Below, piece after piece: positions 1 through 64,000 of a stretch of 64,000 nucleotides of DNA. The position numbers and the translations under genes were made by a program. How positions within the stretch are numbered: position 1 is the first letter of the stretch; every line of letters begins with the position of its first letter. The stretch is from Microbacteriaceae bacterium (GTDB lineage: Bacteria > Actinomycetota > Actinomycetes > Actinomycetales > Microbacteriaceae). The stretch covers positions 1 through 64,000 of the forward strand of contig JACMPQ010000050.1 of the NCBI GenBank assembly GCA_014377425.1, in the 5' to 3' direction. The notes below the pieces were generated by a model, which saw only the letters and a program-made list of their open reading frames with translations, ran no database searches and was not told the DNA's origin.

Positions 1-555
1 CTTCGCGGTGAGGTCGGAGCCGCGCTGTGGATTGAGCGTCTCGGCGTCATCCGCCACGCTCGTCGCGCCCACCGCTGCCACTCGACAAAATGCTGCCGCA
101 CGCTCGAGCGCCACGGCAAAATCCCCACGAAACAGCCCGCGTAGAATTTCATCCGCCACCGCCACGATCTCGGTGGGACCGGTGGGAATCGTCGCCCCTG
201 CCACCACCTGGTCAATGGTGGCCACGAGCTCGGTGCCCCGCTGATAGAGGAGGGCTGTGCCATCCGGATCCTGACGAATCAAAGCGCGCAGCAGGTACAC
301 GCGCCAGAGCGCTCCGGGAAGGCTTCGGGCTCCGGCACGCGACCACAACTCGGCAATAGCGTCGATGCCGTGCACATCGGTGAATTCGACCAGTCGGTCG
401 ATGATGCCCGCATCAGTACTGGTGCGCACGCGAGCCACGAGAGCTTGCGCGGTCTCGTGCGCCATCCGGCTGATTTGGGCGGGATCTTCACCACCGACCA
501 TGCTCTCGAATTTTGCCCCGGAAAATTGTGTTGGTTTATGAAACTCGTCACTCAT
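1..555 (-). CDS. Unrecognised conserved-looking protein, 3' end beyond the window
   Basis: An open frame starts at an ATG at 555 (N-terminus MSDEFHKPTQFSG) and stays open for 185 codons to the left edge, so the C-terminus is not seen. It is Ala/Leu/Arg-rich and looks helical, with segments such as WRVYLLRALIRQ and AVALERAAAFCRVAAVG. There is no signal peptide or membrane segment. Codon use resembles the neighbours and overlapping frames are poorer in typical actinobacterial codons. I do not recognise a family. It is divergent from the tRNA-Lys gene. That it is a real gene is an inference from the long, well-composed frame; no function can be given. Confidence 0.7.
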   Translation of the reverse strand, partial: MSDEFHKPTQFSGAKFESMVGGEDPAQISRMAHETAQALVARVRTSTDAGIIDRLVEFTDVHGIDAIAELWSRAGARSLPGALWRVYLLRALIRQDPDGTALLYQRGTELVATIDQVVAGATIPTGPTEIVAVADEILRGLFRGDFAVALERAAAFCRVAAVGATSVADDAETLNPQRGSDLTAK

Positions 556-681
556 CGAATACAGCCTAGGCGCGACGCCTGACCGGTTCTGGACCGTGGG
601 CATCCAGTTGATCACCCACCAGCCGACCGGGCGTTTCGGTGACTCGACCGCGTCAAAGCCCTGTAAGTTTGTTTACCGCAG

Positions 682-757
682 GGGCCTCTAGCTCAGTTGG
701 TAGAGCATCGGACTTTTAATCCGTGGGTCGTCAGTTCGATCCTGACGGGGCCCACCA
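682..757 (+). tRNA. tRNA-Lys (anticodon UUU)
   Basis: A full cloverleaf can be folded: acceptor GGGCCTC (682-688) with GGGGCCC (747-753, one G-U pair), D-arm GCTC/GAGC (691-706), anticodon loop CTTTTAA (713-719) with anticodon TTT at 715-717, and T-arm GTCAG-TTCGATC-CTGAC. The CCA tail (755-757) is encoded. The top pair of the anticodon stem (708/724) is a T-T mismatch, which is the only irregularity. A Rho-independent terminator follows directly. Confidence 0.97.
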
Positions 758-760
758 CAA

Positions 761-812
761 AACCCCTGATCAGCAACGAGTGGTTGGTTCAACTCATCGC
801 CGATCAGGGGTT
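761..812 (+). terminator. Rho-independent terminator of tRNA-Lys
   Basis: A perfect 11-bp inverted repeat, AACCCCTGATC (761-771) and GATCAGGGGTT (802-812), is followed by a T run (811-816). The 30-nt loop holds a smaller GAGT/ACTC pairing. It starts four bases after the CCA end of the tRNA. Confidence 0.9.
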
Positions 813-1100
813 TTTTCTCTGCGAAGTTCGGTTTAGTTCGCCGCTAACTGACCGCGCCGACAACCCCGGTGCACTGTGGGCTCATTTCGTTGTCGAGTGC
901 GATATCGCAGCCAAGGTCAATGGCCCGGGGAGCAAAAATGCCAAACGGGGTGCTCCTAGGCGTCACTCCCCGAAACCTCAGGGCACCAAAGTCACACACC
1001 AGTAAGCTCCAAGGCGCACCGAAGGCTCCGACGACCTGACCACGCCGCGAGCCAACACCCCTACTCGCCGGCTTGCCGGCCCCGAAAGAAAAGACTCACA
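813..1100. other. Intergenic stretch between tRNA terminator and osmC-like gene
   Basis: I see no convincing coding frame here. An open frame that runs through the tRNA into this stretch is not a gene. The region should contain the promoter of the OsmC-type gene; I could not pick a clear -35/-10 pair. A purine-rich AAAGAAAAG lies 7 bases before the ATG at 1101 and is the likely ribosome site. Confidence 0.5.
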
Positions 1101-1550
1101 ATGCCTACACGTTCAGCACGCACCGCATGGAATGGAAGCCTCGAGACCGGCGAGGGCCAGGTTGAGCTGAGCAGCTCCAAGATTGGCACCTACGACGTCT
1201 CGTTCCCGAAGCGCGCCTCGGACGACGCAAACGGCGCCACCAGCCCAGAAGAGCTGCTCGCCGCGGCTCACTCCGCCTGCTACGCCATGCAGTTCTCCGC
1301 AGTTCTCGGTGGCGCAGGCGGAACAGTCGAGGCGTTGGATGTGAAAGCCGATGTCACCCTTGGGGCCGACCCGGCCGGCGGCTTCGCCCTCACTTCCATT
1401 CACCTGACTGTGCGCGGCGAAGTCTCTGGAATCGACCGCGACACCTTTCTTGCCGCCGCAACCGAAGCCAAGGAGAGCTGCCCAGTGAGCAAGGCTCTCT
1501 CCGGAGTGACAATCACCCTCGACGCCGAGCTCGAGCACGACGTTTCCTAA
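1101..1550 (+). CDS. OsmC/Ohr-family peroxiredoxin
   Basis: The 149-residue protein has the two reactive cysteines of the OsmC/Ohr family, Cys60 in HSACYAMQFS and Cys127 in ESCPVSKAL, at the expected spacing, and the family's usual length. Such enzymes reduce organic hydroperoxides in the cytoplasm with thiol reductants. The N-terminus (TRSARTAWNGSLETGEGQV) and the HSACYAM context fit the OsmC branch better than Ohr. The gene stands alone between the tRNA and a strong convergent terminator. Family assignment is firm; the preferred substrate is inferred. Confidence 0.9.
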   Translation: MPTRSARTAWNGSLETGEGQVELSSSKIGTYDVSFPKRASDDANGATSPEELLAAAHSACYAMQFSAVLGGAGGTVEALDVKADVTLGADPAGGFALTSIHLTVRGEVSGIDRDTFLAAATEAKESCPVSKALSGVTITLDAELEHDVS

Positions 1551-1570
1551 TTCGCTGCTTCGGCAGTGAG

Positions 1571-1618
1571 CTCTGCGTAGTTGGTGACGGCCCCAGGACC
1601 ACCACCAACTACGCGGAG
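1571..1618. terminator. Bidirectional terminator between osmC-like gene and sdaA
   Basis: Arms 1571-1586 and 1603-1618 pair over 16 bp, with a perfect 12-bp core GCGTAGTTGGTG/CACCAACTACGC and one T-G pair. It sits between two convergent genes. There is no long T run on either strand. Confidence 0.7.
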
Positions 1619-1625
1619 ACCACCG

Positions 1626-3056
1626 CTAACATTCCACTATGTTGACCGCGAGTCCCGCCCGCGAGGTCTCCTTGTAGTTTTCCGACATGTCGCGCCCGGT
1701 CTGCCGCATCGTCTCGATCACCGTATCGAGGGAGACAAGGTGGGTGCCGTCGCCCATCATGGCCAGCCGGGTGGCCGACAGAGCGGTTCCGGCAGCAATC
1801 GCGTTGCGTTCAATGCAGGGAACCTGCACGAATCCGCCGATCGGATCGCAGGTGAGCCCGAGGTGGTGCTCCATCGCCACCTCGGCCGCATTCTCCACCT
1901 GCTGCGGAGTGCCACCGAGAAACGCGGTGAGGCCCGCGGCAGCCATCGAGCAGGCGGATCCGACTTCACCCTGGCAGCCGGCATCTGCCCCCGAAATTGA
2001 GGCGTTCATTTTGCAGAGCGCACCGATGGCGCCGGCCGTCAGTAGATAGCGCCGCCAGTGCTTCGGCTCGGTCATACCACGAAAGGTGAGCGCGTAGTAG
2101 CCGACGGCCGGGATGATTCCCGCGGCACCATTTGTTGGTGCGGTGACCACTCGGGCGCCCGCCGCGTTTTGCTCGTTGACGGCGATCGCGAAACACTGTA
2201 ACCACTCCATGGCGGTGTCGGAGTTTCCGGATGCCTCGCGCGCACGCAAATGCGCGGCGATTCCAGCCGCGCGGCGCGGCACCTTCAACCAGCCCGGAAG
2301 CACGCCCTCCGCGGCCATCCCGGCGTCCACGCATTCCCGCATGGCCGCCCAGATGCTGTCGAGACGCGCATTTACCTCCTCGGCACTTGCGGTGGCCGTT
2401 TCGTTGGCGAAGGCGATACCTGCGATATCGAGACCGGTTTCGGCGCAAAAATCGAGCAGTTCGACCGCGCTGCGATAGGGAAAGGGGCTGGGGGTATGAC
2501 CTTGCGCGTGAGCCGGGGTCTCGGTCGGGCTGCCGTCGCGTTCGATGAAGCCGCCGCCGACCGAATAGTAGATCGCATCAAGGAGTACCGGGGCCTCGGA
2601 GCCACCGGCACTCGACTTCGCCCCGAGCGCCTCAAACCGGATGGCGTTGGGATGCGCGGGCAGCCGGGTGAACGGTTTGTAAATCAGATCGTCGGCGCTA
2701 ATCGCCACCGAGCTTTTGCGCAGGATCGCGAGCTGGCCGCGGTCGAGAGCAGATTGCCAGGCGGTGGCCACGAATGCCGGATCGCAGAGCGCCGGATCCT
2801 CGCCGAGAAGCCCCGCGACCAAAGCCCCGAGGGTACCGTGACCGACACCGGTTGCCGCAATGGAACCGTAGAGCGTGATGCGCAGTCGTGCTACTTTTTC
2901 GAGCAGTCTTCCGCTCATCAATTCGTGGGCGAAGGCGGTAGCCGCCCGCATCGGACCGACCGTGTGCGAGCTCGATGGGCCGATACCGATAGAGAACAGG
3001 TCTAGCGCCGGAACGTGCTGCGTCACGGTGTCGGTTGTTTTGGTACCGGTGCCCAT
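1626..3056 (-). CDS. sdaA: L-serine dehydratase, iron-sulfur, single chain
   Basis: This enzyme converts L-serine to pyruvate and ammonia with a [4Fe-4S] cluster. The beta part (ALDLFSIGIGPSSSHTVGPM, residues 17-36) is fused to the alpha part, giving 476 residues. Candidate cluster ligands are Cys361 (AGCQGEVG), Cys403 (LTCDPIGG) and Cys414 (VPCIERN). The last residue is Cys476. The spacings 42, 11 and 62 equal those of Cys343/385/396/458 in the Legionella enzyme, whose terminal cysteine occupies the active-site iron (tail-in-mouth). The ATG at 3056 is chosen because it lies 5 bases after the soxG stop; upstream in-frame codons lie inside soxG. As last gene of the dimethylglycine/sarcosine operon it takes methyl-derived serine into central metabolism. 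Confidence 0.95.
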   Translation of the reverse strand: MGTGTKTTDTVTQHVPALDLFSIGIGPSSSHTVGPMRAATAFAHELMSGRLLEKVARLRITLYGSIAATGVGHGTLGALVAGLLGEDPALCDPAFVATAWQSALDRGQLAILRKSSVAISADDLIYKPFTRLPAHPNAIRFEALGAKSSAGGSEAPVLLDAIYYSVGGGFIERDGSPTETPAHAQGHTPSPFPYRSAVELLDFCAETGLDIAGIAFANETATASAEEVNARLDSIWAAMRECVDAGMAAEGVLPGWLKVPRRAAGIAAHLRAREASGNSDTAMEWLQCFAIAVNEQNAAGARVVTAPTNGAAGIIPAVGYYALTFRGMTEPKHWRRYLLTAGAIGALCKMNASISGADAGCQGEVGSACSMAAAGLTAFLGGTPQQVENAAEVAMEHHLGLTCDPIGGFVQVPCIERNAIAAGTALSATRLAMMGDGTHLVSLDTVIETMRQTGRDMSENYKETSRAGLAVNIVEC

Positions 3057-3061
3057 CGCGC

Positions 3062-3694
3062 TCAGACGGATTCTCGTGCGGAGACTCGGGCGGGGGAACC
3101 GTGCTCCGCGTACTCCTGCGCTGCGCTGATGAGCCAGGCCGCGAGGTAGCGGGCGAAGGAGGAGCGCACGATGAGGTCGAAGCTTCCGTTTGCGGCATCC
3201 GTCACGATTATTACGACGCTCGCTTGGGCGAGCGGGCTGTGTACGCACGTGCCGGTGGGGGCCGCCTCGACTGAAAAATCAGTCGAGCAGCCGCCCGCCA
3301 GCAAGTCGCGGGTTTCGGTGCCGCGAAGGCCGACGGTCGTGTACTGTGCGCTGACATCTACCGCTGCGCCGTACTCGGTCGAGCCGAGTGCCGCCCGCAG
3401 AAGGTCAACCAGATGCGACGCCGGTCGGTTCTCGCTGATGATCAGGAATTCGTCCGGCGCAAGCCACAGTGCGCGGTCGCCGTTGCCATCGACCGACGCG
3501 GTGTGCGGACTCGGAGTATGGGGCAACGCGAAGCCGAGGGCATTCTCGACCGCTGTGGCCGGAGCACCGGGGCGCACCCGAAGGTTCACCATTGTCTGAA
3601 ACGGCTTTTCGACCAGCGCTATTGCGGCGGGGATGGCGGCGAACCGCTCGGCCCACTCCCCCAACGGGCTTCGAAGTAGCACTGCCTCAACCAT
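3062..3694 (-). CDS. soxG: Sarcosine oxidase gamma subunit
   Basis: This is the small GcvT-like subunit of heterotetrameric sarcosine oxidase, 210 residues here. The start is set at ATG 3694 because it overlaps the soxA stop by 8 bases and is preceded by GGAAGGTG at a suitable distance; two ATGs further upstream lie inside soxA without such a site. The sequence (LRGTETRDLLAGGCSTDF, FLIISENRPASHLVDLL) matches the family. It lies between soxA and sdaA in a tight operon, and its position fixes the order soxB-soxD-soxA-soxG known from Corynebacterium and Arthrobacter. Confidence 0.92.
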   Translation of the reverse strand: MVEAVLLRSPLGEWAERFAAIPAAIALVEKPFQTMVNLRVRPGAPATAVENALGFALPHTPSPHTASVDGNGDRALWLAPDEFLIISENRPASHLVDLLRAALGSTEYGAAVDVSAQYTTVGLRGTETRDLLAGGCSTDFSVEAAPTGTCVHSPLAQASVVIIVTDAANGSFDLIVRSSFARYLAAWLISAAQEYAEHGSPARVSARESV

Positions 3695-6560
3695 CTTTTC
3701 GGGCACCTTCCGAGTCATAGAGCACGGCATCGGCGACCGTCACCTCAACGAGGGACTCCTCCGACCAGGCAAACATGCGCTGACCGATACGCGCGCGGCC
3801 ACCCTTGACCAGCGCCAGAGCGAAGTGCGAGTCGAGGGCGACGCTGCGGTAGGCGCTGGAGACGTGACCGAACATGGGCATCGGGAAGGTGATGTCGGCG
3901 CTCTCCACCAGTTGCGCGCCATCCGGAATCGCGACGGTCGGATCGACCGGCAGGAGCCCGACCAATTCTTTGCGGTCGGCGCGATCGTTGACCGCGCGGG
4001 CAAAAGACCGTTTGCCGATGAAGTCGACCTTTTTCTGGGAAACCGCCCAGCCGAGGCCGAGGTCGAAGGGACTCACGGTGCCGTCGGTGTCTTGACCGAT
4101 AATCGGGTAGCCCTTCTCGGCGCGCAGCACGTGCATCGTCTCGGTGCCGTAGGGAGTAATGCCAAACGGTTCGCCTGCGGCCATCACCGCCTCCCACAGC
4201 GCCGTGCCCGCCCATGCTGGAACATTGAGCTCGTAGGCGAGCTCCCCCGAGAAGCTGATGCGGTCGACCCGCCCCTCGATACCGGCAATGGTCGCCGCAC
4301 GGGTGGCCATGAACGGAAAAGCAGCCAGGCTCACGTCAAGCTCCGGTGCCAGAATCGCGAGCACCTGCCGAGACAGCGGGCCGACCAGCGGAATGGTGAC
4401 GAAGTGCTCGGTGACCGAGGTCGCGAAGACTCGCAGCTCGGGCCATTCCGTCTGCAGCCACTCCTCCATCCAGTCGAGAATACTCGCGGCATTGCCCGTG
4501 GTGGTCGTGACGATGAAGTGGTCGTCGGCGAGCCGGATGACCGTGCCATCGTCCTTCACCATGCCATCGGGAGAGCACATCACGCCGTACCGCACCGAGC
4601 CAACCTTCAGCGAACTGATCAGATTGGTGTAAAGCATGTCGAGGAACGCCCCGGCATCCGGGCCCTGCACGTCGATCTTTCCGAGGGTGGATCCGTCGAG
4701 GCAGGCCACCGTCGTACGGGCTGCGGTGCACTCGCGGGCGACCGCCGCATCGAGGTCTTCCCCCGCCAACGGGTAGTACCAGGGACGTTTCCACTGCCCG
4801 ACGTCCTCGAAGAGCGCGCCGTGGGCAACATGCCAGTCGTGAATGGCGGTGACCCGAACCGGGTCGAACAACTCGCCACGGTCGGCTCCGGCCAACACAG
4901 CGAACGAGACCGGGGTGAACGGTGGGCGGAAGGTAGTGGTGCCGAGGGCGGTGACCGCGATACCGAGGGCCGCAGCGACGATCCCGGAGCCGATCACGCC
5001 GGAGGTTTTACCCTGATCGAGCGCCGTGCCGAGGGTCGTGTAGCGCTTGACGTGCTCCATCGCGCTTAGGCCCGCTCCGGTGGCGCGCAGGAGCTCGCTG
5101 ACGGTGACGTCGCGTTGCACATCGACAAAGCGCACATCCGGGTCGGCGAACTCGGTCGGCGCGGGGATGGCCCAGACCTGCTCGATCGGGTGCAGCGCGA
5201 AGTGGCTCACGACGGTGGGGATTTCGAAGGAAGAGTGGGTTCGGTGGCGCCCCGGCTCGGCGCGGGCGGCGGAAAGCTCCGTGAGGGCCGCACGAGCAGC
5301 TTCCGCTCCCCCGGCAAACGCCGCAGCGAGATCGGCTTGGGCAGCGGCGAGTCCGGCAAGGTGCACGCCGGGAATCGCTGCCGTCGCAACGAAGGTAGCC
5401 AACGTCTCGTCAAAGCGCAGGCGCCCGGTGGCTTGGCTGAACAGGTGCAGCACCGGGTTCCAGCCGCCCGAGACCAGCAGCAGATCGCAGGGCAGGGTTA
5501 CCTCCTGCGGGGGTTCTGCCGTTGTGCCCGGCCACGGGGTGAGTTGCACTCCGGTAACCGCGCTGTCGCCGAGGGCCGCCTGCACGGCGTGACCCGACTT
5601 GGTAGTGATGCCGGCGGTGCGGCATCCGGAAATAAGTGCGGCGGAGATCTCGGGCCGGGTGTCGACAACGGTGACGGATGCCCCGGCCGCCGCGAGCGCG
5701 AATGCCGGGCCGTAGGCGGTGTCGTTGGTGGTGAACACGACAACCGTCTCGCCCGCGAGCACGGCGAAGCGCTCGAGGTACACCTGCGCGGCCGAGGCCA
5801 GCATGATTCCGGGCAGGTCGTTGTTGGCAAACACGATCGGACGTTCGTAGCCGCCGGTCGCCAGCACGATCTGCTGGGTACGGATGCGCCAAATGCGCTG
5901 CCGGGAGCGGGTGCTCGTGACGTGGTCGGAGCGGTGCTCGATCGCCAGCACGAAGCCGTCATCGTAGATGCCGAAGGCGGTGGTGCGGGTGAGCACGCGC
6001 ACGCGCGGGAAGGTGTCGAGCTCTGCCCGGGCGGCCGCGGCCCAGACCGCGCCGGGCTGACCGTCGACGGTTTCGGCATAGTCGAGCAGCGACCCGCCGA
6101 CGGTCACATCGTCGTCGATCAGGATGACGCTGGCCCCGGCACGGGCGGCGACCAGTGCCGCACTCAACCCAGCGGCTCCCGCGCCAACCACGAGCAGTTC
6201 GGTGTGGGCGTGCCGGGCGTCGTAGCGCCCCGGATCGGGCTCGGTCGCAAGCCGCCCCTGGCCGGTCAGGCCGCGAGCCGCGAGCCCCGGCGTGAGCTCA
6301 ATGGTGGTGGCAAGCAGCATCGGCTCGGCGAAGGGTGCCTCCACCTGCACGAGTGCGCTGGATTCCTCGGTGCCGGCCGACACGATGCCCCGGGCACGCC
6401 CCAGGCGCACGCTGGACCCGAAGGCGCCGACGCCGGCGCCGAGAAGTGCCGAGGCGAGGGTGTCGCCGGCAAATCCGGTGTAGTCGACGCCGCCAAAGGT
6501 GAACGGAATGGGAACGCTGCGGTCGATTGTTCCGCCGGTGGCCAGACGGCGCGCGGTCAT
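3687..6560 (-). CDS. soxA: Sarcosine oxidase alpha subunit
   Basis: This 957-residue subunit carries an N-terminal ferredoxin-like fold (about 1-95), an NAD-binding dinucleotide domain with VVGAGAAGLSAA (GxGxxG at 127-132), and a C-terminal folate-binding GcvT-like half (about 580-950; FSGELAYELNVPAW, MHVLRAEKGYPIIGQDTDG). With SoxB, D and G it oxidises sarcosine to glycine, passing the methyl group to tetrahydrofolate as 5,10-methylene-THF. ATG 6560 overlaps the soxD stop by 4 bases (ATGA), so earlier in-frame codons are rejected. Full length compared with known SoxA proteins. Confidence 0.97.
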   Translation of the reverse strand: MTARRLATGGTIDRSVPIPFTFGGVDYTGFAGDTLASALLGAGVGAFGSSVRLGRARGIVSAGTEESSALVQVEAPFAEPMLLATTIELTPGLAARGLTGQGRLATEPDPGRYDARHAHTELLVVGAGAAGLSAALVAARAGASVILIDDDVTVGGSLLDYAETVDGQPGAVWAAAARAELDTFPRVRVLTRTTAFGIYDDGFVLAIEHRSDHVTSTRSRQRIWRIRTQQIVLATGGYERPIVFANNDLPGIMLASAAQVYLERFAVLAGETVVVFTTNDTAYGPAFALAAAGASVTVVDTRPEISAALISGCRTAGITTKSGHAVQAALGDSAVTGVQLTPWPGTTAEPPQEVTLPCDLLLVSGGWNPVLHLFSQATGRLRFDETLATFVATAAIPGVHLAGLAAAQADLAAAFAGGAEAARAALTELSAARAEPGRHRTHSSFEIPTVVSHFALHPIEQVWAIPAPTEFADPDVRFVDVQRDVTVSELLRATGAGLSAMEHVKRYTTLGTALDQGKTSGVIGSGIVAAALGIAVTALGTTTFRPPFTPVSFAVLAGADRGELFDPVRVTAIHDWHVAHGALFEDVGQWKRPWYYPLAGEDLDAAVARECTAARTTVACLDGSTLGKIDVQGPDAGAFLDMLYTNLISSLKVGSVRYGVMCSPDGMVKDDGTVIRLADDHFIVTTTTGNAASILDWMEEWLQTEWPELRVFATSVTEHFVTIPLVGPLSRQVLAILAPELDVSLAAFPFMATRAATIAGIEGRVDRISFSGELAYELNVPAWAGTALWEAVMAAGEPFGITPYGTETMHVLRAEKGYPIIGQDTDGTVSPFDLGLGWAVSQKKVDFIGKRSFARAVNDRADRKELVGLLPVDPTVAIPDGAQLVESADITFPMPMFGHVSSAYRSVALDSHFALALVKGGRARIGQRMFAWSEESLVEVTVADAVLYDSEGARKDG

Positions 6561-6913
6561 CGGGTCACCGCGTTCGTGGCCGAAGAAGCGGCGGAAGCAC
6601 GATCGGCGGCTACGGGAGGAGCGGCGGCCATAAATTGCGCAATATCGGGCCGCGGGGCATCCGGTTGGTAGACGGCCAGAAACCGGTAGCTGCGGGTGTC
6701 GCGCACGGCGTTGAACCAGCGGCGGCAGCCACCGCTGTGATACCAGCGTTCGGCGAACGGCCCCTTCGGGTTGTCGCGAAAGAAGAGGTAGTCGGCCCAT
6801 TCGGCGTCACCGAGGGCGGCAGGCTCGGCCGGATAGGGCACGTGCGCTTGGCCGCCGTAGTGAAATTCGATCTCTTCGCGGCGGCCGCAATTGGGGCAGG
6901 GAATCAGTTGCAT
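6557..6913 (-). CDS. soxD: Sarcosine oxidase delta subunit (zinc)
   Basis: The 118-residue protein starts MQLIPCPNCGRREE and keeps the zinc ligands of the family: Cys6, Cys9, His59 and Cys63 (WYHSGGCRRWF), the same numbers as in the characterised bacterial enzyme. The start at ATG 6913 is supported by this N-terminal zinc motif; an upstream in-frame extension would only add a low-complexity tail antisense to nothing known. Its stop overlaps the soxA start, and soxB ends 13 bases upstream. SoxD is structural and contacts SoxA near the flavin site. Confidence 0.96.
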   Translation of the reverse strand: MQLIPCPNCGRREEIEFHYGGQAHVPYPAEPAALGDAEWADYLFFRDNPKGPFAERWYHSGGCRRWFNAVRDTRSYRFLAVYQPDAPRPDIAQFMAAAPPVAADRASAASSATNAVTR

Positions 6914-6926
6914 AACAGAGCGGCTT

Positions 6927-8159
6927 TCAGTGCGCGACCGCGGCGGCGCCGTGCTCGTCGACGAGCGCCCCGGTCGAGAAACGGTCAAGGGAGAAGGCTT
7001 CGATCAGCGGGTGCGGCTCGTCGTGGGCGATGGTCCAGGCGAAGGTGTCGCCAACCCCCGGGGTGCCCTTGAAGCCACCGGTGCCCCAGCCGCAGTTGAG
7101 GTACAGGCCTTGGATGTCGGTGACGCCGACGATCGGCGAGGCGTCGGGAGTGACATCCACAATTCCTCCCCAGGTGCGCAGCAGGTGCGCGCGGGCGAAT
7201 ACCGGGAACAATTCGATCGCCGCCGACATCTGCCGCTCAATAATGTGAAACGCCCCACGCTGCCCGTAGCCGTTGTAGGTGTCGACTCCGGCACCCATCA
7301 CCAACTCACCCTTGTGCGCCTGCGACACGTAGACGTGCACGGCGTTGGACATCACGACGGTCGGATGCACCGGCTCCAGTAGCTCGGAAACCAGGGCCTG
7401 CAGCGGGTGCGATTGCAGCGGCAGTTTGATGCCGGCGAGGGCCGCCACCACCGAACTGTGGCCCGCTGCGGCGAGCGCCACCTTGCCGGCGTTGATTCGC
7501 CCACGGCTGGTTTCGACCCCGACCACCCGACCGTGCTCGATCGTGAGCCCGGTGACTTCGCAGTTTTGGATCAGGTCGACGCCGAGCTCGGAGGCCGCCC
7601 GAGCGTATCCCCAGGCCACATAGTCGTGTTTGGCGATGCCGGCGCGCGGCTGGTAGGTGGCGCCAAGTACCGGATAGCGCACATCCGGGGAAATGTTCAC
7701 GATCGGGCACAGCTCTTTGACGCCCTCCGCGTCAACCCATTCGGCATCGACGCCGTTGAGGCGGTTGGCATTGACCCGGCGCTTGCTGTCGCGAACATCC
7801 TGCAGGCTGTGGGCGAGGTTGAGCACGCCGCGCTGGCTGAACAGCAGCGGGTAGCCGAGATCTTCCTCGAGCCCTTCCCAGAGCTTGAGCGAGTGCTCGT
7901 AGATGCCCGAGCTTTCGTCCCAGAGGTAGTTGCTGCGGATGATGGTGGTGTTGCGGGCCATGTTGCCGCCGCCGAGCCACCCCTTCTCCAGCACCGCAAT
8001 GTTGGTGATGCCGTACCGCGAGGCGAGGTAATAGGCGGTCGCTAGCCCGTGGCCGCCGCCACCGACGATCACCACGTCGTAGCTCGATTTGGGGTCGGGA
8101 TTTCGCCAGAGGAAGTCGGGGTGATCCGGGATGACGCTGCCCGGAGTTGTGGTTAGCAT
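6927..8159 (-). CDS. soxB: Sarcosine oxidase beta subunit
   Basis: This 410-residue FAD-dependent amine oxidase subunit has the dinucleotide motif [18 protein letters not shown] (29-46). His178 in [12 protein letters not shown] aligns with the histidine that carries covalent FMN in heterotetrameric sarcosine oxidases (inferred from the local motif). It catalyses oxidation of the sarcosine N-methyl group; reduced flavin is reoxidised by O2. ATG 8159 overlaps the stop of the dimethylglycine oxidase gene by 7 bases (ATGCTAA), which indicates translational coupling of the two demethylation steps. Confidence 0.97.
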
Positions 8160-10618
8160 CGGATTTTTGCTCCCTGCGGGTCGAAGGCCGGCTCGACGCC
8201 GACGGCGGCGGGAATACGACGACCAAAGTAGCCGATCTCCACGGTGGTTCCCGGTGTCGACAGCGCCACCGGCAACCAGGCGTAGCAGAGTGGGGCACCC
8301 ACGGTGTAGCCGTAGGCGGCGGAGGTGACGTAACCGACGACGGTGTCGTCGTGAAAAACCGGCTCGGAACCGAGCATAATGTCGTTGGGCTCGGCACTGA
8401 TCAGCAGGCAGAGCACCTGCTCCGGCTCAGCTGTGCCGGTTTCGGCCGCCGACGCAAGCGCGGCTCGTCCGATGAACTCCGGTTTCGCCATCCGTACCGC
8501 GAAGTCCAGCCCGACCTGCGCCGGGAAATGATCGTTGGTCATATCGGAACCGAAGGAGCGGTAGCCCTTTTCGATGCGCAGGGCGTTAAAGGCTCCGCGC
8601 CCGGCGGCGATGATCCCGTGTTCGGCGCCGGCCGCCATGAGGGTGTCCCAGAGCTGCAGCCCTTGATCGGCGGTGCAATACAGTTCCCAGCCGAGCTCGC
8701 CCACGTAGGAGAGCCGCATCGCAGTCACCTCCACGAGCCCCAGGTAGGCCGTTTTCGACGTGAAGTACTTGAAGCCCTCGTGCGAGAAGTCTGTGTCGGT
8801 GAGCGCCTCCATCACGAGTCGCGCCTTCGGACCCCAGATGCCGATGCAGCAGGTACCCGGGGTGGTGTCCCGCACCTGCACGGCGGTGCCGGCCGGCAGT
8901 CTCCGACGCAACCAATCGAGATCAATCGCGCCGTTCGCCCCGACCTGGTAGCACTCCTCGGCGAGACGGGCGATGGTGACATCCGAGTGAATGCTGCCGT
9001 TCTCGCCCAGCATCAGGCAGTAACTGACCGAGCCGATGGCGCGGGCAATATTGGCGGTGACGATTCCCTGCAAAAACTCGGTGGCTCCCGGTCCGCTTAC
9101 CTCGAGACGTTTCAGCGCGGTCATGTCATAGAGGGCCACATCGGTGCGGGTGATTGCGGCCTCGGCGGCAATCGTGGACGACCAGAACTTACTCGCCCAG
9201 GCATCCGGTTCGGGAATATTCCAGCCGGTGTTGCGCTCACTCGTGACCAGTGCATCGTTGGCGGCGTACCACTGAGGGCGCTCCCACCCGCTGGCCTCGA
9301 GGAAGACGGCGCCGAGGGCCTGCTGGCGCGGGTAGAACGGGCTGGTGCGCAGCGCCCGCGAATGCTCGCGCGGTTGCAGCGGGTGAATGATGTCGTACAC
9401 CTCGACGAAGTTCTGGCTGTCGGTGGCTTCGACGAATTGTGGTGAAAGTTGGTAGTTCTCGAAGCGGTTGATGTCGCAGGCGCTGAGGTTGAACGAGGAT
9501 TGCCCGTCGATGATCCACTCCGCCATCGCGCGGCCCACCCCGGCCGAATGGGTAACCCAGACCGCCTCGGCAAACCAGAAGCCTTCGAGGGTGGCATGCG
9601 GGCCGAGCAGCGGCAGGTTGTCGATGGTGAAGGAAAAGACGCCGTTGATCGCGTCGGCGAGGGTGGCACCGGCGGTGGCGGGGATGAGGCGGGCACTCTC
9701 GGTAAGGGCAACCTCGAAGTCATCCGGGGTGAAGGGCAGCACCGAAGGCATGGTCCCCTCAGTGCTCCAGTGGCTGAGTTCGTCGGCGCCGACCGGCATC
9801 GGTCGGTGGCGATAGGAGCCGATGCCGAGACCGTCACCGTTTTCGCGGAAGTAGAGCGCGGCATCCTGATGGCGAAGCACCGGGCGGGTGGCCTCAGCTG
9901 TTTGCCCGGCAAGCGCCGGAATCGGGTCGGTCCAGGCGAGCTGATGGGCGAGCGGGGTGAGGGCGAGTCGCTGGCCAACCATGGCGGCGATCGTCGGCCC
10001 CCAGATGCCGGCGCAGCAGACGACGATGTCGGCACTGAGGTGCCCCTGATCGGGATCGACTCCGGTAACTCGATTGCCCTCGGTGGTGACCCCCAGCACC
10101 TCGTGGCGGCTGAGTACCGTGGCGCCCCGGGAAACGGCTCGATCGAGCTGGGCGGCGATGGCGCGCACCGACTTGGCGATGCCGTCACTGGGCACGTAGA
10201 GCCCGCCGTGGATGTACTGCTCATCAAGGAGGTCCCACATGGCAACCGTCTCTTTGGGGGTCAGCAGCCGCGCCCCCTCAACCCCCCACGCCTGGGCGTA
10301 GCCGTGGCGGCGGGTGAGTTCGGCAGCCCGCTCGGGAGTGGTCGCGATTTCGAGGCCGCCCACTTTGAGGTAGCACGGCTCGCCCTCCCAACTCAGGGCA
10401 CTGAGCTTTTCCACGGTGTATTTGGCCAGTTCCGTCATCACCTTGGTGCCGTTGGTCTGAAAGACGACGCCGGGAGCATGGGAGCTGGAACCGCCCGCCG
10501 CCGGGAGGGTTCCGGCGTCGACGACGGTCACGTTGCTCCAGCCGCGAGCGGTGATCTCGTCGGCGAGCGCGGCACCGACGACGCCGCCGCCGATGATGAT
10601 GACTGATGGAGTGGCCAT
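8153..10618 (-). CDS. dmg: Dimethylglycine oxidase
   Basis: The 821-residue protein joins an N-terminal FAD amine oxidase domain ([15 protein letters not shown] at 8-22, [13 protein letters not shown]) to a C-terminal GcvT-like folate domain (about 420-815; [30 protein letters not shown]). It closely resembles Arthrobacter globiformis DMGO: His225 and Tyr256 here align with its active-site His225 and Tyr259. It converts N,N-dimethylglycine to sarcosine and moves the methyl group, through an internal cavity, onto tetrahydrofolate. ATG 10618 has AGGGGGAACG just upstream. First gene of the operon dmg-soxB-soxD-soxA-soxG-sdaA, behind a promoter with 19-bp repeats. Confidence 0.95.
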
Positions 10619-10681
10619 CGTTCCCCCTGGTTTTCAAATCGAGTGGGTGTTCCGGAGCCCTGCCGTCCGGTGCGAGTCTCA

Positions 10682-10732
10682 CTATATGCAACAGCATTCG
10701 CTATACGCAACAGCATTCGCTATACGCAACAG
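10682..10732 (-). promoter_or_regulatory. 19-bp direct repeats in the dmg promoter
   Basis: Two full 19-bp units (10682-10700, 10701-10719; one base different) and a 13-bp partial third copy (10720-10732) lie 64-114 bases before the dmg start. Read on the minus strand each unit contains CTGTTGCGTATAG. TTGCGT and TATAGT, 18 bases apart, also make a plausible -35/-10 pair, so the repeats overlap the likely promoter. Related half-sites occur at three other promoters of the choline/betaine block at the same 19-bp period. A regulator binding site is inferred. Confidence 0.65.
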
Positions 10733-10750
10733 TTTAAATACAGAGACCGG

Positions 10751-10781
10751 GGCGGGCAGGACTCCCTGGGCCCTGCCCGCC
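10751..10781. terminator. Hairpin between opuAC and dmg
   Basis: Perfect 10-bp arms GGCGGGCAGG (10751-10760) and CCTGCCCGCC (10772-10781) with an 11-nt loop follow the opuAC stop on the minus strand. There is no T run, so strength is uncertain, but its place between two operons fits a terminator. Confidence 0.55.
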
Positions 10782-10844
10782 TCGACGCCATCCGAATACG
10801 ACGACATCCGAGGAGCTCGAACGGCCGCGGTCAGACGTGGCCGA

Positions 10845-11822
10845 TTACTTCAGCCAGGCGTCAACTTTCGTCGCGTTCGCGTCGACCCACTTCTGGGCGG
10901 CCGCCTCCGGGCTCATCTTGTCGGTGGCAATGTACTTCGCCACCAGATTCTGGTCATCGTTGGTCCAATTGAACTTTTTCACCAACGCGGCCGCGGGCGA
11001 CCCCGACTTATCAAGCTTCGCCGACATGACCTTGTTCAAGGTGTAATCGGGGTAGTCGCAGGCCACCTTCGCCGCGTCGGTATCGCAGCCGGCGGTGTAG
11101 GCAGGCAGCTTCACTTTCTTCAACGCCACCTCGGAGATGAACCACTGCGGCTCGTAAAAGTAGCCGATGAGCCAGGTCTTGTTCTTCTCCGCAGTGCGGA
11201 AGGCCTGAATCAGCGCGGTCTCCGACCCCGAATAAATCACCTTGAAGTTCAGCTTCAGATTGGCGACGAGGGCAGCGTCGTTGGTCACGAACGACGGGTC
11301 ACCGTCGAGCAGCTGGCCCTGCGCGCCCGACTCTGAGGTCGCGAATTGGCTGGCGTATTTGTTGAGGTTGTTCCAGTCGAGCAGTTCCGGATGCGCCGCC
11401 GCGAGCCACGGCGGAAGGTACCAACCGATCTGTCCGACGTTGCCGGTCGGCCCGGCGTCAACGGCAACCTTCTGGTCGGCGATATAGGTCTTGGCGAGGT
11501 CGTCGTGGCCCCAGTTCTCGATGATTACATCGACGGTGCCGTTGGCGAAGCCCTGCCAGGCAACCTGCTCGTTGATACTGGACTGCTTCACCGTACAGCC
11601 GAGCTTCTTTTCAGCCACGTAGGAGAAGACGGCGGCATCTGCGGTGTACCCCGTCCAGTCATTCATGGCCACATTAACGGTTCCGCAAGGCTTTGCCGCG
11701 GATCCGGATGCCGCGGGCGCGGCCGTATTCAACGAGCTGCTGCATCCCGTGGCGAGCAGCAGAATTGCTGCCACGGATGCGACGCCGGCAATGTACCGAC
11801 GACGTAGCGGTGTTCGTGCCAT
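10845..11822 (-). CDS. opuAC: Glycine betaine ABC transporter, substrate-binding lipoprotein
   Basis: A lipoprotein signal (RRRYIAGVASVAAILLLATGC, lipobox ATGC) precedes an OpuAC/ProX-type binding domain with aromatic residues (NDWTGYTADAAVF, IENWGHDD, GYFYEPQWF) like those that box the trimethylammonium group. The 325-residue version starts at ATG 11822, six bases after GAGAGG; an ATG at 11828 sits directly on that site and is less likely. It follows the permease gene by a few bases. It captures glycine betaine (possibly choline or related compounds) outside the membrane. Being in the catabolic block suggests uptake for nutrition as much as osmoprotection. Confidence 0.92.
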   Translation of the reverse strand: MARTPLRRRYIAGVASVAAILLLATGCSSSLNTAAPAASGSAAKPCGTVNVAMNDWTGYTADAAVFSYVAEKKLGCTVKQSSINEQVAWQGFANGTVDVIIENWGHDDLAKTYIADQKVAVDAGPTGNVGQIGWYLPPWLAAAHPELLDWNNLNKYASQFATSESGAQGQLLDGDPSFVTNDAALVANLKLNFKVIYSGSETALIQAFRTAEKNKTWLIGYFYEPQWFISEVALKKVKLPAYTAGCDTDAAKVACDYPDYTLNKVMSAKLDKSGSPAAALVKKFNWTNDDQNLVAKYIATDKMSPEAAAQKWVDANATKVDAWLK

Positions 11823-11834
11823 GGTCATCCTCTC

Positions 11835-13880
11835 TCAATGCGTTACAGGTAGTGGTGCTGTGACATCCCGCACCCGACGGGTCACGGGAACAATGCGCCG
11901 TCGTCGCGCGACAGCGGCCTGGGTGATGCGGTCGAGCATGATTCCGAGAAGCACGATGGCGACTCCGGCAGCCAGGCCCTTGCCGAACAGGGCATTCTGA
12001 CTAAACCCGGCCACGACGGCATAGCCGAGGGCGCCCCCACCGACCAGCCCCCCGACAACCACCATAGAGAGCACGTAGATCAGCCCCTGGTTGGCCGCGA
12101 GGGTGATGGATGACGCAGCCAGCGGGATTTGAACTTTACTGATCGTCTGCCACGGGCTCGCCCCGGTGCTCTGTGCCGCCTCGACCGCCTCGGCGGACAC
12201 GTGCGCGATGCCTTCGGCGATGATTTTGATCGCCACGGGGGCAGCGTAAATAATCGCCGCCACGATTGCGGTGAAGCGGGAGGGTCCGAAAAGTCCGAGG
12301 AACGGCACGAGGTAGACGAATGCCGGCATGGTTTGAGCGGCATCCAACCCCGGACGCAGCCACCGGTCGACGCGATCGGAGCGGCCCATGATCACGCCAA
12401 CCGCGAGCGCGAGCGCCATGGTGATGACGGTGGCGATGAGGGTGGAGGCGAGGGTGATCATGGCGTCCTCCCAGAGGCCAACAGCGATGATCAGCAGCAG
12501 ACAAATGGTCGAGATCACCGCCGCTCGAATTCCGCCCACCGTCACCGCGATGACGAGGATGACGAGCATGACGACGAGAAACGGTGTGGCGGTCAACAGC
12601 CCCTGAAACGGATTGATCACCCTGATCGTGAAACCGTCTTTCAAACTCGCGGTGAAGACCGAGAAGGTGTTCTGGAATCCAGCACTCACGTCGTTGATCC
12701 GGGCGCCAAGGGCCTCGCCGACGGCGGCCTCCGCCGGAAACCGGGCTGCGGCCAGAACGCTCCGCGAGAGATAGACAGCGGCAGCAACGACGAGAAGCCC
12801 CGCGCCGAGGGCGATAATCCGACGGCGACGGCGCAGTGGAGTGGAGTGCCGGGCCGAAAGTTCCGCTCGGCGGCTGGCGGCCGTGGTCACCCGGTCGAGA
12901 ACAATCGCCATCACCACTATCGCGAACCCGGCAACGAAGGCGCGACCCACGTTGAGCGATTGCAACGCCTGCACCACCAATTGGCCCAGACCCGGGCCGG
13001 CGATTAGTGCGGCGATGGTTACCATCGCGAGGGCGGCCATCACGGTTTGGTTGAGGCCCACCACCATGGAGTTTCGGGCCAGGGGCAGCAGCACCGTCAT
13101 GAGCCGCTGCCGTTTACTGACCCCGAGCGAATCGGCGGCCTCAGCAATCGTTGCCGGAACCGAGCGAATGCCGTGCGCGGTGAGTCGAATAATTGGGGGT
13201 ACCGCATAGATGATCGTGGCGATCACGGCCGAGGCGGGCCCGATCAGAAACAGGAGCGCGAGCGGTGCGAGATAGACGAAGGAAGGCAGGGTTTGCATGA
13301 AGTCGAGAATGGGAGTGAGGATGCCGTTGACCCGTTTGTTCACCCCCGCCCAGATTCCGAGCGGCAGACCGATGGCCACCGAAAACAACACGGCGGTCAG
13401 GGTGAGGGCGAAGGTCCACATCGCCTCGGTGAAGACTCCGAGCACCCCGAAGGCGGTGAAACCCACGGCGGTGAGAATGGCGACGCGATAGTTGCCCACC
13501 GCGGCGGCCACCCAGGTGACCAGCGCCACCACGCCGAGCCAGCCGATCTCGGGAAGCTGCAGCCCGACATCCGTCTGCACGAAGAGCTGGGCAAAGAGCG
13601 CGGCAACGGCACCAACACCGATCCGGATGCTGTCAAAGACCAGCACAAAGAGCACGTTGCTGTCGCGGTTGTCGCGCACCCACGCGTTTACCTCGTTGAG
13701 CCACAGGTGAAGCGGGGTTACCTCGGCACTCTGCAGCGGCAGCGTCCACACCCCGTTAAACATCCTCCAGGCCACGAACCAGACCAACAGCGCGACCGCG
13801 ATGGCATAGACCCCGCGTGGGATCGATCGCTGTCGGGGTGGGCGCGGCGCGAATTGCCGCCGAAAGTCGGTGACCGCCAT
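11835..13880 (-). CDS. opuAB: Glycine betaine ABC transporter, double permease
   Basis: The 681-residue membrane protein contains two OpuAB/ProW permease halves in tandem. Each has the conserved cytoplasmic loop region (DFMQTLPSFVYLAPL near 210 and DAAQTMPAFVYLVPF near 510; EAADSLGVSKRQ and EAAQSTGASPWQ coupling loops). Most ProW/OpuAB proteins have one half, so this is an internal duplication or fusion giving both halves of the channel in one chain. About a dozen hydrophobic segments are visible. It overlaps the ATPase gene by one base (TGATG). Confidence 0.93.
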   Translation of the reverse strand: MAVTDFRRQFAPRPPRQRSIPRGVYAIAVALLVWFVAWRMFNGVWTLPLQSAEVTPLHLWLNEVNAWVRDNRDSNVLFVLVFDSIRIGVGAVAALFAQLFVQTDVGLQLPEIGWLGVVALVTWVAAAVGNYRVAILTAVGFTAFGVLGVFTEAMWTFALTLTAVLFSVAIGLPLGIWAGVNKRVNGILTPILDFMQTLPSFVYLAPLALLFLIGPASAVIATIIYAVPPIIRLTAHGIRSVPATIAEAADSLGVSKRQRLMTVLLPLARNSMVVGLNQTVMAALAMVTIAALIAGPGLGQLVVQALQSLNVGRAFVAGFAIVVMAIVLDRVTTAASRRAELSARHSTPLRRRRRIIALGAGLLVVAAAVYLSRSVLAAARFPAEAAVGEALGARINDVSAGFQNTFSVFTASLKDGFTIRVINPFQGLLTATPFLVVMLVILVIAVTVGGIRAAVISTICLLLIIAVGLWEDAMITLASTLIATVITMALALAVGVIMGRSDRVDRWLRPGLDAAQTMPAFVYLVPFLGLFGPSRFTAIVAAIIYAAPVAIKIIAEGIAHVSAEAVEAAQSTGASPWQTISKVQIPLAASSITLAANQGLIYVLSMVVVGGLVGGGALGYAVVAGFSQNALFGKGLAAGVAIVLLGIMLDRITQAAVARRRRIVPVTRRVRDVTAPLPVTH

Positions 13881-15007
13881 CAGCCGACTCGTCCGGCGCG
13901 GGCGCCGGCACGACTGGCCCCACCGTGACGCACGGCGGCGGGCTTTACCCCCATGATTTCGCGCAAAATAGCGTCGCGGTCAACGACGCCGATCAGAGTG
14001 TCACCGTCGAACACCCGCACCGGAACCGTCGATCCCAAGACGGTGGGAATCGCATCGACGATCACGGTCGTGGCCGGAAGCCCTGGGCCATCCGTGGGAA
14101 GCCCCTCCGGCACCGGGGCCACCACCCACCGGAGGGTAAGTACCTGAGTGCGGTCGACATCCGAGACAAAGTCGGCCACATAGTCATCCGCCGGCGCACC
14201 GACGAGCTCATCACCGGTTCCGATTTGCACGAGTTCGCCGTTGCGCATGATCAAAATGCGATCCCCGAGTTTCAGCGCCTCCGACAGGTCGTGGGTGATG
14301 AATACCATCGTCTTGCCCATATCGCGATGCAGCCGGATAACCTCGGCCTGCATGTCCCGCCGAATGAGCGGGTCGAGTGCCGAGAAGGGCTCGTCGAACA
14401 GGAGCACGTCGGGATCGGATGCCAGCGCCCGAGCCAGCCCCACGCGCTGCTGCATCCCTCCGGAAAGCTGATCGGGAAAGCGCTCTTCGTAACCGTGGAG
14501 TCCGACGAGGTCGATGACCTCCCGGGCTCGCTCATAGCGTGCGGCGGTGCCGATCCCCCGAATTTCGAGCCCGAAGGCGATGTTGTCGAGCACGTTGCGA
14601 AACGGCAGCAATCCGAAGTGTTGAAACACCATCGACACGCGGCGTCGGCGCACCTCGCGCAGTTCCTTTGCCCCGAGCTTCATGATGTCCTGGCCCTCGA
14701 GCATCACCTGACCGCTGGTCGGTTCAATCAACCGGGTGAGGCAGCGCACGAGGGTCGACTTACCGGAGCCAGAGAGACCCATCACCACAAACACTTCCCC
14801 GTGGGCCACATCAAAGCTGATGTCGCGCACCGCGGTCACGCAACCGGTCTCTTCGAGGATCTCGGCAGCGCTGTGTCCGGTAAAGGAGGGATCGCTCGCG
14901 ATGCGCTGCGCATCGGCGCCGAATACCTTCCAGAGGTTGCGCACGGCGAAGTCGACGGCGGTGTCAGAGGTTGCGCTCGCGGTGGGTGTCAGGGTCGTTG
15001 CACTCAT
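13880..15007 (-). CDS. opuAA: Glycine betaine ABC transporter, ATP-binding protein
   Basis: A ProV/OpuAA-type ATPase of 375 residues: Walker [10 protein letters not shown] (77-85), signature LSGGMQQ (181-187), Walker B VLLFDEP (201-207) and an extended N-terminus typical of the family (VFGADAQRI). The C-terminal region (about 280-350) looks like one CBS-type module ([22 protein letters not shown]); in this family CBS modules sense ionic strength. The start ATG 15007 has GGGAAAG seven bases upstream. It energises OpuAB and is likely co-transcribed with betB, which ends 40 bases upstream. Confidence 0.95.
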
Positions 15008-15047
15008 GATCGTCTTTCCCGATGCCTGGAGGATGCTTCCTGAGAGT

Positions 15048-16556
15048 TCATGCGCCGAACCAGTGTTGTGGTTTCGGGTTTACGTTCTGCCAAATGTGCT
15101 TGATTTCGCGGTATTCGGCAAGCCCCGCGGGTCCTAATTCCCGACCGTTTCCGGATTGACCGAATCCGCCCCACTCGGCCTGAGGCACGTAGGGGTGGTA
15201 ATCGTTGATCCAGACGGTGCCACAGCGCAGCGCCTCGGCGACGCGCTGTGCGCGCGAGGCATCCGAGGTCCAGACGGCTCCGGCCAGGCCGTACACCGTG
15301 TCATTGGCGAGTCGAATCGCCTCGGCCTCGCTGGTAAAGGTCTCTACCGTGAGCACCGGGCCGAACGCTTCGTCACGGGTCACCGTCATCTCGCTCGTGC
15401 AGCGGTCGAGAATCGTCGGTGGATAAAAGTGACCCGCGTCGAGCGGAGCCTGGGTCGGGATGATCCCACCGCAGCGCAACACTGCCCCCTCGGCCATGCC
15501 GAGCTGCACATAGGCGTGCACCTTGTCGCGGTGGGCGGCAGAAATGAGCGGGCCGGTTTCGGCGTCGGCGTCGAAAGGGCCGCCGAGCCGAATCTTCTGC
15601 GCGCGCGCGACCACGGCGTCGAGCACCGCATCGTGGATTTCCTCCGCGATGATCAGACGCGCGCCCGCCGAGCAAACCTGGCCCGAGTGCAGAAAAACGG
15701 CGGTCAGAATGTAATCGACCACGGTGTCGAAATCAGCATCGGCGAAAACGATGTTCGGGTTTTTACCGCCGAGTTCGAGCGCCACCCGTTTCACGGTTGC
15801 GGCGCCGGCAGCCATCACGAGCCTGCCCGAGGCGAGACCACCGGTGAAGGATACGAGGTCCACCCGGGGGTCGGAGCTCAGCACACTGCCGACCTCGGCG
15901 CCGGTTCCGGTGACGAGGTTCGCAACCCCGGCGGGCAGCCCCGCCTCGGCGAGGGTCTCCATGAGCAGGATCGCGGTCGACGGGGTCAGCTCGCTTGGTT
16001 TCAGCACGAAGGTGTTTCCGGCAAGCAGCGCCGGGGCAACCTTCCACGCCACTTGCAAGAGCGGGTAGTTCCACGGGGTGATGAGCGCACAGACGCCGAC
16101 CGGGGCGTGGACGATTCGGCTGATGGCATCCGGGCTGCCGGTATCGATCACGCGACCGGCATCGGTTCCCGCGATCCCCGCGAAGTAGCGAAAGCACAAC
16201 ACGATGTCGTCGATGTCGTATTCGGCTTCGACCAGGCGCTTGCCGGTGTCGAGGGCCTCAGCGCGGGCGTAGGCCACCTTGTCTCGCTCGAGAAGCTCGG
16301 CAACGCGGTCGAGGAGGCGCCCGCGCTCGCGCTCGGGAACGGCACTCCAGGAACCGTGATCAAAAGCGGCGCGGGCGGCGCCGATGGCAGCTTCCGCGTC
16401 GGCGCGGCTCGCCTCGATGACCGTTGCCACCAGGGTGCCGTCGGCGGGACAGCGGATGTCGCGGCGCCCGCCCCCGGCAGACTCCGCCCACGCACCGTCG
16501 AGGTAGAACCCGGAAACGAGTGAATCCACGTGGTCTGTCGTCGGTGACATCCCCAT
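15048..16556 (-). CDS. betB: Betaine-aldehyde dehydrogenase
   Basis: A 502-residue NAD(P)-dependent aldehyde dehydrogenase with Asn163 (PWNYP), Lys186, general base Glu261 (ELGGKNP) and catalytic Cys295 (SGQVCSAG). The ending [13 protein letters not shown] is typical of betaine-aldehyde dehydrogenases, and the neighbours (betaine importer, choline dehydrogenase, betaine demethylase) support that substrate. It makes glycine betaine from betaine aldehyde in the cytoplasm. Two ATGs six bases apart (16556, 16550) are possible starts; the second has GGATGGGG directly before it. A palindromic operator-like site lies 65-83 bases before the start. Confidence 0.9.
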
Positions 16557-16611
16557 CCGATCTGATCGAAAAGCTCTTCAGGAAGCGTGAGGCGGACCTT
16601 TTGTTGCTTGT

Positions 16612-16678
16612 TCCGCACCGTGTTGCTTCTTGTGCAACATATTCCCCTGTGAATGTGCTCTACGTCAAGCCGAAACGG
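16612..16678 (-). promoter_or_regulatory. betB promoter with palindromic operator-like site
   Basis: On the minus strand TTGACG (16673-16678) is a good -35 element and GAATAT, 18 bases on, a possible -10. Just downstream lies a perfect inverted repeat TGTTGC-N7-GCAACA (16621-16639), placed to overlap the transcription start. Nineteen bases after its first TGTTGC, the bases CGGTGCGGA (16620-16612) repeat the half-site imperfectly. The placement suggests repression; binding by an IclR protein is inferred. Confidence 0.6.
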
Positions 16679-16728
16679 CGAGAGGGCTCATAAGAATGGA
16701 AATTTTTACCCAACGGAAACACAACGAA

Positions 16729-17616
16729 CTATTTCTGACCCATGAACGAGTGATAACTCATTCGGGTCGACACCTGGGCGGCGGCGGCCAATAGCGGCGC
16801 AATCGTGGTCTTCAGCCTGTCGCCGGTCAACCGAAAGCTCGGACCGGAAACCGACAGGGAAGCAATCACCGTGCCCCCCATCCCCCGTATGGGGGCCGCG
16901 ATCGCCGTCAACCCCTGTTCCAGTTCGTCGACCGCCACGGCGTACCCGTCGGTACGAACGGTCGCGAGCGCCACCGCGAATTCGGTCGGATCGGTGACGG
17001 TGGCCGGGGTGAATGCGGCGAGGCGCCCCTCCGCGTCGACGGTTTCACCGAGAATGTGCGCGAGATCATCGGCGGGGAGCCACGCCAAAAGCAGGCGGCC
17101 GTTGGCCGTGGCATGCAGGGGATTGCGCTTTCCCAGCCAATTATGAATTTGGAGCGCCGAAGTGCTCGACGCCTGATCGAGGTATAGCGTTTCGTGGCCG
17201 GAGAGGACCACGAGGTTTACTGTTTCGCCGGTTTCTGCCGCCAGCGTCTGACTCACGGTTCGACTTTCGTTTACGAGGTCGAGGCGCCCCCGCGCGGCCC
17301 CGGCCAAACGCACGATTCCGAGGCTCAGCTGATAGCGACCACGATCAGAGAGTTGCTCGACGAGCCCGTGTTCCTCGAGGGTCGACACCAAGCGAGAGAC
17401 GGTCGACTTATGCACCGCGAGCGTTTTCGCCATTTCAGTGACACCGAGGTCGCCGTGGGCTGCGAGCATCTCCAGGATGGTCAGGGCGCGGTCTACCGAC
17501 TGCACCGCGCCGGTGATGGCAGGAGGCGCACCGGTGATCGCGGGAGGCGCACCGGTGATGGCAGGAGGCGCACCGGTGATCGGGGACGAAAAGTGCGGGT
17601 CAACATCCGGGGTCAT
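16729..17616 (-). CDS. IclR-family transcriptional regulator (choline/betaine block)
   Basis: Residues about 38-95 form a winged helix-turn-helix (VQSVDRALTILEMLAAHG, VHKSTVSRLVSTLEEHGLV) and the rest is the IclR effector-binding domain (NPLHATANGRLLLAWL, GLTAIAAPIRGMGG), 295 residues in all. The N-terminus is extended by a 7-residue repeat ITGAPPA (residues 13-37), encoded by a 21-bp tandem repeat. The start ATG 17616 has no clear ribosome site; TAGGCT lies six bases upstream, so the mRNA may be leaderless. It lies upstream of betB and divergent from purU, with operator-like repeats between, so it is a candidate regulator of the block. The effector is unknown. Confidence 0.9.
   Translation of the reverse strand: MTPDVDPHFSSPITGAPPAITGAPPAITGAPPAITGAVQSVDRALTILEMLAAHGDLGVTEMAKTLAVHKSTVSRLVSTLEEHGLVEQLSDRGRYQLSLGIVRLAGAARGRLDLVNESRTVSQTLAAETGETVNLVVLSGHETLYLDQASSTSALQIHNWLGKRNPLHATANGRLLLAWLPADDLAHILGETVDAEGRLAAFTPATVTDPTEFAVALATVRTDGYAVAVDELEQGLTAIAAPIRGMGGTVIASLSVSGPSFRLTGDRLKTTIAPLLAAAAQVSTRMSYHSFMGQK
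17506..17580. repeat. 21-bp tandem repeat inside the IclR gene
   Basis: About 3.5 copies of a 21-bp unit encode ITGAPPA three times plus ITGA, in frame, at the N-terminus of the regulator before its HTH domain. Copies differ at a few positions. The unit length keeps the frame, so copy-number changes would lengthen or shorten the N-terminal arm without breaking the gene. Confidence 0.9.
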
Positions 17617-17691
17617 AGGCGGAGCCTAGCGCGGGCGAGATTAGCTCTAGACCGCCGCCGCCCGGACCCATCTGGACGACATCCGTCGATA

Positions 17692-17724
17692 CTGTTGCGC
17701 AGAGTGCACGCAGTTGCGTAATAT
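17692..17724 (+). promoter_or_regulatory. purU promoter with 19-bp-spaced operator-like half-sites
   Basis: CTGTTGCGCA (17692-17701) and CAGTTGCGTA (17711-17720) start exactly 19 bases apart, the same period as the dmg promoter repeats. TTGCGC (17695-17700) and TAATAT (17719-17724), 18 bases apart, form a good -35/-10 pair for purU. The site lies between purU and the divergent IclR gene. Confidence 0.6.
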
Positions 17725-17771
17725 GCAGCGCATCCGGAGAAATCCTTCGATAGCACGGCGTGAGGAATCCC

Positions 17772-18644
17772 ATGGCACCGAATCGTGAACCCGGCCGCGA
17801 ATACATTCTGACCCTGTCTTGCCTCGACGGACCGGGGCTCGTCTACGAGATCGCGGCCTTTTTGAAGCAGTACGGCGCCAATATTCGCAGCAGCCAACAG
17901 CTCGATGACCGCCGAACCGGAAGGTTCTTCATGCGGGTTCAGTTCGATTTCGTGGCGGCGGTGACTCCCGTCGATGAACTCTCCCAGGCCTTTGCCGAGG
18001 TGGCCCATCGCCACTCGATGGCGTTTGACCTCGTCGACTCGGCAACACCCACTCGCACGCTGATCATGGTGAGTAAGTTCGGGCACTGCCTCAATGACCT
18101 GCTCTACCGCTATCGCATTGGCACCCTAAATATCGAAATCCCAGTGATCGTCTCCAACCACCCGGATTACGCGGCTCTCGCCGCCAGCTACGGCATTGAG
18201 TATCGTCACCTTCCGGTGACCATCGCGAGTAAAGCCGGAGCCGAGGCCGAACTTCTTGACCTCATCGCTGAGCACGACATCGACCTCGTGGTGCTTGCGC
18301 GATACATGCAGGTGCTCTCGCCCGAAACCAGTCATGCGCTCTCCGGACGAGCCATCAACATCCATCATTCCTTCCTGCCGAGCTTCAAGGGCGCTAAGCC
18401 CTATCACCAGGCCCACGATCGCGGTGTCAAATTGATCGGCGCCACCGCGCACTACGTGAATGACGACCTCGACGAGGGGCCAATCATCGAACAGGATGTC
18501 GTGCGCGTCGACCATGACTACGGCCCCGACGAGTTGGTGGCCGCCGGGCGCGACGTGGAAACGCAGGTACTCTCCCGCGCGGTGCAGTGGCACTCCGAGC
18601 GTCGAGTATTCCCGAACGACAACCGCACGGTCGTTTTTCGGTAG
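17772..18644 (+). CDS. purU: Formyltetrahydrofolate deformylase
   Basis: A 290-residue PurU: N-terminal ACT domain (about 10-85; LSCLDGPGLVYEIAAFLKQYGANI) and a formyltransferase-like domain with the Asn196/His198/Asp234 triad (INIHHSFLPSF, DDLDEGPIIEQ). It hydrolyses 10-formyl-THF to formate and THF. The ATG at 17772 is chosen over a GTG at 17760 because GAGGA stands five bases before it. In this block it regenerates free THF from the one-carbon units released by dimethylglycine and sarcosine oxidation. A second copy lies at 48823-49680. Confidence 0.96.
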   Translation: MAPNREPGREYILTLSCLDGPGLVYEIAAFLKQYGANIRSSQQLDDRRTGRFFMRVQFDFVAAVTPVDELSQAFAEVAHRHSMAFDLVDSATPTRTLIMVSKFGHCLNDLLYRYRIGTLNIEIPVIVSNHPDYAALAASYGIEYRHLPVTIASKAGAEAELLDLIAEHDIDLVVLARYMQVLSPETSHALSGRAINIHHSFLPSFKGAKPYHQAHDRGVKLIGATAHYVNDDLDEGPIIEQDVVRVDHDYGPDELVAAGRDVETQVLSRAVQWHSERRVFPNDNRTVVFR

Positions 18645-18670
18645 CGAACTCGCTCCACCAGCCAGCTGCG

Positions 18671-18708
18671 CTAACCCGTTATAGCGAGCTCGCTAGAACG
18701 GGTTAGCT
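18671..18708. terminator. Bidirectional terminator between purU and betA
   Basis: Arms GCTAACCCGTT (18671-18681) and AACGGGTTAGC (18698-18708) pair perfectly, and the bases between hold the palindrome TAGCGAGCTCGCTA, so nearly the whole 38 bases fold into one long hairpin. It separates two convergent genes. Confidence 0.8.
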
Positions 18709-18726
18709 GTCAAAGCTCTGTCGCAA

Positions 18727-20415
18727 TTACACCGATTGCGCCGCCGGGGTGTGCCGGTAGAACGCCGCGGTACTCGGCGCCAGCGGGGTGCGCTCGAGAA
18801 TTAGATCGGCGGCCTTCTCCGCCAGCATCATCACCGGCGCGTAAATGTTTCCGTTGGTTACGTACGGCATCGCCGAGGCATCCACCACGCGCAGACCCTG
18901 TGTTCCGTGCACGCGCATAGTGAGCGGGTCGACAACCGCCATCGGGTCACTCGCCGGCCCCATCTTGGCGGTGCAGGACGGGTGAAGCGCCGTCTCGGCG
19001 TCCCGGGCCACCCAATCGATGATCTCCTGATCGGTGCTCACCGACCGACCGGGCGAGGTTTCGCCACCGTTGTAGGGAGAGAGAGCGCCCTGCCCCAAAA
19101 TCTTGCGAGCGACCTGAATAGCCTCCACCCATTCGCGACGGTCCTGCTCGGTGGAGAGGTAGTTGAACTTCAGTGATGGATGCTGGCGCGGATCTTTCGA
19201 CACGATCATCAGGCTCCCCCGCGCATCCGAATACATCGGTCCCACGTGCACCTGATACCCGTGCGCCTTGTCCATCCCGGAGCCGTCGTAGCGCACCGAA
19301 ATCGGCAGGAAGTGGAACATCAGGTTCGGGTAGGCAACGTCGTCGTTGGAGCGCGCGAATCCGCCACCCTCGAAGTGGTTGGTTGCGGCGGGCCCGGTGC
19401 GGGAGAGCAGCCACTGCAGGCCGACCAGCGGCATCCGCGCTTTCGACAGATATGGCTGCATCGACACCGGCTCCAAACAGGCGTGCTGCACGTAGACCTC
19501 GAGGTGGTCCTGCAGGTTGGCGCCCACGCCGGGAAGGTCAACGACCGAGGCAATGTCCAGCGCGGCGAGCGCCGCAGCATCCCCCACCCCGGAAAGCTGC
19601 AAAAGTTGCGGGGTGTTGATCGCACCGCCGCAGAGAATCACCTCGGTGGCGGTCACCGTCACCCGGCGCCGCCCCCGCACGTAGTCGACGCCCGTGGCGG
19701 TGGTACCCGTGAAGTTGACGCCGGTAACGTGCGCACCGGTGCGCACGGTCAAGTTCTTGCGATGGCGCGCCGGATGCAGGTAGGCCCGGGATGCCGACAG
19801 CCGACGGCCCTTGTGCACGTTGCGGTCGAACGGGGCGAACCCTTCCTGCTGAAAGCCGTTGACATCCTCGGTGCGCGGGTACCCGGCCTCGACGGCCGCA
19901 TCGAAGAAAGCGCCGAACAGCGGATTGGTGGCAGGTCCCCGCTCCAAAACGAGCGGGCCACCCTTCCCACGAAATTCGTCTCGACGATCCGAGGCCAGGC
20001 AGTTCTCCATCCGGCGAAAGTAGGGCAGACAGTTTGCCCAGTTCCAGCTCTCCATACCGGCATCCGCTCCCCAGCGTTCGAAATCAAGCGGGTTTCCCCG
20101 CTGAAAAATCATGCCGTTGATGGAACTTGAGCCACCGAGCACCTTGCCGCGCGCATGCGCGATGCGGCGGCCATTCATGTGCGGCTCCGGGTCTGACTTG
20201 TAGCGCCAGTCATAGAGCGGATTGCCGCTCGGAAACATCAGGGCAGCGGGCATTTGTATGAACAAATCCCAGAAATAGTCCCGCCGGCCGGCCTCCAGCA
20301 ACAGCACCGTTGACTTTCCATCGGCGCTCAGCCGGTCGGCGAGCACGCAGCCCGCGCTGCCGCCGCCCACAATCACGTAGTCGTAAGAGAGGGAAGAGAG
20401 TTCGGTCGTCGTCAT
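18727..20415 (-). CDS. betA: Choline dehydrogenase (GMC oxidoreductase)
   Basis: A 562-residue FAD enzyme with the GMC N-terminal motif [17 protein letters not shown] (13-29), the signature [13 protein letters not shown], and the C-terminal active-site His478 ([11 protein letters not shown]) with Asn521/523 ([11 protein letters not shown]). It matches BetA-type choline dehydrogenases and oxidises choline to betaine aldehyde (and may act further). ATG 20415 begins MTTTELSS just before the FAD motif; upstream in-frame codons run into the divergent regulator gene. The context (betB, betaine degradation) supports choline as substrate, though other GMC alcohol dehydrogenases look similar. Confidence 0.88.
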
Positions 20416-20469
20416 CGGTGTTCTTTCGGTTGGCGGATCGATGCTGAATAGAAGAAACTGGGGATCGTT

Positions 20470-21258
20470 ATGAGCATTCCTGAAGCAGTTGCCACCGCGG
20501 CCGAGGGCAACGGCGCCCAATCAGTCGATCGAGCGATAACGGTGTTGGAGATTATCGCCCGTCGCGGTGAGGCAAGCGTGTCGGAGGTTGCCTCCGAGGT
20601 CGGGGTTCATCGCTCCACCATCTCGCGCCTGCTCGGGGTGCTTGAGTCGCGGGGAATGGTGGAACTTGCGGGAGCACGCGGGCGGTACCGTCTCGGACCC
20701 AACATCCTGCGGTTGGCGGGGGCGATGACCTCGCCCCTGGATATCGCCCATCAGGGGGCCACGATTGCCGAAGAACTCGCAACCGAACTCGGTGAGACCG
20801 TAAACATCGCGGTGTTGCGCGGCGATTATGCGGTGAATGTGTTTCAGGCGGTCGGCGCGGGCCTGATCGCCGTCAACAACTGGGTCGGGCGCCCCACCCC
20901 GCTGCACGCCACCAGCTCCGGCAAAGTTTTGCTTGCCGCGCTCGGCGAAGCCGACGCGGTAGCCATCCTTCGCCTGGGACTGCAGAGTTTCACCGCCGCG
21001 ACCGTCACCGACATTGGCGAATTGTCGCGGCAGCTGGCGACCGCCCGCCGTGCCGGATTTGCCGTCACCTGCGGGGAGTTGGAAGTTGGGCTCAACGCCA
21101 TTGCCGTGCCGGTTCGCGGCGCCGATGGCACCGTGATTGCCGCCCTGTCGGTTTCGGCCCCCGACTACCGCCTGCCCGCCGAGCAGCTGGCCTCGCACGC
21201 TCAGTGGCTTGCGGCCCCAGCCGACCGCATCGCCCGCCTGATGGGCTTTCGCGGCTGA
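20470..21258 (+). CDS. IclR-family regulator next to betA
   Basis: A 262-residue IclR protein with winged HTH (about 18-75; [44 protein letters not shown]) and effector domain ([30 protein letters not shown]). It resembles the IclR protein at 16729-17616, so the two may be paralogues. ATG 20470 has GGGGA six bases upstream. The 54-bp divergent space shared with betA suggests it controls betA and itself. I see no copy of the 19-bp-period operator in that space, so its target sequence may differ. Confidence 0.92.
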
Positions 21259-21272
21259 AGACCGGGCCGGGA

Positions 21273-22406
21273 TCACTTCGCCAGCATCGACTGGTGCCAC
21301 TCGTGAAACCCGCTGATGTGATGCTCGGCCGGCACCAGCACGCCGCCATCCCGGTAGAGCCGCGACGACATGGAGGGCTGAGTCTGCTCGCAGGCCTCGA
21401 AATCCTGGCTATTGACCCGGTGGAACAGTTCCACCGAAGCGGTGAGGTCGGCCCCACTCTCGACGACGCTCGGCGCGTAGAGCCAGTCGCACTCCACGAT
21501 CGTGCGATCGGCAGAGATCGGGTACATCCGGTGGAAGATGATGTGGTCAGGCACCATGTTGATGAACACCTGCGGTTTGATCGTGATCGCGTAGTACTTA
21601 CGAGCCTGGTCGGCGGTTACCCCCGGGAGGAGGTCAAACCCCTCAGAACCATCAACGGTGAAACCCTTAATGTCCTCTCCAAAGGCCGCGCCATGGTTTA
21701 CAAAAACCTGAGCCGCGAGACCGTCGGCGAATTCCGGCAACACCTCGGTTAGCTCCGGATGAATTGTGGCGCAGTGGTAACACTCCATGAAGTTTTCAAC
21801 GATGAGCTTCCAATTGGATTTCACGTCGTACACGATGCGCTTGCCCACCGCGAGGGTATCGACGGCGTAGTGGTCGAGGTTTGAGACGGTGCCGAGACGG
21901 TCGACAACTTCGGTCAACACGGTGTCTTCGAAGGACGGCGGATTCTCTGCCACGCAGACCCAGACGTACCCCAACCACTCCCGCACTGCCACCTGGCGAA
22001 GGCCGTAGTCGTCGCGATCAATGTCGGGCATTTTGGTGAGGTTCGGGGCGGCAATGAGCTTGCCGTCGAGGTCGTAGGTCCAGGCGTGGTAGCCGCACTG
22101 GAAGGTGCGCTGGCCCTCGGCGTTTTCACCCTGACACACCTGCATTCCGCGATGGCGGCACACGTTGAAGAAGGCGCGCGCTTCGCCCTTGCGGTTGCGG
22201 CTCACGATGATTGCTTCGCGGCCGACCTGAATGGTTTTGAACGCCCCCGGTTTGGCAACGTCGCTGCTGCGCACCGCGCAGAACCACATTTGCTCGAAAA
22301 TCTTTTCCTGCTCCTGAGCAAAAACCTCAGGGTCGGTGTACGCAGATCCGGGAAGGGTTCGCAGGAGCGATCCGGGAAGCGGGCTTTCGAGCTGTTCGAT
22401 GATCAT
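21273..22406 (-). CDS. Rieske oxygenase, probable glycine betaine monooxygenase
   Basis: The 377-residue terminal oxygenase has a Rieske centre (Cys83/His85 in CRHRG, Cys104/His107 in CGYHAW) and a mononuclear iron site (His211, His216 in YHCATIHPEL). It belongs to the group with GbcA/BmoA and plant choline monooxygenase, which oxidise N-methyl groups of quaternary ammonium compounds. Here it most likely turns glycine betaine into dimethylglycine and formaldehyde, the only step otherwise missing from the pathway. It overlaps its reductase by 4 bases (ATGA). Choline or stachydrine are alternative substrates. The symbol is left empty because naming differs among genera. Confidence 0.88.
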   Translation of the reverse strand: MIIEQLESPLPGSLLRTLPGSAYTDPEVFAQEQEKIFEQMWFCAVRSSDVAKPGAFKTIQVGREAIIVSRNRKGEARAFFNVCRHRGMQVCQGENAEGQRTFQCGYHAWTYDLDGKLIAAPNLTKMPDIDRDDYGLRQVAVREWLGYVWVCVAENPPSFEDTVLTEVVDRLGTVSNLDHYAVDTLAVGKRIVYDVKSNWKLIVENFMECYHCATIHPELTEVLPEFADGLAAQVFVNHGAAFGEDIKGFTVDGSEGFDLLPGVTADQARKYYAITIKPQVFINMVPDHIIFHRMYPISADRTIVECDWLYAPSVVESGADLTASVELFHRVNSQDFEACEQTQPSMSSRLYRDGGVLVPAEHHISGFHEWHQSMLAK

Positions 22407-23725
22407 GTGGGCAGGACTCCTTGCAGGGTGGACGATTCGCGAACTGGGCTGGGAGAAAAATCAGTGGCGGCTAGAGTTAGCCGCTTGCGCCATTTGGCGA
22501 TGAGCGACGGTTGGTTGATGCCGAGAACGGCGACGCATTCGCCCGCGCGACGGTACACCACCAGCAGTTCGATGGGCCTAACCGTTCCTGCGCTCTCCGC
22601 GACCTCGGCGGCGGCCCCGAACTCGGAAGCTTCGTCCACCTCAACAGCGTCGCCGACCTCAACGGTTGCTTCTTCGTCGCCGAGCAGGCGGCCGGCAAAT
22701 TGAATACGCGCGTCACACTGATCCGACCAGAGATAGCTCGGGCGCTCGGGGCGTGCCGGATGCGGCTGTTCCAGCAGCGATGTCACGGCTATTGCGGCAC
22801 GATCTCGCGAATCCGTCCAATGTTCGATCCGATGGGCGCGCGCCCGCACCGGGTCGAACCAGGCCGCACAATCCCCGACCGCGACGATCCGCGCCGCCGA
22901 GGTGTTGCCGCGCTCGTCGCAGACCACCCCGCCCGCGATAGCGAGTCCCGAATCGGCCAGCCACTCCACATTCGGTTCGGAGCCGATTGCCAACAGCACG
23001 AGATCGGCGGGCACGACTTCACCGCTGTCGAGTTGAACCCCGGTAACCCGGTGGGGACCGAGAACCGCCGTCACGCGTACTCCGTTTCGCAGCCGCACGC
23101 CGTGGCGCTCGTGAAGACGCGTGACGGTTGCCGCGACTCTTTCGCCAAACAGTCGAGCCAGCGGCGCCCGATCGGAGCCGAGCACCAGGGCATCCACGCC
23201 GAGCTCCACCGCGGTCGAGGCGACCTCTAAACCGATGAACCCCGATCCGACGATCACCAGGCGGGCGCCGGGGATGAGTTCGGAGCGCAAGGCGATGGCG
23301 TCCTCGAGATTCCGAAGCGTATGCAGCCCGGCGAGGTCACTGGCACCGGCACTGGCACCGGCACTGGCACCGGACGGCACCGAGCCTAGGGTTCGCGCGC
23401 GCGAACCGGTCGCGATCACGATTGCGTCCGAGGTCACCTGATGGCCGCCGCTAAGCGTCACCGTGTGGGTGACTGCGTCGAGGTGGGTGGCTGCCGATCC
23501 CAGTAGCCAGTTGATCCCGAGATCCTCAGCGTCAGCCTCTAACGCCAAGTCCGCTTGTGCGAGAGCGCCCGACAGAAACCCCTTGGAAAGCGGCGGACGG
23601 TCGTAGGGCTGGTGGGCCTCACCGCCGATGAGCGTAATTGTTCCGGTGAAACCCTGAGCCCGAAGCGCTTTGGCGCTAGCGTGCCCGGCCAAGCTGGCAC
23701 CCACGATGGTGATCGATCCGATCAT
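22403..23725 (-). CDS. NAD(P)H-ferredoxin reductase of the betaine oxygenase
   Basis: A 440-residue FAD/NAD reductase of the rubredoxin/putidaredoxin reductase class: FAD motif VGASLAGHASAKALR near the N-terminus, second dinucleotide motif VIVGSGFIGLEVAS, and ARIVAVGDCAAW. It passes electrons from NAD(P)H to the ferredoxin encoded just upstream. The start is uncertain: ATG 23725 gives a normal N-terminus, while a perfect 21-bp duplication across it supplies further in-frame ATGs at 23746 and 23761. An internal 12-bp repeat adds SGASAGASAGAS to a loop near residue 117. Confidence 0.88.
   Translation of the reverse strand: MIGSITIVGASLAGHASAKALRAQGFTGTITLIGGEAHQPYDRPPLSKGFLSGALAQADLALEADAEDLGINWLLGSAATHLDAVTHTVTLSGGHQVTSDAIVIATGSRARTLGSVPSGASAGASAGASDLAGLHTLRNLEDAIALRSELIPGARLVIVGSGFIGLEVASTAVELGVDALVLGSDRAPLARLFGERVAATVTRLHERHGVRLRNGVRVTAVLGPHRVTGVQLDSGEVVPADLVLLAIGSEPNVEWLADSGLAIAGGVVCDERGNTSAARIVAVGDCAAWFDPVRARAHRIEHWTDSRDRAAIAVTSLLEQPHPARPERPSYLWSDQCDARIQFAGRLLGDEEATVEVGDAVEVDEASEFGAAAEVAESAGTVRPIELLVVYRRAGECVAVLGINQPSLIAKWRKRLTLAATDFSPSPVRESSTLQGVLPT
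23339..23372. repeat. 12-bp tandem repeat inside the reductase gene
   Basis: Nearly three copies of a 12-bp unit (tggcaccggcac) encode alternating GASA residues in the reductase. The unit is a multiple of three and the frame is kept. Confidence 0.85.
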
Positions 23726-23764
23726 TCGGCGCTGCGCCAAACGCATTCGGCGCTGCGCCAAACG
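23723..23764. repeat. Perfect 21-bp tandem duplication across the reductase start
   Basis: The segments 23723-23743 and 23744-23764 are identical. Each copy holds a start codon and an imperfect palindrome (TTCGGCGC/GCGCCAA), so translation may begin at either copy, giving an N-terminus that differs by seven residues. Confidence 0.9.
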
Positions 23765-23807
23765 CTCTCAGCAGATTTCACGAACTCGGCGCGGCGAGAT
23801 GGCGTCA

Positions 23808-24146
23808 TTAGTAGCTAACGCCGGGTGGCAGTGCGGGGACATCCTCGGAGAGCGTTACGTGAATCTCGCCGTCCTGAAGGGTTACAGAGTGGGATCGCAC
23901 TCCGCGTTTTGCCGGCGGCGCATCAACTGCTCCGGTTCGTAGGTCAAATCGTGACGCGTGTAGTGGGCACTCAACCTCGCAGCCCTCAACCCACCCGTCG
24001 GCGAGCGACGCATCCTGATGGGTGCACGTGTCATCGATGGCGAAGACCTGACCATCCTCGGTGTGAAAAACGGCGATGGGAGGGGAGACTCCGTCAAAAC
24101 GCAGTGCTTCGCCTCGAGCCAGCTCCGCCAGCGAGCAGATCCTCAT
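23808..24146 (-). CDS. Rieske-type ferredoxin of the betaine oxygenase
   Basis: The 112-residue protein is a small soluble Rieske [2Fe-2S] ferredoxin with ligands Cys41/His43 (CTHQDASL) and Cys60/His63 (CPLHASRF). It would carry electrons from the reductase to the terminal oxygenase. ATG 24146 is chosen because AGGGGGT lies seven bases upstream; an in-frame ATG at 24191 lies upstream of the promoter-proximal repeat. It is the first gene of the order ferredoxin-reductase-oxygenase, making this a three-component system. Confidence 0.93.
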   Translation of the reverse strand: MRICSLAELARGEALRFDGVSPPIAVFHTEDGQVFAIDDTCTHQDASLADGWVEGCEVECPLHASRFDLRTGAVDAPPAKRGVRSHSVTLQDGEIHVTLSEDVPALPPGVSY

Positions 24147-24166
24147 GACACCCCCTGTCGCACTAA

Positions 24167-24222
24167 TGACAACGTGATTCGTAATTCGCAACAGAATGGC
24201 GTTAAAGACATCCTATTGTCAA
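24167..24222 (-). promoter_or_regulatory. Ferredoxin-operon promoter with operator-like site
   Basis: On the minus strand a perfect TTGACA (24217-24222) and, 18 bases on, CATTCT form a promoter. CTGTTGCGAATTACGAAT starts at 24194, just past the -10, and agrees with the dmg repeat CTGTTGCGTATAGCGAAT at all but three positions. A weaker half-site ACGTTGTCA starts 19 bases later (24175). The arrangement again fits repression. Confidence 0.65.
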
Positions 24223-24288
24223 GTATTTCCAAAAACACAGTGCGGTGGCGGTCGCGTCGGCTACGCCCGCCCGGCCTTACAAAGGCCG

Positions 24289-24519
24289 CTATCGCTTTTC
24301 GGAGAGGGCGGAAGATTTTGGCCTATCCACCGGTCTTTGGGTATTCACCGGCGCAACAGTGGGAGTGATCTGCGGAGCGGGATGAAATTTCACGCATTCC
24401 CCGACGGTGCAGAGCGCACAGTCCAATCCTCGGCGATAGTGCTCGTGAGCGCTGTGGGAATGGCCGCAGGTGCAGGCTGGGTCGGCGTTGGCTGTGGCCG
24501 TGACGTCCATCGAGATCAT
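24289..24519 (-). CDS. Small zinc-ribbon-like protein
   Basis: A 76-residue frame carries a compact set of likely metal ligands: Cys16, Cys18 and His20 (CTCGHSH), His25/His27 (HEHYRRG), Cys34/Cys37 (DCALC) and Cys42 (ECVKF), followed by a Pro/Thr-rich tail. I recall similar CxCGH...HEHYRRG...DCxxC small proteins in actinobacteria, with no function known to me. The start may be ATG 24519 or ATG 24510; neither has a strong ribosome site. A longer frame on the opposite strand is rejected in favour of this one because of the clustered Cys/His pattern. Confidence 0.65.
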   Translation of the reverse strand: MISMDVTATANADPACTCGHSHSAHEHYRRGLDCALCTVGECVKFHPAPQITPTVAPVNTQRPVDRPKSSALSEKR

Positions 24520-24956
24520 CCGCTCAGTAATCGATTGTTACTCCCAATCTCCCACATTCCTGACCGCGTGTCGCGCCGATGGCCGGAGCCGTTTTGGCGG
24601 GAGATAAGGCGAAGTAGCCCTGTTGCCCCGAATGACAGAGGTGGTGATGGTGCAAACCCTCAGGAAATATTTGCAATCGTCTACAGGGGCGTTTACGTTC
24701 ATTTGGGGAAGCAACTTGGGACAGGCACTTACCCGCCTCGACTAAAAATCCTCCCCGCCGCACTCACCGCTTGTGCGGCAGTTAAATCGACTGGCATCCC
24801 TAGTGCCGGTCGTGAACCACACGAATCCAGTTCGGATTCGCTGCACGACCACCACGACAAGTGATCTAACCCGGTGGCGTACCCAAGCGCATTGACAGAG
24901 TCGACAGTGCCATCCACTTTTCCCCGGACACCCGAAGACCTGGAAAGAGCTTAAAC
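24520..24956. other. Intergenic boundary between betaine block and polysaccharide cluster
   Basis: About 440 bases with no frame I can support on either strand. It is less GC-rich than its surroundings. It holds the likely promoter of the first glycosyltransferase gene near its right end. I looked for a c-di-GMP or c-di-AMP riboswitch, which would fit a polysaccharide operon, and could not recognise one. Confidence 0.5.
24892..24920 (+). promoter_or_regulatory. Probable promoter of the polysaccharide cluster
   Basis: A perfect TTGACA (24892-24897) is followed after 17 bases by CACTTT (24915-24920), about 40 bases before the ATG at 24957. GGAAAGAG stands nine bases before that ATG. Confidence 0.5.
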
Positions 24957-25841
24957 ATGACCACTGGAACGACCCACAAACCACTAACGCCGCGACTTTC
25001 CATCGTGATCCCGGCGCGCAATGAGGCTCGAAATCTCGAGATCATCCTGCTTGAGCTGCCCCCCGTGCACCAAGTAATTTTGGTGGACGGCAACTCGGTT
25101 GACGACACCATCGCAACCGCTAAGCGGGTTCTCCCCAGCATCGAGGTCATCAAGCAGACCCGAAAGGGCAAGGGCAACGCACTGGCCTGCGGGTTTGCCG
25201 CGGTCACCGGAGACATTGTGGTGATGCTGGATGCCGACGGCTCAGCCAACCCCGACGAAATTCCCGCCTACGTCGCAGCTCTGGTCGCTGGCGCCGACTT
25301 CGCCAAGGGCACCCGGTTTGCCCTCGGCGGCGGCAGCGAAGACATCACCCACTTCCGCTCGCTCGGCAATCACGGTCTCAACTTCATTACCAATGTGCTG
25401 CTCGGCACCAAATACACCGACCTTTGTTACGGCTACAACGCCTTCTGGAGTCGAGTTCTGCCCCACCTCGATCTTCCCGACACTGTGGTTCCACTGCGTG
25501 ACGATGGTCGGATGCACTGGGGCGATGGCTTCGAGATCGAAACCGTAATCAACTGCCGCATCGCCACCGCCAACCTCTCGATTGCCGAGGTGCCGAGCCT
25601 GGAGCGCCTGCGCATTCACGGTGCGAGCAACCTCAATGCCATCCGCGACGGCTTTCGGGTACTCAGAACAATCTGGACCGAATATCGTCGCGGCAAGCGG
25701 ATTAGTTTCGTCGCTGACGTTCCCGTCGCCGCTGGTGTTCCCGTCAAGGGCAATCTGGTCGCCGGAATCTCCAGCGCTAGCACCCCCACCTACGACATCC
25801 CCTGGGCTTTTTCCGACGCCACCGTCGACAAAAGCGCGTGA
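24957..25841 (+). CDS. Glycosyltransferase family 2
   Basis: A 294-residue GT-A enzyme: SIVIPARNEARNLE (15-28), LVDGNSVDDT and the metal-binding DxD as Asp92/Asp94 (VVMLDADGSANPD). The motif TDLCYGYNAFW is typical of dolichol/undecaprenyl-phosphate-like or bacterial polysaccharide GT2 enzymes. It has no obvious C-terminal membrane segment. It would transfer a sugar to a lipid-linked or polymer acceptor at the cytoplasmic face of the membrane. It overlaps the next gene by 4 bases. The sugar cannot be read from sequence. Confidence 0.85.
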   Translation: MTTGTTHKPLTPRLSIVIPARNEARNLEIILLELPPVHQVILVDGNSVDDTIATAKRVLPSIEVIKQTRKGKGNALACGFAAVTGDIVVMLDADGSANPDEIPAYVAALVAGADFAKGTRFALGGGSEDITHFRSLGNHGLNFITNVLLGTKYTDLCYGYNAFWSRVLPHLDLPDTVVPLRDDGRMHWGDGFEIETVINCRIATANLSIAEVPSLERLRIHGASNLNAIRDGFRVLRTIWTEYRRGKRISFVADVPVAAGVPVKGNLVAGISSASTPTYDIPWAFSDATVDKSA

Positions 25842-26770
25842 GCGCGCGGCCGTCAGTCAGCGTCATTATTTGCGCCTACACTCAAAAACGCTGGGATGAC
25901 GTGAACCTCGCCATTTCCTCGGCGCTGGACCAAGCCGACACCACCGACGTGATAGTGGTGATCGACCATGAACCGGAGCTGATGGTGCGGGTCCGACAGC
26001 AGTGGCCAGAGATTACCGTGCTGCCGAACAGTTCACGCCAAGGACTTTCGGGCGCGCGAAACACCGGGGTAGCGGCCTCTTCTGCCCAACTCGTGGCATT
26101 TCTTGACGACGATGCCACCGCTCAGCCCGGCTGGCTCGGTCGAATGGTGGATGTCTTCGCTGATCCGCGTGTGGTAGCGGTCGGCGGAAGCGCGCAGCCG
26201 CGCTGGCCCGCGGGAATCGCCCCGCAGACTCTCCCGGTTGAACTGCTCTGGGTGGTGGGCTGCACCTACCGGGGGCAGCCCACCGAGCGTTCTGAAGTGC
26301 GCAACGTAATCGGATGTTCGATGGCCTTTCGTCGCGATGAGCTGAACACCATCGGCGGGTTCAACCTCAACACCGGACGCGTCGGAACGATCCCGCTCGG
26401 TGCCGAAGAAACCGAGGTGTGCATCCGGCTTCGTCAGGCGGATTCATCGCGCCGAATCATTTTCGAACCCACCAGCCGCGTGAGCCATCGGGTTACCCCT
26501 GATCGGCTTACCTGGCGCTATCTGCGCCGACGAAGTTTCTTTGAGGGAATCTCCAAAGCCGCCCTCAGCCACAGCCTCGGGGCTAGTGATGCCCTGTCGA
26601 GTGAACGCAGCTACAGCACTCGAGTGCTGCCACGCGGTGCCCTCCGCGAAATCATTCAGGGCCGACCATTGGGGGCCGCTGCTATCGGCCTTTCTCTCCT
26701 TGCTGCAAGCTGCGGGTATCTCTACGGGCTCACCCGAGGCGCACGGTTGAGCAGCGCGCCGAGTGTTTGA
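25838..26770 (+). CDS. Glycosyltransferase family 2
   Basis: A 310-residue GT2 protein starting at a GTG that overlaps the previous stop (GTGA). It shows VSVIICAYTQKRWDDV (7-22), RQGLSGARNTGVAAS and the acidic motif LDDDA at 89-93. A hydrophobic segment near the C-terminus (GAAAIGLSLLAASCGYLYGL) could anchor it to the membrane. Tight coupling with the first glycosyltransferase suggests they add successive sugars to one repeat unit. Donor and linkage are unknown. Confidence 0.85.
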   Translation: MSARPSVSVIICAYTQKRWDDVNLAISSALDQADTTDVIVVIDHEPELMVRVRQQWPEITVLPNSSRQGLSGARNTGVAASSAQLVAFLDDDATAQPGWLGRMVDVFADPRVVAVGGSAQPRWPAGIAPQTLPVELLWVVGCTYRGQPTERSEVRNVIGCSMAFRRDELNTIGGFNLNTGRVGTIPLGAEETEVCIRLRQADSSRRIIFEPTSRVSHRVTPDRLTWRYLRRRSFFEGISKAALSHSLGASDALSSERSYSTRVLPRGALREIIQGRPLGAAAIGLSLLAASCGYLYGLTRGARLSSAPSV

Positions 26771-26814
26771 CCTGATCCCCACCCGCCTGACCCCTACCAA
26801 TCGAAGGTACGCCG

Positions 26815-28179
26815 ATGACCCTCAGCCTCCACCCTGCGATGCCGCGCTTCGCGGCACCCGATTGGGCCGGCGCCCAGTGGGTGGGGGGAATCGACAGGCG
26901 AGACACGCGGCACGATGAGATTCGGCTCCAGGATGCCGAAGGGTATACCCGGGCTCGCCTCCTGGTGCGAAACGGTCGAACCGTACTCGGGTTTGTGACC
27001 GTAGACGCTAGCAACGGCGGTGTCAACGGGGGTGAACTGCGCCGAGCGATTGAAAAACTTCCGGCTCGAGATCCTTCCCCGGTCTCAGCTCGACCTCCCA
27101 CGGCACGGTCGGTCACCGTCGTGGTCTGCACGCGAGACCGCCCCGATCACCTGCGCACCGCTCTGCAGTCGATCCTGGAGCTCGACTATCCAAACTTCAC
27201 CGTGCTCATCGTCGACAACGCCCCGCGAACGGCGAAAACCCACGACCTAGTTCGGGACGAATTTGCCGACCCGCGGGTGAGCTACCGATTGGCTCCGATT
27301 GCCGGAACCTCGCGCGCCCGCAACGTTGCACTCGTTTACGCCCCCGGCGACATCGTGGCCTACGTCGACGATGACGTCGTGGTCGACCGATATTGGCTCA
27401 CCGAGATTATGGCCGCCTTCGATTTGGCGGCGGATGTCGGCTGCGTCACCGGTCTTGTTCCCAGCGGCGAGCTTCGCACGAGGGTGCAGCAGAGTTTCGA
27501 CGAACGGGTGAGCTGGGCCAAGAACCTAGACCAAACCCTGTACCGTCTCAGCGCCCCGCCGCCGAACCTCCCGCTGTTTCCGTTTTGTATCGGTGACTAC
27601 GGAACGGGTGCTAACTTCGCGCTGCATCGTGAGACCGCTTTGGGCATCCTCGGGTTCGATTCCGCCCTCGGCGGGGGGGTACCCACCTACGGCGGCGAGG
27701 ACATCGACATTTTCGTGCGTACCCTGCTCTCCGGCGCTGCTCTCGTTGTGCAGCCGTCGGCCATCACCTGGCATCGCCACCGCGACGATCTTGCCGCACT
27801 CACCAAGCAGGCGCGGGGTTACGGCACCGGTCTGGGTGCTTGGGCCGCAAAATTGCTCTCCTCACGGCGCACCGCATGTCTCGTAATCGCTCGCGCCCCC
27901 CGCGCCCTCAAGCGACTCGTGGGGATTGCCCGCACCAAGCCCGGCCCCGACGCGGCAACTTCGATTACAGCGGATACCAGAACAACGAAAACAGCAGCCA
28001 CGCCCGATCCGGGCCAGCCGGATGAACTCTCCCGAGTGTTGGCTCGCATGGGCTGGATCGAACTGGCCAGCGTCTTCACCGGCCCGCTGCGACTGGCAGC
28101 CCTGCGTCGGGCCGGTTACGGCCACCTCAACATCGACGAACTCGCCGTCGCTCGATCGCTGACCCGGACAGTCACGTGA
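26815..28179 (+). CDS. Glycosyltransferase family 2 with extra N-terminal domain
   Basis: A 454-residue protein. Residues about 1-95 form a separate region ahead of the GT2 core, which begins VTVVVCTRDRPDHLRTALQS at 100 and has Asp185-187 (YVDDDVV). The C-terminal part (about 340-454) is charged and ends near another short conserved-looking stretch. N-terminal extensions like this occur in mycofactocin- or wall-polymer-type GT2 enzymes, but I cannot tie it to one. It follows the second GT2 gene by 44 bases and overlaps the next gene by 4. Confidence 0.8.
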   Translation: MTLSLHPAMPRFAAPDWAGAQWVGGIDRRDTRHDEIRLQDAEGYTRARLLVRNGRTVLGFVTVDASNGGVNGGELRRAIEKLPARDPSPVSARPPTARSVTVVVCTRDRPDHLRTALQSILELDYPNFTVLIVDNAPRTAKTHDLVRDEFADPRVSYRLAPIAGTSRARNVALVYAPGDIVAYVDDDVVVDRYWLTEIMAAFDLAADVGCVTGLVPSGELRTRVQQSFDERVSWAKNLDQTLYRLSAPPPNLPLFPFCIGDYGTGANFALHRETALGILGFDSALGGGVPTYGGEDIDIFVRTLLSGAALVVQPSAITWHRHRDDLAALTKQARGYGTGLGAWAAKLLSSRRTACLVIARAPRALKRLVGIARTKPGPDAATSITADTRTTKTAATPDPGQPDELSRVLARMGWIELASVFTGPLRLAALRRAGYGHLNIDELAVARSLTRTVT

Positions 28180-29171
28180 CCACGGCTGAAGGGTCGCTCG
28201 CCTGTGTCATTTTGGCGCACACCGACCCCGCCCAATTGCACCGGTTGATTAACGCTTTGGATCCGTTTCCCGTTTACCTGCACGTGGATTCGCGCGTGGC
28301 TACCGTCCAGCACACCGCCATGGTGACGGGGCTAAGCGATCGCTGTGTATTGCTGCCTCGAATCAAAACCGGGTGGGCCAAATTCGAAAACGTCGAGGCC
28401 GAAATCGCCGGGTATCGGGCGGCCCTCGCCGGAAGCACCGCGACCCACATTGCGCTACTGACCGGCACCGACTATCCGCTGGCTTCCACCGCCGAGATTT
28501 CACTAGTGCTCGGTGGGCTGCTCGGGCGTTCGGTGGCGAAGGTGTTTGCGCTCCCCTACCCGAATTGGGGCAAAAGCGGCGGCTTCGCTCGCCTGCGCTA
28601 CCGGCATTGGGCATACCAAAAACACATGCTTCGGGTGCCGCTACCGCGACGGCTACCGGAGGGCATCATCTTCTCCGGCGGATCCCAACTCAAGGTGCTC
28701 GCCCGCGGGCACGCTCAGGCCGTGGTGGACGCCTTCGACCACAATCCCGGGCTGGTGCGATTCTGGCGCCGCAGTTGGGTTGCCGACGAAACCTTCGTGC
28801 CGTCGATTTTGAGCACTCCACGCTTCTCACCGAATTGGGCGGCAGAGCACGTTTCGGCGGAACTCTGGTGGATCGGCTGGGATGACACTCCGAAAAAGAG
28901 TCCGCCCTGGTTGACCTTGGAGCACCGGCAGTCGGTACTTTCGCGGCGCAGTACTGCCGAGCAGCCCTTGGATCACCTGTTCGCGCGCAAATTTACGACC
29001 GGACAAAGCGATGATCTGCTCGCGTTGATCGATGTTTCGCTGCGGGGATCTAGCGCCGGTTTCCCAGCCACGAGCATCGCTGGGGATGTGGGCGCCGCTG
29101 GGGATGTGGGCGCCGCTACGGTTGCGGGCGTCTCTGCAGAGGCAACAGGGCAACGGCGTGACGAAATCTAG
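28176..29171 (+). CDS. GT14-like (Branch domain) beta-1,6-N-acetylglucosaminyltransferase
   Basis: The 331-residue protein resembles the core-2/I-branching family: LACVILAHTDPAQLHRLINAL (8-28), FPVYLHVDSRV, HIALLTGTDYPLAS, and WRRSWVADETFVPSIL. In bacteria this family adds branching or xylosyl/GlcNAc residues to surface polysaccharides; the exact sugar here is unknown. It starts at GTG 28176, overlapping the previous stop. Its C-terminus (about 300-331) has an 18-bp tandem repeat that encodes AGDVGA twice, beyond the folded domain. Confidence 0.8.
   Translation: MTTAEGSLACVILAHTDPAQLHRLINALDPFPVYLHVDSRVATVQHTAMVTGLSDRCVLLPRIKTGWAKFENVEAEIAGYRAALAGSTATHIALLTGTDYPLASTAEISLVLGGLLGRSVAKVFALPYPNWGKSGGFARLRYRHWAYQKHMLRVPLPRRLPEGIIFSGGSQLKVLARGHAQAVVDAFDHNPGLVRFWRRSWVADETFVPSILSTPRFSPNWAAEHVSAELWWIGWDDTPKKSPPWLTLEHRQSVLSRRSTAEQPLDHLFARKFTTGQSDDLLALIDVSLRGSSAGFPATSIAGDVGAAGDVGAATVAGVSAEATGQRRDEI
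29079..29114. repeat. Perfect 18-bp tandem duplication at the GT14 gene end
   Basis: The segments 29079-29096 and 29097-29114 are identical and in frame, encoding AGDVGA twice in the C-terminal tail. Confidence 0.9.
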
Positions 29172-30756
29172 CCGCAGCGACGCCCCACGCGGGCTGCACC
29201 GCGAGCACCCGGCCTCATCCCGCCGCGCACCCGCATCCACTGGCTCGCGCGTATTCCGCCGCGCACCCGCATCCATTAGCACGCCCGATGCCGCCGGCCC
29301 AACCGCGCCCACCACCCCAACCACGGCCACCGGCACCGGCACCGACACCGCGGCACCCTCCGGGATGTTCGGCCGTGGTTTGCTCTACGTCGTGGTCTGG
29401 TCACTGCAATTGGTAGCCGGAACGATTGTGTCGCCGATTCTCGCGCACGTGATGGCGCCGGCAGAGTTTGGCGCACTGGCCACGGCGATCGCCCTATATC
29501 AGGTGCTCAGCGTGTTGGCGCTGCTCGGAATAGACCAGGCCATTGTGTTGCAGCGCGCCGGCGATCACGACAGTCGGCCCGCACGTGGGCTGATCACCGT
29601 GGGAATCGTCGTGTCGCTCGTGGTGTCGCTCGCCGTCGCGGTCAGCGCGCCTCTCTGGCGCGAGGCGCTCGGCTTCGGCAACTACCCCACCCTCGTTCTC
29701 GCGGTGGTGTTGTGGACTGCGCCCGGTGCCATCGTGCAGGTCATGCTCGCGCTTCTGCTTACCGAAGACCGCATTCGGCCTTTCGCACTGATCAGCGCTC
29801 TGGCGGCGGTGGGCGGCCAGGTGGTGGGAATCGTGCTGCTGCTGACGGTGCACAACGACGCCACAACCTATGCGTTCGGCGGCGTCGCAAGCCAAGCTCT
29901 GGCAATGGTTGTCGGGCTGTTCGTCACCAAACCGCGGCTGCGGGGGCTGATCAACCGCGAGGTCACCGTGCGTGCTGTCCGCATCGGCATTCCGCTATCG
30001 CTGAGCGCTCTGGCCTATTTCGTTTTGAACGCCGGCGACCGCGTGGTGATCCAGAGCATTTTGGGTCCGGTGGCGGTTGGCCGCTACCAGGTGGCCTACG
30101 TAGTCGGCTCCGTGGTTATTCTGCTGCTCACCTTCACGAGTGCTGCTTGGGCCCCGCGCTTTGCCGCCCTCGAGAGTCCAGCCGCGCGCACCGCCCTCGC
30201 CCAAACCACCCGCAACGAGTTATACCGCCTGATGATGCCGGTGATTCTCGGCATCACCCTCGGTGCACCCCTCGCGCTGCGTCTCGTAGCGCCGGCGAGT
30301 TTTCGCCTCGAGAGCCTGCTCGTGATTGTCTTTCTAATCGCGCTGACTGCATTTCCGGTGGCCGCGAGCGGGGCATCCGGTCGACTCCTCATCACACTAC
30401 GGCGGGGTAAAACCGTGGGCGCGATTGCCGTTGGCGCCGCGATTGTCAACCTCGGTCTCAATCTTCTGCTGGTGCCCCGGCTAGGAATTGTCGGGTCGGC
30501 GCTCTCCACTTTCGCCTCCTACACCCTGCTGAGTTTCCTGCAATTGCGTGCGCTGCCCACGGGCACTAATTTTCGTGGCGCACCCTGGGCCGTTGTGCGC
30601 GGGGTAGCCCTGTGCGTGACTGCTTCGGCTCTCACGCTTCTACTGCCACAGTCACTCGAGTTCAATATCGGCCGCCTCGTGATTGCCCTCGCCTGCCTAC
30701 CCTGGTTCTTGATGCGACTGGGGCGGGCCCGCAAACTCCCCCAGCTCGCCCCGTAG
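29158..30756 (+). CDS. Polysaccharide flippase, MOP superfamily (Wzx-like)
   Basis: From about residue 75 the protein is a polytopic membrane protein with some 12-14 hydrophobic segments (LLYVVVWSLQLVAGTIVSPI, VGIVVSLVVSLAVAVSAPLW) and the MOP layout seen in O-antigen/teichoic acid flippases. It would move lipid-linked repeat units to the outer face. GTG 29158 (14-base overlap with the GT14 gene, CAGGG seven bases upstream) gives 532 residues with a Ser/Pro/Thr/Arg-rich N-terminal tail of about 70 residues; ATG 29365 would start just before the first membrane segment. The start is therefore uncertain. Confidence 0.85.
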   Translation: MTKSSRSDAPRGLHREHPASSRRAPASTGSRVFRRAPASISTPDAAGPTAPTTPTTATGTGTDTAAPSGMFGRGLLYVVVWSLQLVAGTIVSPILAHVMAPAEFGALATAIALYQVLSVLALLGIDQAIVLQRAGDHDSRPARGLITVGIVVSLVVSLAVAVSAPLWREALGFGNYPTLVLAVVLWTAPGAIVQVMLALLLTEDRIRPFALISALAAVGGQVVGIVLLLTVHNDATTYAFGGVASQALAMVVGLFVTKPRLRGLINREVTVRAVRIGIPLSLSALAYFVLNAGDRVVIQSILGPVAVGRYQVAYVVGSVVILLLTFTSAAWAPRFAALESPAARTALAQTTRNELYRLMMPVILGITLGAPLALRLVAPASFRLESLLVIVFLIALTAFPVAASGASGRLLITLRRGKTVGAIAVGAAIVNLGLNLLLVPRLGIVGSALSTFASYTLLSFLQLRALPTGTNFRGAPWAVVRGVALCVTASALTLLLPQSLEFNIGRLVIALACLPWFLMRLGRARKLPQLAP

Positions 30757-30821
30757 TGGCGCTCACCCAGCAGTTGCGTCAGCACCATACCGACGACGGG
30801 GACGCGGGGCAGGAAACAGAA

Positions 30822-30857
30822 ACCGGGTACCGCCCACATCAGTGAGCGGCACCCGGT
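30822..30857. terminator. Bidirectional hairpin between flippase and GH16 genes
   Basis: ACCGGGTACCGC (30822-30833) and GCGGCACCCGGT (30846-30857) pair over 12 bp with one mismatch around a 12-nt loop, between two convergent genes. No T run is seen. Confidence 0.6.
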
Positions 30858-30877
30858 CGGCTGAGATCGGAACCGGA

Positions 30878-31987
30878 TCAGGGCGCGTACTTGTAAATCG
30901 ATACCCAGTTAATGAGTAGATGTCCGTTGACCCACGATTCCGGGGGCTTCGGACCACCGTCGGTCGCCACCTGCATTACCCAGTGCAGCGGCTTGTACGG
31001 AATGTTGTTCGTCGTCTGGCCGACCAGCATGCCATCGATGAAGAATTTGATCGACGAGGGTCGCCACTCCGTTGTGTAGGTGTGCCAGACGGTGTAATCG
31101 GTGGTCGCATTCGGCATAAAGTAGCAGTTTCGCTCCGGGTGATCGCCAAGGCAATGGTTAAACCCCTTGGCAACATCGTCGAGCCCGCCCTCGGGGAAAT
31201 CGATTTCACCGTCGCTCCAGTTTTCCGCATCACTCCACATGATGAAACCGAGACCGTAACCGGGTAGCGGATCGGACTTCATCCGAACGCTGTAACGGCC
31301 GTAGACCTGCCCCGGGCCGTCCACCAGGGGCAGCGGTGCGGCGCCGAGTGGACGCCCATTTTCGGTGTGCAGGTTGAGGTCGAGCACACCGTCGTGGGCA
31401 GAAATAATGCTTTGGTCGTAGTCACCACGATGAGAGGTATCAGGGAATCCGTCGTAGCTGACCCACTTATTGGCGTACGGACCAGGAAATGAGCCGCGCG
31501 CCACCGGAGCGTCAAAATCTTCGGTAAAGATTTGCTTCCAGCCGGGTAAATCCCCGATCGGAAGATTTTCTCGTTTGTACCCCGGTGCCACCTGAAATGT
31601 CTTTTGACCTCCGGCCGCGATCCAGGTGCTGTCGTACTTCACGCAGGCCCAGTAGGTGTAGCTACCCCCGGCGAAATTCGCGCTGCCGGTGAGCTTGGTG
31701 CCCGCGGTACTGAGCCACACGGCTCCCGACCGGGGGAAATCGACGTTGCCGCCGGAGGAATCGCGCACGCAAATACCCGCCTCTTCGACGGTTCTGGATG
31801 CGGCTGGCCAGACCGTTACAGACGCCGTTGCGGTGGAGTTTCGCACGGTCGCGGTGAGTCCGCTTGCGTCGACGCTGGCGGCCGACGCAGAAATTGCCGG
31901 GCTGATCACCAGCCCGGCAACGAGAACGAGTCCGAGAAAACCCGCTCGCGTGCGGGTAGGACTCAGAGTGTGGTGAATCTTCGACAA
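30878..31987 (-). CDS. Secreted glycoside hydrolase family 16
   Basis: A 369-residue exported enzyme: signal peptide (FLGLVLVAGLVISPAISASA), an N-terminal beta-rich domain (about 38-135), then a GH16 domain with the catalytic ExDxxE as Glu261, Asp263 and Glu266 (SDGEIDFPEG), Glu261 being the expected nucleophile. GH16 enzymes cut or transfer beta-1,3/1,4-glucans and related polymers. The start is a TTG at 31987 with GGAAAG five bases upstream. It is convergent to the polysaccharide cluster, so it may trim the polymer made there; this is inference. Confidence 0.9.
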   Translation of the reverse strand: MSKIHHTLSPTRTRAGFLGLVLVAGLVISPAISASAASVDASGLTATVRNSTATASVTVWPAASRTVEEAGICVRDSSGGNVDFPRSGAVWLSTAGTKLTGSANFAGGSYTYWACVKYDSTWIAAGGQKTFQVAPGYKRENLPIGDLPGWKQIFTEDFDAPVARGSFPGPYANKWVSYDGFPDTSHRGDYDQSIISAHDGVLDLNLHTENGRPLGAAPLPLVDGPGQVYGRYSVRMKSDPLPGYGLGFIMWSDAENWSDGEIDFPEGGLDDVAKGFNHCLGDHPERNCYFMPNATTDYTVWHTYTTEWRPSSIKFFIDGMLVGQTTNNIPYKPLHWVMQVATDGGPKPPESWVNGHLLINWVSIYKYAP

Positions 31988-32276
31988 ATTTCTTTCCGTT
32001 CGCTAGGGACGATTGGAGCTTGGGCGTGGCGGAAGTGAAACACCCGCCGAGAGCTGTCCCCCACCGAGGGCTAGTGGGGGTCGATATCGGCTAGTTCACA
32101 GGGATGTTCGCCGTATCTTCGGAGATTGCCTGGACTATCGTAGACGAACACTCGGACCGCATCGGTCACACCTGCAATGGGCAAATCTTAATAGGCGCCA
32201 AAATTTATCGGATCTTGCCACGAGTGAGATCGCAGTTCCCGATGCCTTCTCGGCACTCATTAGGAGGTAATCGCCC
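31988..32276. other. Divergent intergenic region, GH16 gene and membrane protein
   Basis: It has no supported gene. It contains a hairpin CCCCCAC (32058-32064)/GTGGGGG (32074-32080) and a near-perfect ribosome site AGGAGG (32262-32267) nine bases before the GTG at 32277, which fixes that start. Promoters for both divergent genes must lie here; I could not define them. Confidence 0.55.
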
Positions 32277-34460
32277 GTGCAATTCCCAGCGCCAACTGCG
32301 CCAGCCCGCCTGCGCCCACCGGCCTCGAACCGGGGGCAAAGCCTCGGGCCGCCCCAGCCGCTGACCTTTCGACCGGATGCCGCGGCTCTGATGTCTGCGA
32401 CACACCGACTTTCGATCGCTGGCGTGGTGTTGACAACGCTGCTGTTGATGGGAGTTTCCGTCGCGTTTGGTATGGCACCTCTGCAGGGGTGGACGGTCGG
32501 GCTGTTCCTCCTGCTCGAGTTGGGCATTGCACCCTGTCTCCTTTTGGCGCCGATGGCTCCCCTTTGGTTCAGCCTTTTGGCGATCACGACGAGCCTTACT
32601 GCTACCGTTGCCATCGGGTTCAGCATGGCCCTCTCCGCCCTGTGGCACCCCACGGTCGCCCTGTGGGCTGTTGTGATTGTGACCCTGGGGATGCTCGCGG
32701 TATCGATTCGACGTGATTTGCGTGTTCTGCGCAACAGCGGCATTACCGCAGCGGTGAAGACCCCCGGACAGGCGGTACGCCGTCTCACGATTGCGGGGGT
32801 CGGGATTGTTTTGCTGGCCGCCCTTGCCCAGCAGACAATCCCGCAACCCGGAGGTCTGTTCTCTTCCCTGAACGTCTTTTGGTACCTCGGGCTGATTGTG
32901 CTGGTCACCGCCGCCGTCTGGGCGAAGCGCGCAGCCAGCAGTCCGGCATTTCCGGTTCTTGCGCTTTCTGGGATCGTGGTGCTCTCGCAGGCTGTTGTCT
33001 ATGGCTCGCCCGCGGTGATGTCCGCTGCGCGCCACGTAGGAATTGTCGACTACATCCGCTCAAACCACCAGGTCAACACCGGTCTGGATATTTACCAGGC
33101 CTGGTCGGGCTTGTTCGCCGGCATCGCCTGGATCTGCGATGCCGCGAATATTTCGGATGCGATGACTGTCGCTACCTGGTGGCCGGTAATTTTGAGCCCG
33201 GCAATTGCCCTTGCTACCGCCGCCCTAGCCAGCCGGTGGGTTGTCGGCCCGCACCGGATTTGGTGGGTCGCCGCGATTTCCGCACTCACGGGCTCGCTCA
33301 ACATCGTCTACTTCTCACCCCAATCTTTCGGCTACTTCCTCGCCCTGGTGATTTTTGCGTTGACGCTCACAGAGCGCCGGGCGGAACGGATGACTTTGCT
33401 CCGAGCGCCGCGCGGCATGGTGGCGTTCATTCTCCTGGTCTCCATCATCATGGCGGTGTCGCACCAAATCTCGCCCTACCTCACCGTCGCCGCGCTCGGC
33501 GTTTTCTGGCTGTTTGGCTACCTGCGACCCTGGTGGATGCTGTTGGTGGTGCTGGTGCCGGCGCTCGTCTGGGCCGGCCTGAATACCGCCGTGCTGGGGC
33601 GCTTTCTCTCCATCGGCGCGATCGGCAATCTGTTTCAGAATCTGCAGCCTCCGAAGCACTCCTTTGCCACTCTTCCAACGCCCGCCGTAACGACCCTCGC
33701 CTTCGCGATCCCGGCGGTCCTGCTGGTGGTTGTCGGCCTTCTGGCGGTATTCTCCCTGCTGAGACTTCGCACCCGCTTCGCCTGGTCACTGGCTCTCGCA
33801 GCGCTCAGCCCCGCAACCCTTTTCGCGGCTACCGATTACGGGCAGGAGGGCATTTTTCGCGTGGTGCTCTTCGCCGGCCCCTGGCTGGCGATCCTGGTAG
33901 CGGCAAATGCGTGGCCGTTCGTGCGTGCGACCGTGCCCGCGGCGGCAGCGGGCCTCGCCGTACTTCTCGGAGTTAATATTTACGGTCAGACCGCATTGGA
34001 TTGGAACCGTGTGGTAACCCCGGACGCGGCACGGGCGTTGAAGATTTTTGAATCCTCTGCGCCAGGCATACCCGCTTCTCGTGGAGCAACAGCACTCTTC
34101 GACCGGGAGAGCTCCGTGCTCCTGCTCACCGGTACCGCCAACGCTGCTCCGCAAACCATTACGGGCCGGTACCTCGAAGTGCAGTACGTGTCCCGGGAGA
34201 TTTTCGGTCGGTACCCCTCCTCGTCCGAGAGCTACGACGCGGCAGCCGATGTTGACCAGCTCACACTCAAATACGAGGACAGCTTCGAAGCCTCCCGCCT
34301 CTTCGCCTTGGTTTCCACCTCGATCGGCGCCTACGACGAACGCTACGGATTTCAGAGTTACGCAGACTACAAAAAGCTAGCCACGGCTATGGCGGAGTCA
34401 CCCCGGTGGAAGCCGGTGGTGACTGGACCTACGGCCACCCTGTATGAACTGCTCGGGTAG
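32277..34460 (+). CDS. Large polytopic membrane protein of the polysaccharide cluster
   Basis: A 727-residue protein with about 13 hydrophobic segments from residue 43 to 575 and a C-terminal soluble part (about 580-727), likely extracytoplasmic (DRESSVLLLTGTANAAPQ, SREIFGRYPSSSESYDAAAD). It starts at GTG 32277 behind AGGAGG. I do not recognise the family. The layout (many membrane spans, large outer loops, a loop motif SNHQVNTGLDIYQAW) and its place beside glycosyltransferases and a flippase would suit a polymerase or GT-C-type transferase. That is inference from topology and context only. Confidence 0.75.
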   Translation: MQFPAPTAPARLRPPASNRGQSLGPPQPLTFRPDAAALMSATHRLSIAGVVLTTLLLMGVSVAFGMAPLQGWTVGLFLLLELGIAPCLLLAPMAPLWFSLLAITTSLTATVAIGFSMALSALWHPTVALWAVVIVTLGMLAVSIRRDLRVLRNSGITAAVKTPGQAVRRLTIAGVGIVLLAALAQQTIPQPGGLFSSLNVFWYLGLIVLVTAAVWAKRAASSPAFPVLALSGIVVLSQAVVYGSPAVMSAARHVGIVDYIRSNHQVNTGLDIYQAWSGLFAGIAWICDAANISDAMTVATWWPVILSPAIALATAALASRWVVGPHRIWWVAAISALTGSLNIVYFSPQSFGYFLALVIFALTLTERRAERMTLLRAPRGMVAFILLVSIIMAVSHQISPYLTVAALGVFWLFGYLRPWWMLLVVLVPALVWAGLNTAVLGRFLSIGAIGNLFQNLQPPKHSFATLPTPAVTTLAFAIPAVLLVVVGLLAVFSLLRLRTRFAWSLALAALSPATLFAATDYGQEGIFRVVLFAGPWLAILVAANAWPFVRATVPAAAAGLAVLLGVNIYGQTALDWNRVVTPDAARALKIFESSAPGIPASRGATALFDRESSVLLLTGTANAAPQTITGRYLEVQYVSREIFGRYPSSSESYDAAADVDQLTLKYEDSFEASRLFALVSTSIGAYDERYGFQSYADYKKLATAMAESPRWKPVVTGPTATLYELLG

Positions 34461-34599
34461 CTTCCGGGAAAAGAAGCCGAACGAGGGTATCGCCGTCACC
34501 GGTTCAGCACCATCAACACAGAATTCCTACCGAGCTGTGAATTGAGCTGTTTTAGACTGAAAAAGCTTCATTAACCTTCTCCCGAAAGCAGGTGCCCCC

Positions 34600-34770
34600 A
34601 TGGGACTCGATGACAAGATTCGCAATGCCGCTGAAGACATCACCGGCAAAGCCAAAGAGGCGGTCGGTCGCGCCTCCGACAACGACTCCCTCAAAACCGA
34701 GGGAAAAGCAGACCAGGCGTCTGCAGACCTGAAGAAGGCCGGCGAAAACGTCAAAGACGTTTTCACATAA
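34600..34770 (+). CDS. CsbD-family stress protein
   Basis: A 56-residue hydrophilic protein beginning MGLDDKIRNAAEDITGKAKE and continuing with KTEGKADQASADLKKAGENV, the CsbD pattern of repeated charged helices. CsbD proteins are general stress proteins of unknown mechanism, often under an alternative sigma factor. The ATG has AGGTG six bases upstream and a strong terminator follows. It stands alone. Confidence 0.9.
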   Translation: MGLDDKIRNAAEDITGKAKEAVGRASDNDSLKTEGKADQASADLKKAGENVKDVFT

Positions 34771-34795
34771 CCCAGCCGGTTAGTCCATAGCAGTA

Positions 34796-34825
34796 GAAAT
34801 GCCCCGCCGTTTAGCGGGGCATTTC
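34796..34825. terminator. Terminator after the csbD-like gene
   Basis: GAAATGCCCCGC (34796-34807) and GCGGGGCATTTC (34814-34825) form a perfect 12-bp stem with a 6-nt loop; the A and T tails allow use from both sides. Confidence 0.85.
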
Positions 34826-34926
34826 TTGCGTTTGTGACAAGTTTCAGCGGCCATTGCGTTTTAGGCCACCGCACTATGGGCATTTTCTTTCACGGCCATC
34901 AGCGCTTCAGCGCAAGCCGCGACAGC

Positions 34927-35181
34927 CTAGTGTTCGGTTTCCGACGAACTTTCCAGCTCCGAGTCCACGTAGCTGCCGGCATCATTGCCGCCCTCTCGTC
35001 CCTCAGATACCGTTCCGCTGCCGTCGCCGTGATCTACCGGGTGCACGAAGTCTGCGGACTCCTGATCGCTGGCAGAACTTCCCGGCCGGGCAGAGTGCTT
35101 GGTGTTTGACGGGCTGGGCTGCTCGGAAGCCGAAACGTGGTCGGTGGTGTGGTCGTGGTCGGAGCCATCGTGATCAGTCAT
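34927..35181 (-). CDS. Small acidic, disordered-looking protein
   Basis: An 84-residue frame rich in Asp, Ser, His and Glu (MTDHDGSDHDHTTDHVSASE, ending SELESSSETEH) with no hydrophobic segment. GGAACG stands directly before the ATG. It has no recognisable domain; the His/Asp-rich N-terminus could bind metal, and it lies directly downstream of an iron transporter gene on the same strand. Whether it is expressed is uncertain. Confidence 0.5.
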   Translation of the reverse strand: MTDHDGSDHDHTTDHVSASEQPSPSNTKHSARPGSSASDQESADFVHPVDHGDGSGTVSEGREGGNDAGSYVDSELESSSETEH

Positions 35182-35234
35182 CGTTCCAAGCTACGCCTCG
35201 ACCTGAGCTTGTGCTAGGTGCATCTTCCCCGGAA

Positions 35235-36308
35235 TTAGCCGAGAGAGCCGCCGAAGATCAGCCCGAGTAGATAGGTGGCTGCCGCAGCAGCAAAGCCAAT
35301 CACCAATTGCCGAAGAGCACGCCGAAGGGGCGGCGCGCCAGACAGTAACCCGACGATGGCGCCGGTAGCCAGCAGGGCGCAACCCACCAGCAGGCCGCCG
35401 AGAAGAAGTCCCGGGAAGGATCCCATTCCGAATAGGAACGGCAGAATCGGAACGACCGCGCCGGAAGCAAAAAACGCGAAGCTAGAAGATGCCGCCCCCA
35501 TTCCCGTGCCGACGGCTTCGTGATCGTTGTCCACCTGAGGATCGCGCAGAGTGTGATCGGCGAGCATCTCCGCAGCACGAGCGGCGGCATCATCCGGCGA
35601 CATACCGCGGGCCCGGTAGACCAGCGCGAGCTCGTTGGCGTCGACGTCGAGGTCGGAGACGGCAATACTGGCGTGATGACCGGGCGCTGACGCCTCCAGC
35701 AATTCCCGCTGAGATCGCACGGACACGTATTCGCCTGCGCCCATCGAGAGCGCTCCGGCGAGCAAACCCGCCACCCCGGTGAGAAGCACCGTGGCGGTGG
35801 AAGCGCCGCTCGCACTGACCCCCGCCACGAGAGAAAGATTGCTGACCAAGCCGTCGTTTGCCCCGAACACGGCGGCCCGAAAATTTCCAGACAGGCGGCT
35901 GCGTCCGCGAGCGGCAAGACCACGCACGACCTCCTCGTGAATGCGCTCATCCGCCGCCATCGCGGCCGTGGCGTCGACATCCGCCTCGTAGGGCGAACGT
36001 GCCTCGGCGCGCTGAGCCAAGGCGAGGACGAACACCGATCCGAACTGCCGGGCGAAAAATCCCAACACCCGAGTGCGGATGTCGCCGCGGCGTGGGGGGC
36101 CCACTCGGTCGCCGAGCAGATCAAGCCAGTGCTGCTCATGCCTCCCCTCCGCCTCCGAGAGCGCCAGCAAAATCTCCCGCTCCTCGCCGCTGCGCCGACC
36201 GGCAAGATCTCGGTAGACGGCCGCCTCGGCCCGCTCGTCGGCCAAATACTGCTGCCATCGACGAACGTCGGAATTGGTGGGTAGAGACTCAAAACCAACG
36301 TTATTCAC
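35235..36308 (-). CDS. Ferritin-like/VIT fusion iron transporter (MbfA/Er-VIT type)
   Basis: The 357-residue protein has an N-terminal ferritin-like (erythrin) domain with helices carrying Glu/His (EREILLALSEAEGRHEQHW, AAMAADERIHEEVVRGLA) and a C-terminal VIT1/CCC1 domain with about five membrane segments (FGANDGLVSNLSLVAGVSAS, LSMGAGEYVSVRSQRE). Proteins of this build, such as Bradyrhizobium MbfA, export iron or manganese and are induced by metal excess. The start is a GTG at 36308 with GGAG seven bases before it. It lies 24 bases after galM, so the two may share a transcript, an unexpected pairing. Confidence 0.9.
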   Translation of the reverse strand: MNNVGFESLPTNSDVRRWQQYLADERAEAAVYRDLAGRRSGEEREILLALSEAEGRHEQHWLDLLGDRVGPPRRGDIRTRVLGFFARQFGSVFVLALAQRAEARSPYEADVDATAAMAADERIHEEVVRGLAARGRSRLSGNFRAAVFGANDGLVSNLSLVAGVSASGASTATVLLTGVAGLLAGALSMGAGEYVSVRSQRELLEASAPGHHASIAVSDLDVDANELALVYRARGMSPDDAAARAAEMLADHTLRDPQVDNDHEAVGTGMGAASSSFAFFASGAVVPILPFLFGMGSFPGLLLGGLLVGCALLATGAIVGLLSGAPPLRRALRQLVIGFAAAAATYLLGLIFGGSLG

Positions 36309-36332
36309 GTGCCACTCCGACCGCCTGTTGAA

Positions 36333-37247
36333 CTAACCAGAATATCGGATGCCCCACGCCACGCTCCACCGCTCGCCCGACTCCAACCACCGCAGCCCCG
36401 CTCCGCTGTTGAACGCGTTCGCCGGAGCCGTCATTGGCTCGACCGCGATCGCCAGCGTCGGCTGACCGTCGCGCGGAAAGATCGGGTTGGTGAATACCTG
36501 AACGTAGGCGAATTCCGGATCGCTCCAGACCTCGACGAATCGCCCATCAACGGCGGTCAGTCGGTGGGTGAGCCCGGGGGCCACCCCACCAAAACCGTCA
36601 TCGAGCATAAGTTTACCCACCCGGGCACCGGCCTGAAAATCGAAGGCCGTACCCGCAACCGCATCTTCTCGAATTGGGTTGAGCCGGTCATCCACAGTGA
36701 AATGGGTGGTAGCGGCAAGGGTGAGAGTGAGCTCCGCGGTCGGAACGTCACCGAGCCGCAGATACGGGTGTGCTCCGATGGCCACGGGTGCGGCATCCGT
36801 GCCAGTGTTCTCAATCTGGTGGGTCACGGTGAGACCGTCGTCAACGAGCTCGTACCGTACCGAGGTGTCGAGCTCAAAGGGGTAACCGTGTTGCGGGTAG
36901 ATGGCGGCCCCGAGGGTAATTGCGTCGTCGCTGCGCTCGAGAACCCGGTAGACGGTATTGCGTAACAGCCCGTGGATGGCGTTATACCGCGACGGTTCGG
37001 TGAGATCGAGTTGCTGATTCTGCCCCAGATATTGCCAGCGACCATCTTCGATTCGATTGGGCCAGGGAACCAGAACAATGCCCGCAGCGTACGGAACCAA
37101 ATCGTGCGCGCCGTAGCCCTCGATGAGCTCCACTCCGCCGACGCTGAGGCCCCGAAGTCCCGCGGCCAGCTCGGATATGCTGGCGTGTGCCTGATAATTT
37201 GCATGGGCCCTGGTTAGATCGAACTGTTCTCCCGTGGGTGTGTTCAC
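36333..37247 (-). CDS. galM: Aldose 1-epimerase (mutarotase)
   Basis: A 304-residue GalM-type enzyme with the catalytic His92 (NAIHGLLRN), His160 (IGAHPYLRLG) and Glu270 (IAVEPMTAPANAF). It interconverts alpha and beta anomers of hexoses such as galactose. It starts at GTG 37247 behind AGGGTG and is divergent from galT with about 50 bases between, so the galM and galTK units share a control region. The family also contains other hexose-6-phosphate epimerases, but the context supports GalM. Confidence 0.88.
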   Translation of the reverse strand: MNTPTGEQFDLTRAHANYQAHASISELAAGLRGLSVGGVELIEGYGAHDLVPYAAGIVLVPWPNRIEDGRWQYLGQNQQLDLTEPSRYNAIHGLLRNTVYRVLERSDDAITLGAAIYPQHGYPFELDTSVRYELVDDGLTVTHQIENTGTDAAPVAIGAHPYLRLGDVPTAELTLTLAATTHFTVDDRLNPIREDAVAGTAFDFQAGARVGKLMLDDGFGGVAPGLTHRLTAVDGRFVEVWSDPEFAYVQVFTNPIFPRDGQPTLAIAVEPMTAPANAFNSGAGLRWLESGERWSVAWGIRYSG

Positions 37248-37298
37248 TTGATCACCCTAGGGCGAAACTTCAGCGATTCGCCGACACGGAGAAGAGTT

Positions 37299-38389
37299 AT
37301 GGCTCCTATCAAGAAGCATGAATATCTTCTGGCCGACGGTCGCCAACTCATCTACTTCGATGACGCAGACACCCTGTTGAGTCCGACTCGACTGCCGGAT
37401 ACCCGCGTGCTGGACGCGCGGCCGGCCACCGCCACGATGCGACAGGATCCGCTGACCGCGGAGTGGATTTCGATCGCCGCTGCCCGGCAAAACCGGGTGT
37501 TTTTACCGCCCGCGCACCTCGACCCGCTGGCGCCGGCATCCGCCACCAACCCCTCAGAGGTACCCGACAACTACGACGTTGCGGTGTTCGAGAATCGCTC
37601 GCCCTCGTTTGGTCCGGCGCTGGGAAAAGCCGACTCAAGTTTTGACTTCGCCGCCGTGGGCGTAGAGCGCAGCCATCCATCTATCGGCCGCTGCGAGGTG
37701 GTGTGTTTTAGCCCCGAACACGAGGGGTCGTTCGGGTCGTTGACGCAATCGCGGGCACGAACCGTCATCGAAGCCTGGGCAGACCGCACCGCGGTGCTTT
37801 CTGCACTGCCCGGCGTGCAGCAGGTTTTTCCGTTCGAAAACCGCGGTGAGGCGATCGGGGTCACGCTGCACCATCCGCACGGCCAAATTTATTCCTATCC
37901 CTACGTCACCCCCCGAACTCAGCGGCTGATTTCCTCAATCGACAACTTTGGTGCGGGGCTATTCGAGAGCATTTTGGAGAGCGAACGCTCCTCGGAACGC
38001 GTGGTGCTGAGCGGCGCCCACTGGAGCGCCTTCGTACCGTTTGCCGCACGCTGGCCGCTGGAGGTACACCTGCTGCCCCACCGCCAGATCCCCGACTTCG
38101 CCGCCACCAGCGACCAGGAGCGCGACGAGCTCGCCGGGCTCTACCTCACCCTGCTTCGCGGAATTGACGCCCTCTACGACACCCCGACGCCCTACATCGC
38201 GGCCTGGCATCAGGCGCCGGTTACCTCACACCGGGAGGAGATTCGGCTCATGCTGCAACTCACCTCCCCCCGGCGATCATCAGACAAGTTCAAATTTCTG
38301 GCCGGGTCGGAAGCCGCGATGGGTGCGTGGATCGGCGATGTCGCCCCCGAACAGTCGGCAGAATTCATCCGGAAAGGGATCGCAACCCT

Positions 38390-38393
<4 letters not shown>
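37299..38393 (+). CDS. galT: Galactose-1-phosphate uridylyltransferase
   Basis: A 364-residue GalT with the active-site motif HHPHGQ (191-196; His194 is the expected nucleophile) and flanking motifs (PLTAEWISIAAARQNR, CEVVCFSPEH, YIAAWHQAP). It exchanges UMP between UDP-glucose and galactose-1-phosphate. ATG 37299 follows GGAGAAGAG and is preferred to a TTG at 37248, which has no site. Its stop overlaps the galK start by 4 bases (ATGA). Confidence 0.95.
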
Positions 38394-39634
<1,241 letters not shown>

Positions 39635-39685
39635 ACTGCGCGACTTTTCTTGCCAGCTACCCGCCACACTCACCCGGAGGTACTC

Positions 39686-40618
39686 GTGAACACGCCCCGA
39701 CTTTTTCGCGATGTCCACCAGAGTGTCGAGCCCACCGCGGCTTTCTCGGTACCCGCCAGCCGGTCGTCGGCCGGGTCTGGATCGCGGGCCGGATCTGGAT
39801 CGCGGGCCGGATCTGGGTCGCGGGCCGGATCTGGGTCGCGCTCGCTGGCAGTGTCACTGTCGCTGGTGCTGGCGCCGTCGCTCCTGCTGGCCCTCACCGG
39901 CTGCACCGAACCCGCCGCGAAGCAGGCAGCGGCTTCGCCGTCCGCCAGCGCACCGATCATCTCGCCAGCCCCATCACCATCCAAGACCGTCGAGGATGGC
40001 ACCGACACCCTCTTTACCGTGTCAGCCAAGGTGCGCACTGTCGGGGGCAAAACCGTCAGCATAGCCCTCACCGGGCATCAGCCGATTACTTCCACCAGCC
40101 CGGCCGCCGCCACCCTGCTCAGCACGTTTTTAGACGGGTGCGTCGCCCAAAACGGACGAAGCGTCTCGGATGCCACGGTGGCAGTTTCGGCCACGGCACT
40201 CGAAACCTACGGCAGCAGCCTCATGCGACTGGATCTCACGAGCGACCCCGCCGGTCAGCGGTTATTCGCCCCGGTCACCCTCGAACTCGGGAGCGCCTAC
40301 GCACCGTCGATCGTTTCGGGTTCTGGAATCACGCTGGTCTCCTCAACCGAGACCTGCACCAATCGCTACCAGATGGCCACCTCCGGCGCGGGGCGCGGGG
40401 TCGTGAGCTATGAGAGCGGAACCGCGGCCCCCGACCCCGGAAAGTGGGCTTTCGGACACTACGGTTTTAGCGTGGCGGCCGACTCCGGCGCGAGCATCGA
40501 ATCGTGTTCGATCACGATCACCGATCGCGCCCGACCGACGGTTGCGACGGTTGCGGGGTGGCAGCCCGGAACCGGCGACACCGGCATCAATTGCGGGATC
40601 GGCTACATCGGTGAGTAG
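39686..40618 (+). CDS. Lipoprotein with repeat-extended N-terminus
   Basis: A 310-residue protein starting at GTG 39686 behind GGAGGT. A long positive N-region with four AGSGSR repeats (residues 29-52) precedes a hydrophobic segment and lipobox (LLLALTGC, Cys73), then a Ser/Pro/Ala linker and a soluble domain of about 190 residues with several cysteines (Cys147-region, SSTETCTNRY, IESCSITITD, TGINCGIGY). I do not recognise the domain. A signal peptide this long is unusual; alternatively translation begins closer to the lipobox, but no start codon with a ribosome site is visible there. Confidence 0.75.
   Translation: MNTPRLFRDVHQSVEPTAAFSVPASRSSAGSGSRAGSGSRAGSGSRAGSGSRSLAVSLSLVLAPSLLLALTGCTEPAAKQAAASPSASAPIISPAPSPSKTVEDGTDTLFTVSAKVRTVGGKTVSIALTGHQPITSTSPAAATLLSTFLDGCVAQNGRSVSDATVAVSATALETYGSSLMRLDLTSDPAGQRLFAPVTLELGSAYAPSIVSGSGITLVSSTETCTNRYQMATSGAGRGVVSYESGTAAPDPGKWAFGHYGFSVAADSGASIESCSITITDRARPTVATVAGWQPGTGDTGINCGIGYIGE
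39770..39841. repeat. 18-bp tandem repeat (4 copies) in the lipoprotein gene
   Basis: Four 18-bp units, differing at single positions, encode AGSGSR four times directly before the signal segment. The frame is preserved for any copy number. Confidence 0.9.
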
Positions 40619-40672
40619 CCGACTATCCGCCCAGGGGTGAGCCGGCGGTTGAGCGAGAGTGTAACCCGCGCT

Positions 40673-42961
40673 TCAGGCGGCACTTGAGGCGGCGGCTGAG
40701 CTGGTGAAGCTGCGCAGCCGCAGGCTGTTGGTGACCACAAAGACAGACGAGAACGCCATCGCAGCACCCGCAATGAATGGGTTGAGCAGGCCAAACATTG
40801 CCAGCGGCACCGCCGCAACATTGTAGGCGAAGGCCCAAAACAGGTTGCCTTTTATTACCGCCAGCGTGCGGCGGGCGAGGCGCACCGCATCCACCGCACC
40901 GCCCAAATCACCGCGCATTACGGTGAGATCGCTTGCGGCGATCGCGACATCCGTTCCACTGCCAATGGCAATTCCCAAATTCGCCGCGACCAAAGCGGCA
41001 GCGTCATTGACTCCGTCGCCCACCATCGCGACCGTCTTACCCTCAGCCTGCAATTGCCGGATGACAGCGAGCTTGCCCTGCGGCGTCACTCCGGACCGCA
41101 CATCGGTGATGCCCACCGCTCGAGCCACCGCGTTGGCGGCCCCGGGGTTGTCGCCGGTTAGCAAAATGGGGGTGAGCCCGAGGGCCCGAAAATTATTCAC
41201 TGCACGCGGGCTGCCCGGGCGCACGGTGTCGCCAACGACAATCACCCCGTGCACGCGACCCGCCCACTCCACGGTGACCGCGGTGCGCCCGGCGAGTTCC
41301 GCCTTGGCGATTGCTGCGTCTAAGGTTTCCGACAGGGTTGCGGTTTCTGCTTTCGCTTGCGCCGTTTCCTCCCCCGTGGTCGCGGCCGTGGCCGCAGGCC
41401 CGGCGGCACGACGGCCCACGGTCACCGTACGCCCCGAAACGTTCGCCGTCACGCCGAATCCCGCCGTAGCAATGAAGTCGCTGAGCGGGGCGAGCTCCAG
41501 CCCACGATCGCGAGCTGCGTTCACGATGGCGCGGGCGATTGGATGCTCCGAGCCGTGCTCCACGCTGGCGGCGAGCTGCAAGAGCTCCGCCGCCGTGGTG
41601 GCCGGGCTGTGTGCCGTGTCACCAGAATCGACAATGACCTCGCTCAGAGTCATCCGCCCGTCGGTGACGGTGCCGGTTTTATCGAGCACGATCGTGTCGA
41701 TGCGTTGGGTTTGCTCAAGCACCTCCGGACCGCGAATCAGAACACCCAGCTGCGACCCGCGTCCGGTGCCGACCAGCAGCGCCGTGGGAGTCGCAAGCCC
41801 CAGCGCGCACGGACACGCCACGATGAGGGTCGCGATGGCCGCGGTGAAGGCACTTTGCAGCGAGAAGCCGGCCACGAGCCATCCGACGAAAGTGAGCGCG
41901 GCAAGCACCAAAACCACGGGAACAAAAACGGCAGAGACTTGATCGGCCAGCCGTTGCACCGGCGCTTTCCCAGTTTGCGCCTGCTCAACGAGGCGGCCGA
42001 TACGCGCCAACTCGGTGTTGGCGCCGACCCCGGTCACCTCCACTACAAGCCGACCTGCGGCGTTGATTGTGGCACCGACGACCCGGTCGCCAATGCCAAC
42101 CTCGACCGGCAGAGCTTCACCGGTGAGAAGGCTCAGATCCACCGTGGACTGCCCGGCGATAACCTGACCGTCGGCGGCGATCTTCTCCCCCGGGCGCACC
42201 ACAATGTGATCTCCCACTTTGAGGCGCGCCGCGGCTTCGGATGTTTCGTACCCGTCGACGAGCACGGTGGCGTCTTTGGCGCCAAGACTGAGGAGTGCGC
42301 GCAACGCTGCGGAGGAGTCGCGCTTGGCCCGCGCTTCGAGGTAACGGCCGGCGAGCAAGAATACCGTCACAGCAGTGGCGACCTCGAAATACAGCTCGCC
42401 GGAGGAGCGACCCGGGGTCGCCAAAAGCTGCGGCGGCATGCGCATTCCCAGAGCCCCGGCGGACGTGAAGAACAGGGAGAACAGCGACCAACCGAAGGCC
42501 GCAAGCACTCCGATGCTGACGAGCGTGTCCATCGACGAGGCCCCGTGGCGGGCGTTGACGAACGCCGCACGATGAAACGGATACGCTCCCCACAGCGCTA
42601 CGGGGGTCGCAAGTGCGAGGGTCACCCATTGCCAACCACTGAATTGGAGTGCCGGCACCATGGAAAAAAGCACCACCGGTGCCGCAAGTGCGGCCGAAAC
42701 GGTGAGCCTCCGGCTCAGCCTCGCGCCCTCCTCGGCCTCCGGTGGTCTCGGCTGCGGTGTGGCCGCTGTATAACCCGCCGCCTCGACCGCGGCGATGAGC
42801 TCAGCAGTGGTGACGGCGCTCGGACGCGACACGTGAACCTTTTCGGTGGCGAGATTTACCGTGGCGATCACGCCGGGTAGGGCGTTGAGCCGTTTCTCAA
42901 CCCGAGCAGCACACGAGCTGCAGGTCATACCGCCGATGTCGAGGGTGAGGGTGTCGACCAA
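40673..42961 (-). CDS. copA: Copper-transporting P1B-type ATPase
   Basis: A 762-residue pump with one N-terminal metal-binding domain ([13 protein letters not shown], Cys14 and Cys17), the membrane CPC motif ([12 protein letters not shown]), the phosphorylation loop DKTGTVTDG, and TGDNPGAAN and [10 protein letters not shown] of the ATP domains. The CPC class exports Cu(I). The start appears to be a TTG at 42961, seven bases after AAAGGAG; codons further upstream fall in a 36-bp duplicated leader. An insertion rich in Ala/Thr/Glu ([19 protein letters not shown]) widens the nucleotide-binding domain. Confidence 0.93.
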
Positions 42962-42972
42962 TTCGATTCTCC

Positions 42973-43044
42973 TTTGCCGTGCCCGGCGCACACTCACTCC
43001 AACGGGAATTTGCCGTGCCCGGCGCACACTCACTCCAACGGGAA
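42973..43044. repeat. Perfect 36-bp tandem duplication in the copA leader
   Basis: The segments 42973-43008 and 43009-43044 are identical. They end a few bases upstream of the copA ribosome site. Each unit has a partly self-complementary core (GTGCCCGGCGCAC), so an operator or RNA hairpin duplicated in tandem is possible. Confidence 0.92.
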
Positions 43045-43157
43045 AATCGGTATCGTATTCCCGTCACGCGCCCGGGCGCGCCCGGAAATTGGGCACGACG
43101 ACCCGGTATTGCTGTTTATGGAGCTGAAGGCTCTCGCGCGCCTCTGTTGCCGCTGCG

Positions 43158-43466
43158 TTAGGAGCTGGCCTGCACGAGGTCTGCGCGAGCCAGCGCCTGA
43201 CGGTGCCGCAGATCTGTTGCCGCCAACGCGGCACGGTGCGGTCTCACCGCCTTTTCTCCCGCGGTGGTAAGCACGGCCCGCTTGTTCTCGTCGTCGGAAA
43301 CCACCAACCCTAGATCCATCAGCCGGCTTACCGTGCGCCACGCGATTTTGGGCTTCCCCGGGGTATTGAGCGACGCCATTCGTTGAATTGGCAACCAGAG
43401 GAGAGTGCCGCAGACTTTGATGTTGATCAGGGCCATCAGTTGGGCGCTGAGGAGGTGGGTATCCAT
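43158..43466 (-). CDS. Small winged-helix-like protein
   Basis: A 102-residue frame whose central part (TVSRLMDLGLVVSDDENKRAVLTTAGEKAV) reads like the recognition helix and wing of a MarR/HxlR-type winged helix. It lies upstream of copA on the same strand, with about 200 bases between. No clear ribosome site precedes ATG 43466. A small DNA-binding regulator is an inference; CsoR-type copper ligands are not visible, so it is not an obvious copper sensor. Confidence 0.55.
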   Translation of the reverse strand: MDTHLLSAQLMALINIKVCGTLLWLPIQRMASLNTPGKPKIAWRTVSRLMDLGLVVSDDENKRAVLTTAGEKAVRPHRAALAATDLRHRQALARADLVQASS

Positions 43467-43510
43467 GATGGCGGTCCGCTAGCGCGATACTGATAGATCT
43501 TCAAGAAAGT

Positions 43511-44398
43511 TCATGCGTTGTATCCTACGCGCTCCGCCGCGTCGACCACATTGGCGATGAGCATCGCGCGGGTCATCGGTCCAACACCCCCCGGAACCGG
43601 CGACAAAAACCCTGCCACGGCAGCAGCGTCGGGGTCGACGTCACCGACGAGTTTCGCGCGGCCCGTTACCGGGTCGACTACCCGAGTGATGCCGACATCC
43701 AGCACGGTAGCCTCAGGCTTTAGCCACTCCGCCTTGATAAGCGCGGGCACCCCCACCGCGGCAACCACGATGTCGGCGCGGCGAACCTCGGCGGCCAGAT
43801 CGGTGGTGCGCGAATGGGTGAGCGTGACGGTGGCATCGAGGCCCTTGCGGGTGAGTAGGAGCCCGAGCGGGCGCCCCACCGTGAGCCCCCGGCCCACCAC
43901 CACCACGTGCTTTCCGGCGATCTCAATACTGTGCCGATGCAGCATCTCGACGATTCCGGCCGGAGTGCAGGGCAACGGCGAGTTCAATGAGCCCGACACC
44001 CCCAGCACGAGACGCCCAAGATTGGCGGGGTGCAGCCCGTCAGCGTCTTTCGCCGGATCCATCAACTCGAGCATCGCGTTCTCGTTGATCCCGGCGGGGA
44101 GCGGCAGTTGAATGATGAATCCGGTAACGCGGGGATCGATATTCAGTGCCTCGATAGCCGCCCGAATCTGGCCCGCGGATGCCTTCGCCGGCAAGTCGAC
44201 GCGAATCGACTCCATACCCACCTCGGCACAGTCACGGTGCTTACCTGCCACATAGGAGAGCGAGCCGGGGTCTTCGCCGACCAGCAGCGTGCCGAGCCCG
44301 GGGAAAATCCCGCGGGCCTTCAGAGCCACAATTCGTTCGGTGAGTTCGGACTTGATAGCGGCGGCCGTGGCCACCCCGTCAAGCCGAACGGCTACCAC
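43511..44398 (-). CDS. folD: Methylenetetrahydrofolate dehydrogenase/cyclohydrolase
   Basis: A 295-residue FolD with the catalytic Lys53 ([14 protein letters not shown]), [20 protein letters not shown] and the NADP motif [14 protein letters not shown]. It oxidises 5,10-methylene-THF to 10-formyl-THF via methenyl-THF, so it links the methylene-THF made by dimethylglycine and sarcosine oxidation to PurU. The GTG start at 44398 overlaps the glyA stop by 7 bases. Both genes lie behind a ZTP riboswitch. Confidence 0.96.
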
Positions 44399-45678
44399 TT
44401 CTCGAGGCCCGGGTAGAGCGGGAAGCGATCGGTGAGTGCGGTGACGCGCTGTTGCAGCGCCTGGACATCCGGTGCCGGCTGGAGGGCTAGGGCAATGATG
44501 TCGCCCACCTCGGTGAACTCGATGTCATCGAAACCGCGGGTGGCGAGGGCCGGGGTGCCGATGCGCAGCCCCGAGGTGACCATTGGCGGGCGCGGGTCGA
44601 ACGGAACCGAGTTACGGTTCACGGTGATTCCCACCGAGTGCAGCACGTCTTCGGCCTCTTGGCCGTTGAGCGCCGAATTGCGAAGATCGGCGAGCACGAT
44701 GTGAACGTCGGTGCCGCCGGTGAGAACATCTAAACCGGTGGCACGCGAATCATCCGCCATCATGCGGGCGGCAACCAGGCTGGCACCGCGCAGTGTGCGT
44801 TCTTGGCGGTCGCGGAATTCGGGCTCGGCCGCCAGCTTAAACGCCGTTGCCTTCGCGGCGATGACGTGCATGAGCGGCCCGCCCTGCTGGCCGGGAAACA
44901 CGTTCGAATTCAGTTTCTTCGCCAGCGTCATGTCGCGGCTCAGGATGATTCCGGCGCGCGGACCACCGATGGTCTTGTGCACGGTGGAGGAAACCACGTC
45001 GGCGTAGGGCACGGGAGAGGGATGAACACCGGCGGCGACGAGCCCTGCGAAATGAGCCATATCGACCCACAACTTGGCACCCACCTCATCGGCGATGGCG
45101 CGGAAGATCTCGAAGTCGAGGTGACGCGGGTACGCCGACCATCCGGCGATCAGAACCTGCGGCTTGTGCTTGAGCGCCAAATCGCGAACGACGTTCATGT
45201 CGACCAGGAAAGTGTTGGGGTCGACGCCGTAGGAGACCGGGTTATAGAGCTTGCCGGAGAAGTTCAGCTTCATGCCGTGGGTGAGGTGGCCGCCGTGCGC
45301 GAGCTCAAGTCCCATGATGGTGTCGCCCGGCTCGGCGATAGCAGACAGCACCGCCGCATTGGCGGTCGCTCCGGAGTGCGGCTGAACATTGGCGTATTCC
45401 GCGCCGAACAGGCTCTTGGCCCGCTCGATCGCCAGAGACTCAGCGATATCGACAAACTCGCAGCCACCGTAATAGCGGCGGCCCGGGTAGCCCTCGGCGT
45501 ACTTGTTGGTTAACACCGAACCCTGCGATTCGAGAATGGCGCGGGGCACAAAGTTCTCGCTTGCAATCATCTCGAGCGTTCCGCGCTGGCGGCCCAACTC
45601 CTGGGCCAGCACGGCGGCGATCTCAGGGTCGACGACCGCGAGTGGCTCGTTGAACGTTGAGGGAAGGTGATCAGACAT
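44392..45678 (-). CDS. glyA: Serine hydroxymethyltransferase
   Basis: A 428-residue SHMT with the PLP lysine Lys235 ([14 protein letters not shown]), [14 protein letters not shown], and the [11 protein letters not shown] segment. It combines glycine and 5,10-methylene-THF to serine, or the reverse. ATG 45678 follows GAGGAG at seven bases; upstream in-frame codons lie inside the riboswitch. With SdaA it completes the route from the products of betaine degradation to pyruvate. Confidence 0.97.
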
Positions 45679-45714
45679 TGGCGGCTCCTCGGACGGGCTC
45701 AAACAGTTCTCGTC

Positions 45715-45797
45715 GTGGCCCAGGCGGACGGCCACTAACCGTGTCGGTGTCGTTTCCCGATGGAAACCCATCTCAGCGCCAGTCGCGACTGTGAAAC
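45715..45797 (-). promoter_or_regulatory. ZTP riboswitch (pfl motif) upstream of glyA-folD
   Basis: Read on the minus strand, the leader shows the pfl consensus in order: CGCGACTGGCG (45789-45779), a P2 stem GATGG-GTTT-CCATC (45772-45759), the GGGAAACGACACC segment, and a P3 hairpin GTGGCC/GGCCAC (45735-45730 with 45720-45715) whose loop begins with the invariant CCGCCTG. P1 pairs GTTTC (45797-45793) with GAAAC (45756-45752). ZTP riboswitches control folate and purine genes, and glyA and folD are known targets. The ribosome site of glyA lies 30 bases further, so control of translation initiation is likely. Confidence 0.85.
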
Positions 45798-45849
45798 CTT
45801 AGCAGCGGATGCCGGGAGCTCCCCGGCGGTATCGATCTGCGTCCTCGGA

Positions 45850-47175
45850 TTACTTGCCGTTGAATCCGTGAGTGCAGGTCTGTTCGTCTGCCGTTTGCCC
45901 GGTCACGGTGCTCGGAAGCACCACGTTGCCGGTGGTATCCGGAGTCACCGGGACGGATGCCTGGGATCCGGGCGCTGCAGAGGAACCGGGCTTTGCCGAC
46001 GCCCCGGGCTTCGCGGCTGCAGTCGGCGACGCGGCCACGGGGGTGGGTGTGGCGACGCCGGGAGCGAGCCCCGCTGCTCTCCCGGGTAGCCCGCTCAATT
46101 GCAGGGGCCGATCGGCCACGAGGGCCGCGTTCACTGCCTTCGCCGCAGTCCCAAGCGGGATTACCCGGTTGGGGTCGTTGGGGTCGGCCACGGTCGGGTA
46201 CTGCAAAAACACCATGTTCGCCAGCCCCGTGTTTTTCAGCGCCAATGCAATCTGCACGAGGGTGGTGGGGTTGGTGAGAGTGTCCGAGAGCACCATGTTG
46301 GTGACCGCGGCGTTGGCCAGTGGGTACAGAAGGAAGGGGTTACTCAACACGCTCCCGTTTTCGACCTTGCGGGCCAGCGCCGACATGAATACCTGCTGGT
46401 TGCTGATTCGGCCGAGGTCGCTGCCGTCGCCCACACCGTGTCGACTGCGAACAAACGAGAGTGCCTCCTCTCCCAGAAGGGTCTGTTGACCCGCAGCAAG
46501 GTGCAGGGGCGGTGTGGTGTACAGGTCGTTGACCGGGGTCGCCAAACAGACGGTGACACCACCGACCGCGTTCGACATAGCGATGACGCCGTCGAAGCTG
46601 ATCTCGGCGGCAAAGGGAATTTGCAGGCCGGTGAGCTTTTCGATCGTGAGCACTACGCAGGGCAAACCGCCGCGCTCAAGAGTGGTGTTGAGCATCGCCC
46701 GACGAGTCGACGGTGTGGTGCCGCCGGCCGCATTCGGGCAGGTGGGTACGGCAACCATCAGGTCTCGCGGAAAGCTGATCACCGACATGCTCTGGTGATT
46801 TTCGGCGATGTGCAGAAGCATCGTAACGTCATTGTTTCCGGCGCCCGAACTACCGGCAAGCTCCGTCTTGGTGGAGTAGGCCCCGCCCTGTCCGGTGCGA
46901 GTATCGGTGCCGGCCAGCAGCAGATTCACCCCACCGGCAATCGCACTCACGTCGGGGATTTCTGTCAGGTTTTTCGATCCGGCCAGGTGCAACAGGTGGG
47001 TACCGTGACCCACCTTGCTGGCCAACTCCCACGTCGCGATGGCGGCCACCGACCCCCCGCTTACGGCGATCACCACAACCGTCGCGGCCAGCAATTTCGC
47101 GAGGCGCGCCAAAACCCGACCCCGAACCCGCGTGCCGTGCTGGATCGGAGTGCGGTGCAAAGCTCTGCGTGCCAT
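45850..47175 (-). CDS. LytR-CpsA-Psr (LCP) family protein
   Basis: A 441-residue membrane-anchored protein: short cytoplasmic arginine-rich N-terminus, one membrane segment (LLAATVVVIAVSGGSVAAIA), then an LCP domain with LLLAGTDTRTGQ, DVTMLLHIAE, SFPRDLMVAVP and RSRHGVGDGSDLGRISNQQ. LCP enzymes attach lipid-linked wall polymers to peptidoglycan (or arabinogalactan in relatives). The C-terminus is a Pro/Ala/Ser tail ending with one Cys. ATG 47175 follows AGGAGAG. It may ligate the polymer built by the 25-34 kb cluster, which is inference. Confidence 0.93.
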   Translation of the reverse strand: MARRALHRTPIQHGTRVRGRVLARLAKLLAATVVVIAVSGGSVAAIATWELASKVGHGTHLLHLAGSKNLTEIPDVSAIAGGVNLLLAGTDTRTGQGGAYSTKTELAGSSGAGNNDVTMLLHIAENHQSMSVISFPRDLMVAVPTCPNAAGGTTPSTRRAMLNTTLERGGLPCVVLTIEKLTGLQIPFAAEISFDGVIAMSNAVGGVTVCLATPVNDLYTTPPLHLAAGQQTLLGEEALSFVRSRHGVGDGSDLGRISNQQVFMSALARKVENGSVLSNPFLLYPLANAAVTNMVLSDTLTNPTTLVQIALALKNTGLANMVFLQYPTVADPNDPNRVIPLGTAAKAVNAALVADRPLQLSGLPGRAAGLAPGVATPTPVAASPTAAAKPGASAKPGSSAAPGSQASVPVTPDTTGNVVLPSTVTGQTADEQTCTHGFNGK

Positions 47176-47399
47176 GGGTCTCTCCTGCCGAGTCGCCTGC
47201 TCCCACAGATCGCGGTGCCGTTGGCGGTGCCGACCCACCCCAACGGGGCAAGTTGATTAATTCTGGAGCGGCCAAATGAGCACCACAGCTTCTCATTATC
47301 CGCGATTGGCTCGCTGGAGAATTCTGAAAGCCATCGACGGCTTCCTCGCGCAGTTCGCCAAGGCTTGCGCGAAGCTCTCCTCGGCTTCGTGCCGGGCTT

Positions 47400-48650
47400 C
47401 TAAGCACCACTCCGCGACCGCGACCGCACGAATTCTGCCATCACCATGATTCCGAGTGCGGCCACCAAGAACATCAGCTCCACCCAGGGCAGCACCGCAA
47501 TGCCGACCCGGTCGATGAGGGTACCCCCGATGAGTGCCCCGCAGGCAATGGCGATGTTGAATGCGGTGGCGAAACTGGCTGACGCGGCATCCCGAATGCG
47601 CGCAGACGCCACCTGCAACATGCGCACCTGCAGCAGGGCCGGAACCCCGCCAAAGAAAGTACCCCAACAAATAAAGGCAACAACAACAACAACCTGGTTA
47701 GTTGAAAACAGGGTCAGTGTCAGAACCGACAACACCACGAGCACGACGCTACCGATCAGCCCGCCGCGCGGGTAGCGAGCACCGATCACGGCCGAGAGCG
47801 CGAGCCCCACCGCTCCGCCCAATCCGTAGGCCAATAAGAGCAGACCAATTTGGCCCCCCGGAAACCCGCTGACGGCGATCAGATAGGGAGCGATGTAGGT
47901 GTAAAAAGTGAACTGTCCGAGCATCATCACGATGATGATGACGCAGATCAATGCCACACCCCGAATGCTGCGATCTTTCCGCAGCGGCAGCGGAATCTCA
48001 CCGGTGCGGAGATGTTCGAGGTGTACGACCGGAGGCAGAAACTTGACCACGAGAGCGGCAATCCCGACAACCGCAACGCCAACGATCGCGAAGGCGAGAC
48101 GCCACCCGACGGCGTGACCGAGCATGGTGCCGACCGGAATTCCGAGCACAAAGGCGGTGGTCCCCCCGGCGCTGGTGATGGCGATCGCCCGACCCAGCTG
48201 ATGTTTTGGTACCAGATGGCCGGCGTAGGCGCCAACGACCGCCCAGAACAGGCCGTGGGCGAGCCCGCCGATCACCCGGGCGAGAAGCAAAATCTCGTAG
48301 CTGGGGGCAATGGCGGCAAGACCTGTTCCGAAGGCGAGCACGAGCATCACGACCACGACCAGTCGTTTGCGCGAATATTTGCGGGTGAGTATTGTGAGCG
48401 GGGCAGTGGAGAGCACAACCGTTCCGGCGAAGACGGTCACCAGAAATCCGATCTGCGACGGCGACACCGTGAGTTCACGCGCCATGTCGGGCAATAGACC
48501 GGTGGGCAAAAACTCGGTGGTGACCGTGAGGAAGATCGCGCTGGCGATGATGATCAGGCCGCTCCACGGGAAGGCGGCCGGGTGAGTCACCGTTGCGGCA
48601 GGGGTCCCGGCAGTAGGGGTCGTGGCCGTGTTTGTGGAAGAAGCGCTCAT
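47400..48650 (-). CDS. MFS transporter, DHA1-type efflux
   Basis: A 416-residue protein with 12 hydrophobic segments and DHA1 features (TTEFLPTGLLPDMAREL, loop 2-3 LTRKYSRKR, ARVIGGLAHGLFWAVVGAYA). The family includes arabinose/sugar and drug efflux carriers; the substrate here cannot be read. ATG 48650 is chosen as the first start before the membrane core, since the longer frame runs into the divergent purU copy. No close partner gene is seen. Confidence 0.85.
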   Translation of the reverse strand: MSASSTNTATTPTAGTPAATVTHPAAFPWSGLIIIASAIFLTVTTEFLPTGLLPDMARELTVSPSQIGFLVTVFAGTVVLSTAPLTILTRKYSRKRLVVVVMLVLAFGTGLAAIAPSYEILLLARVIGGLAHGLFWAVVGAYAGHLVPKHQLGRAIAITSAGGTTAFVLGIPVGTMLGHAVGWRLAFAIVGVAVVGIAALVVKFLPPVVHLEHLRTGEIPLPLRKDRSIRGVALICVIIIVMMLGQFTFYTYIAPYLIAVSGFPGGQIGLLLLAYGLGGAVGLALSAVIGARYPRGGLIGSVVLVVLSVLTLTLFSTNQVVVVVAFICWGTFFGGVPALLQVRMLQVASARIRDAASASFATAFNIAIACGALIGGTLIDRVGIAVLPWVELMFLVAALGIMVMAEFVRSRSRSGA

Positions 48651-48810
48651 GGAGCGACGGATCCGATCCGGTTTTGTTTCTGGTGCGCTGCGCCGCCCCG
48701 CGGGCCGACGCGGATCTTGCGGCGACAGTTCAGCGTAACCGGGGCAGCGACACCGGCTCAAGTTTCGTGAGGCACCGGGGCAGCGATGTGGCCGAGGGCT
48801 CGCCACTGAA

Positions 48811-48825
48811 TACTCTTGTCGGGTG
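48811..48825 (+). promoter_or_regulatory. Probable leaderless start of the second purU
   Basis: TACTCT (48811-48816) fits a -10 element and is followed by six bases and then the GTG at 48823. No ribosome site is present, so the mRNA probably begins at the start codon. Confidence 0.5.
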
Positions 48826-49680
48826 ACTGCCTCGACGACCCACTGGATTTTGACCCTCTTATGCGCCGACCGCCCGGGAATTGTGCACGCCATCAGCGGC
48901 GCAATCGTGACCGCCGGGGGCAACATCAGCGAGTCGCAACAGTTCTCGAGCCTCGAAAGCGGAACCTTCTTTATGCGACTGCAGGTCGAGGCGGCGGTGA
49001 CGCGCGCGGAGTTCGCCGCCGAGCTCGCCCCCGTAACCGAGCGCTACGCCCTCACCTGGCAACTGGATGTCGTGGGCCGCCCTCTTCGCACCCTCGTGCT
49101 GGTTTCCACCGCCGCACACTGCCTCAACGACCTCCTCTTTCGCCAACGCGCCGGTCAACTCGCCGTGGCTCTGCCGCTCGTGTTGAGCAATCACCCGGTG
49201 CTTGGTCCCCTCGCCGAATTTTACGACGTGCCTTTCGAGTCACATCCGGTGACCTCCCCCGATCAAAAGAGCGCGTTTGAGGCGCGCATCTTGCAGGTCG
49301 TTGCCGAACACGACATTGAGCTGGTGGTGCTCGCTCGCTACATGCAGATTCTGTCGCCCGAGCTGTGCCGGCAACTTTCCGGCCGGATGATCAATATCCA
49401 CCACTCATTTCTACCCGGGTTCAAGGGAGCCAACCCCTACCAGCAGGCCCACACCAGGGGGGTGAAGCTCATTGGGGCGACCGCGCATTTTGTGACGGAT
49501 GACCTCGATGAGGGGCCCATCATCGAACAGAATGTGGTGCGCGTAGACCACTCCCGCTCGCCGGGCGAATTGCGAGCGATCGGGCAGGATGAAGAGAGCC
49601 GCACCCTCACGCAGGCGGTGACCTGGTTTGCCGAGAATCGGGTACTACTCGACAACACGCGAACCATCATTTTTCGCTAG
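48823..49680 (+). CDS. purU: Formyltetrahydrofolate deformylase, second copy
   Basis: A 285-residue PurU with ACT domain (about 8-85) and the Asn191/His193/Asp229 triad (INIHHSFLPGF, DDLDEGPIIEQ). It shares long identical stretches with the copy at 17772-18644 (VVLARYMQ, HHSFLP, RGVKLIGATAH) but the N-terminal ACT regions differ more, so regulation by ligands may differ. It is not in the betaine operon and lacks its operator-like repeats. This could be the housekeeping copy, with the other serving betaine catabolism; that is inference. Confidence 0.95.
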   Translation: MTASTTHWILTLLCADRPGIVHAISGAIVTAGGNISESQQFSSLESGTFFMRLQVEAAVTRAEFAAELAPVTERYALTWQLDVVGRPLRTLVLVSTAAHCLNDLLFRQRAGQLAVALPLVLSNHPVLGPLAEFYDVPFESHPVTSPDQKSAFEARILQVVAEHDIELVVLARYMQILSPELCRQLSGRMINIHHSFLPGFKGANPYQQAHTRGVKLIGATAHFVTDDLDEGPIIEQNVVRVDHSRSPGELRAIGQDEESRTLTQAVTWFAENRVLLDNTRTIIFR

Positions 49681-51049
49681 GCAGCGACTTTCTTCTCACG
49701 CCTGACTCCGGGGTGATGTCGGCCAGATTCTTGTCGGGCCGAAAGCCGCGCCACGAACTCTGCCGCAGGCGCCCCGCTATGGCCCACTGCGCGAATTCGA
49801 CCTCGGCGATAAGTTTCGGTTGCACCCACCGAGCGTCGCAGGCGTCGGGATCCGGAACGTCGCGGGCCGGTGCGGTCGCACGCTCCAAGGGTGCGAGGCG
49901 GACCGTGATCGTGTCGAGCTCGCGGTCGGTGAACCCCGTTCCGACGCGTCCAACATTGCGAAGCCCGTTTCCGCCGGGGATCGCCGGCAGGAGCGAGCCG
50001 ACCGTCGTGACCAGAGCCGCAATTTCCGGATACGACGCCGTGAGGTTAACGGAGTTTGGCCTGCGGCGGCCGCTCGTGGGGCCTCCGCGGTTCCGGCCGG
50101 TGTGTCGCCCATGAAATCTAAAAGCCAGTTGGTCTCCGCCCGCTCCCCGCCAGCGCCGTTTTCGCCGGTGTGAACTGGCGCGTAGGCGTGACTCCCGTGG
50201 CGCTCGCCGCGCACCGTCATAGACAACTCTTTACCCTCGCGCCACTTCTTCAGTTCGTAATCACCGGCATCCCAAATCGTCACCTCGCCCGCACCGTATT
50301 GGCCCTTCGGAATGTTGCCCTCGAAGGTGTCCTATTCCAGCGGGTGGTCTTCGGTCTGCACCGCGAGGTGATTGTGCGCCTTGTCGGTCGCAATCCCCTT
50401 CGGCACCGCCCAACTCACCAGCACGCCGTCGCGCCCCAGCCGAAGATCCCAGTGCAGCGCTCGTACGTTGTGCTCCTGAATCACAAAGCTGGTTCCGGAT
50501 GACGCCGGCTCCTACCCTGGCTCCGGCTCGCGTTCCTGCCCCACTCCTGCCCCACTCCTACATAGGCACAGGCACCGGTTCCGGGGTGTGGGCTGCATCG
50601 CGTTTACGGCGGTAATCCGTGAGGCGATCGTGGGCGGCATCCGAGGTCGAGGATCCGGCCATCCGCTCGGGGGTCGGCTCCAATAATCGAATTCCGGCGA
50701 GCGCCGCCAGCGGATCCCCCCGAAGCGCCAAGCGCTCAAGCACCTCACGAAAGTCGAGCTGGGCAAGTTTGGGGTCGTCCAGTCTCGGCACACTCCGCCA
50801 ACCCCATCCCCTCCCCCGGGTCGAGGTCGAGCACCAGACGGTCAGGATTGTGCTCGTTTCCGGTGCACCTAAACCGCCACTGCGGCACATGCAATTCCAA
50901 GGCCGAAATCTGGCCCAACCAGGTGAGGGTGGCGCGGTCGTTGAGCAGCGGGTAGTCGCTGTTGTGGTCGCGGTGGGCGATGGTGCGCCGAGCCACCCCG
51001 TCCGGGGTCGAATCGTCGAGATTCTTTTGGAAGAACATGAGTCCGGGTT
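49667..51049 (-). pseudogene. ligD: Remnant of ATP-dependent DNA ligase LigD
   Basis: Minus-strand pieces match LigD in the order Pol-PE-Lig. Polymerase part: GLMFFQKNLDDSTPDG, LTWLGQISALELHVPQW, DRLVLDLDPGEG (about 51045-50800), then after a frame change DRLTDYRRKRDAAHTPEPVP (near 50600). Nuclease part: VIQEHNVRALHWDLRLGRDG, a TAG stop inside EDHPLE*DTFEGNIPKG (near 50335), then IWDAGDYELKKW. Ligase part: only VGSLLPAIPGG, VGRVGTGFTDREL and WVQPKLIAEVEF remain, so the nucleotidyl-transfer core is deleted. Frame changes, a stop and internal deletions show it cannot make a working enzyme. It ends in the purU stop region. Confidence 0.85.
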
Positions 51050-51050
51050 T

Positions 51051-51714
51051 GCCGACGGCGGGCGGGTTCGGTACCAACGGCGGTGCGAGAGCTGCGAGGA
51101 GATGGTGCCGTTTGCGCACATCGACAAGGCCTACGACGACGGTGAACGCACGGTGGTGTTTACCGCCGACGACCTCAGCGCGTTGCCGGAGGAGCGCAAT
51201 CGCGAGATCGACATTATCGAATTTGTTCCCACCAACCAGCTCGACCCGATCCTGTTTGACCGCAGCTACTTTCTCGAACCGGCGTCGAAATCGGTGAAAG
51301 CCTGCGCCCTGCTGTGACGGACGCTGTAAGACACCGACCACACCACCATCGTGCACTTCGCCCTGCGGCAAAAACACGGCTGGGCGCACAGTGCGTGCGC
51401 GGAAACGTGCTGATGCTGCAGTCGCTGCTGTGGAATGACGAAGTACGCGAGGCGCACTTCGCTTCCCTCGACGAGAAGTGCGCCTCGGCAAAGGAGCTAA
51501 AGTGTCGCAGTCGCTGGTGAAAAGTTTCGAAACAGATTTTGAGCCGGAAAAGTTCAGCGACGACTACCAAGACCAATTGCGGCTGTTGATCGACGCCAAT
51601 TTCGAATAGGGCGACACCCTCGACACCGCAGAAACCTTCGGTTCCGCCGAGGAAACTATCTCCGGCGGCGGGGGCGAGCTATCGCTGTGCGCCCAGCCCG
51701 GCGTGCCACGATAA
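51051..51714 (+). pseudogene. ku: Remnant of DNA end-binding protein Ku
   Basis: Plus-strand pieces match bacterial Ku: ADGGRVRYQRRCESCEEMVP, ALPEERNREIDIIEFVP, QLDPILFDRSYFLEP (51051-51314). TGA (51315) and TAA (51327) then interrupt TTIVHFALRQK, the frame shifts for VRGNVLMLQSLLWNDEVRE, and a last piece (QSLVKSFETDFEPEKF, then a TAG near 51607) ends the match. The first 40 or so residues are missing: the match begins two bases from where the divergent LigD remnant begins. Non-functional. Confidence 0.88.
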
Positions 51715-51721
51715 CCCCACC

Positions 51722-52732
51722 ATGACTGAGCCGCCCGCAGCCCCCGCGATTTCCCGCCGCGCACTGATTAGCGCCGCAGTCGCAGTAGCGGGCCTGGCCG
51801 CGGTGGGCATCCCAGCGGCATTGCAGCTAACGGCACCGACTGATACCCCTGCGGCAGCTCGAACGCTCTTTGCAGGACGCGGCGGCAAACTGCTGACTCC
51901 GTTGCTCTCCAGCCGGCCGTTTAGCGTGGCGCACCGGGGCGGATCAAACGACTGGCCGGAGATGTCACTTCAGGCCTACACCCACAGCGCAAAACTCGGC
52001 GTCAACGCCCTCGAGATTTCACTCGCCCGCACCGTGGATGGCGTGTGGTTTGGTCTGCACGATGAAACCCTGGATCGCACCTCGGCAACCGTCAACTTCG
52101 TGGCGGCGGAGCACACGTGGGCGGAGGTAAGCAGCTACCGGATCAGCGCGGCTGTCGCCGCAGCTCGCACATCCGCCGCGCCGAATTCCTCTGCCCAGAC
52201 ATCGTCTGACCCGGCACTCGCTGACCCGGGCCAATCCGCGGCGGGTCAATCTGCGGCGCAACCGTATCTTCGATTCACCGAGCTTGTTTCCGCATTTGGC
52301 AGCACCCACACCATTTTTGTGGACCCCAAGTTTGTTGCCCCCCGGCACTATCCGGAATTGTTAGAGCTCATGGCGCAGGGCGTGGACGCACCGCGGGAAA
52401 GCTTCGTGGCAAAGTCCCTCGGAACCGACCAAAACTGGGGCCCGGCGGCTCGGGCAAAAGGTTTTCACACCTTCGGGTTTTACTACGTGAGCCGGGGCGA
52501 TGCCACTCTGGATTCGCTCGCCGCCACACACGGGCGATGGGATCTTCTCGGGATGCAGTTTGACGCCGGGGAGGCGGCCTGGGCCAGAATTGAGAGTCTC
52601 GGAAAGCCGGTGATTGGCCACATCGTTTCTGACCGCCCGGAAGCCCGTGCCGCGCTCTCCCACGGAGCCGTCGGCCTTATCGTGTCGGGTGTCCGCGAGG
52701 TGCTGGGGGCAACGCCCCCAGCAACCCCGTAA
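51722..52732 (+). CDS. Exported glycerophosphodiester phosphodiesterase-like protein
   Basis: A 336-residue protein with a twin-arginine-like signal (AISRRALISAAVAVAGLAAV) and a GDPD domain: HRGGSNDWPEMSLQAY (His71, Glu80) and LHDETLDRTS (His113). Two positions that bind metal in classical GDPD enzymes look altered: the ElD motif is EIS (Glu98, Ser100) and the later IEIK motif is VDPK. A low-complexity insert (about 142-180; Ala/Ser/Gln-rich) interrupts the barrel. It may be a phosphodiesterase with changed metal use, or a non-catalytic relative. Family membership is clear, activity is not. Confidence 0.82.
   Translation: MTEPPAAPAISRRALISAAVAVAGLAAVGIPAALQLTAPTDTPAAARTLFAGRGGKLLTPLLSSRPFSVAHRGGSNDWPEMSLQAYTHSAKLGVNALEISLARTVDGVWFGLHDETLDRTSATVNFVAAEHTWAEVSSYRISAAVAAARTSAAPNSSAQTSSDPALADPGQSAAGQSAAQPYLRFTELVSAFGSTHTIFVDPKFVAPRHYPELLELMAQGVDAPRESFVAKSLGTDQNWGPAARAKGFHTFGFYYVSRGDATLDSLAATHGRWDLLGMQFDAGEAAWARIESLGKPVIGHIVSDRPEARAALSHGAVGLIVSGVREVLGATPPATP
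52702..52722. terminator. Hairpin at the end of the GDPD-like gene
   Basis: GCTGGGGGC (52702-52710) and GCCCCCAGC (52714-52722) form a 9-bp stem with a 3-nt loop inside the last codons, ahead of a convergent gene. No T run follows. Confidence 0.45.
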
Positions 52733-52744
52733 CCATCCCGCCGA

Positions 52745-55700
52745 CTACGGCACCACGAGGAAGTACCGAGTGGGACTCCGTGACCCGTCAACCGCATTGG
52801 CGCTGGCGTTGGTCGGCTCGAAGCTGGCACGCACCGTGTAGGCGCCCTCCGGGAGGCGCGGAAGGGTGAGCTTTATCACCCCGCTGGCCGCGGCGTTCAA
52901 TGGCTGCTGCCGAACAGAGCGACCATTCACGATAATTGTCACCGTGCCTGTCGGTGCGCTGCTTTGCGCCGGAACTAGCACCCGCACCGACACCGTCTGA
53001 GTGGCGCCCGTCGAGAGCACGTTTTTCCCTACGGCAAGCGCAGTCTTCGACGCGAACTTCACGCGAAGAGTGTTGGACACCACGCTGGCCGTCGGCCGAT
53101 CTGGTGCGTGAGCCGTCACGCGCGCTGTGAGTTGCTTTCCCTGATCACCGGCCACCACTCGGTAGCTCGCGGTCGTGGCGTTCGCAATGTCTACGCCGTT
53201 CGCCCGCCACTGGTAGCTGTAGCTCAACTCGGGTACGTTCCACTGCCCCGAACTCACCGAAAGTGCCTGCCCGACCACAGGAGAGCCGCTAATCACGGGC
53301 AACGCGGTGTTGCTCGGCGCTGGCAACTGCACGGGGGCACCGGTCTCAACGCTCAGCATTGTGGCGAATCCGGTGTCGCCGAAAACGATGCGCGACAGGT
53401 ACCGGGCCTTTGGCGCAAGACCCGACCACGACGCCGCCACCGTCGCGGGTACACCCTGCTGGGCGTCGATCACCGACGGCGTGAGGGTTAGCGGTTGCCC
53501 GGTGCCCGAGGCCAGGACAAACGAGTTCAGGTCAAACGCCGTGCGGCGCTCGGCGCTATACACAGAAACCGTTATCTCGTAGGTTCCGGCATCCGGGTTC
53601 ACAATGTCGATACGCTCGTCGGCTGCTCCGGTCGCCGAATTATAGCCGGCGACCGGATTGTCGTTGGCATCCAGCAGGGTAGCCGCGAGGTCGAGATCGA
53701 CTAGCTGATCGGTACTTTTCAGATCGAAGCGGGCAAAGGGTGTCCCCGCGGGCACTCTAACGCGGTAGTGAAAAACGTCTCCCGAGACGCCCCCGCCGGA
53801 ATGATCCTTTTCGACCCCACTCGGGTCGGGCAAGCGTTCGCCCGCGGTAAGACCGATCGAGGACACCGTGATCGCACCGGTGCTGCCCGGAACCACCCGG
53901 ATGGCGGTCGATCCGGCCGTTCCCGTGCCACCCACCTCGCTGGGTGCCTCCAACGCCACCGGACGCACCACGATCGGACTCCGGGCTACGACGTTGCCGC
54001 TGGTCCAGCTCAAAGAACCAGTCGAAAATTCACCGAGCGGGGCATCCGTGCGGGCGAAGGTCACCGTGAAGGACTTCGTTTGACCTGCAGCGGTGAAGGC
54101 GAGGGTTGCGGGGGCAACCACCGCGGAGATCCCTGAGAGGCCAGCCACGGACGAGGAGAAGGTGCCCGCCTGCGCCGAGGTGACCGTACGGGTGATCGCG
54201 CGGGATGCGGTCAGCGCACCGACCGAGATTGAAGCAAGGTTCAACTCGCTCGCATTAATCGGTGCGGGCGAACTGGGCCTGGGCTCGTAGTAGCCGAGCC
54301 CGATGAGGTAAGCCAACCAGTCCCGACTGGAATTGCCGTAAATCAATCCCGGGGTGAAAAATGCCGGCGGGTTTACGTGTCCCGCGCCCTGAGCGAACGG
54401 GTCGGTTACCGTGTTGCCGGCAGAGTTGACCGTGTCGTAGGCGGTAGTCATCATCACGGATTTGATCTCACCCGGAGTGGCTTTCGGCCGCTGACTCAGA
54501 TAAAGAGTCGCCAATCCGGCGATGTGCGGTGCCGCCATCGAAGTGCCGCTGAGGAACTGGAAGGTGGCGGCAGCACCTTGAGCGTTAGCCCCGTCGGCGA
54601 GAATCGCCACTCCCGGAGCCGTCACGTCGGGCTTCAAAATGTTGCTTCCCTCGGCATCGATCGGTCCGCGTGAGGAGAATCCGGCAACCTGAGGGGTGGG
54701 GGCAGTCACGCTGGTTTCGTTGCCCGGTAGAAAGGTAACTGTGGCGCCCGTGGTGGCGGCGTACGCCATCACCTGGGCGCGGTAGGGGGCATCCAGATGC
54801 ACGGTGGGGATGGCGTGCTGGTCGAGGTCGAGCGAACTGGGGGTGACGTTTAGCAGGATCATCCCGATTCCCCCGGCCCGCAATACCTCGGTTGATTTGT
54901 CGACTCGCGCGCTAACGCCCCGGTCACAGACCACTATCTTTCCGGCCGTTTTTTTCGGGTCGAGGCTCTCGGCGAGGCACAGCGTCGGGGAGTCTGTCCC
55001 GGCCAATGCCACCGCAGTGGCGTTGACTAGCTCACCGCTCAGCGGGGTGGCGCTCACCGCTCGGTTGACCGTGATCGAGGCGCCGGCGAATTTTTCACCG
55101 TTACCCAGTTGCGCGGTCGCTTCAAAGCTCGGAATGGTGGAGGCTGCGACGGTGGTCTCCCACGGTGCGGCATGGTCGGCGGTGGCGGCATCCGGACCGG
55201 AATTTCCCGCCGAGGCCGCAACAAATACCCCCGCGACCGCCGCGCCGAGGAAGGCCTCGTCGGTCGGCGAGAACGAGGTGGTGGCGGCTCCGCCGCCGAT
55301 GGAGTAGTTGAGTACGTCAACGCCGTCCCGGGTCGCGGTATCGATGGCCGCAACTAGGTCGGATGTGGCGCAGCCGTCGTCTTCGGTGGTGCCAGGCACA
55401 TTTCCGGTCCAGCAGGCTTTGTAGGCCGCGATCTTGGCTGCCGGGGCAACCCCCGAAATGGTTCCGAAGTCTTGGCCGACAACGGTGGCGGCGACCCCCG
55501 CGTTTCCGGCGGCGGTAGAGGCGGTATGTGAGCCGTGGCCATCGCCGTCGCGCGGAGACAGGTACTCCCCGTCCGCTGCCGAGCCCCTGTTATCGGCGCC
55601 GAAACCGTCGACAAAGTATCGTGCTCCGATTACCTTCGTGTTGCAATCGCTGAGCGAAAATTGCTCTCCGGTTTGGCAGACACCGTTGAAGGTTTTGCCG

Positions 55701-56479
55701 TCGGCTTTTTTGAACTTGGTTTTCCCGGGTGCCGAATAGAACGGCACGGTTGCGCCACCTCCGCCGGTTGCAAGCGCCGGGCCGGCGAACGAGGGGTTTT
55801 CCGGCGCGATGCCGGTATCGATCACGCCCAGCACGACTCCCCGGCCGGCGGCATCCGCTCCACCGATCTTGCTCCACACTCCCCCGGGGCCGGACAGCCC
55901 GAGAAATTCGGTCGAAGGCACGGCGGTAACGTGTTGCAGCTCGTCGCGCTGTACCGATTTCACAGACTTCGATTCGGCGAGTTTTGACGCCTGAGCGGCG
56001 GTGAGGGTGGTGCTGAAGCCGTTGACAGCAATCGTGTACGAGTAGCGCACGGTGGCGCCTACCGAAGCCGCGACGCGCTTCTGTTCCCCGCCGAGGTAGT
56101 TGGTGTAATCGCGCACGACATCGGCGGTGGCATCTAGTTTTTCTCCGCTCGCCGGGGTGGTTTTGGCGAGACCGTGCGTTCCACCCGGGTAGGTAGCTGC
56201 GGCATCATCCTTTAAGGTCACGACGTAGCGGCCCGCGGTGAAGGTGGTTTTTTGATCAGAAATTCCGGATGCGGCGGCCGTCGCGCCCTGAGGCGTTCCC
56301 GCTGCACGTGCGGGCGAGCCGATAGCAACCAGACTCACGGCGGTCACGCCCGCCGCTGCCAGCGACGCAGCGCTCAGCCCCGCGAGGAATTTTCGCGCAA
56401 GCGAAGTGGCGCGGAACGCGCCGGAAGAGGTTGCGTTCGACGGGCGGTAAAGCCCAGAATCCTGCCGGCGTGACGTCAT
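52745..56479 (-). CDS. Large secreted subtilisin-like serine protease (S8)
   Basis: A 1244-residue protease. Order: signal peptide (to about 60, ending ARAAG), inhibitor I9 propeptide (about 82-185; GRYVVTLKDDAA), S8 catalytic domain with Asp221 (VIDTGI), His315 (GHGSHTA), oxyanion Asn425 and Ser646 (GTSMAAPH), with a PA domain inserted (about 460-590), a fibronectin-type region, a PPC-like domain (about 910-1010) and Ig-like C-terminal repeats. This layout resembles plant-type subtilases found in actinobacteria. It has no sortase motif at the end (SRSPTRYFLVVP), so it is probably released. GGAAC lies before ATG 56479. Confidence 0.95.
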   Translation of the reverse strand: MTSRRQDSGLYRPSNATSSGAFRATSLARKFLAGLSAASLAAAGVTAVSLVAIGSPARAAGTPQGATAAASGISDQKTTFTAGRYVVTLKDDAAATYPGGTHGLAKTTPASGEKLDATADVVRDYTNYLGGEQKRVAASVGATVRYSYTIAVNGFSTTLTAAQASKLAESKSVKSVQRDELQHVTAVPSTEFLGLSGPGGVWSKIGGADAAGRGVVLGVIDTGIAPENPSFAGPALATGGGGATVPFYSAPGKTKFKKADGKTFNGVCQTGEQFSLSDCNTKVIGARYFVDGFGADNRGSAADGEYLSPRDGDGHGSHTASTAAGNAGVAATVVGQDFGTISGVAPAAKIAAYKACWTGNVPGTTEDDGCATSDLVAAIDTATRDGVDVLNYSIGGGAATTSFSPTDEAFLGAAVAGVFVAASAGNSGPDAATADHAAPWETTVAASTIPSFEATAQLGNGEKFAGASITVNRAVSATPLSGELVNATAVALAGTDSPTLCLAESLDPKKTAGKIVVCDRGVSARVDKSTEVLRAGGIGMILLNVTPSSLDLDQHAIPTVHLDAPYRAQVMAYAATTGATVTFLPGNETSVTAPTPQVAGFSSRGPIDAEGSNILKPDVTAPGVAILADGANAQGAAATFQFLSGTSMAAPHIAGLATLYLSQRPKATPGEIKSVMMTTAYDTVNSAGNTVTDPFAQGAGHVNPPAFFTPGLIYGNSSRDWLAYLIGLGYYEPRPSSPAPINASELNLASISVGALTASRAITRTVTSAQAGTFSSSVAGLSGISAVVAPATLAFTAAGQTKSFTVTFARTDAPLGEFSTGSLSWTSGNVVARSPIVVRPVALEAPSEVGGTGTAGSTAIRVVPGSTGAITVSSIGLTAGERLPDPSGVEKDHSGGGVSGDVFHYRVRVPAGTPFARFDLKSTDQLVDLDLAATLLDANDNPVAGYNSATGAADERIDIVNPDAGTYEITVSVYSAERRTAFDLNSFVLASGTGQPLTLTPSVIDAQQGVPATVAASWSGLAPKARYLSRIVFGDTGFATMLSVETGAPVQLPAPSNTALPVISGSPVVGQALSVSSGQWNVPELSYSYQWRANGVDIANATTASYRVVAGDQGKQLTARVTAHAPDRPTASVVSNTLRVKFASKTALAVGKNVLSTGATQTVSVRVLVPAQSSAPTGTVTIIVNGRSVRQQPLNAAASGVIKLTLPRLPEGAYTVRASFEPTNASANAVDGSRSPTRYFLVVP

Positions 56480-56817
56480 CGTCTAGTTCCGATCAACAAG
56501 GGGTGGGTGCACTGCGCAATCCTCATGTCGCGCGCGCTGGGTCCACTCAATCACCCCGACCCCCCATTTCGGGTCAAACCGTTACTCAGACGTGATATTC
56601 GGGTAACGAAGCCGCGGCGGGCTGGCTCTATCACAGCGGCGGATGGCGGTGGGCGGCGTCACCGCCGTGCTCAGGTCCCGATGATCCGGCGAGAAACCTG
56701 CATAGTCGCTGGCGGCGATGCATCTGTAGAGCGAATGTGGCGCACCCATGCAGGCGACGCGCCGGTGGAACCCGGCATGATTACAGCATCGTTTCTTTTC
56801 TCAGTTCAGGAGCACCC
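56480..56817. other. Divergent intergenic region, protease and FMN-binding lipoprotein
   Basis: No gene is supported in these 338 bases. A short hairpin GGCGGT/ACCGCC (56645-56666) is visible. AGGAG five bases before the GTG at 56818 marks the lipoprotein start. Confidence 0.5.
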
Positions 56818-57321
56818 GTGGTCACCGTTCGCCTCAAAATTGCCGCCGTTGCCCTCGGCGGTGCCTCCCTTGTCGCGGGTCTTGCAGGCTGCAGTGCGGA
56901 TGCCGCAACCCCTGCACCGAGCACTGCAGCCGCCACCCCGTCTACCGCATCCAGCGCCGAGCCGACCACTCCGCTTGCATCGGGTACGGCGGGGGCCGGT
57001 GCGGGTGTGAGCGCTGGTACCGGTGGCTACAAAGACGGTAGTTACAGCGCTTCCGGAAGCTACAACAGCCCAGGCGGCGAGGAGTCGGTGACCGTCAAGC
57101 TAACCCTTCAAGCGGGCAAGGTATCGGCCGTCACCGTAGTGGGAAACGCCACCGACGGTAATGCAGTGCGATACCAGAAAGAATTTTCGGAGGGTATCTC
57201 GGCGAAAGCCGTCGGTATGGACATCGCCACCCTCAAGGTCGACAAGGTTGCGGGCTCCTCGCTCACCAGCGGCGGCTTTAACGATGCCGTCGAGAAAATT
57301 AAGGCGAAGGCCAACGCCTAG
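56818..57321 (+). CDS. FMN-binding-domain lipoprotein
   Basis: A 167-residue lipoprotein (lipobox LAGC, Cys25), an Ala/Ser/Pro/Thr linker (about 27-68), then an FMN_bind domain (YKDGSYSASGSYNSPGG at 71-87, KLTLQAGKVSAVTV). In such domains ApbE attaches FMN to the Thr/Ser of an SGAT-like motif; here it reads AGSSLTSG (145-152), so Ser148 is the likely acceptor in place of the usual Thr. The start is a GTG at 56818 behind AGGAG. The next two genes are ApbE and a membrane flavoreductase, so this protein would be the outer electron carrier. Confidence 0.85.
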   Translation: MVTVRLKIAAVALGGASLVAGLAGCSADAATPAPSTAAATPSTASSAEPTTPLASGTAGAGAGVSAGTGGYKDGSYSASGSYNSPGGEESVTVKLTLQAGKVSAVTVVGNATDGNAVRYQKEFSEGISAKAVGMDIATLKVDKVAGSSLTSGGFNDAVEKIKAKANA

Positions 57322-58195
57322 CCTGAGCGAACAGCTGATTTTTACGGCAATCGGCACCGAGTGGCGCATCGACACGCGACGCGCACTCGAACCGGCTGCT
57401 GTCGATGCCATCGCTTCTCGAGCAGAGGAGTTTGATCGGGTCTGGTCAAGATTTCGCGAGGACTCCGCGGTGAGTCGCATTTCGCGGCATCCGGGACGTC
57501 ATACTCTTCCACCGGAAGCCGTCAAACTCTTTGGCCTCTACGAAAAGCTTTACGCGGCAACCGGTGGTGCCCTCACGCCGCTCGTCGGTCGTGCGCTCGA
57601 AGAGTGGGGCTACGACGCGAACTACAGCCTGAAACCGCAACCCAGCGTGGCACCAGTGCCACGCTGGGAGGACGCCCTGGAATGGGACGGCACCGCGGTC
57701 ACCACCTCCGGCTCGGTGGTACTCGACGTGGGCGCGGCCGGAAAGGGCTACCTCGTCGACCTCATCGCGACCGTACTCGCTGCGCACGGGCTCACAGAAT
57801 TCACCATCGACGCCAGCGGTGACATCCTGCACCGGGCACTGCCCGAAACCGTCGAGCACCGCCTACGGGTGGCGTTGGAGCATCCGCTCGACCCCGCCCT
57901 CGCAGTAGGGGTGGCAACTATTTCCGATCGGGCGCTGTGCGCGTCGGCGTCAAACCGCCGAAGCTGGCCCGGGGCGCATCACATCATTGATGCCATCACT
58001 GGGCGACCCGCCCATGCCGTGATCGCCGGTTGGGCCGTTGCCGAAAGCTGCCTCGAGGCCGACGGGCTCGCAACCGCCCTTTTTTTCGTGAGCGGCGCGG
58101 CCCTCCAGGAGCGCTTCGATTTCGAATTTGTGCGCATGTTCGCTAACGGCCGGATCGAGATATCCGCTGACTTTCCAGGAGAAGTGTTCGGATGA
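57284..58195 (+). CDS. apbE: FAD:protein FMN transferase (ApbE)
   Basis: A 303-residue ApbE without a signal peptide, showing VLDVGAAGKGYLVD (146-159), FTIDASGDIL, HHIIDAITGRPA (232-243) and ADGLATALFFVS. It transfers FMN from FAD onto a Thr/Ser of target proteins, here most likely the lipoprotein encoded just upstream. The start is uncertain: ATG 57284 overlaps that gene by 38 bases, and no other standard codon precedes the conserved FTAIGTEWRID. It overlaps the next gene by 4 bases (ATGA). Confidence 0.9.
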   Translation: MPSRKLRRRPTPSLSEQLIFTAIGTEWRIDTRRALEPAAVDAIASRAEEFDRVWSRFREDSAVSRISRHPGRHTLPPEAVKLFGLYEKLYAATGGALTPLVGRALEEWGYDANYSLKPQPSVAPVPRWEDALEWDGTAVTTSGSVVLDVGAAGKGYLVDLIATVLAAHGLTEFTIDASGDILHRALPETVEHRLRVALEHPLDPALAVGVATISDRALCASASNRRSWPGAHHIIDAITGRPAHAVIAGWAVAESCLEADGLATALFFVSGAALQERFDFEFVRMFANGRIEISADFPGEVFG

Positions 58196-59703
58196 TTGCC
58201 CTGCTCGACCGACTCACCGCCCGAGTGACCATGTACCGACTCGCGATCATCGTGCTTGCCGCAATCAGCGTGAACGCTCTGGCGGCATCCTTCGGCGGGT
58301 TGCTCAGCTTCAGCCCACTGGCTCTGATTTCGAGTGCCGCCGTCGCCCTTGCCAGCACCCTCATTTCCAGTCGAGTAGTGGCTTTGTTGTTTCGCACCAC
58401 CCCGCATCTGGAATCCTCGATCATCAGTGCGCTGATCCTGTTTCTGCTGTTTTATCCGTCTATCGCCTCCGCCGACCTCACCGCACTCGCGCTTGCCGGA
58501 GTGGCGGCGACCGCATCGAAGTATCTGATCGCCTGGCGTGGGCGGCACCTGCTCAACCCCGCCGCGACGGGTGCGGCAGTAGTAGCCCTCCTTCACTTCA
58601 ACTCCGCGGTCTGGTGGGTGGCATCAAGCGCGCTACTGCCGGTGACCCTGCTCGGAGCATTTGTCATGCTCCAGCGCACTCGGCGGCTGACGATGGCGGC
58701 AGCCTTTGTTGCGGTCAGCGCGACCGTGCTGGTGCTGCGGTTTGTGGCATCCGGTGACTCTCCAGGCGCCGCCTTGGCAACCGCTTTTGTGTCTTATCCG
58801 ATCATTTTCTTCGCCGGATTCATGTTCAGCGAACCCCTCACGATGGCCCCGCGCCGTTGGCAGCAGCTCGCGATAGCGGTCATTGTCGGCGTGCTTTTCG
58901 GTCTGGTTGGCGCGGTTGCTCCTCTTGGCCCACTCACACTGTCGTTTGAGGTTGCCCTGTTGGTGGGCAACGCGGTGTCATTTGTGGCCGGTCAACGGCG
59001 CGGTATGCGGCTGGAGTTGCGTTCCAAAACTCAGCTGACGCCCACCACCTGGCAATTCGGTTTCCGGCCGGACCGACCGGTGCGTTTTCGGGCCGGACAA
59101 TATCTAGAACTCGACCTGCCCCATCGCGGTGTTGATCGTCGGGGTAGCCGGCGCACATTTAGCATCTCTTCTGCGCCGGTCGATTCCGAGCTGGTTACCG
59201 TGACCCTCCGGATGCCCGCGACCCCCAGCACCTTCAAAAAATCTCTTCTCGCCCTGGAGCCGGGTGCCGTGCGTCGAGCCACCCTCGTAGGCGGCGACTT
59301 CCTGTTGCCAAGGAGCCCCGACATCGGGGTGCTGCTGATTGCAGGGGGCATCGGGGTCACCCCATTTCTCAGCCAGCTTGCCGAAGATCGCTCCCGGGGA
59401 ATGATTCGCGCCGCGACCCTGCTCTTTGTGGCCCGAGGGGCAGAAGATCTGGCGATCATCGCAGGGCTTGCCGATGACGAAGTTCTGATCATCAGCCCCA
59501 CAAAACCGGAGGCGCTACCAAACCGGTGGCGGTGGCTCGGTGCCGAACGGATCTCCGCACCGCTGCTGGTGCGGGAGATTCCGGATGTAGCGAACCGTGC
59601 CGTTTTCGTGTCGGGGTCTCCAGCGATGGTGCACGCGGTGAAATCTGCGGCGCGGCGGGCCGGAACGCAGCGAATCGTCAGCGACTACTTCTCCGGCTAT
59701 TGA
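58192..59703 (+). CDS. Membrane flavoreductase, NqrB/RnfD-like plus FNR domain
   Basis: Residues about 15-270 hold some 8-9 membrane segments with NqrB/RnfD-like motifs (ASKYLIAWRGRHLLNPAATG, FFAGFMFSEPLTMAP). Residues about 275-503 are a ferredoxin-NADP reductase domain: RFRAGQYLELDLP, FAD motif RRTFSISSAP, and NAD(P) motif LLIAGGIGVTPFLSQL. No [2Fe-2S] domain follows. Together with ApbE and the FMN lipoprotein it would carry electrons from cytoplasmic NAD(P)H across the membrane to an external flavin. The domain fusion is seen; the pathway is inference. Confidence 0.85.
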   Translation: MIALLDRLTARVTMYRLAIIVLAAISVNALAASFGGLLSFSPLALISSAAVALASTLISSRVVALLFRTTPHLESSIISALILFLLFYPSIASADLTALALAGVAATASKYLIAWRGRHLLNPAATGAAVVALLHFNSAVWWVASSALLPVTLLGAFVMLQRTRRLTMAAAFVAVSATVLVLRFVASGDSPGAALATAFVSYPIIFFAGFMFSEPLTMAPRRWQQLAIAVIVGVLFGLVGAVAPLGPLTLSFEVALLVGNAVSFVAGQRRGMRLELRSKTQLTPTTWQFGFRPDRPVRFRAGQYLELDLPHRGVDRRGSRRTFSISSAPVDSELVTVTLRMPATPSTFKKSLLALEPGAVRRATLVGGDFLLPRSPDIGVLLIAGGIGVTPFLSQLAEDRSRGMIRAATLLFVARGAEDLAIIAGLADDEVLIISPTKPEALPNRWRWLGAERISAPLLVREIPDVANRAVFVSGSPAMVHAVKSAARRAGTQRIVSDYFSGY

Positions 59704-59837
59704 CTCGCGTTCTTCTTCGTCACCCGCTGCCGCCTGAACTGCCGCGGCTTCTTGCGGGTGATGCTTAAATTCAATCTTCCCGCACGTTCGACCGTCACGC
59801 TATACGATTAAAGCTCACGCGATTGAGGTGTCGGAGC

Positions 59838-61157
59838 ATGCAACAGCCCCCCCACGATTTCGGCAGCGAACCGGTGGGCGAGGTCTCCGCCGGAGCCGAA
59901 TTGCCAACTGACGACGGAGACTTCGCGGCGAAAACACGCACCGAGCCCAATGCGCCACCCGATGCCGACGAGGCCCCGCACAGCGAGAACACCTCCCCGG
60001 CCGGCGCTGGCGCGAGCCCTGTTTCAATGACAAAAGGCGAGGTGTTTTCTCCGCAGCGGGCGCTGGAAGCCGTCGGCGATCGGTGGAGCCTCCTGATCAT
60101 GCGCGAAGCGATGTTTGCCGGCACCACCCGATTCGACGATTTTCAAAAGAAGTTCGACGTAGCGAGCGACATTCTCGACGCGCGGCTGTCGGCGTTTGTC
60201 GGTGCCGGTCTCATGGAAATTCGAAGAATCTCAGGTGCCGGGGATCACTTTCAGTACGCGCTCACGACCCGAGGCAACAATCTCGAACCGGTGATCATCG
60301 CCCTCTGCATCTGGAGCGATGGTTGGGGAGTTAATCCGGGGCCAGCGGTGCCCTTCGAACACGATCAGCAAATTGCCGCAGCGTTGAGCGGTTCAAACGA
60401 AAGACCCGAACCCAATGAGGCGCGTCAGAACGCGCAGCGGGAGTCGCTGCAGACCGAAATCTGTTTGTTGAAGGGCTTCACTGTCAAGGTGGGAGGCAAG
60501 CCCCTCGATTCGTTGGCCGCCGGGTCCCAACGCCTGTTGGCATTTTTGGCGCTGCACGACACCGCGGTGGCTCGCGGCACCATGGCCGGAACCATGTGGC
60601 CGGATTCCTCGGAACAGCGTGCCGGAATCAGCCTGCGCTCGGCGCTCTCCCGCCTCGACACCCCGAGTCGTAACACCATCCTGTCGGCCTCAGCCGGGCT
60701 CAGCCTGATCGATAGCGTCGAAGTCGACTTGCGCGAGGCTCAGGCCATCGCCGCTCGGCTACTGAGACCCTCCGGCGAAGTAACCGACGCCGATTTGAGT
60801 TCGAGAGCACTTGGTCTGCTCTCCAGCGCGCTGCTACCGGATTGGTACGACGACTGGGTGATCGCCGAGGCGGAAGACTGGCGGCTGCTGCGAATGAACG
60901 CTCTGGAAGCACAGTCCGCGCTGCTGCTGAAGCGCGGCCGCTTCGCCGATGCCTCGAGGGCTGCGCGCGCCGCAATTAAGGCGGAACCGCTGCGGGAGAG
61001 CGCGACCGCCAGCCTCATTCGAGTGCACCTGGCCGAGGGTAATCAGTCAGACGCGCTGCGGAATTTCGAGCGCTACCGAGAGTTACTGCGCACCGTTCTG
61101 GATTTGGAACCCACCTCGTTGCTAACGGATTTAGTAGCCCGAATCCATCGAACTTAG
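59838..61157 (+). CDS. HxlR-SARP (BTAD) fusion transcriptional regulator
   Basis: A 439-residue protein with an acidic, disordered N-terminus (1-65), an HxlR-type winged helix (about 68-170; ALEAVGDRWSLLIMREAMF, ILDARLSAFVGAGLMEIRR), an OmpR/SARP-like DNA-binding region (about 207-295; LKGFTVKVGGKPLDSLAAGS, MAGTMWPDSSEQRAGISLRS) and a bacterial transcriptional activator (BTAD) helical repeat domain (about 300-435; ARAAIKAEPLRESATASLIR). HxlR proteins and SARPs are normally separate. ATG 59838 has GAGGTG seven bases upstream. Targets unknown; the adjacent flavin operon on the same strand is one candidate. Confidence 0.82.
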   Translation: MQQPPHDFGSEPVGEVSAGAELPTDDGDFAAKTRTEPNAPPDADEAPHSENTSPAGAGASPVSMTKGEVFSPQRALEAVGDRWSLLIMREAMFAGTTRFDDFQKKFDVASDILDARLSAFVGAGLMEIRRISGAGDHFQYALTTRGNNLEPVIIALCIWSDGWGVNPGPAVPFEHDQQIAAALSGSNERPEPNEARQNAQRESLQTEICLLKGFTVKVGGKPLDSLAAGSQRLLAFLALHDTAVARGTMAGTMWPDSSEQRAGISLRSALSRLDTPSRNTILSASAGLSLIDSVEVDLREAQAIAARLLRPSGEVTDADLSSRALGLLSSALLPDWYDDWVIAEAEDWRLLRMNALEAQSALLLKRGRFADASRAARAAIKAEPLRESATASLIRVHLAEGNQSDALRNFERYRELLRTVLDLEPTSLLTDLVARIHRT

Positions 61158-61174
61158 CGCCTCAGGCGAATAAA

Positions 61175-61219
61175 GCAACGGACGCCCTGCCTCCCTGGGG
61201 AAAGCACGGCGCCCGTTGC
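61175..61219. terminator. Hairpin between the fusion regulator and icd
   Basis: GCAACGGACGCC (61175-61186) and GGCGCCCGTTGC (61208-61219) pair over 12 bp with one mismatch, between two convergent genes. Confidence 0.6.
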
Positions 61220-61246
61220 GGGTAGATCACCGCACTGGTGATTCTG

Positions 61247-62464
61247 CTAGGCCAAACGCACGGCGAGGTTGCGATCAAGGGTCGCAAGAAACTCCTCGGT
61301 GGTCTGCCATGCCTGGTCGGGTCCAACCAGCTGAGCGAGGTCTTTGGTCATCGCTCCAGCTTCCACCGATTTGATCACGACGTCTTCAAGCGTGGCGGCA
61401 AACTCGATCAGGGCCGTGTTGTTATCGAGCTTTCCACGGTGTGACAGTCCACGGGTCCAGGCATAGATCGATGCGATCGGGTTTGTGGAGGTGGGCTTGC
61501 CTGCCTGGTGCATGCGGTAATGGCGCGTTACCGTGCCGTGCGCCGCCTCGGCCTCAACGGTCAGACCGTCGGGAGTAGAGAGAACGCTCGTCATGAGGCC
61601 CAATGAGCCGAAGCCTTGGGCCACCGTGTCGGACTGCACATCGCCGTCGTAGTTCTTGCAGGCCCAGACGTAGCCGCCCTCCCACTTCATCGCCGAGGCG
61701 ACCATGTCGTCGATGAGGCGGTGCTCGTAGCTCAGGCCAGCTGCCGCAAATTTATCAGCGAATTCGGCGTCGAAGACCTCTTGAAAGATGTCCTTGAAGC
61801 GACCGTCATAGGCCTTCAAAATCGTGTTCTTGGTGGAGAGGTAGACCGGGTAGTTGCGGTCAAGACCGTAGTTGAGGCTCGCGCGGGCAAAGTCCACGAT
61901 CGATGCATCCAGGTTGTACTGCACCTGAGCAATGCCGTCTCCGGGCGACTGGAACACCTCGAATTGCTGGGGCTCGGAGCCATCATCCGGTGTGAAGCTG
62001 ACGCTCAGTGTGCCCTTGCCGGTGAACCGGAAATCGGTGGCCCGGTACTGGTCGCCGAAGGCGTGGCGACCGATGATAATCGGCTTGTTCCAGCCCGGTA
62101 CGAGACGCGGGATGTTGGAGATGATGATCGGTTCGCGAAAAATCACGCCGCCGAGAATGTTGCGGATCGTGCCGTTGGGACTCTTCCACATCTTCTTCAG
62201 GCCGAACTCTTCGACCCGCGCCTCGTCGGGGGTGATCGTGGCGCACTTCACCCCAACACCGTGCTTTTGGATTGCGTGAGCTGCATCGATCGTGACCTGG
62301 TCGTCGGTGGCGTCGCGGTTTTCCATGCCGAGGTCGTAGTACTCGAGGTTGATGTCGAGGTACGGGTGGATCAGGGTGTCCTTGATTGCCTGCCAGATTA
62401 TGCGTGTCATCTCGTCACCGTCGAGTTCTACGACGGTTCCGTCAACGGTGATCTTCGACAACAT
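61247..62464 (-). CDS. icd: Isocitrate dehydrogenase (NADP), dimeric type
   Basis: A 405-residue IDH of the eukaryote-like subfamily II ([74 protein letters not shown]). It converts isocitrate to 2-oxoglutarate with NADP in the TCA cycle. ATG 62464 has AAGGAG four bases upstream, which excludes the longer in-frame extension. Many high-GC actinobacteria use a monomeric IDH instead, but this dimeric form is also common in Microbacteriaceae and relatives. Confidence 0.97.
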
Positions 62465-62597
62465 GGTCTCCTTGAGTGCTTGGGCGGCGGTGCCGGATTC
62501 AGCATACTCGTCTCGCAAAACTATCTTGACATCGAGATACTTATTCCAGTGCGACGGTGCCGATGGCCGAAATCTAGGCGATGCGTACCTTGGCGGC

Positions 62598-62609
62598 TAA
62601 CCTGACTGC
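62598..62609 (+). promoter_or_regulatory. Probable leaderless start of the GNAT gene
   Basis: TAACCT (62598-62603) fits a -10 element, six bases before the ATG at 62610, with no ribosome site. The same spacing is seen at 48811 and, on the minus strand, at 17623-17628. Confidence 0.45.
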
Positions 62610-63062
62610 ATGGCTGATCTGAAACTTGAAGCATTGTCGGCAAAAAACATCGTCGCCGCAAACACGCTCACGCTCAAACCCGGCCAAGAACAGTTTGTAG
62701 CCCCGGTTTCGCATTCAATTGCCGAGGCCTACGTCAACCCGTCGACGTCGTGGCCGCGGGTGGTTGTAGACGGCGATGACGTGGTCGGTTTCATCATGGG
62801 AAACTTCGACCCCGACGCCCACGATGACGAATTCCGCAGCTGTATCTGGCGCATCAATGTTTCTGCAGAAGCCCAGGGTCGAGGCATTGGAAAGTTTGCG
62901 GTGTGGGCACTGGCCGAGGAGGCGCGTTCCCGTGGCTTCGAGCGGGTCACGGTGATGTGGGAATCGGGGGAAGACGGTCCGGAAGAGTTTTTCCTGCGAA
63001 TCGGTTTCACCATTATTGGCCAAACCCAGTACGGGGAAAACATCGGGGCGTTGCAGCTCTAG
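62610..63062 (+). CDS. GNAT-family N-acetyltransferase
   Basis: A 150-residue acetyltransferase with the acetyl-CoA motif RINVSAEAQGRGIGKFAVWAL (81-101) and EEFFLRIGFTIIGQTQYGE at the end. It resembles diamine/spermidine N-acetyltransferase-like GNATs, but the substrate is not fixed by sequence. It is divergent from icd and stands alone. Confidence 0.88.
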   Translation: MADLKLEALSAKNIVAANTLTLKPGQEQFVAPVSHSIAEAYVNPSTSWPRVVVDGDDVVGFIMGNFDPDAHDDEFRSCIWRINVSAEAQGRGIGKFAVWALAEEARSRGFERVTVMWESGEDGPEEFFLRIGFTIIGQTQYGENIGALQL

Positions 63063-63152
63063 CTCACCGCCTGGTAACCGGCTGATTTATTGCGGGCTGA
63101 TTTTTCGCGGGCACCGAATCTTCGGCATCCCGCCTCGAGCGCCTGGGATGTG

Positions 63153-63190
63153 CTCCCGGTCCCCGTCGGGGCGGGTTAGGGGACCGGGAG
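63153..63190. terminator. Strong hairpin between GNAT and ABC transporter genes
   Basis: CTCCCGGTCCCC (63153-63164) and GGGGACCGGGAG (63179-63190) form a perfect 12-bp stem with a 14-nt loop in the 200-base convergent gap. No T run follows. Confidence 0.65.
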
Positions 63191-63269
63191 GGGAGCCAGC
63201 ACCGGGGCGCCACAGCCTCCGGTCTCTACGGTAAGTGAGCCGATGGCAGCGCAGCAATGGCAAAAACCA

Positions 63270-64000
63270 CTAAACCAGCGAATCCCGCCACGCCGCGTGG
63301 AGTTTTGCGAATCGTCCGGTGCCGGAAATGAGCTCTCTTGGGGTTCCGTCTTCAACGATCCGGCCCGATTCCATCACCAGCACGCGGTCGGCAATGGCGA
63401 CCGTCGACAGGCGGTGAGCGATAATTAGCGCCGTGCGACCGGCGAGCAGCGTGGTGAGGGCCTCCTGTACGAGACGCTCGCTGGGGATGTCGAGCGAAGC
63501 GGTTGCTTCATCCAGAATCAGCACCGCTGGGTTGGCCAAAAAGGCTCGGGCGAAGGAAATGAGTTGGCGTTGCCCGGCGGAGACACGCCCGCCGCGTTTG
63601 TTCACCTCGCTGTCGTAGGCATCCGGGAGGGCCTGGATGAAGCCGTGTGCGCCAACCGCCGTTGCCGCGGCAATGATTTCTTCGCGGGTGGCATCCGGCT
63701 TACCGAGCGCAATATTTTCGGCGACGGTTCCGGAGAACAGGTAGGCCTCCTGGGTCACCATCACAATAGCCCGGCGCAGGTCTTTAGGATGCAGCCGGCG
63801 CAGGTCGACGTCGTCGAGCAGCACCTGGCCGTGGCTCGGGTCGTAAAAGCGAGCAATCAGTTTGGCCAGCGTCGACTTGCCCGCACCGGTTGCCCCGACC
63901 AGCGCCACCACCTGACCCGCGGGAATCTTGAGCGCGAGCCGCGGTAAAATCAGGGTCTGGGCGGAGTAGCCAAACTCCACGTTGGCGAAATCGAGTTTGC
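63270..64000 (-). CDS. ABC exporter (ABCB type), C-terminal ATPase part, cut by window edge
   Basis: The frame is open from the right edge to its stop at 63270, so the N-terminal membrane domain lies beyond the window. The visible part is a nucleotide-binding domain: [13 protein letters not shown], Walker [11 protein letters not shown]-loop [10 protein letters not shown], signature [14 protein letters not shown], Walker [14 protein letters not shown] and switch IIAHRLST. This is the type found in multidrug/lipid exporters that have fused membrane and ATPase domains. The signature reads SAGQR rather than the more usual SGGQR. Confidence 0.93.

Follow-up and report, generated by a model that had tools for sequence, protein, structure and literature searches.

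An HxlR-SARP Fusion Regulator of Microbacteriaceae and Its Apparent Link to Adjoining Surface-Protein Genes

Introduction

SARPs are known mostly as activators of antibiotic clusters that carry any extra domains C-terminally. A gene in the window (the entire 64,000-nucleotide stretch of Microbacteriaceae DNA analyzed here) presents a different plan, in which an HxlR winged helix stands in front of a SARP module and an operon for flavin-dependent electron transfer lies directly upstream. This raises the questions of whether the fusion is real, what the HxlR domain contributes and which genes such a protein might control. According to the original prediction, made from the sequence alone, no characterized protein is known to have this combination. 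Our literature search, with subscription papers and preprints outside its scope, likewise found no paper that treats HxlR together with SARP or BTAD. Our preferred reading, to which we assign a probability of roughly 0.6, is that the protein is a SARP activator controlling adjoining genes, with the HxlR domain co-opted as a dimerization or input module. The family presents a SARP that is not tied to antibiotic clusters and bears an HxlR module at its N-terminus, and the fused domain itself offers a case of a DNA-binding domain with a likely change of role.

A Single Frame With Three Folded Domains

The regulator is one protein of 439 amino acids encoded on the forward strand at 59,838-61,157, with an ATG start at 59,838 inside an open frame of 59,823-61,157 (+). 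It begins with an extension that is predicted to be disordered (pLDDT ~35-45) and is poorly conserved in the alignment of fusions (residues 1-68; 59,838-60,041, +). The HxlR domain follows, a winged helix of the MarR/DUF24 type that resembles PA1607 and lacks the alpha-1 cysteine (residues 69-171; 60,042-60,350, +). A low-confidence linker, variable in length by alignment and model (residues 172-204; 60,351-60,449, +), leads to an OmpR-type winged helix, or ODB (residues 205-291; 60,450-60,710, +). The recognition helix of the ODB, placed by alignment to AfsR and by conservation among the fusions, spans residues 259-271 (60,612-60,650, +), and a bacterial transcriptional activator domain, BTAD, completes the protein (residues 297-438; 60,726-61,151, +).

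Pfam recovered two of these parts. Its HxlR family (PF01638) matches residues 79-164 with E 7.9e-14 and 51.7 bits (cut-off 20.8), and its BTAD family (PF03704) residues 302-436 with E 7e-17 and 62.6 bits (cut-off 22.1). Trans_reg_C, the third domain expected from the original prediction, had no Pfam match in the 439 residues, and the ODB is recognized from structure only. The NCBIfam AfsR model matched residues 188-438 weakly, far under its cut-off. Searching the PDB with phmmer aligned residues 73-171 with PA1374 (4gcv) and PA1607 (2f2e), and residues 224-436 with AfsR.

An AlphaFold model built on an alignment of 41 relatives reached pLDDT ~95-98 for ODB and BTAD and ~90 for HxlR, with residues 1-68 and the linker disordered; built on the 16 fusions only, the ODB was poor (pLDDT ~55-65). 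In the 41-relative model, residues 205-291 have the complete OmpR winged-helix topology at pLDDT ~95, which confirms the OmpR-like domain that had been proposed. Superposition by VIA-align placed residues 204-439 on AfsR (8k60; Z 17.5, 234 residues, 3.5 A) and on EmbR (2fez; Z 16.4), and residues 69-171 on HxlR (7bze; Z 13.3) and HypR (Z 13.2). Foldseek also matched the HxlR domain to PA1607 (2f2e). The boundaries originally drawn by eye, 68-170 for HxlR and 207-435 for the OmpR-like and BTAD pair, hold up well.

The single uninterrupted frame was likewise read correctly. We rule out a frameshift or an assembly join of two genes, because the same uninterrupted layout recurs in 15 further full-length, non-redundant homologues. 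One detail had been overstated: the ribosome site described as good is a GGAG only 1 base 5' of the ATG, which is poor spacing. The closest relative of the regulator (L007) has a well-placed GAGGAGG.

A Small Fusion Family Among Stand-Alone Relatives

Searches covering relatives, named genome contigs and 398 genomes from the bacterial family found the architecture of HxlR, ODB and BTAD conserved in 16 non-redundant proteins, mostly from Microbacteriaceae. Carriers include Marisediminicola senii, Glaciihabitans, a Rhodoglobus MAG and further Microbacteriaceae, and two fusions lie on MAG contigs labeled Aeromicrobium (L007, the closest at 64% identity) and Actinomycetes (L011). The family is a small one, found in soil and cold-habitat actinobacteria. 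The source genome holds a second HxlR-SARP fusion (contig C27, locus L002), about 50% identical to the copy in the window, and searches across this genome returned no BTAD protein and no HxlR protein beyond these two fusions.

Stand-alone SARPs of the same subfamily were found in Agreia, Subtercola, Pseudonocardiaceae and some MAGs of Chloroflexota or Acidimicrobiia, and many of the close SARP relatives lack any added module. In one relative, L015:597-1847 (+), a PAS domain replaces HxlR in front of the same SARP module; the MAG contig that carries it is labeled Acidimicrobiaceae and may be misbinned. In a tree of the SARP part, most fusions fall together with L015 and the stand-alone Subtercola forms in one poorly resolved clade. 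On the question of a single origin of the fusion, an AU test does not reject one clade of fusions (p 0.17), but this tree requires four changes.

The SARP Half Retains Base-Contact Residues Known From AfsR

By its domains, fold and contact residues the regulator is a SARP: it has a BTAD, an OmpR-type winged helix just before it, and the contact residues of the recognition helix. Activation of transcription is the function that this assignment predicts. In alignment with AfsR, W254, R267, S268, S271 and R272 of the regulator correspond to W74, R87, T88, S91 and R92, residues whose roles we take from the AfsR structure paper (PMC10936776); the last four are DNA contacts of the AfsR recognition helix, and R272 adjoins the helix in the regulator. 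All 16 fusions agree at the positions of W74, R87, T88 and R92, and that of S91 is conserved in at least 90%.

The regulator thus shares with AfsR and the small SARPs of Streptomyces a two-domain module and the base contacts of its recognition helix. It departs from AfsR in that the phosphate contacts R94 and K95 are replaced by D274 and T275, and in that the extra domains of AfsR (NOD and TPR) are C-terminal while the HxlR domain is N-terminal. The same difference separates it from EmbR of Mycobacterium tuberculosis, which also joins ODB and BTAD to an added signaling domain but carries that domain, FHA, at the C-terminus (PMC10936776). The SARP domain of AfsR is monomeric in solution (PMC10936776).

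The HxlR Half Has Kept Its Fold and Largely Lost the Sensing Cysteine and Basic Residues

Residues 69-171 have the fold of HxlR/DUF24 proteins (HxlR, HypR and YodB; PA1607), and the nearest solved sequences are those of PA1607 (2f2e) and PA1374 (4gcv). In HxlR, a cysteine in helix alpha-1 is the sensor, and helices alpha-1 and alpha-5 form the dimerization domain; relatives sense electrophiles, oxidants or formaldehyde through the conserved alpha-1 cysteine (PMC7835342). Both dimerization helices are present in the model of the regulator (residues 72-79 and 150-164).

What distinguishes the fused domains from ordinary members, apart from the fusion itself, is the large-scale loss of the sensing cysteine and of the basic residues of wing and recognition helix. 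The comparison set consists of 27 stand-alone HxlR domains of related genomes and is mixed and non-independent. Relative to it, the mean net charge of recognition helix and wing is -3.1 in the fusions versus +0.7 (p 6e-6), the proline-basic (P-R/K) wing motif occurs in 1/16 versus 17/27, and the N-terminal (alpha-1) cysteine in 1/16 versus 24/27. The wing is often shortened, and helix alpha-1 is missing altogether in five of the 16 fusions.

These losses bear on two functions that the original prediction had offered for the HxlR domain. The first was that two DNA-binding domains bridge sites; in the form weighed here, HxlR would bind an inverted repeat of its own and the SARP half direct repeats, so that the protein would bridge or integrate two sites. 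An intact fold in the model (pLDDT ~90; Z 13.3 to 7bze) and a Pfam score well over the cut-off speak for it, against the depletion of basic residues, the frequently short wing and the absence from some fusions of a helix that belongs to the dimerization domain. The second was redox sensing, weighed here as a thiol sensor for oxidants or electrophiles in the manner of HypR, YodB or HxlR that would couple the SARP to the neighboring redox operon; the original prediction also named a possible ligand sensor. The behavior of HxlR relatives fits such a role, as does the flavin electron-transfer system encoded upstream, but the window's protein has no alpha-1 cysteine, its two cysteines (157 and 209) fall at positions that are not cysteine in most fusions, and redox operons are not the usual neighbors in the family. 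Because the cysteine (in 15 of 16), most of the basic residues and in some members alpha-1 itself are lost, both ideas are unlikely. We consider a second DNA-binding role improbable, and we give hardly any credence to thiol sensing, which we rejected on cysteine conservation; the case against an alpha-1 thiol sensor, like that against DNA reading, is strong but indirect. The fused HxlR domain probably no longer reads DNA.

A further alternative is that the domain is a vestigial passenger with no function. In its favor, conservation is lower here than in the SARP part, some members lack alpha-1, and the relatives without a fusion have the same operator (see below). Yet it remains in frame, folds confidently in the model and keeps a cluster of invariant or nearly invariant positions across the 16 proteins (R82, W83, L142, T143, G146, W159 and W163), and we therefore give a functionless passenger little weight. 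A co-opted module for dimerization or input is likelier.

A more specific version of the co-option reading can be put forward tentatively, at somewhat short of even odds. A domain of the HxlR repressor family may have been recruited in front of a SARP, have lost DNA binding and now serve as the sensing or dimerizing switch of a one-component activator of surface genes. The front module of this activator would be swappable for PAS or dispensable altogether. The targets would be the Cys-Gly repeat proteins and the ice-binding protein described below, and in the source genome perhaps the flavin electron-transfer operon.

Surface-Protein Genes Adjoin the Regulator in Relatives

In 12 of the 16 fusions, and in most of the stand-alone forms from Microbacteriaceae, the neighbor is a gene for a secreted protein, which lies nearly always directly upstream of the regulator on the same strand. 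The encoded protein has several Cys-Gly repeats of the type INQCNGSGNGGGS and an LAxTG-like wall anchor, and it belongs to no Pfam family. It is tightly linked to SARP regulators both with and without HxlR. One example is encoded at L003:2929-4125 (-), and others occur at L008, L012, L013, L016, L017, L047-L050 and further loci. In the Rhodoglobus MAG the repeat protein is replaced by a wall-anchored ice-binding protein (L010:4856-5881, +; PF11999, E 1.9e-48), whose gene stands behind the same kind of repeat array and before the HxlR-SARP gene. Other neighbors are a GGDEF gene (L007) and a dienelactone-hydrolase-like gene (L002). Where fusion family and antibiotic-cluster SARPs such as AfsR differ, then, is also in their apparent targets, which are surface genes here.

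Outside the fusion family, the gene before the stand-alone SARP in Pseudonocardiaceae encodes another small secreted protein, unlike the repeat protein (L026, L032, L034, L035, L037-L039), which suggests that control of secreted proteins may be more widespread in this SARP subfamily. A conserved gene for a small membrane protein, HdeD-like by eye, lies near the fusion in L003, L008, L009, L016, L047, L048 and L052.

A Repeat Array at a Fixed Distance From the -10 Element

Upstream of the surface-protein genes of relatives lie direct repeats of GTNACG with a period of exactly 11 bp, numbering three at the fusion loci and up to about seven in Subtercola. Among the loci analyzed, triple GTNAC arrays gave 42 counts at period 11 versus 0-2 at the other periods from 8 to 15, each triple site being counted twice (once per strand) since GTNAC is palindromic. 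A -10-like hexamer, NANNNT, follows the last 11-mer at exactly 5 bp in 15 of 16 arrays, and none of the other spacings between 0 and 15 has it in more than one of the 16. Direct repeats with an 11-bp period at the -35 position are the known SARP promoter plan (PMC10936776), and the anatomy of repeats and -10 element in the relatives matches it. In this respect too the relatives of the regulator resemble AfsR and the small SARPs, whose repeats overlap the -35 element.

Exact triples are also scarce in genomes that carry a fusion. Those listed for six fusion-carrying genomes (G065, G149, G194, G285, G202 and G080) number one or two per genome, and in each of the six, one adjoins the regulator. 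The best array sites of three further carriers (G335, G262 and G064) and of G027, which has an unfused regulator, adjoin it as well. Counted from the regulator's open frame, arrays lie for example at -1062 (L047) and at -1563 (L017). Unfused SARP relatives keep the same operator as the fusions. On the short contig of the closest relative, L007, no array is clearly present.

From this arrangement a circuit can be proposed. The regulator gene would be the last of, or immediately follow, the genes under its control, and the SARP module would bind the row of GTNACG repeats, the last of which would stand in for a -35 element. RNA polymerase would then be recruited through ODB and BTAD, as in AfsR, while the N-terminal HxlR domain would provide dimerization, signal input or both and so set the activity of the SARP half. 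The controlled gene would in most relatives be that of the wall-anchored secreted protein, and in one case that of the ice-binding protein. The domains, the conserved architecture, the losses in HxlR and the repeat and -10 anatomy beside the regulator are observed, and from them we infer binding, activation and the role of HxlR. With so sharply defined an operator-promoter, its 11-bp repeats at a fixed 5-bp gap from the -10 element beside surface and ice-binding genes, the arrays and the regulator together make a directly testable control circuit.

A Flavin Operon and a Candidate Operator in the Source Genome

At the source locus the neighbor is of another kind. The operon at 56,818-59,703 (+) ends 134 bp before the regulator. 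Its first gene encodes an FMN_bind lipoprotein (56,818-57,321, +; PF04205, E 7e-4, just below the cut-off), its second an ApbE flavin transferase (57,323-58,195, +; PF02424, E 1e-39) and its last a membrane protein with a C-terminal NAD(P)H-flavin/ferredoxin reductase domain, NqrB/RnfD-NqrF-like (58,192-59,703, +). This is the gene content of the NQR/RNF-like flavinylation systems (FMN_bind, ApbE and NqrB/RnfD-NqrF) described in PMC8238504, with the difference that the operon concerns us as a neighbor and candidate target of the regulator and not as the regulator itself. The original prediction that the regulator lies next to a redox operon thus holds here, but it does not extend to the relatives, most of which adjoin a surface-protein gene. 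The redox operon is accordingly rejected as a conserved neighbor, relatives having wall-protein genes instead, and within the bacterial family it often occurs with no such regulator alongside.

Upstream of the operon, at 56,581-56,607, lies a candidate operator, GTTAC-N6-GTGAT-N6-GTAAC, a triple GTNAC with an 11-bp period between the flavin operon and a subtilase gene. It is the sole triple GTNAC (11-bp period, at most one mismatch) in the 2.42 Mb genome, where a reversed control pattern also yields one match; none of 5000 shuffles of the intergenic region reached such a site. The order of array, genes and regulator is the order seen in relatives. On neither strand of the site does a -10 element follow at spacing 5, and on the full 44-bp matrix it scores poorly, at -0.8, where the family sites reach 24-42 when each is left out of the matrix. 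Elements of the form GTAAC-N6-GTTAC also occur some 534 bp upstream of the apbE match in two other genomes (L141 in G001, and more weakly L142 in G005). No fusion was found in G001 (81% complete) or in G005, despite these GTNAC-like elements before the orthologous flavin operon, so the element at 56,581 could serve another factor, which weakens the claim on the target. We regard it as no more than a candidate operator; we infer that the promoter region around 56,580 is the likeliest target region in the source genome.

These results also have to be weighed against a rival in which the window copy is a relocated paralogue whose operator specificity is altered or lost, the triple at 56,581 arose by chance or serves a different regulator, and the true targets lie elsewhere. 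The 44-bp matrix found no convincing match in the window to the canonical promoter of three repeats and a -10 element. Across the source genome, a two-repeat pattern with two mismatches gave 55 + 35 matches, no more than the 68 + 61 of the control, and was uninformative. The wall protein is absent beside both copies in this genome, with only a weak partial match (39% identity) elsewhere, and a separate, degenerate array accompanies the second copy. Against relocation, the ODB recognition helix of the window copy is nearly unchanged relative to the family (RAGISLRSALSRL), and the only triple in the genome heads the operon upstream of the regulator, in the order typical of the family. On balance we find a relocated regulator with distant targets doubtful, if by no means far-fetched, and we retain the activator of adjoining genes as the preferred reading.

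Smaller features of the two source loci may be noted. Divergent from the flavin operon, a large secreted subtilase is encoded at 52,745-56,479 (-; ATG at 56,479), with inhibitor I9, S8 peptidase, PA, fn3, PPC and Ig-like domains, and the candidate repeats at 56,581 fit GTNACG slightly better in the direction of this gene. Directly upstream of the regulator, a weak single half site, GTCACG-N10-AAAGCT (59,794-59,815, +), ranked fifth in the window. At the second HxlR-SARP gene (L002), the degenerate array consists of three repeats and a -10 element (GTCACC, GCCACG, GTAATG, then CACAGT) at about -417 from the frame, where autoregulation of that gene is possible.
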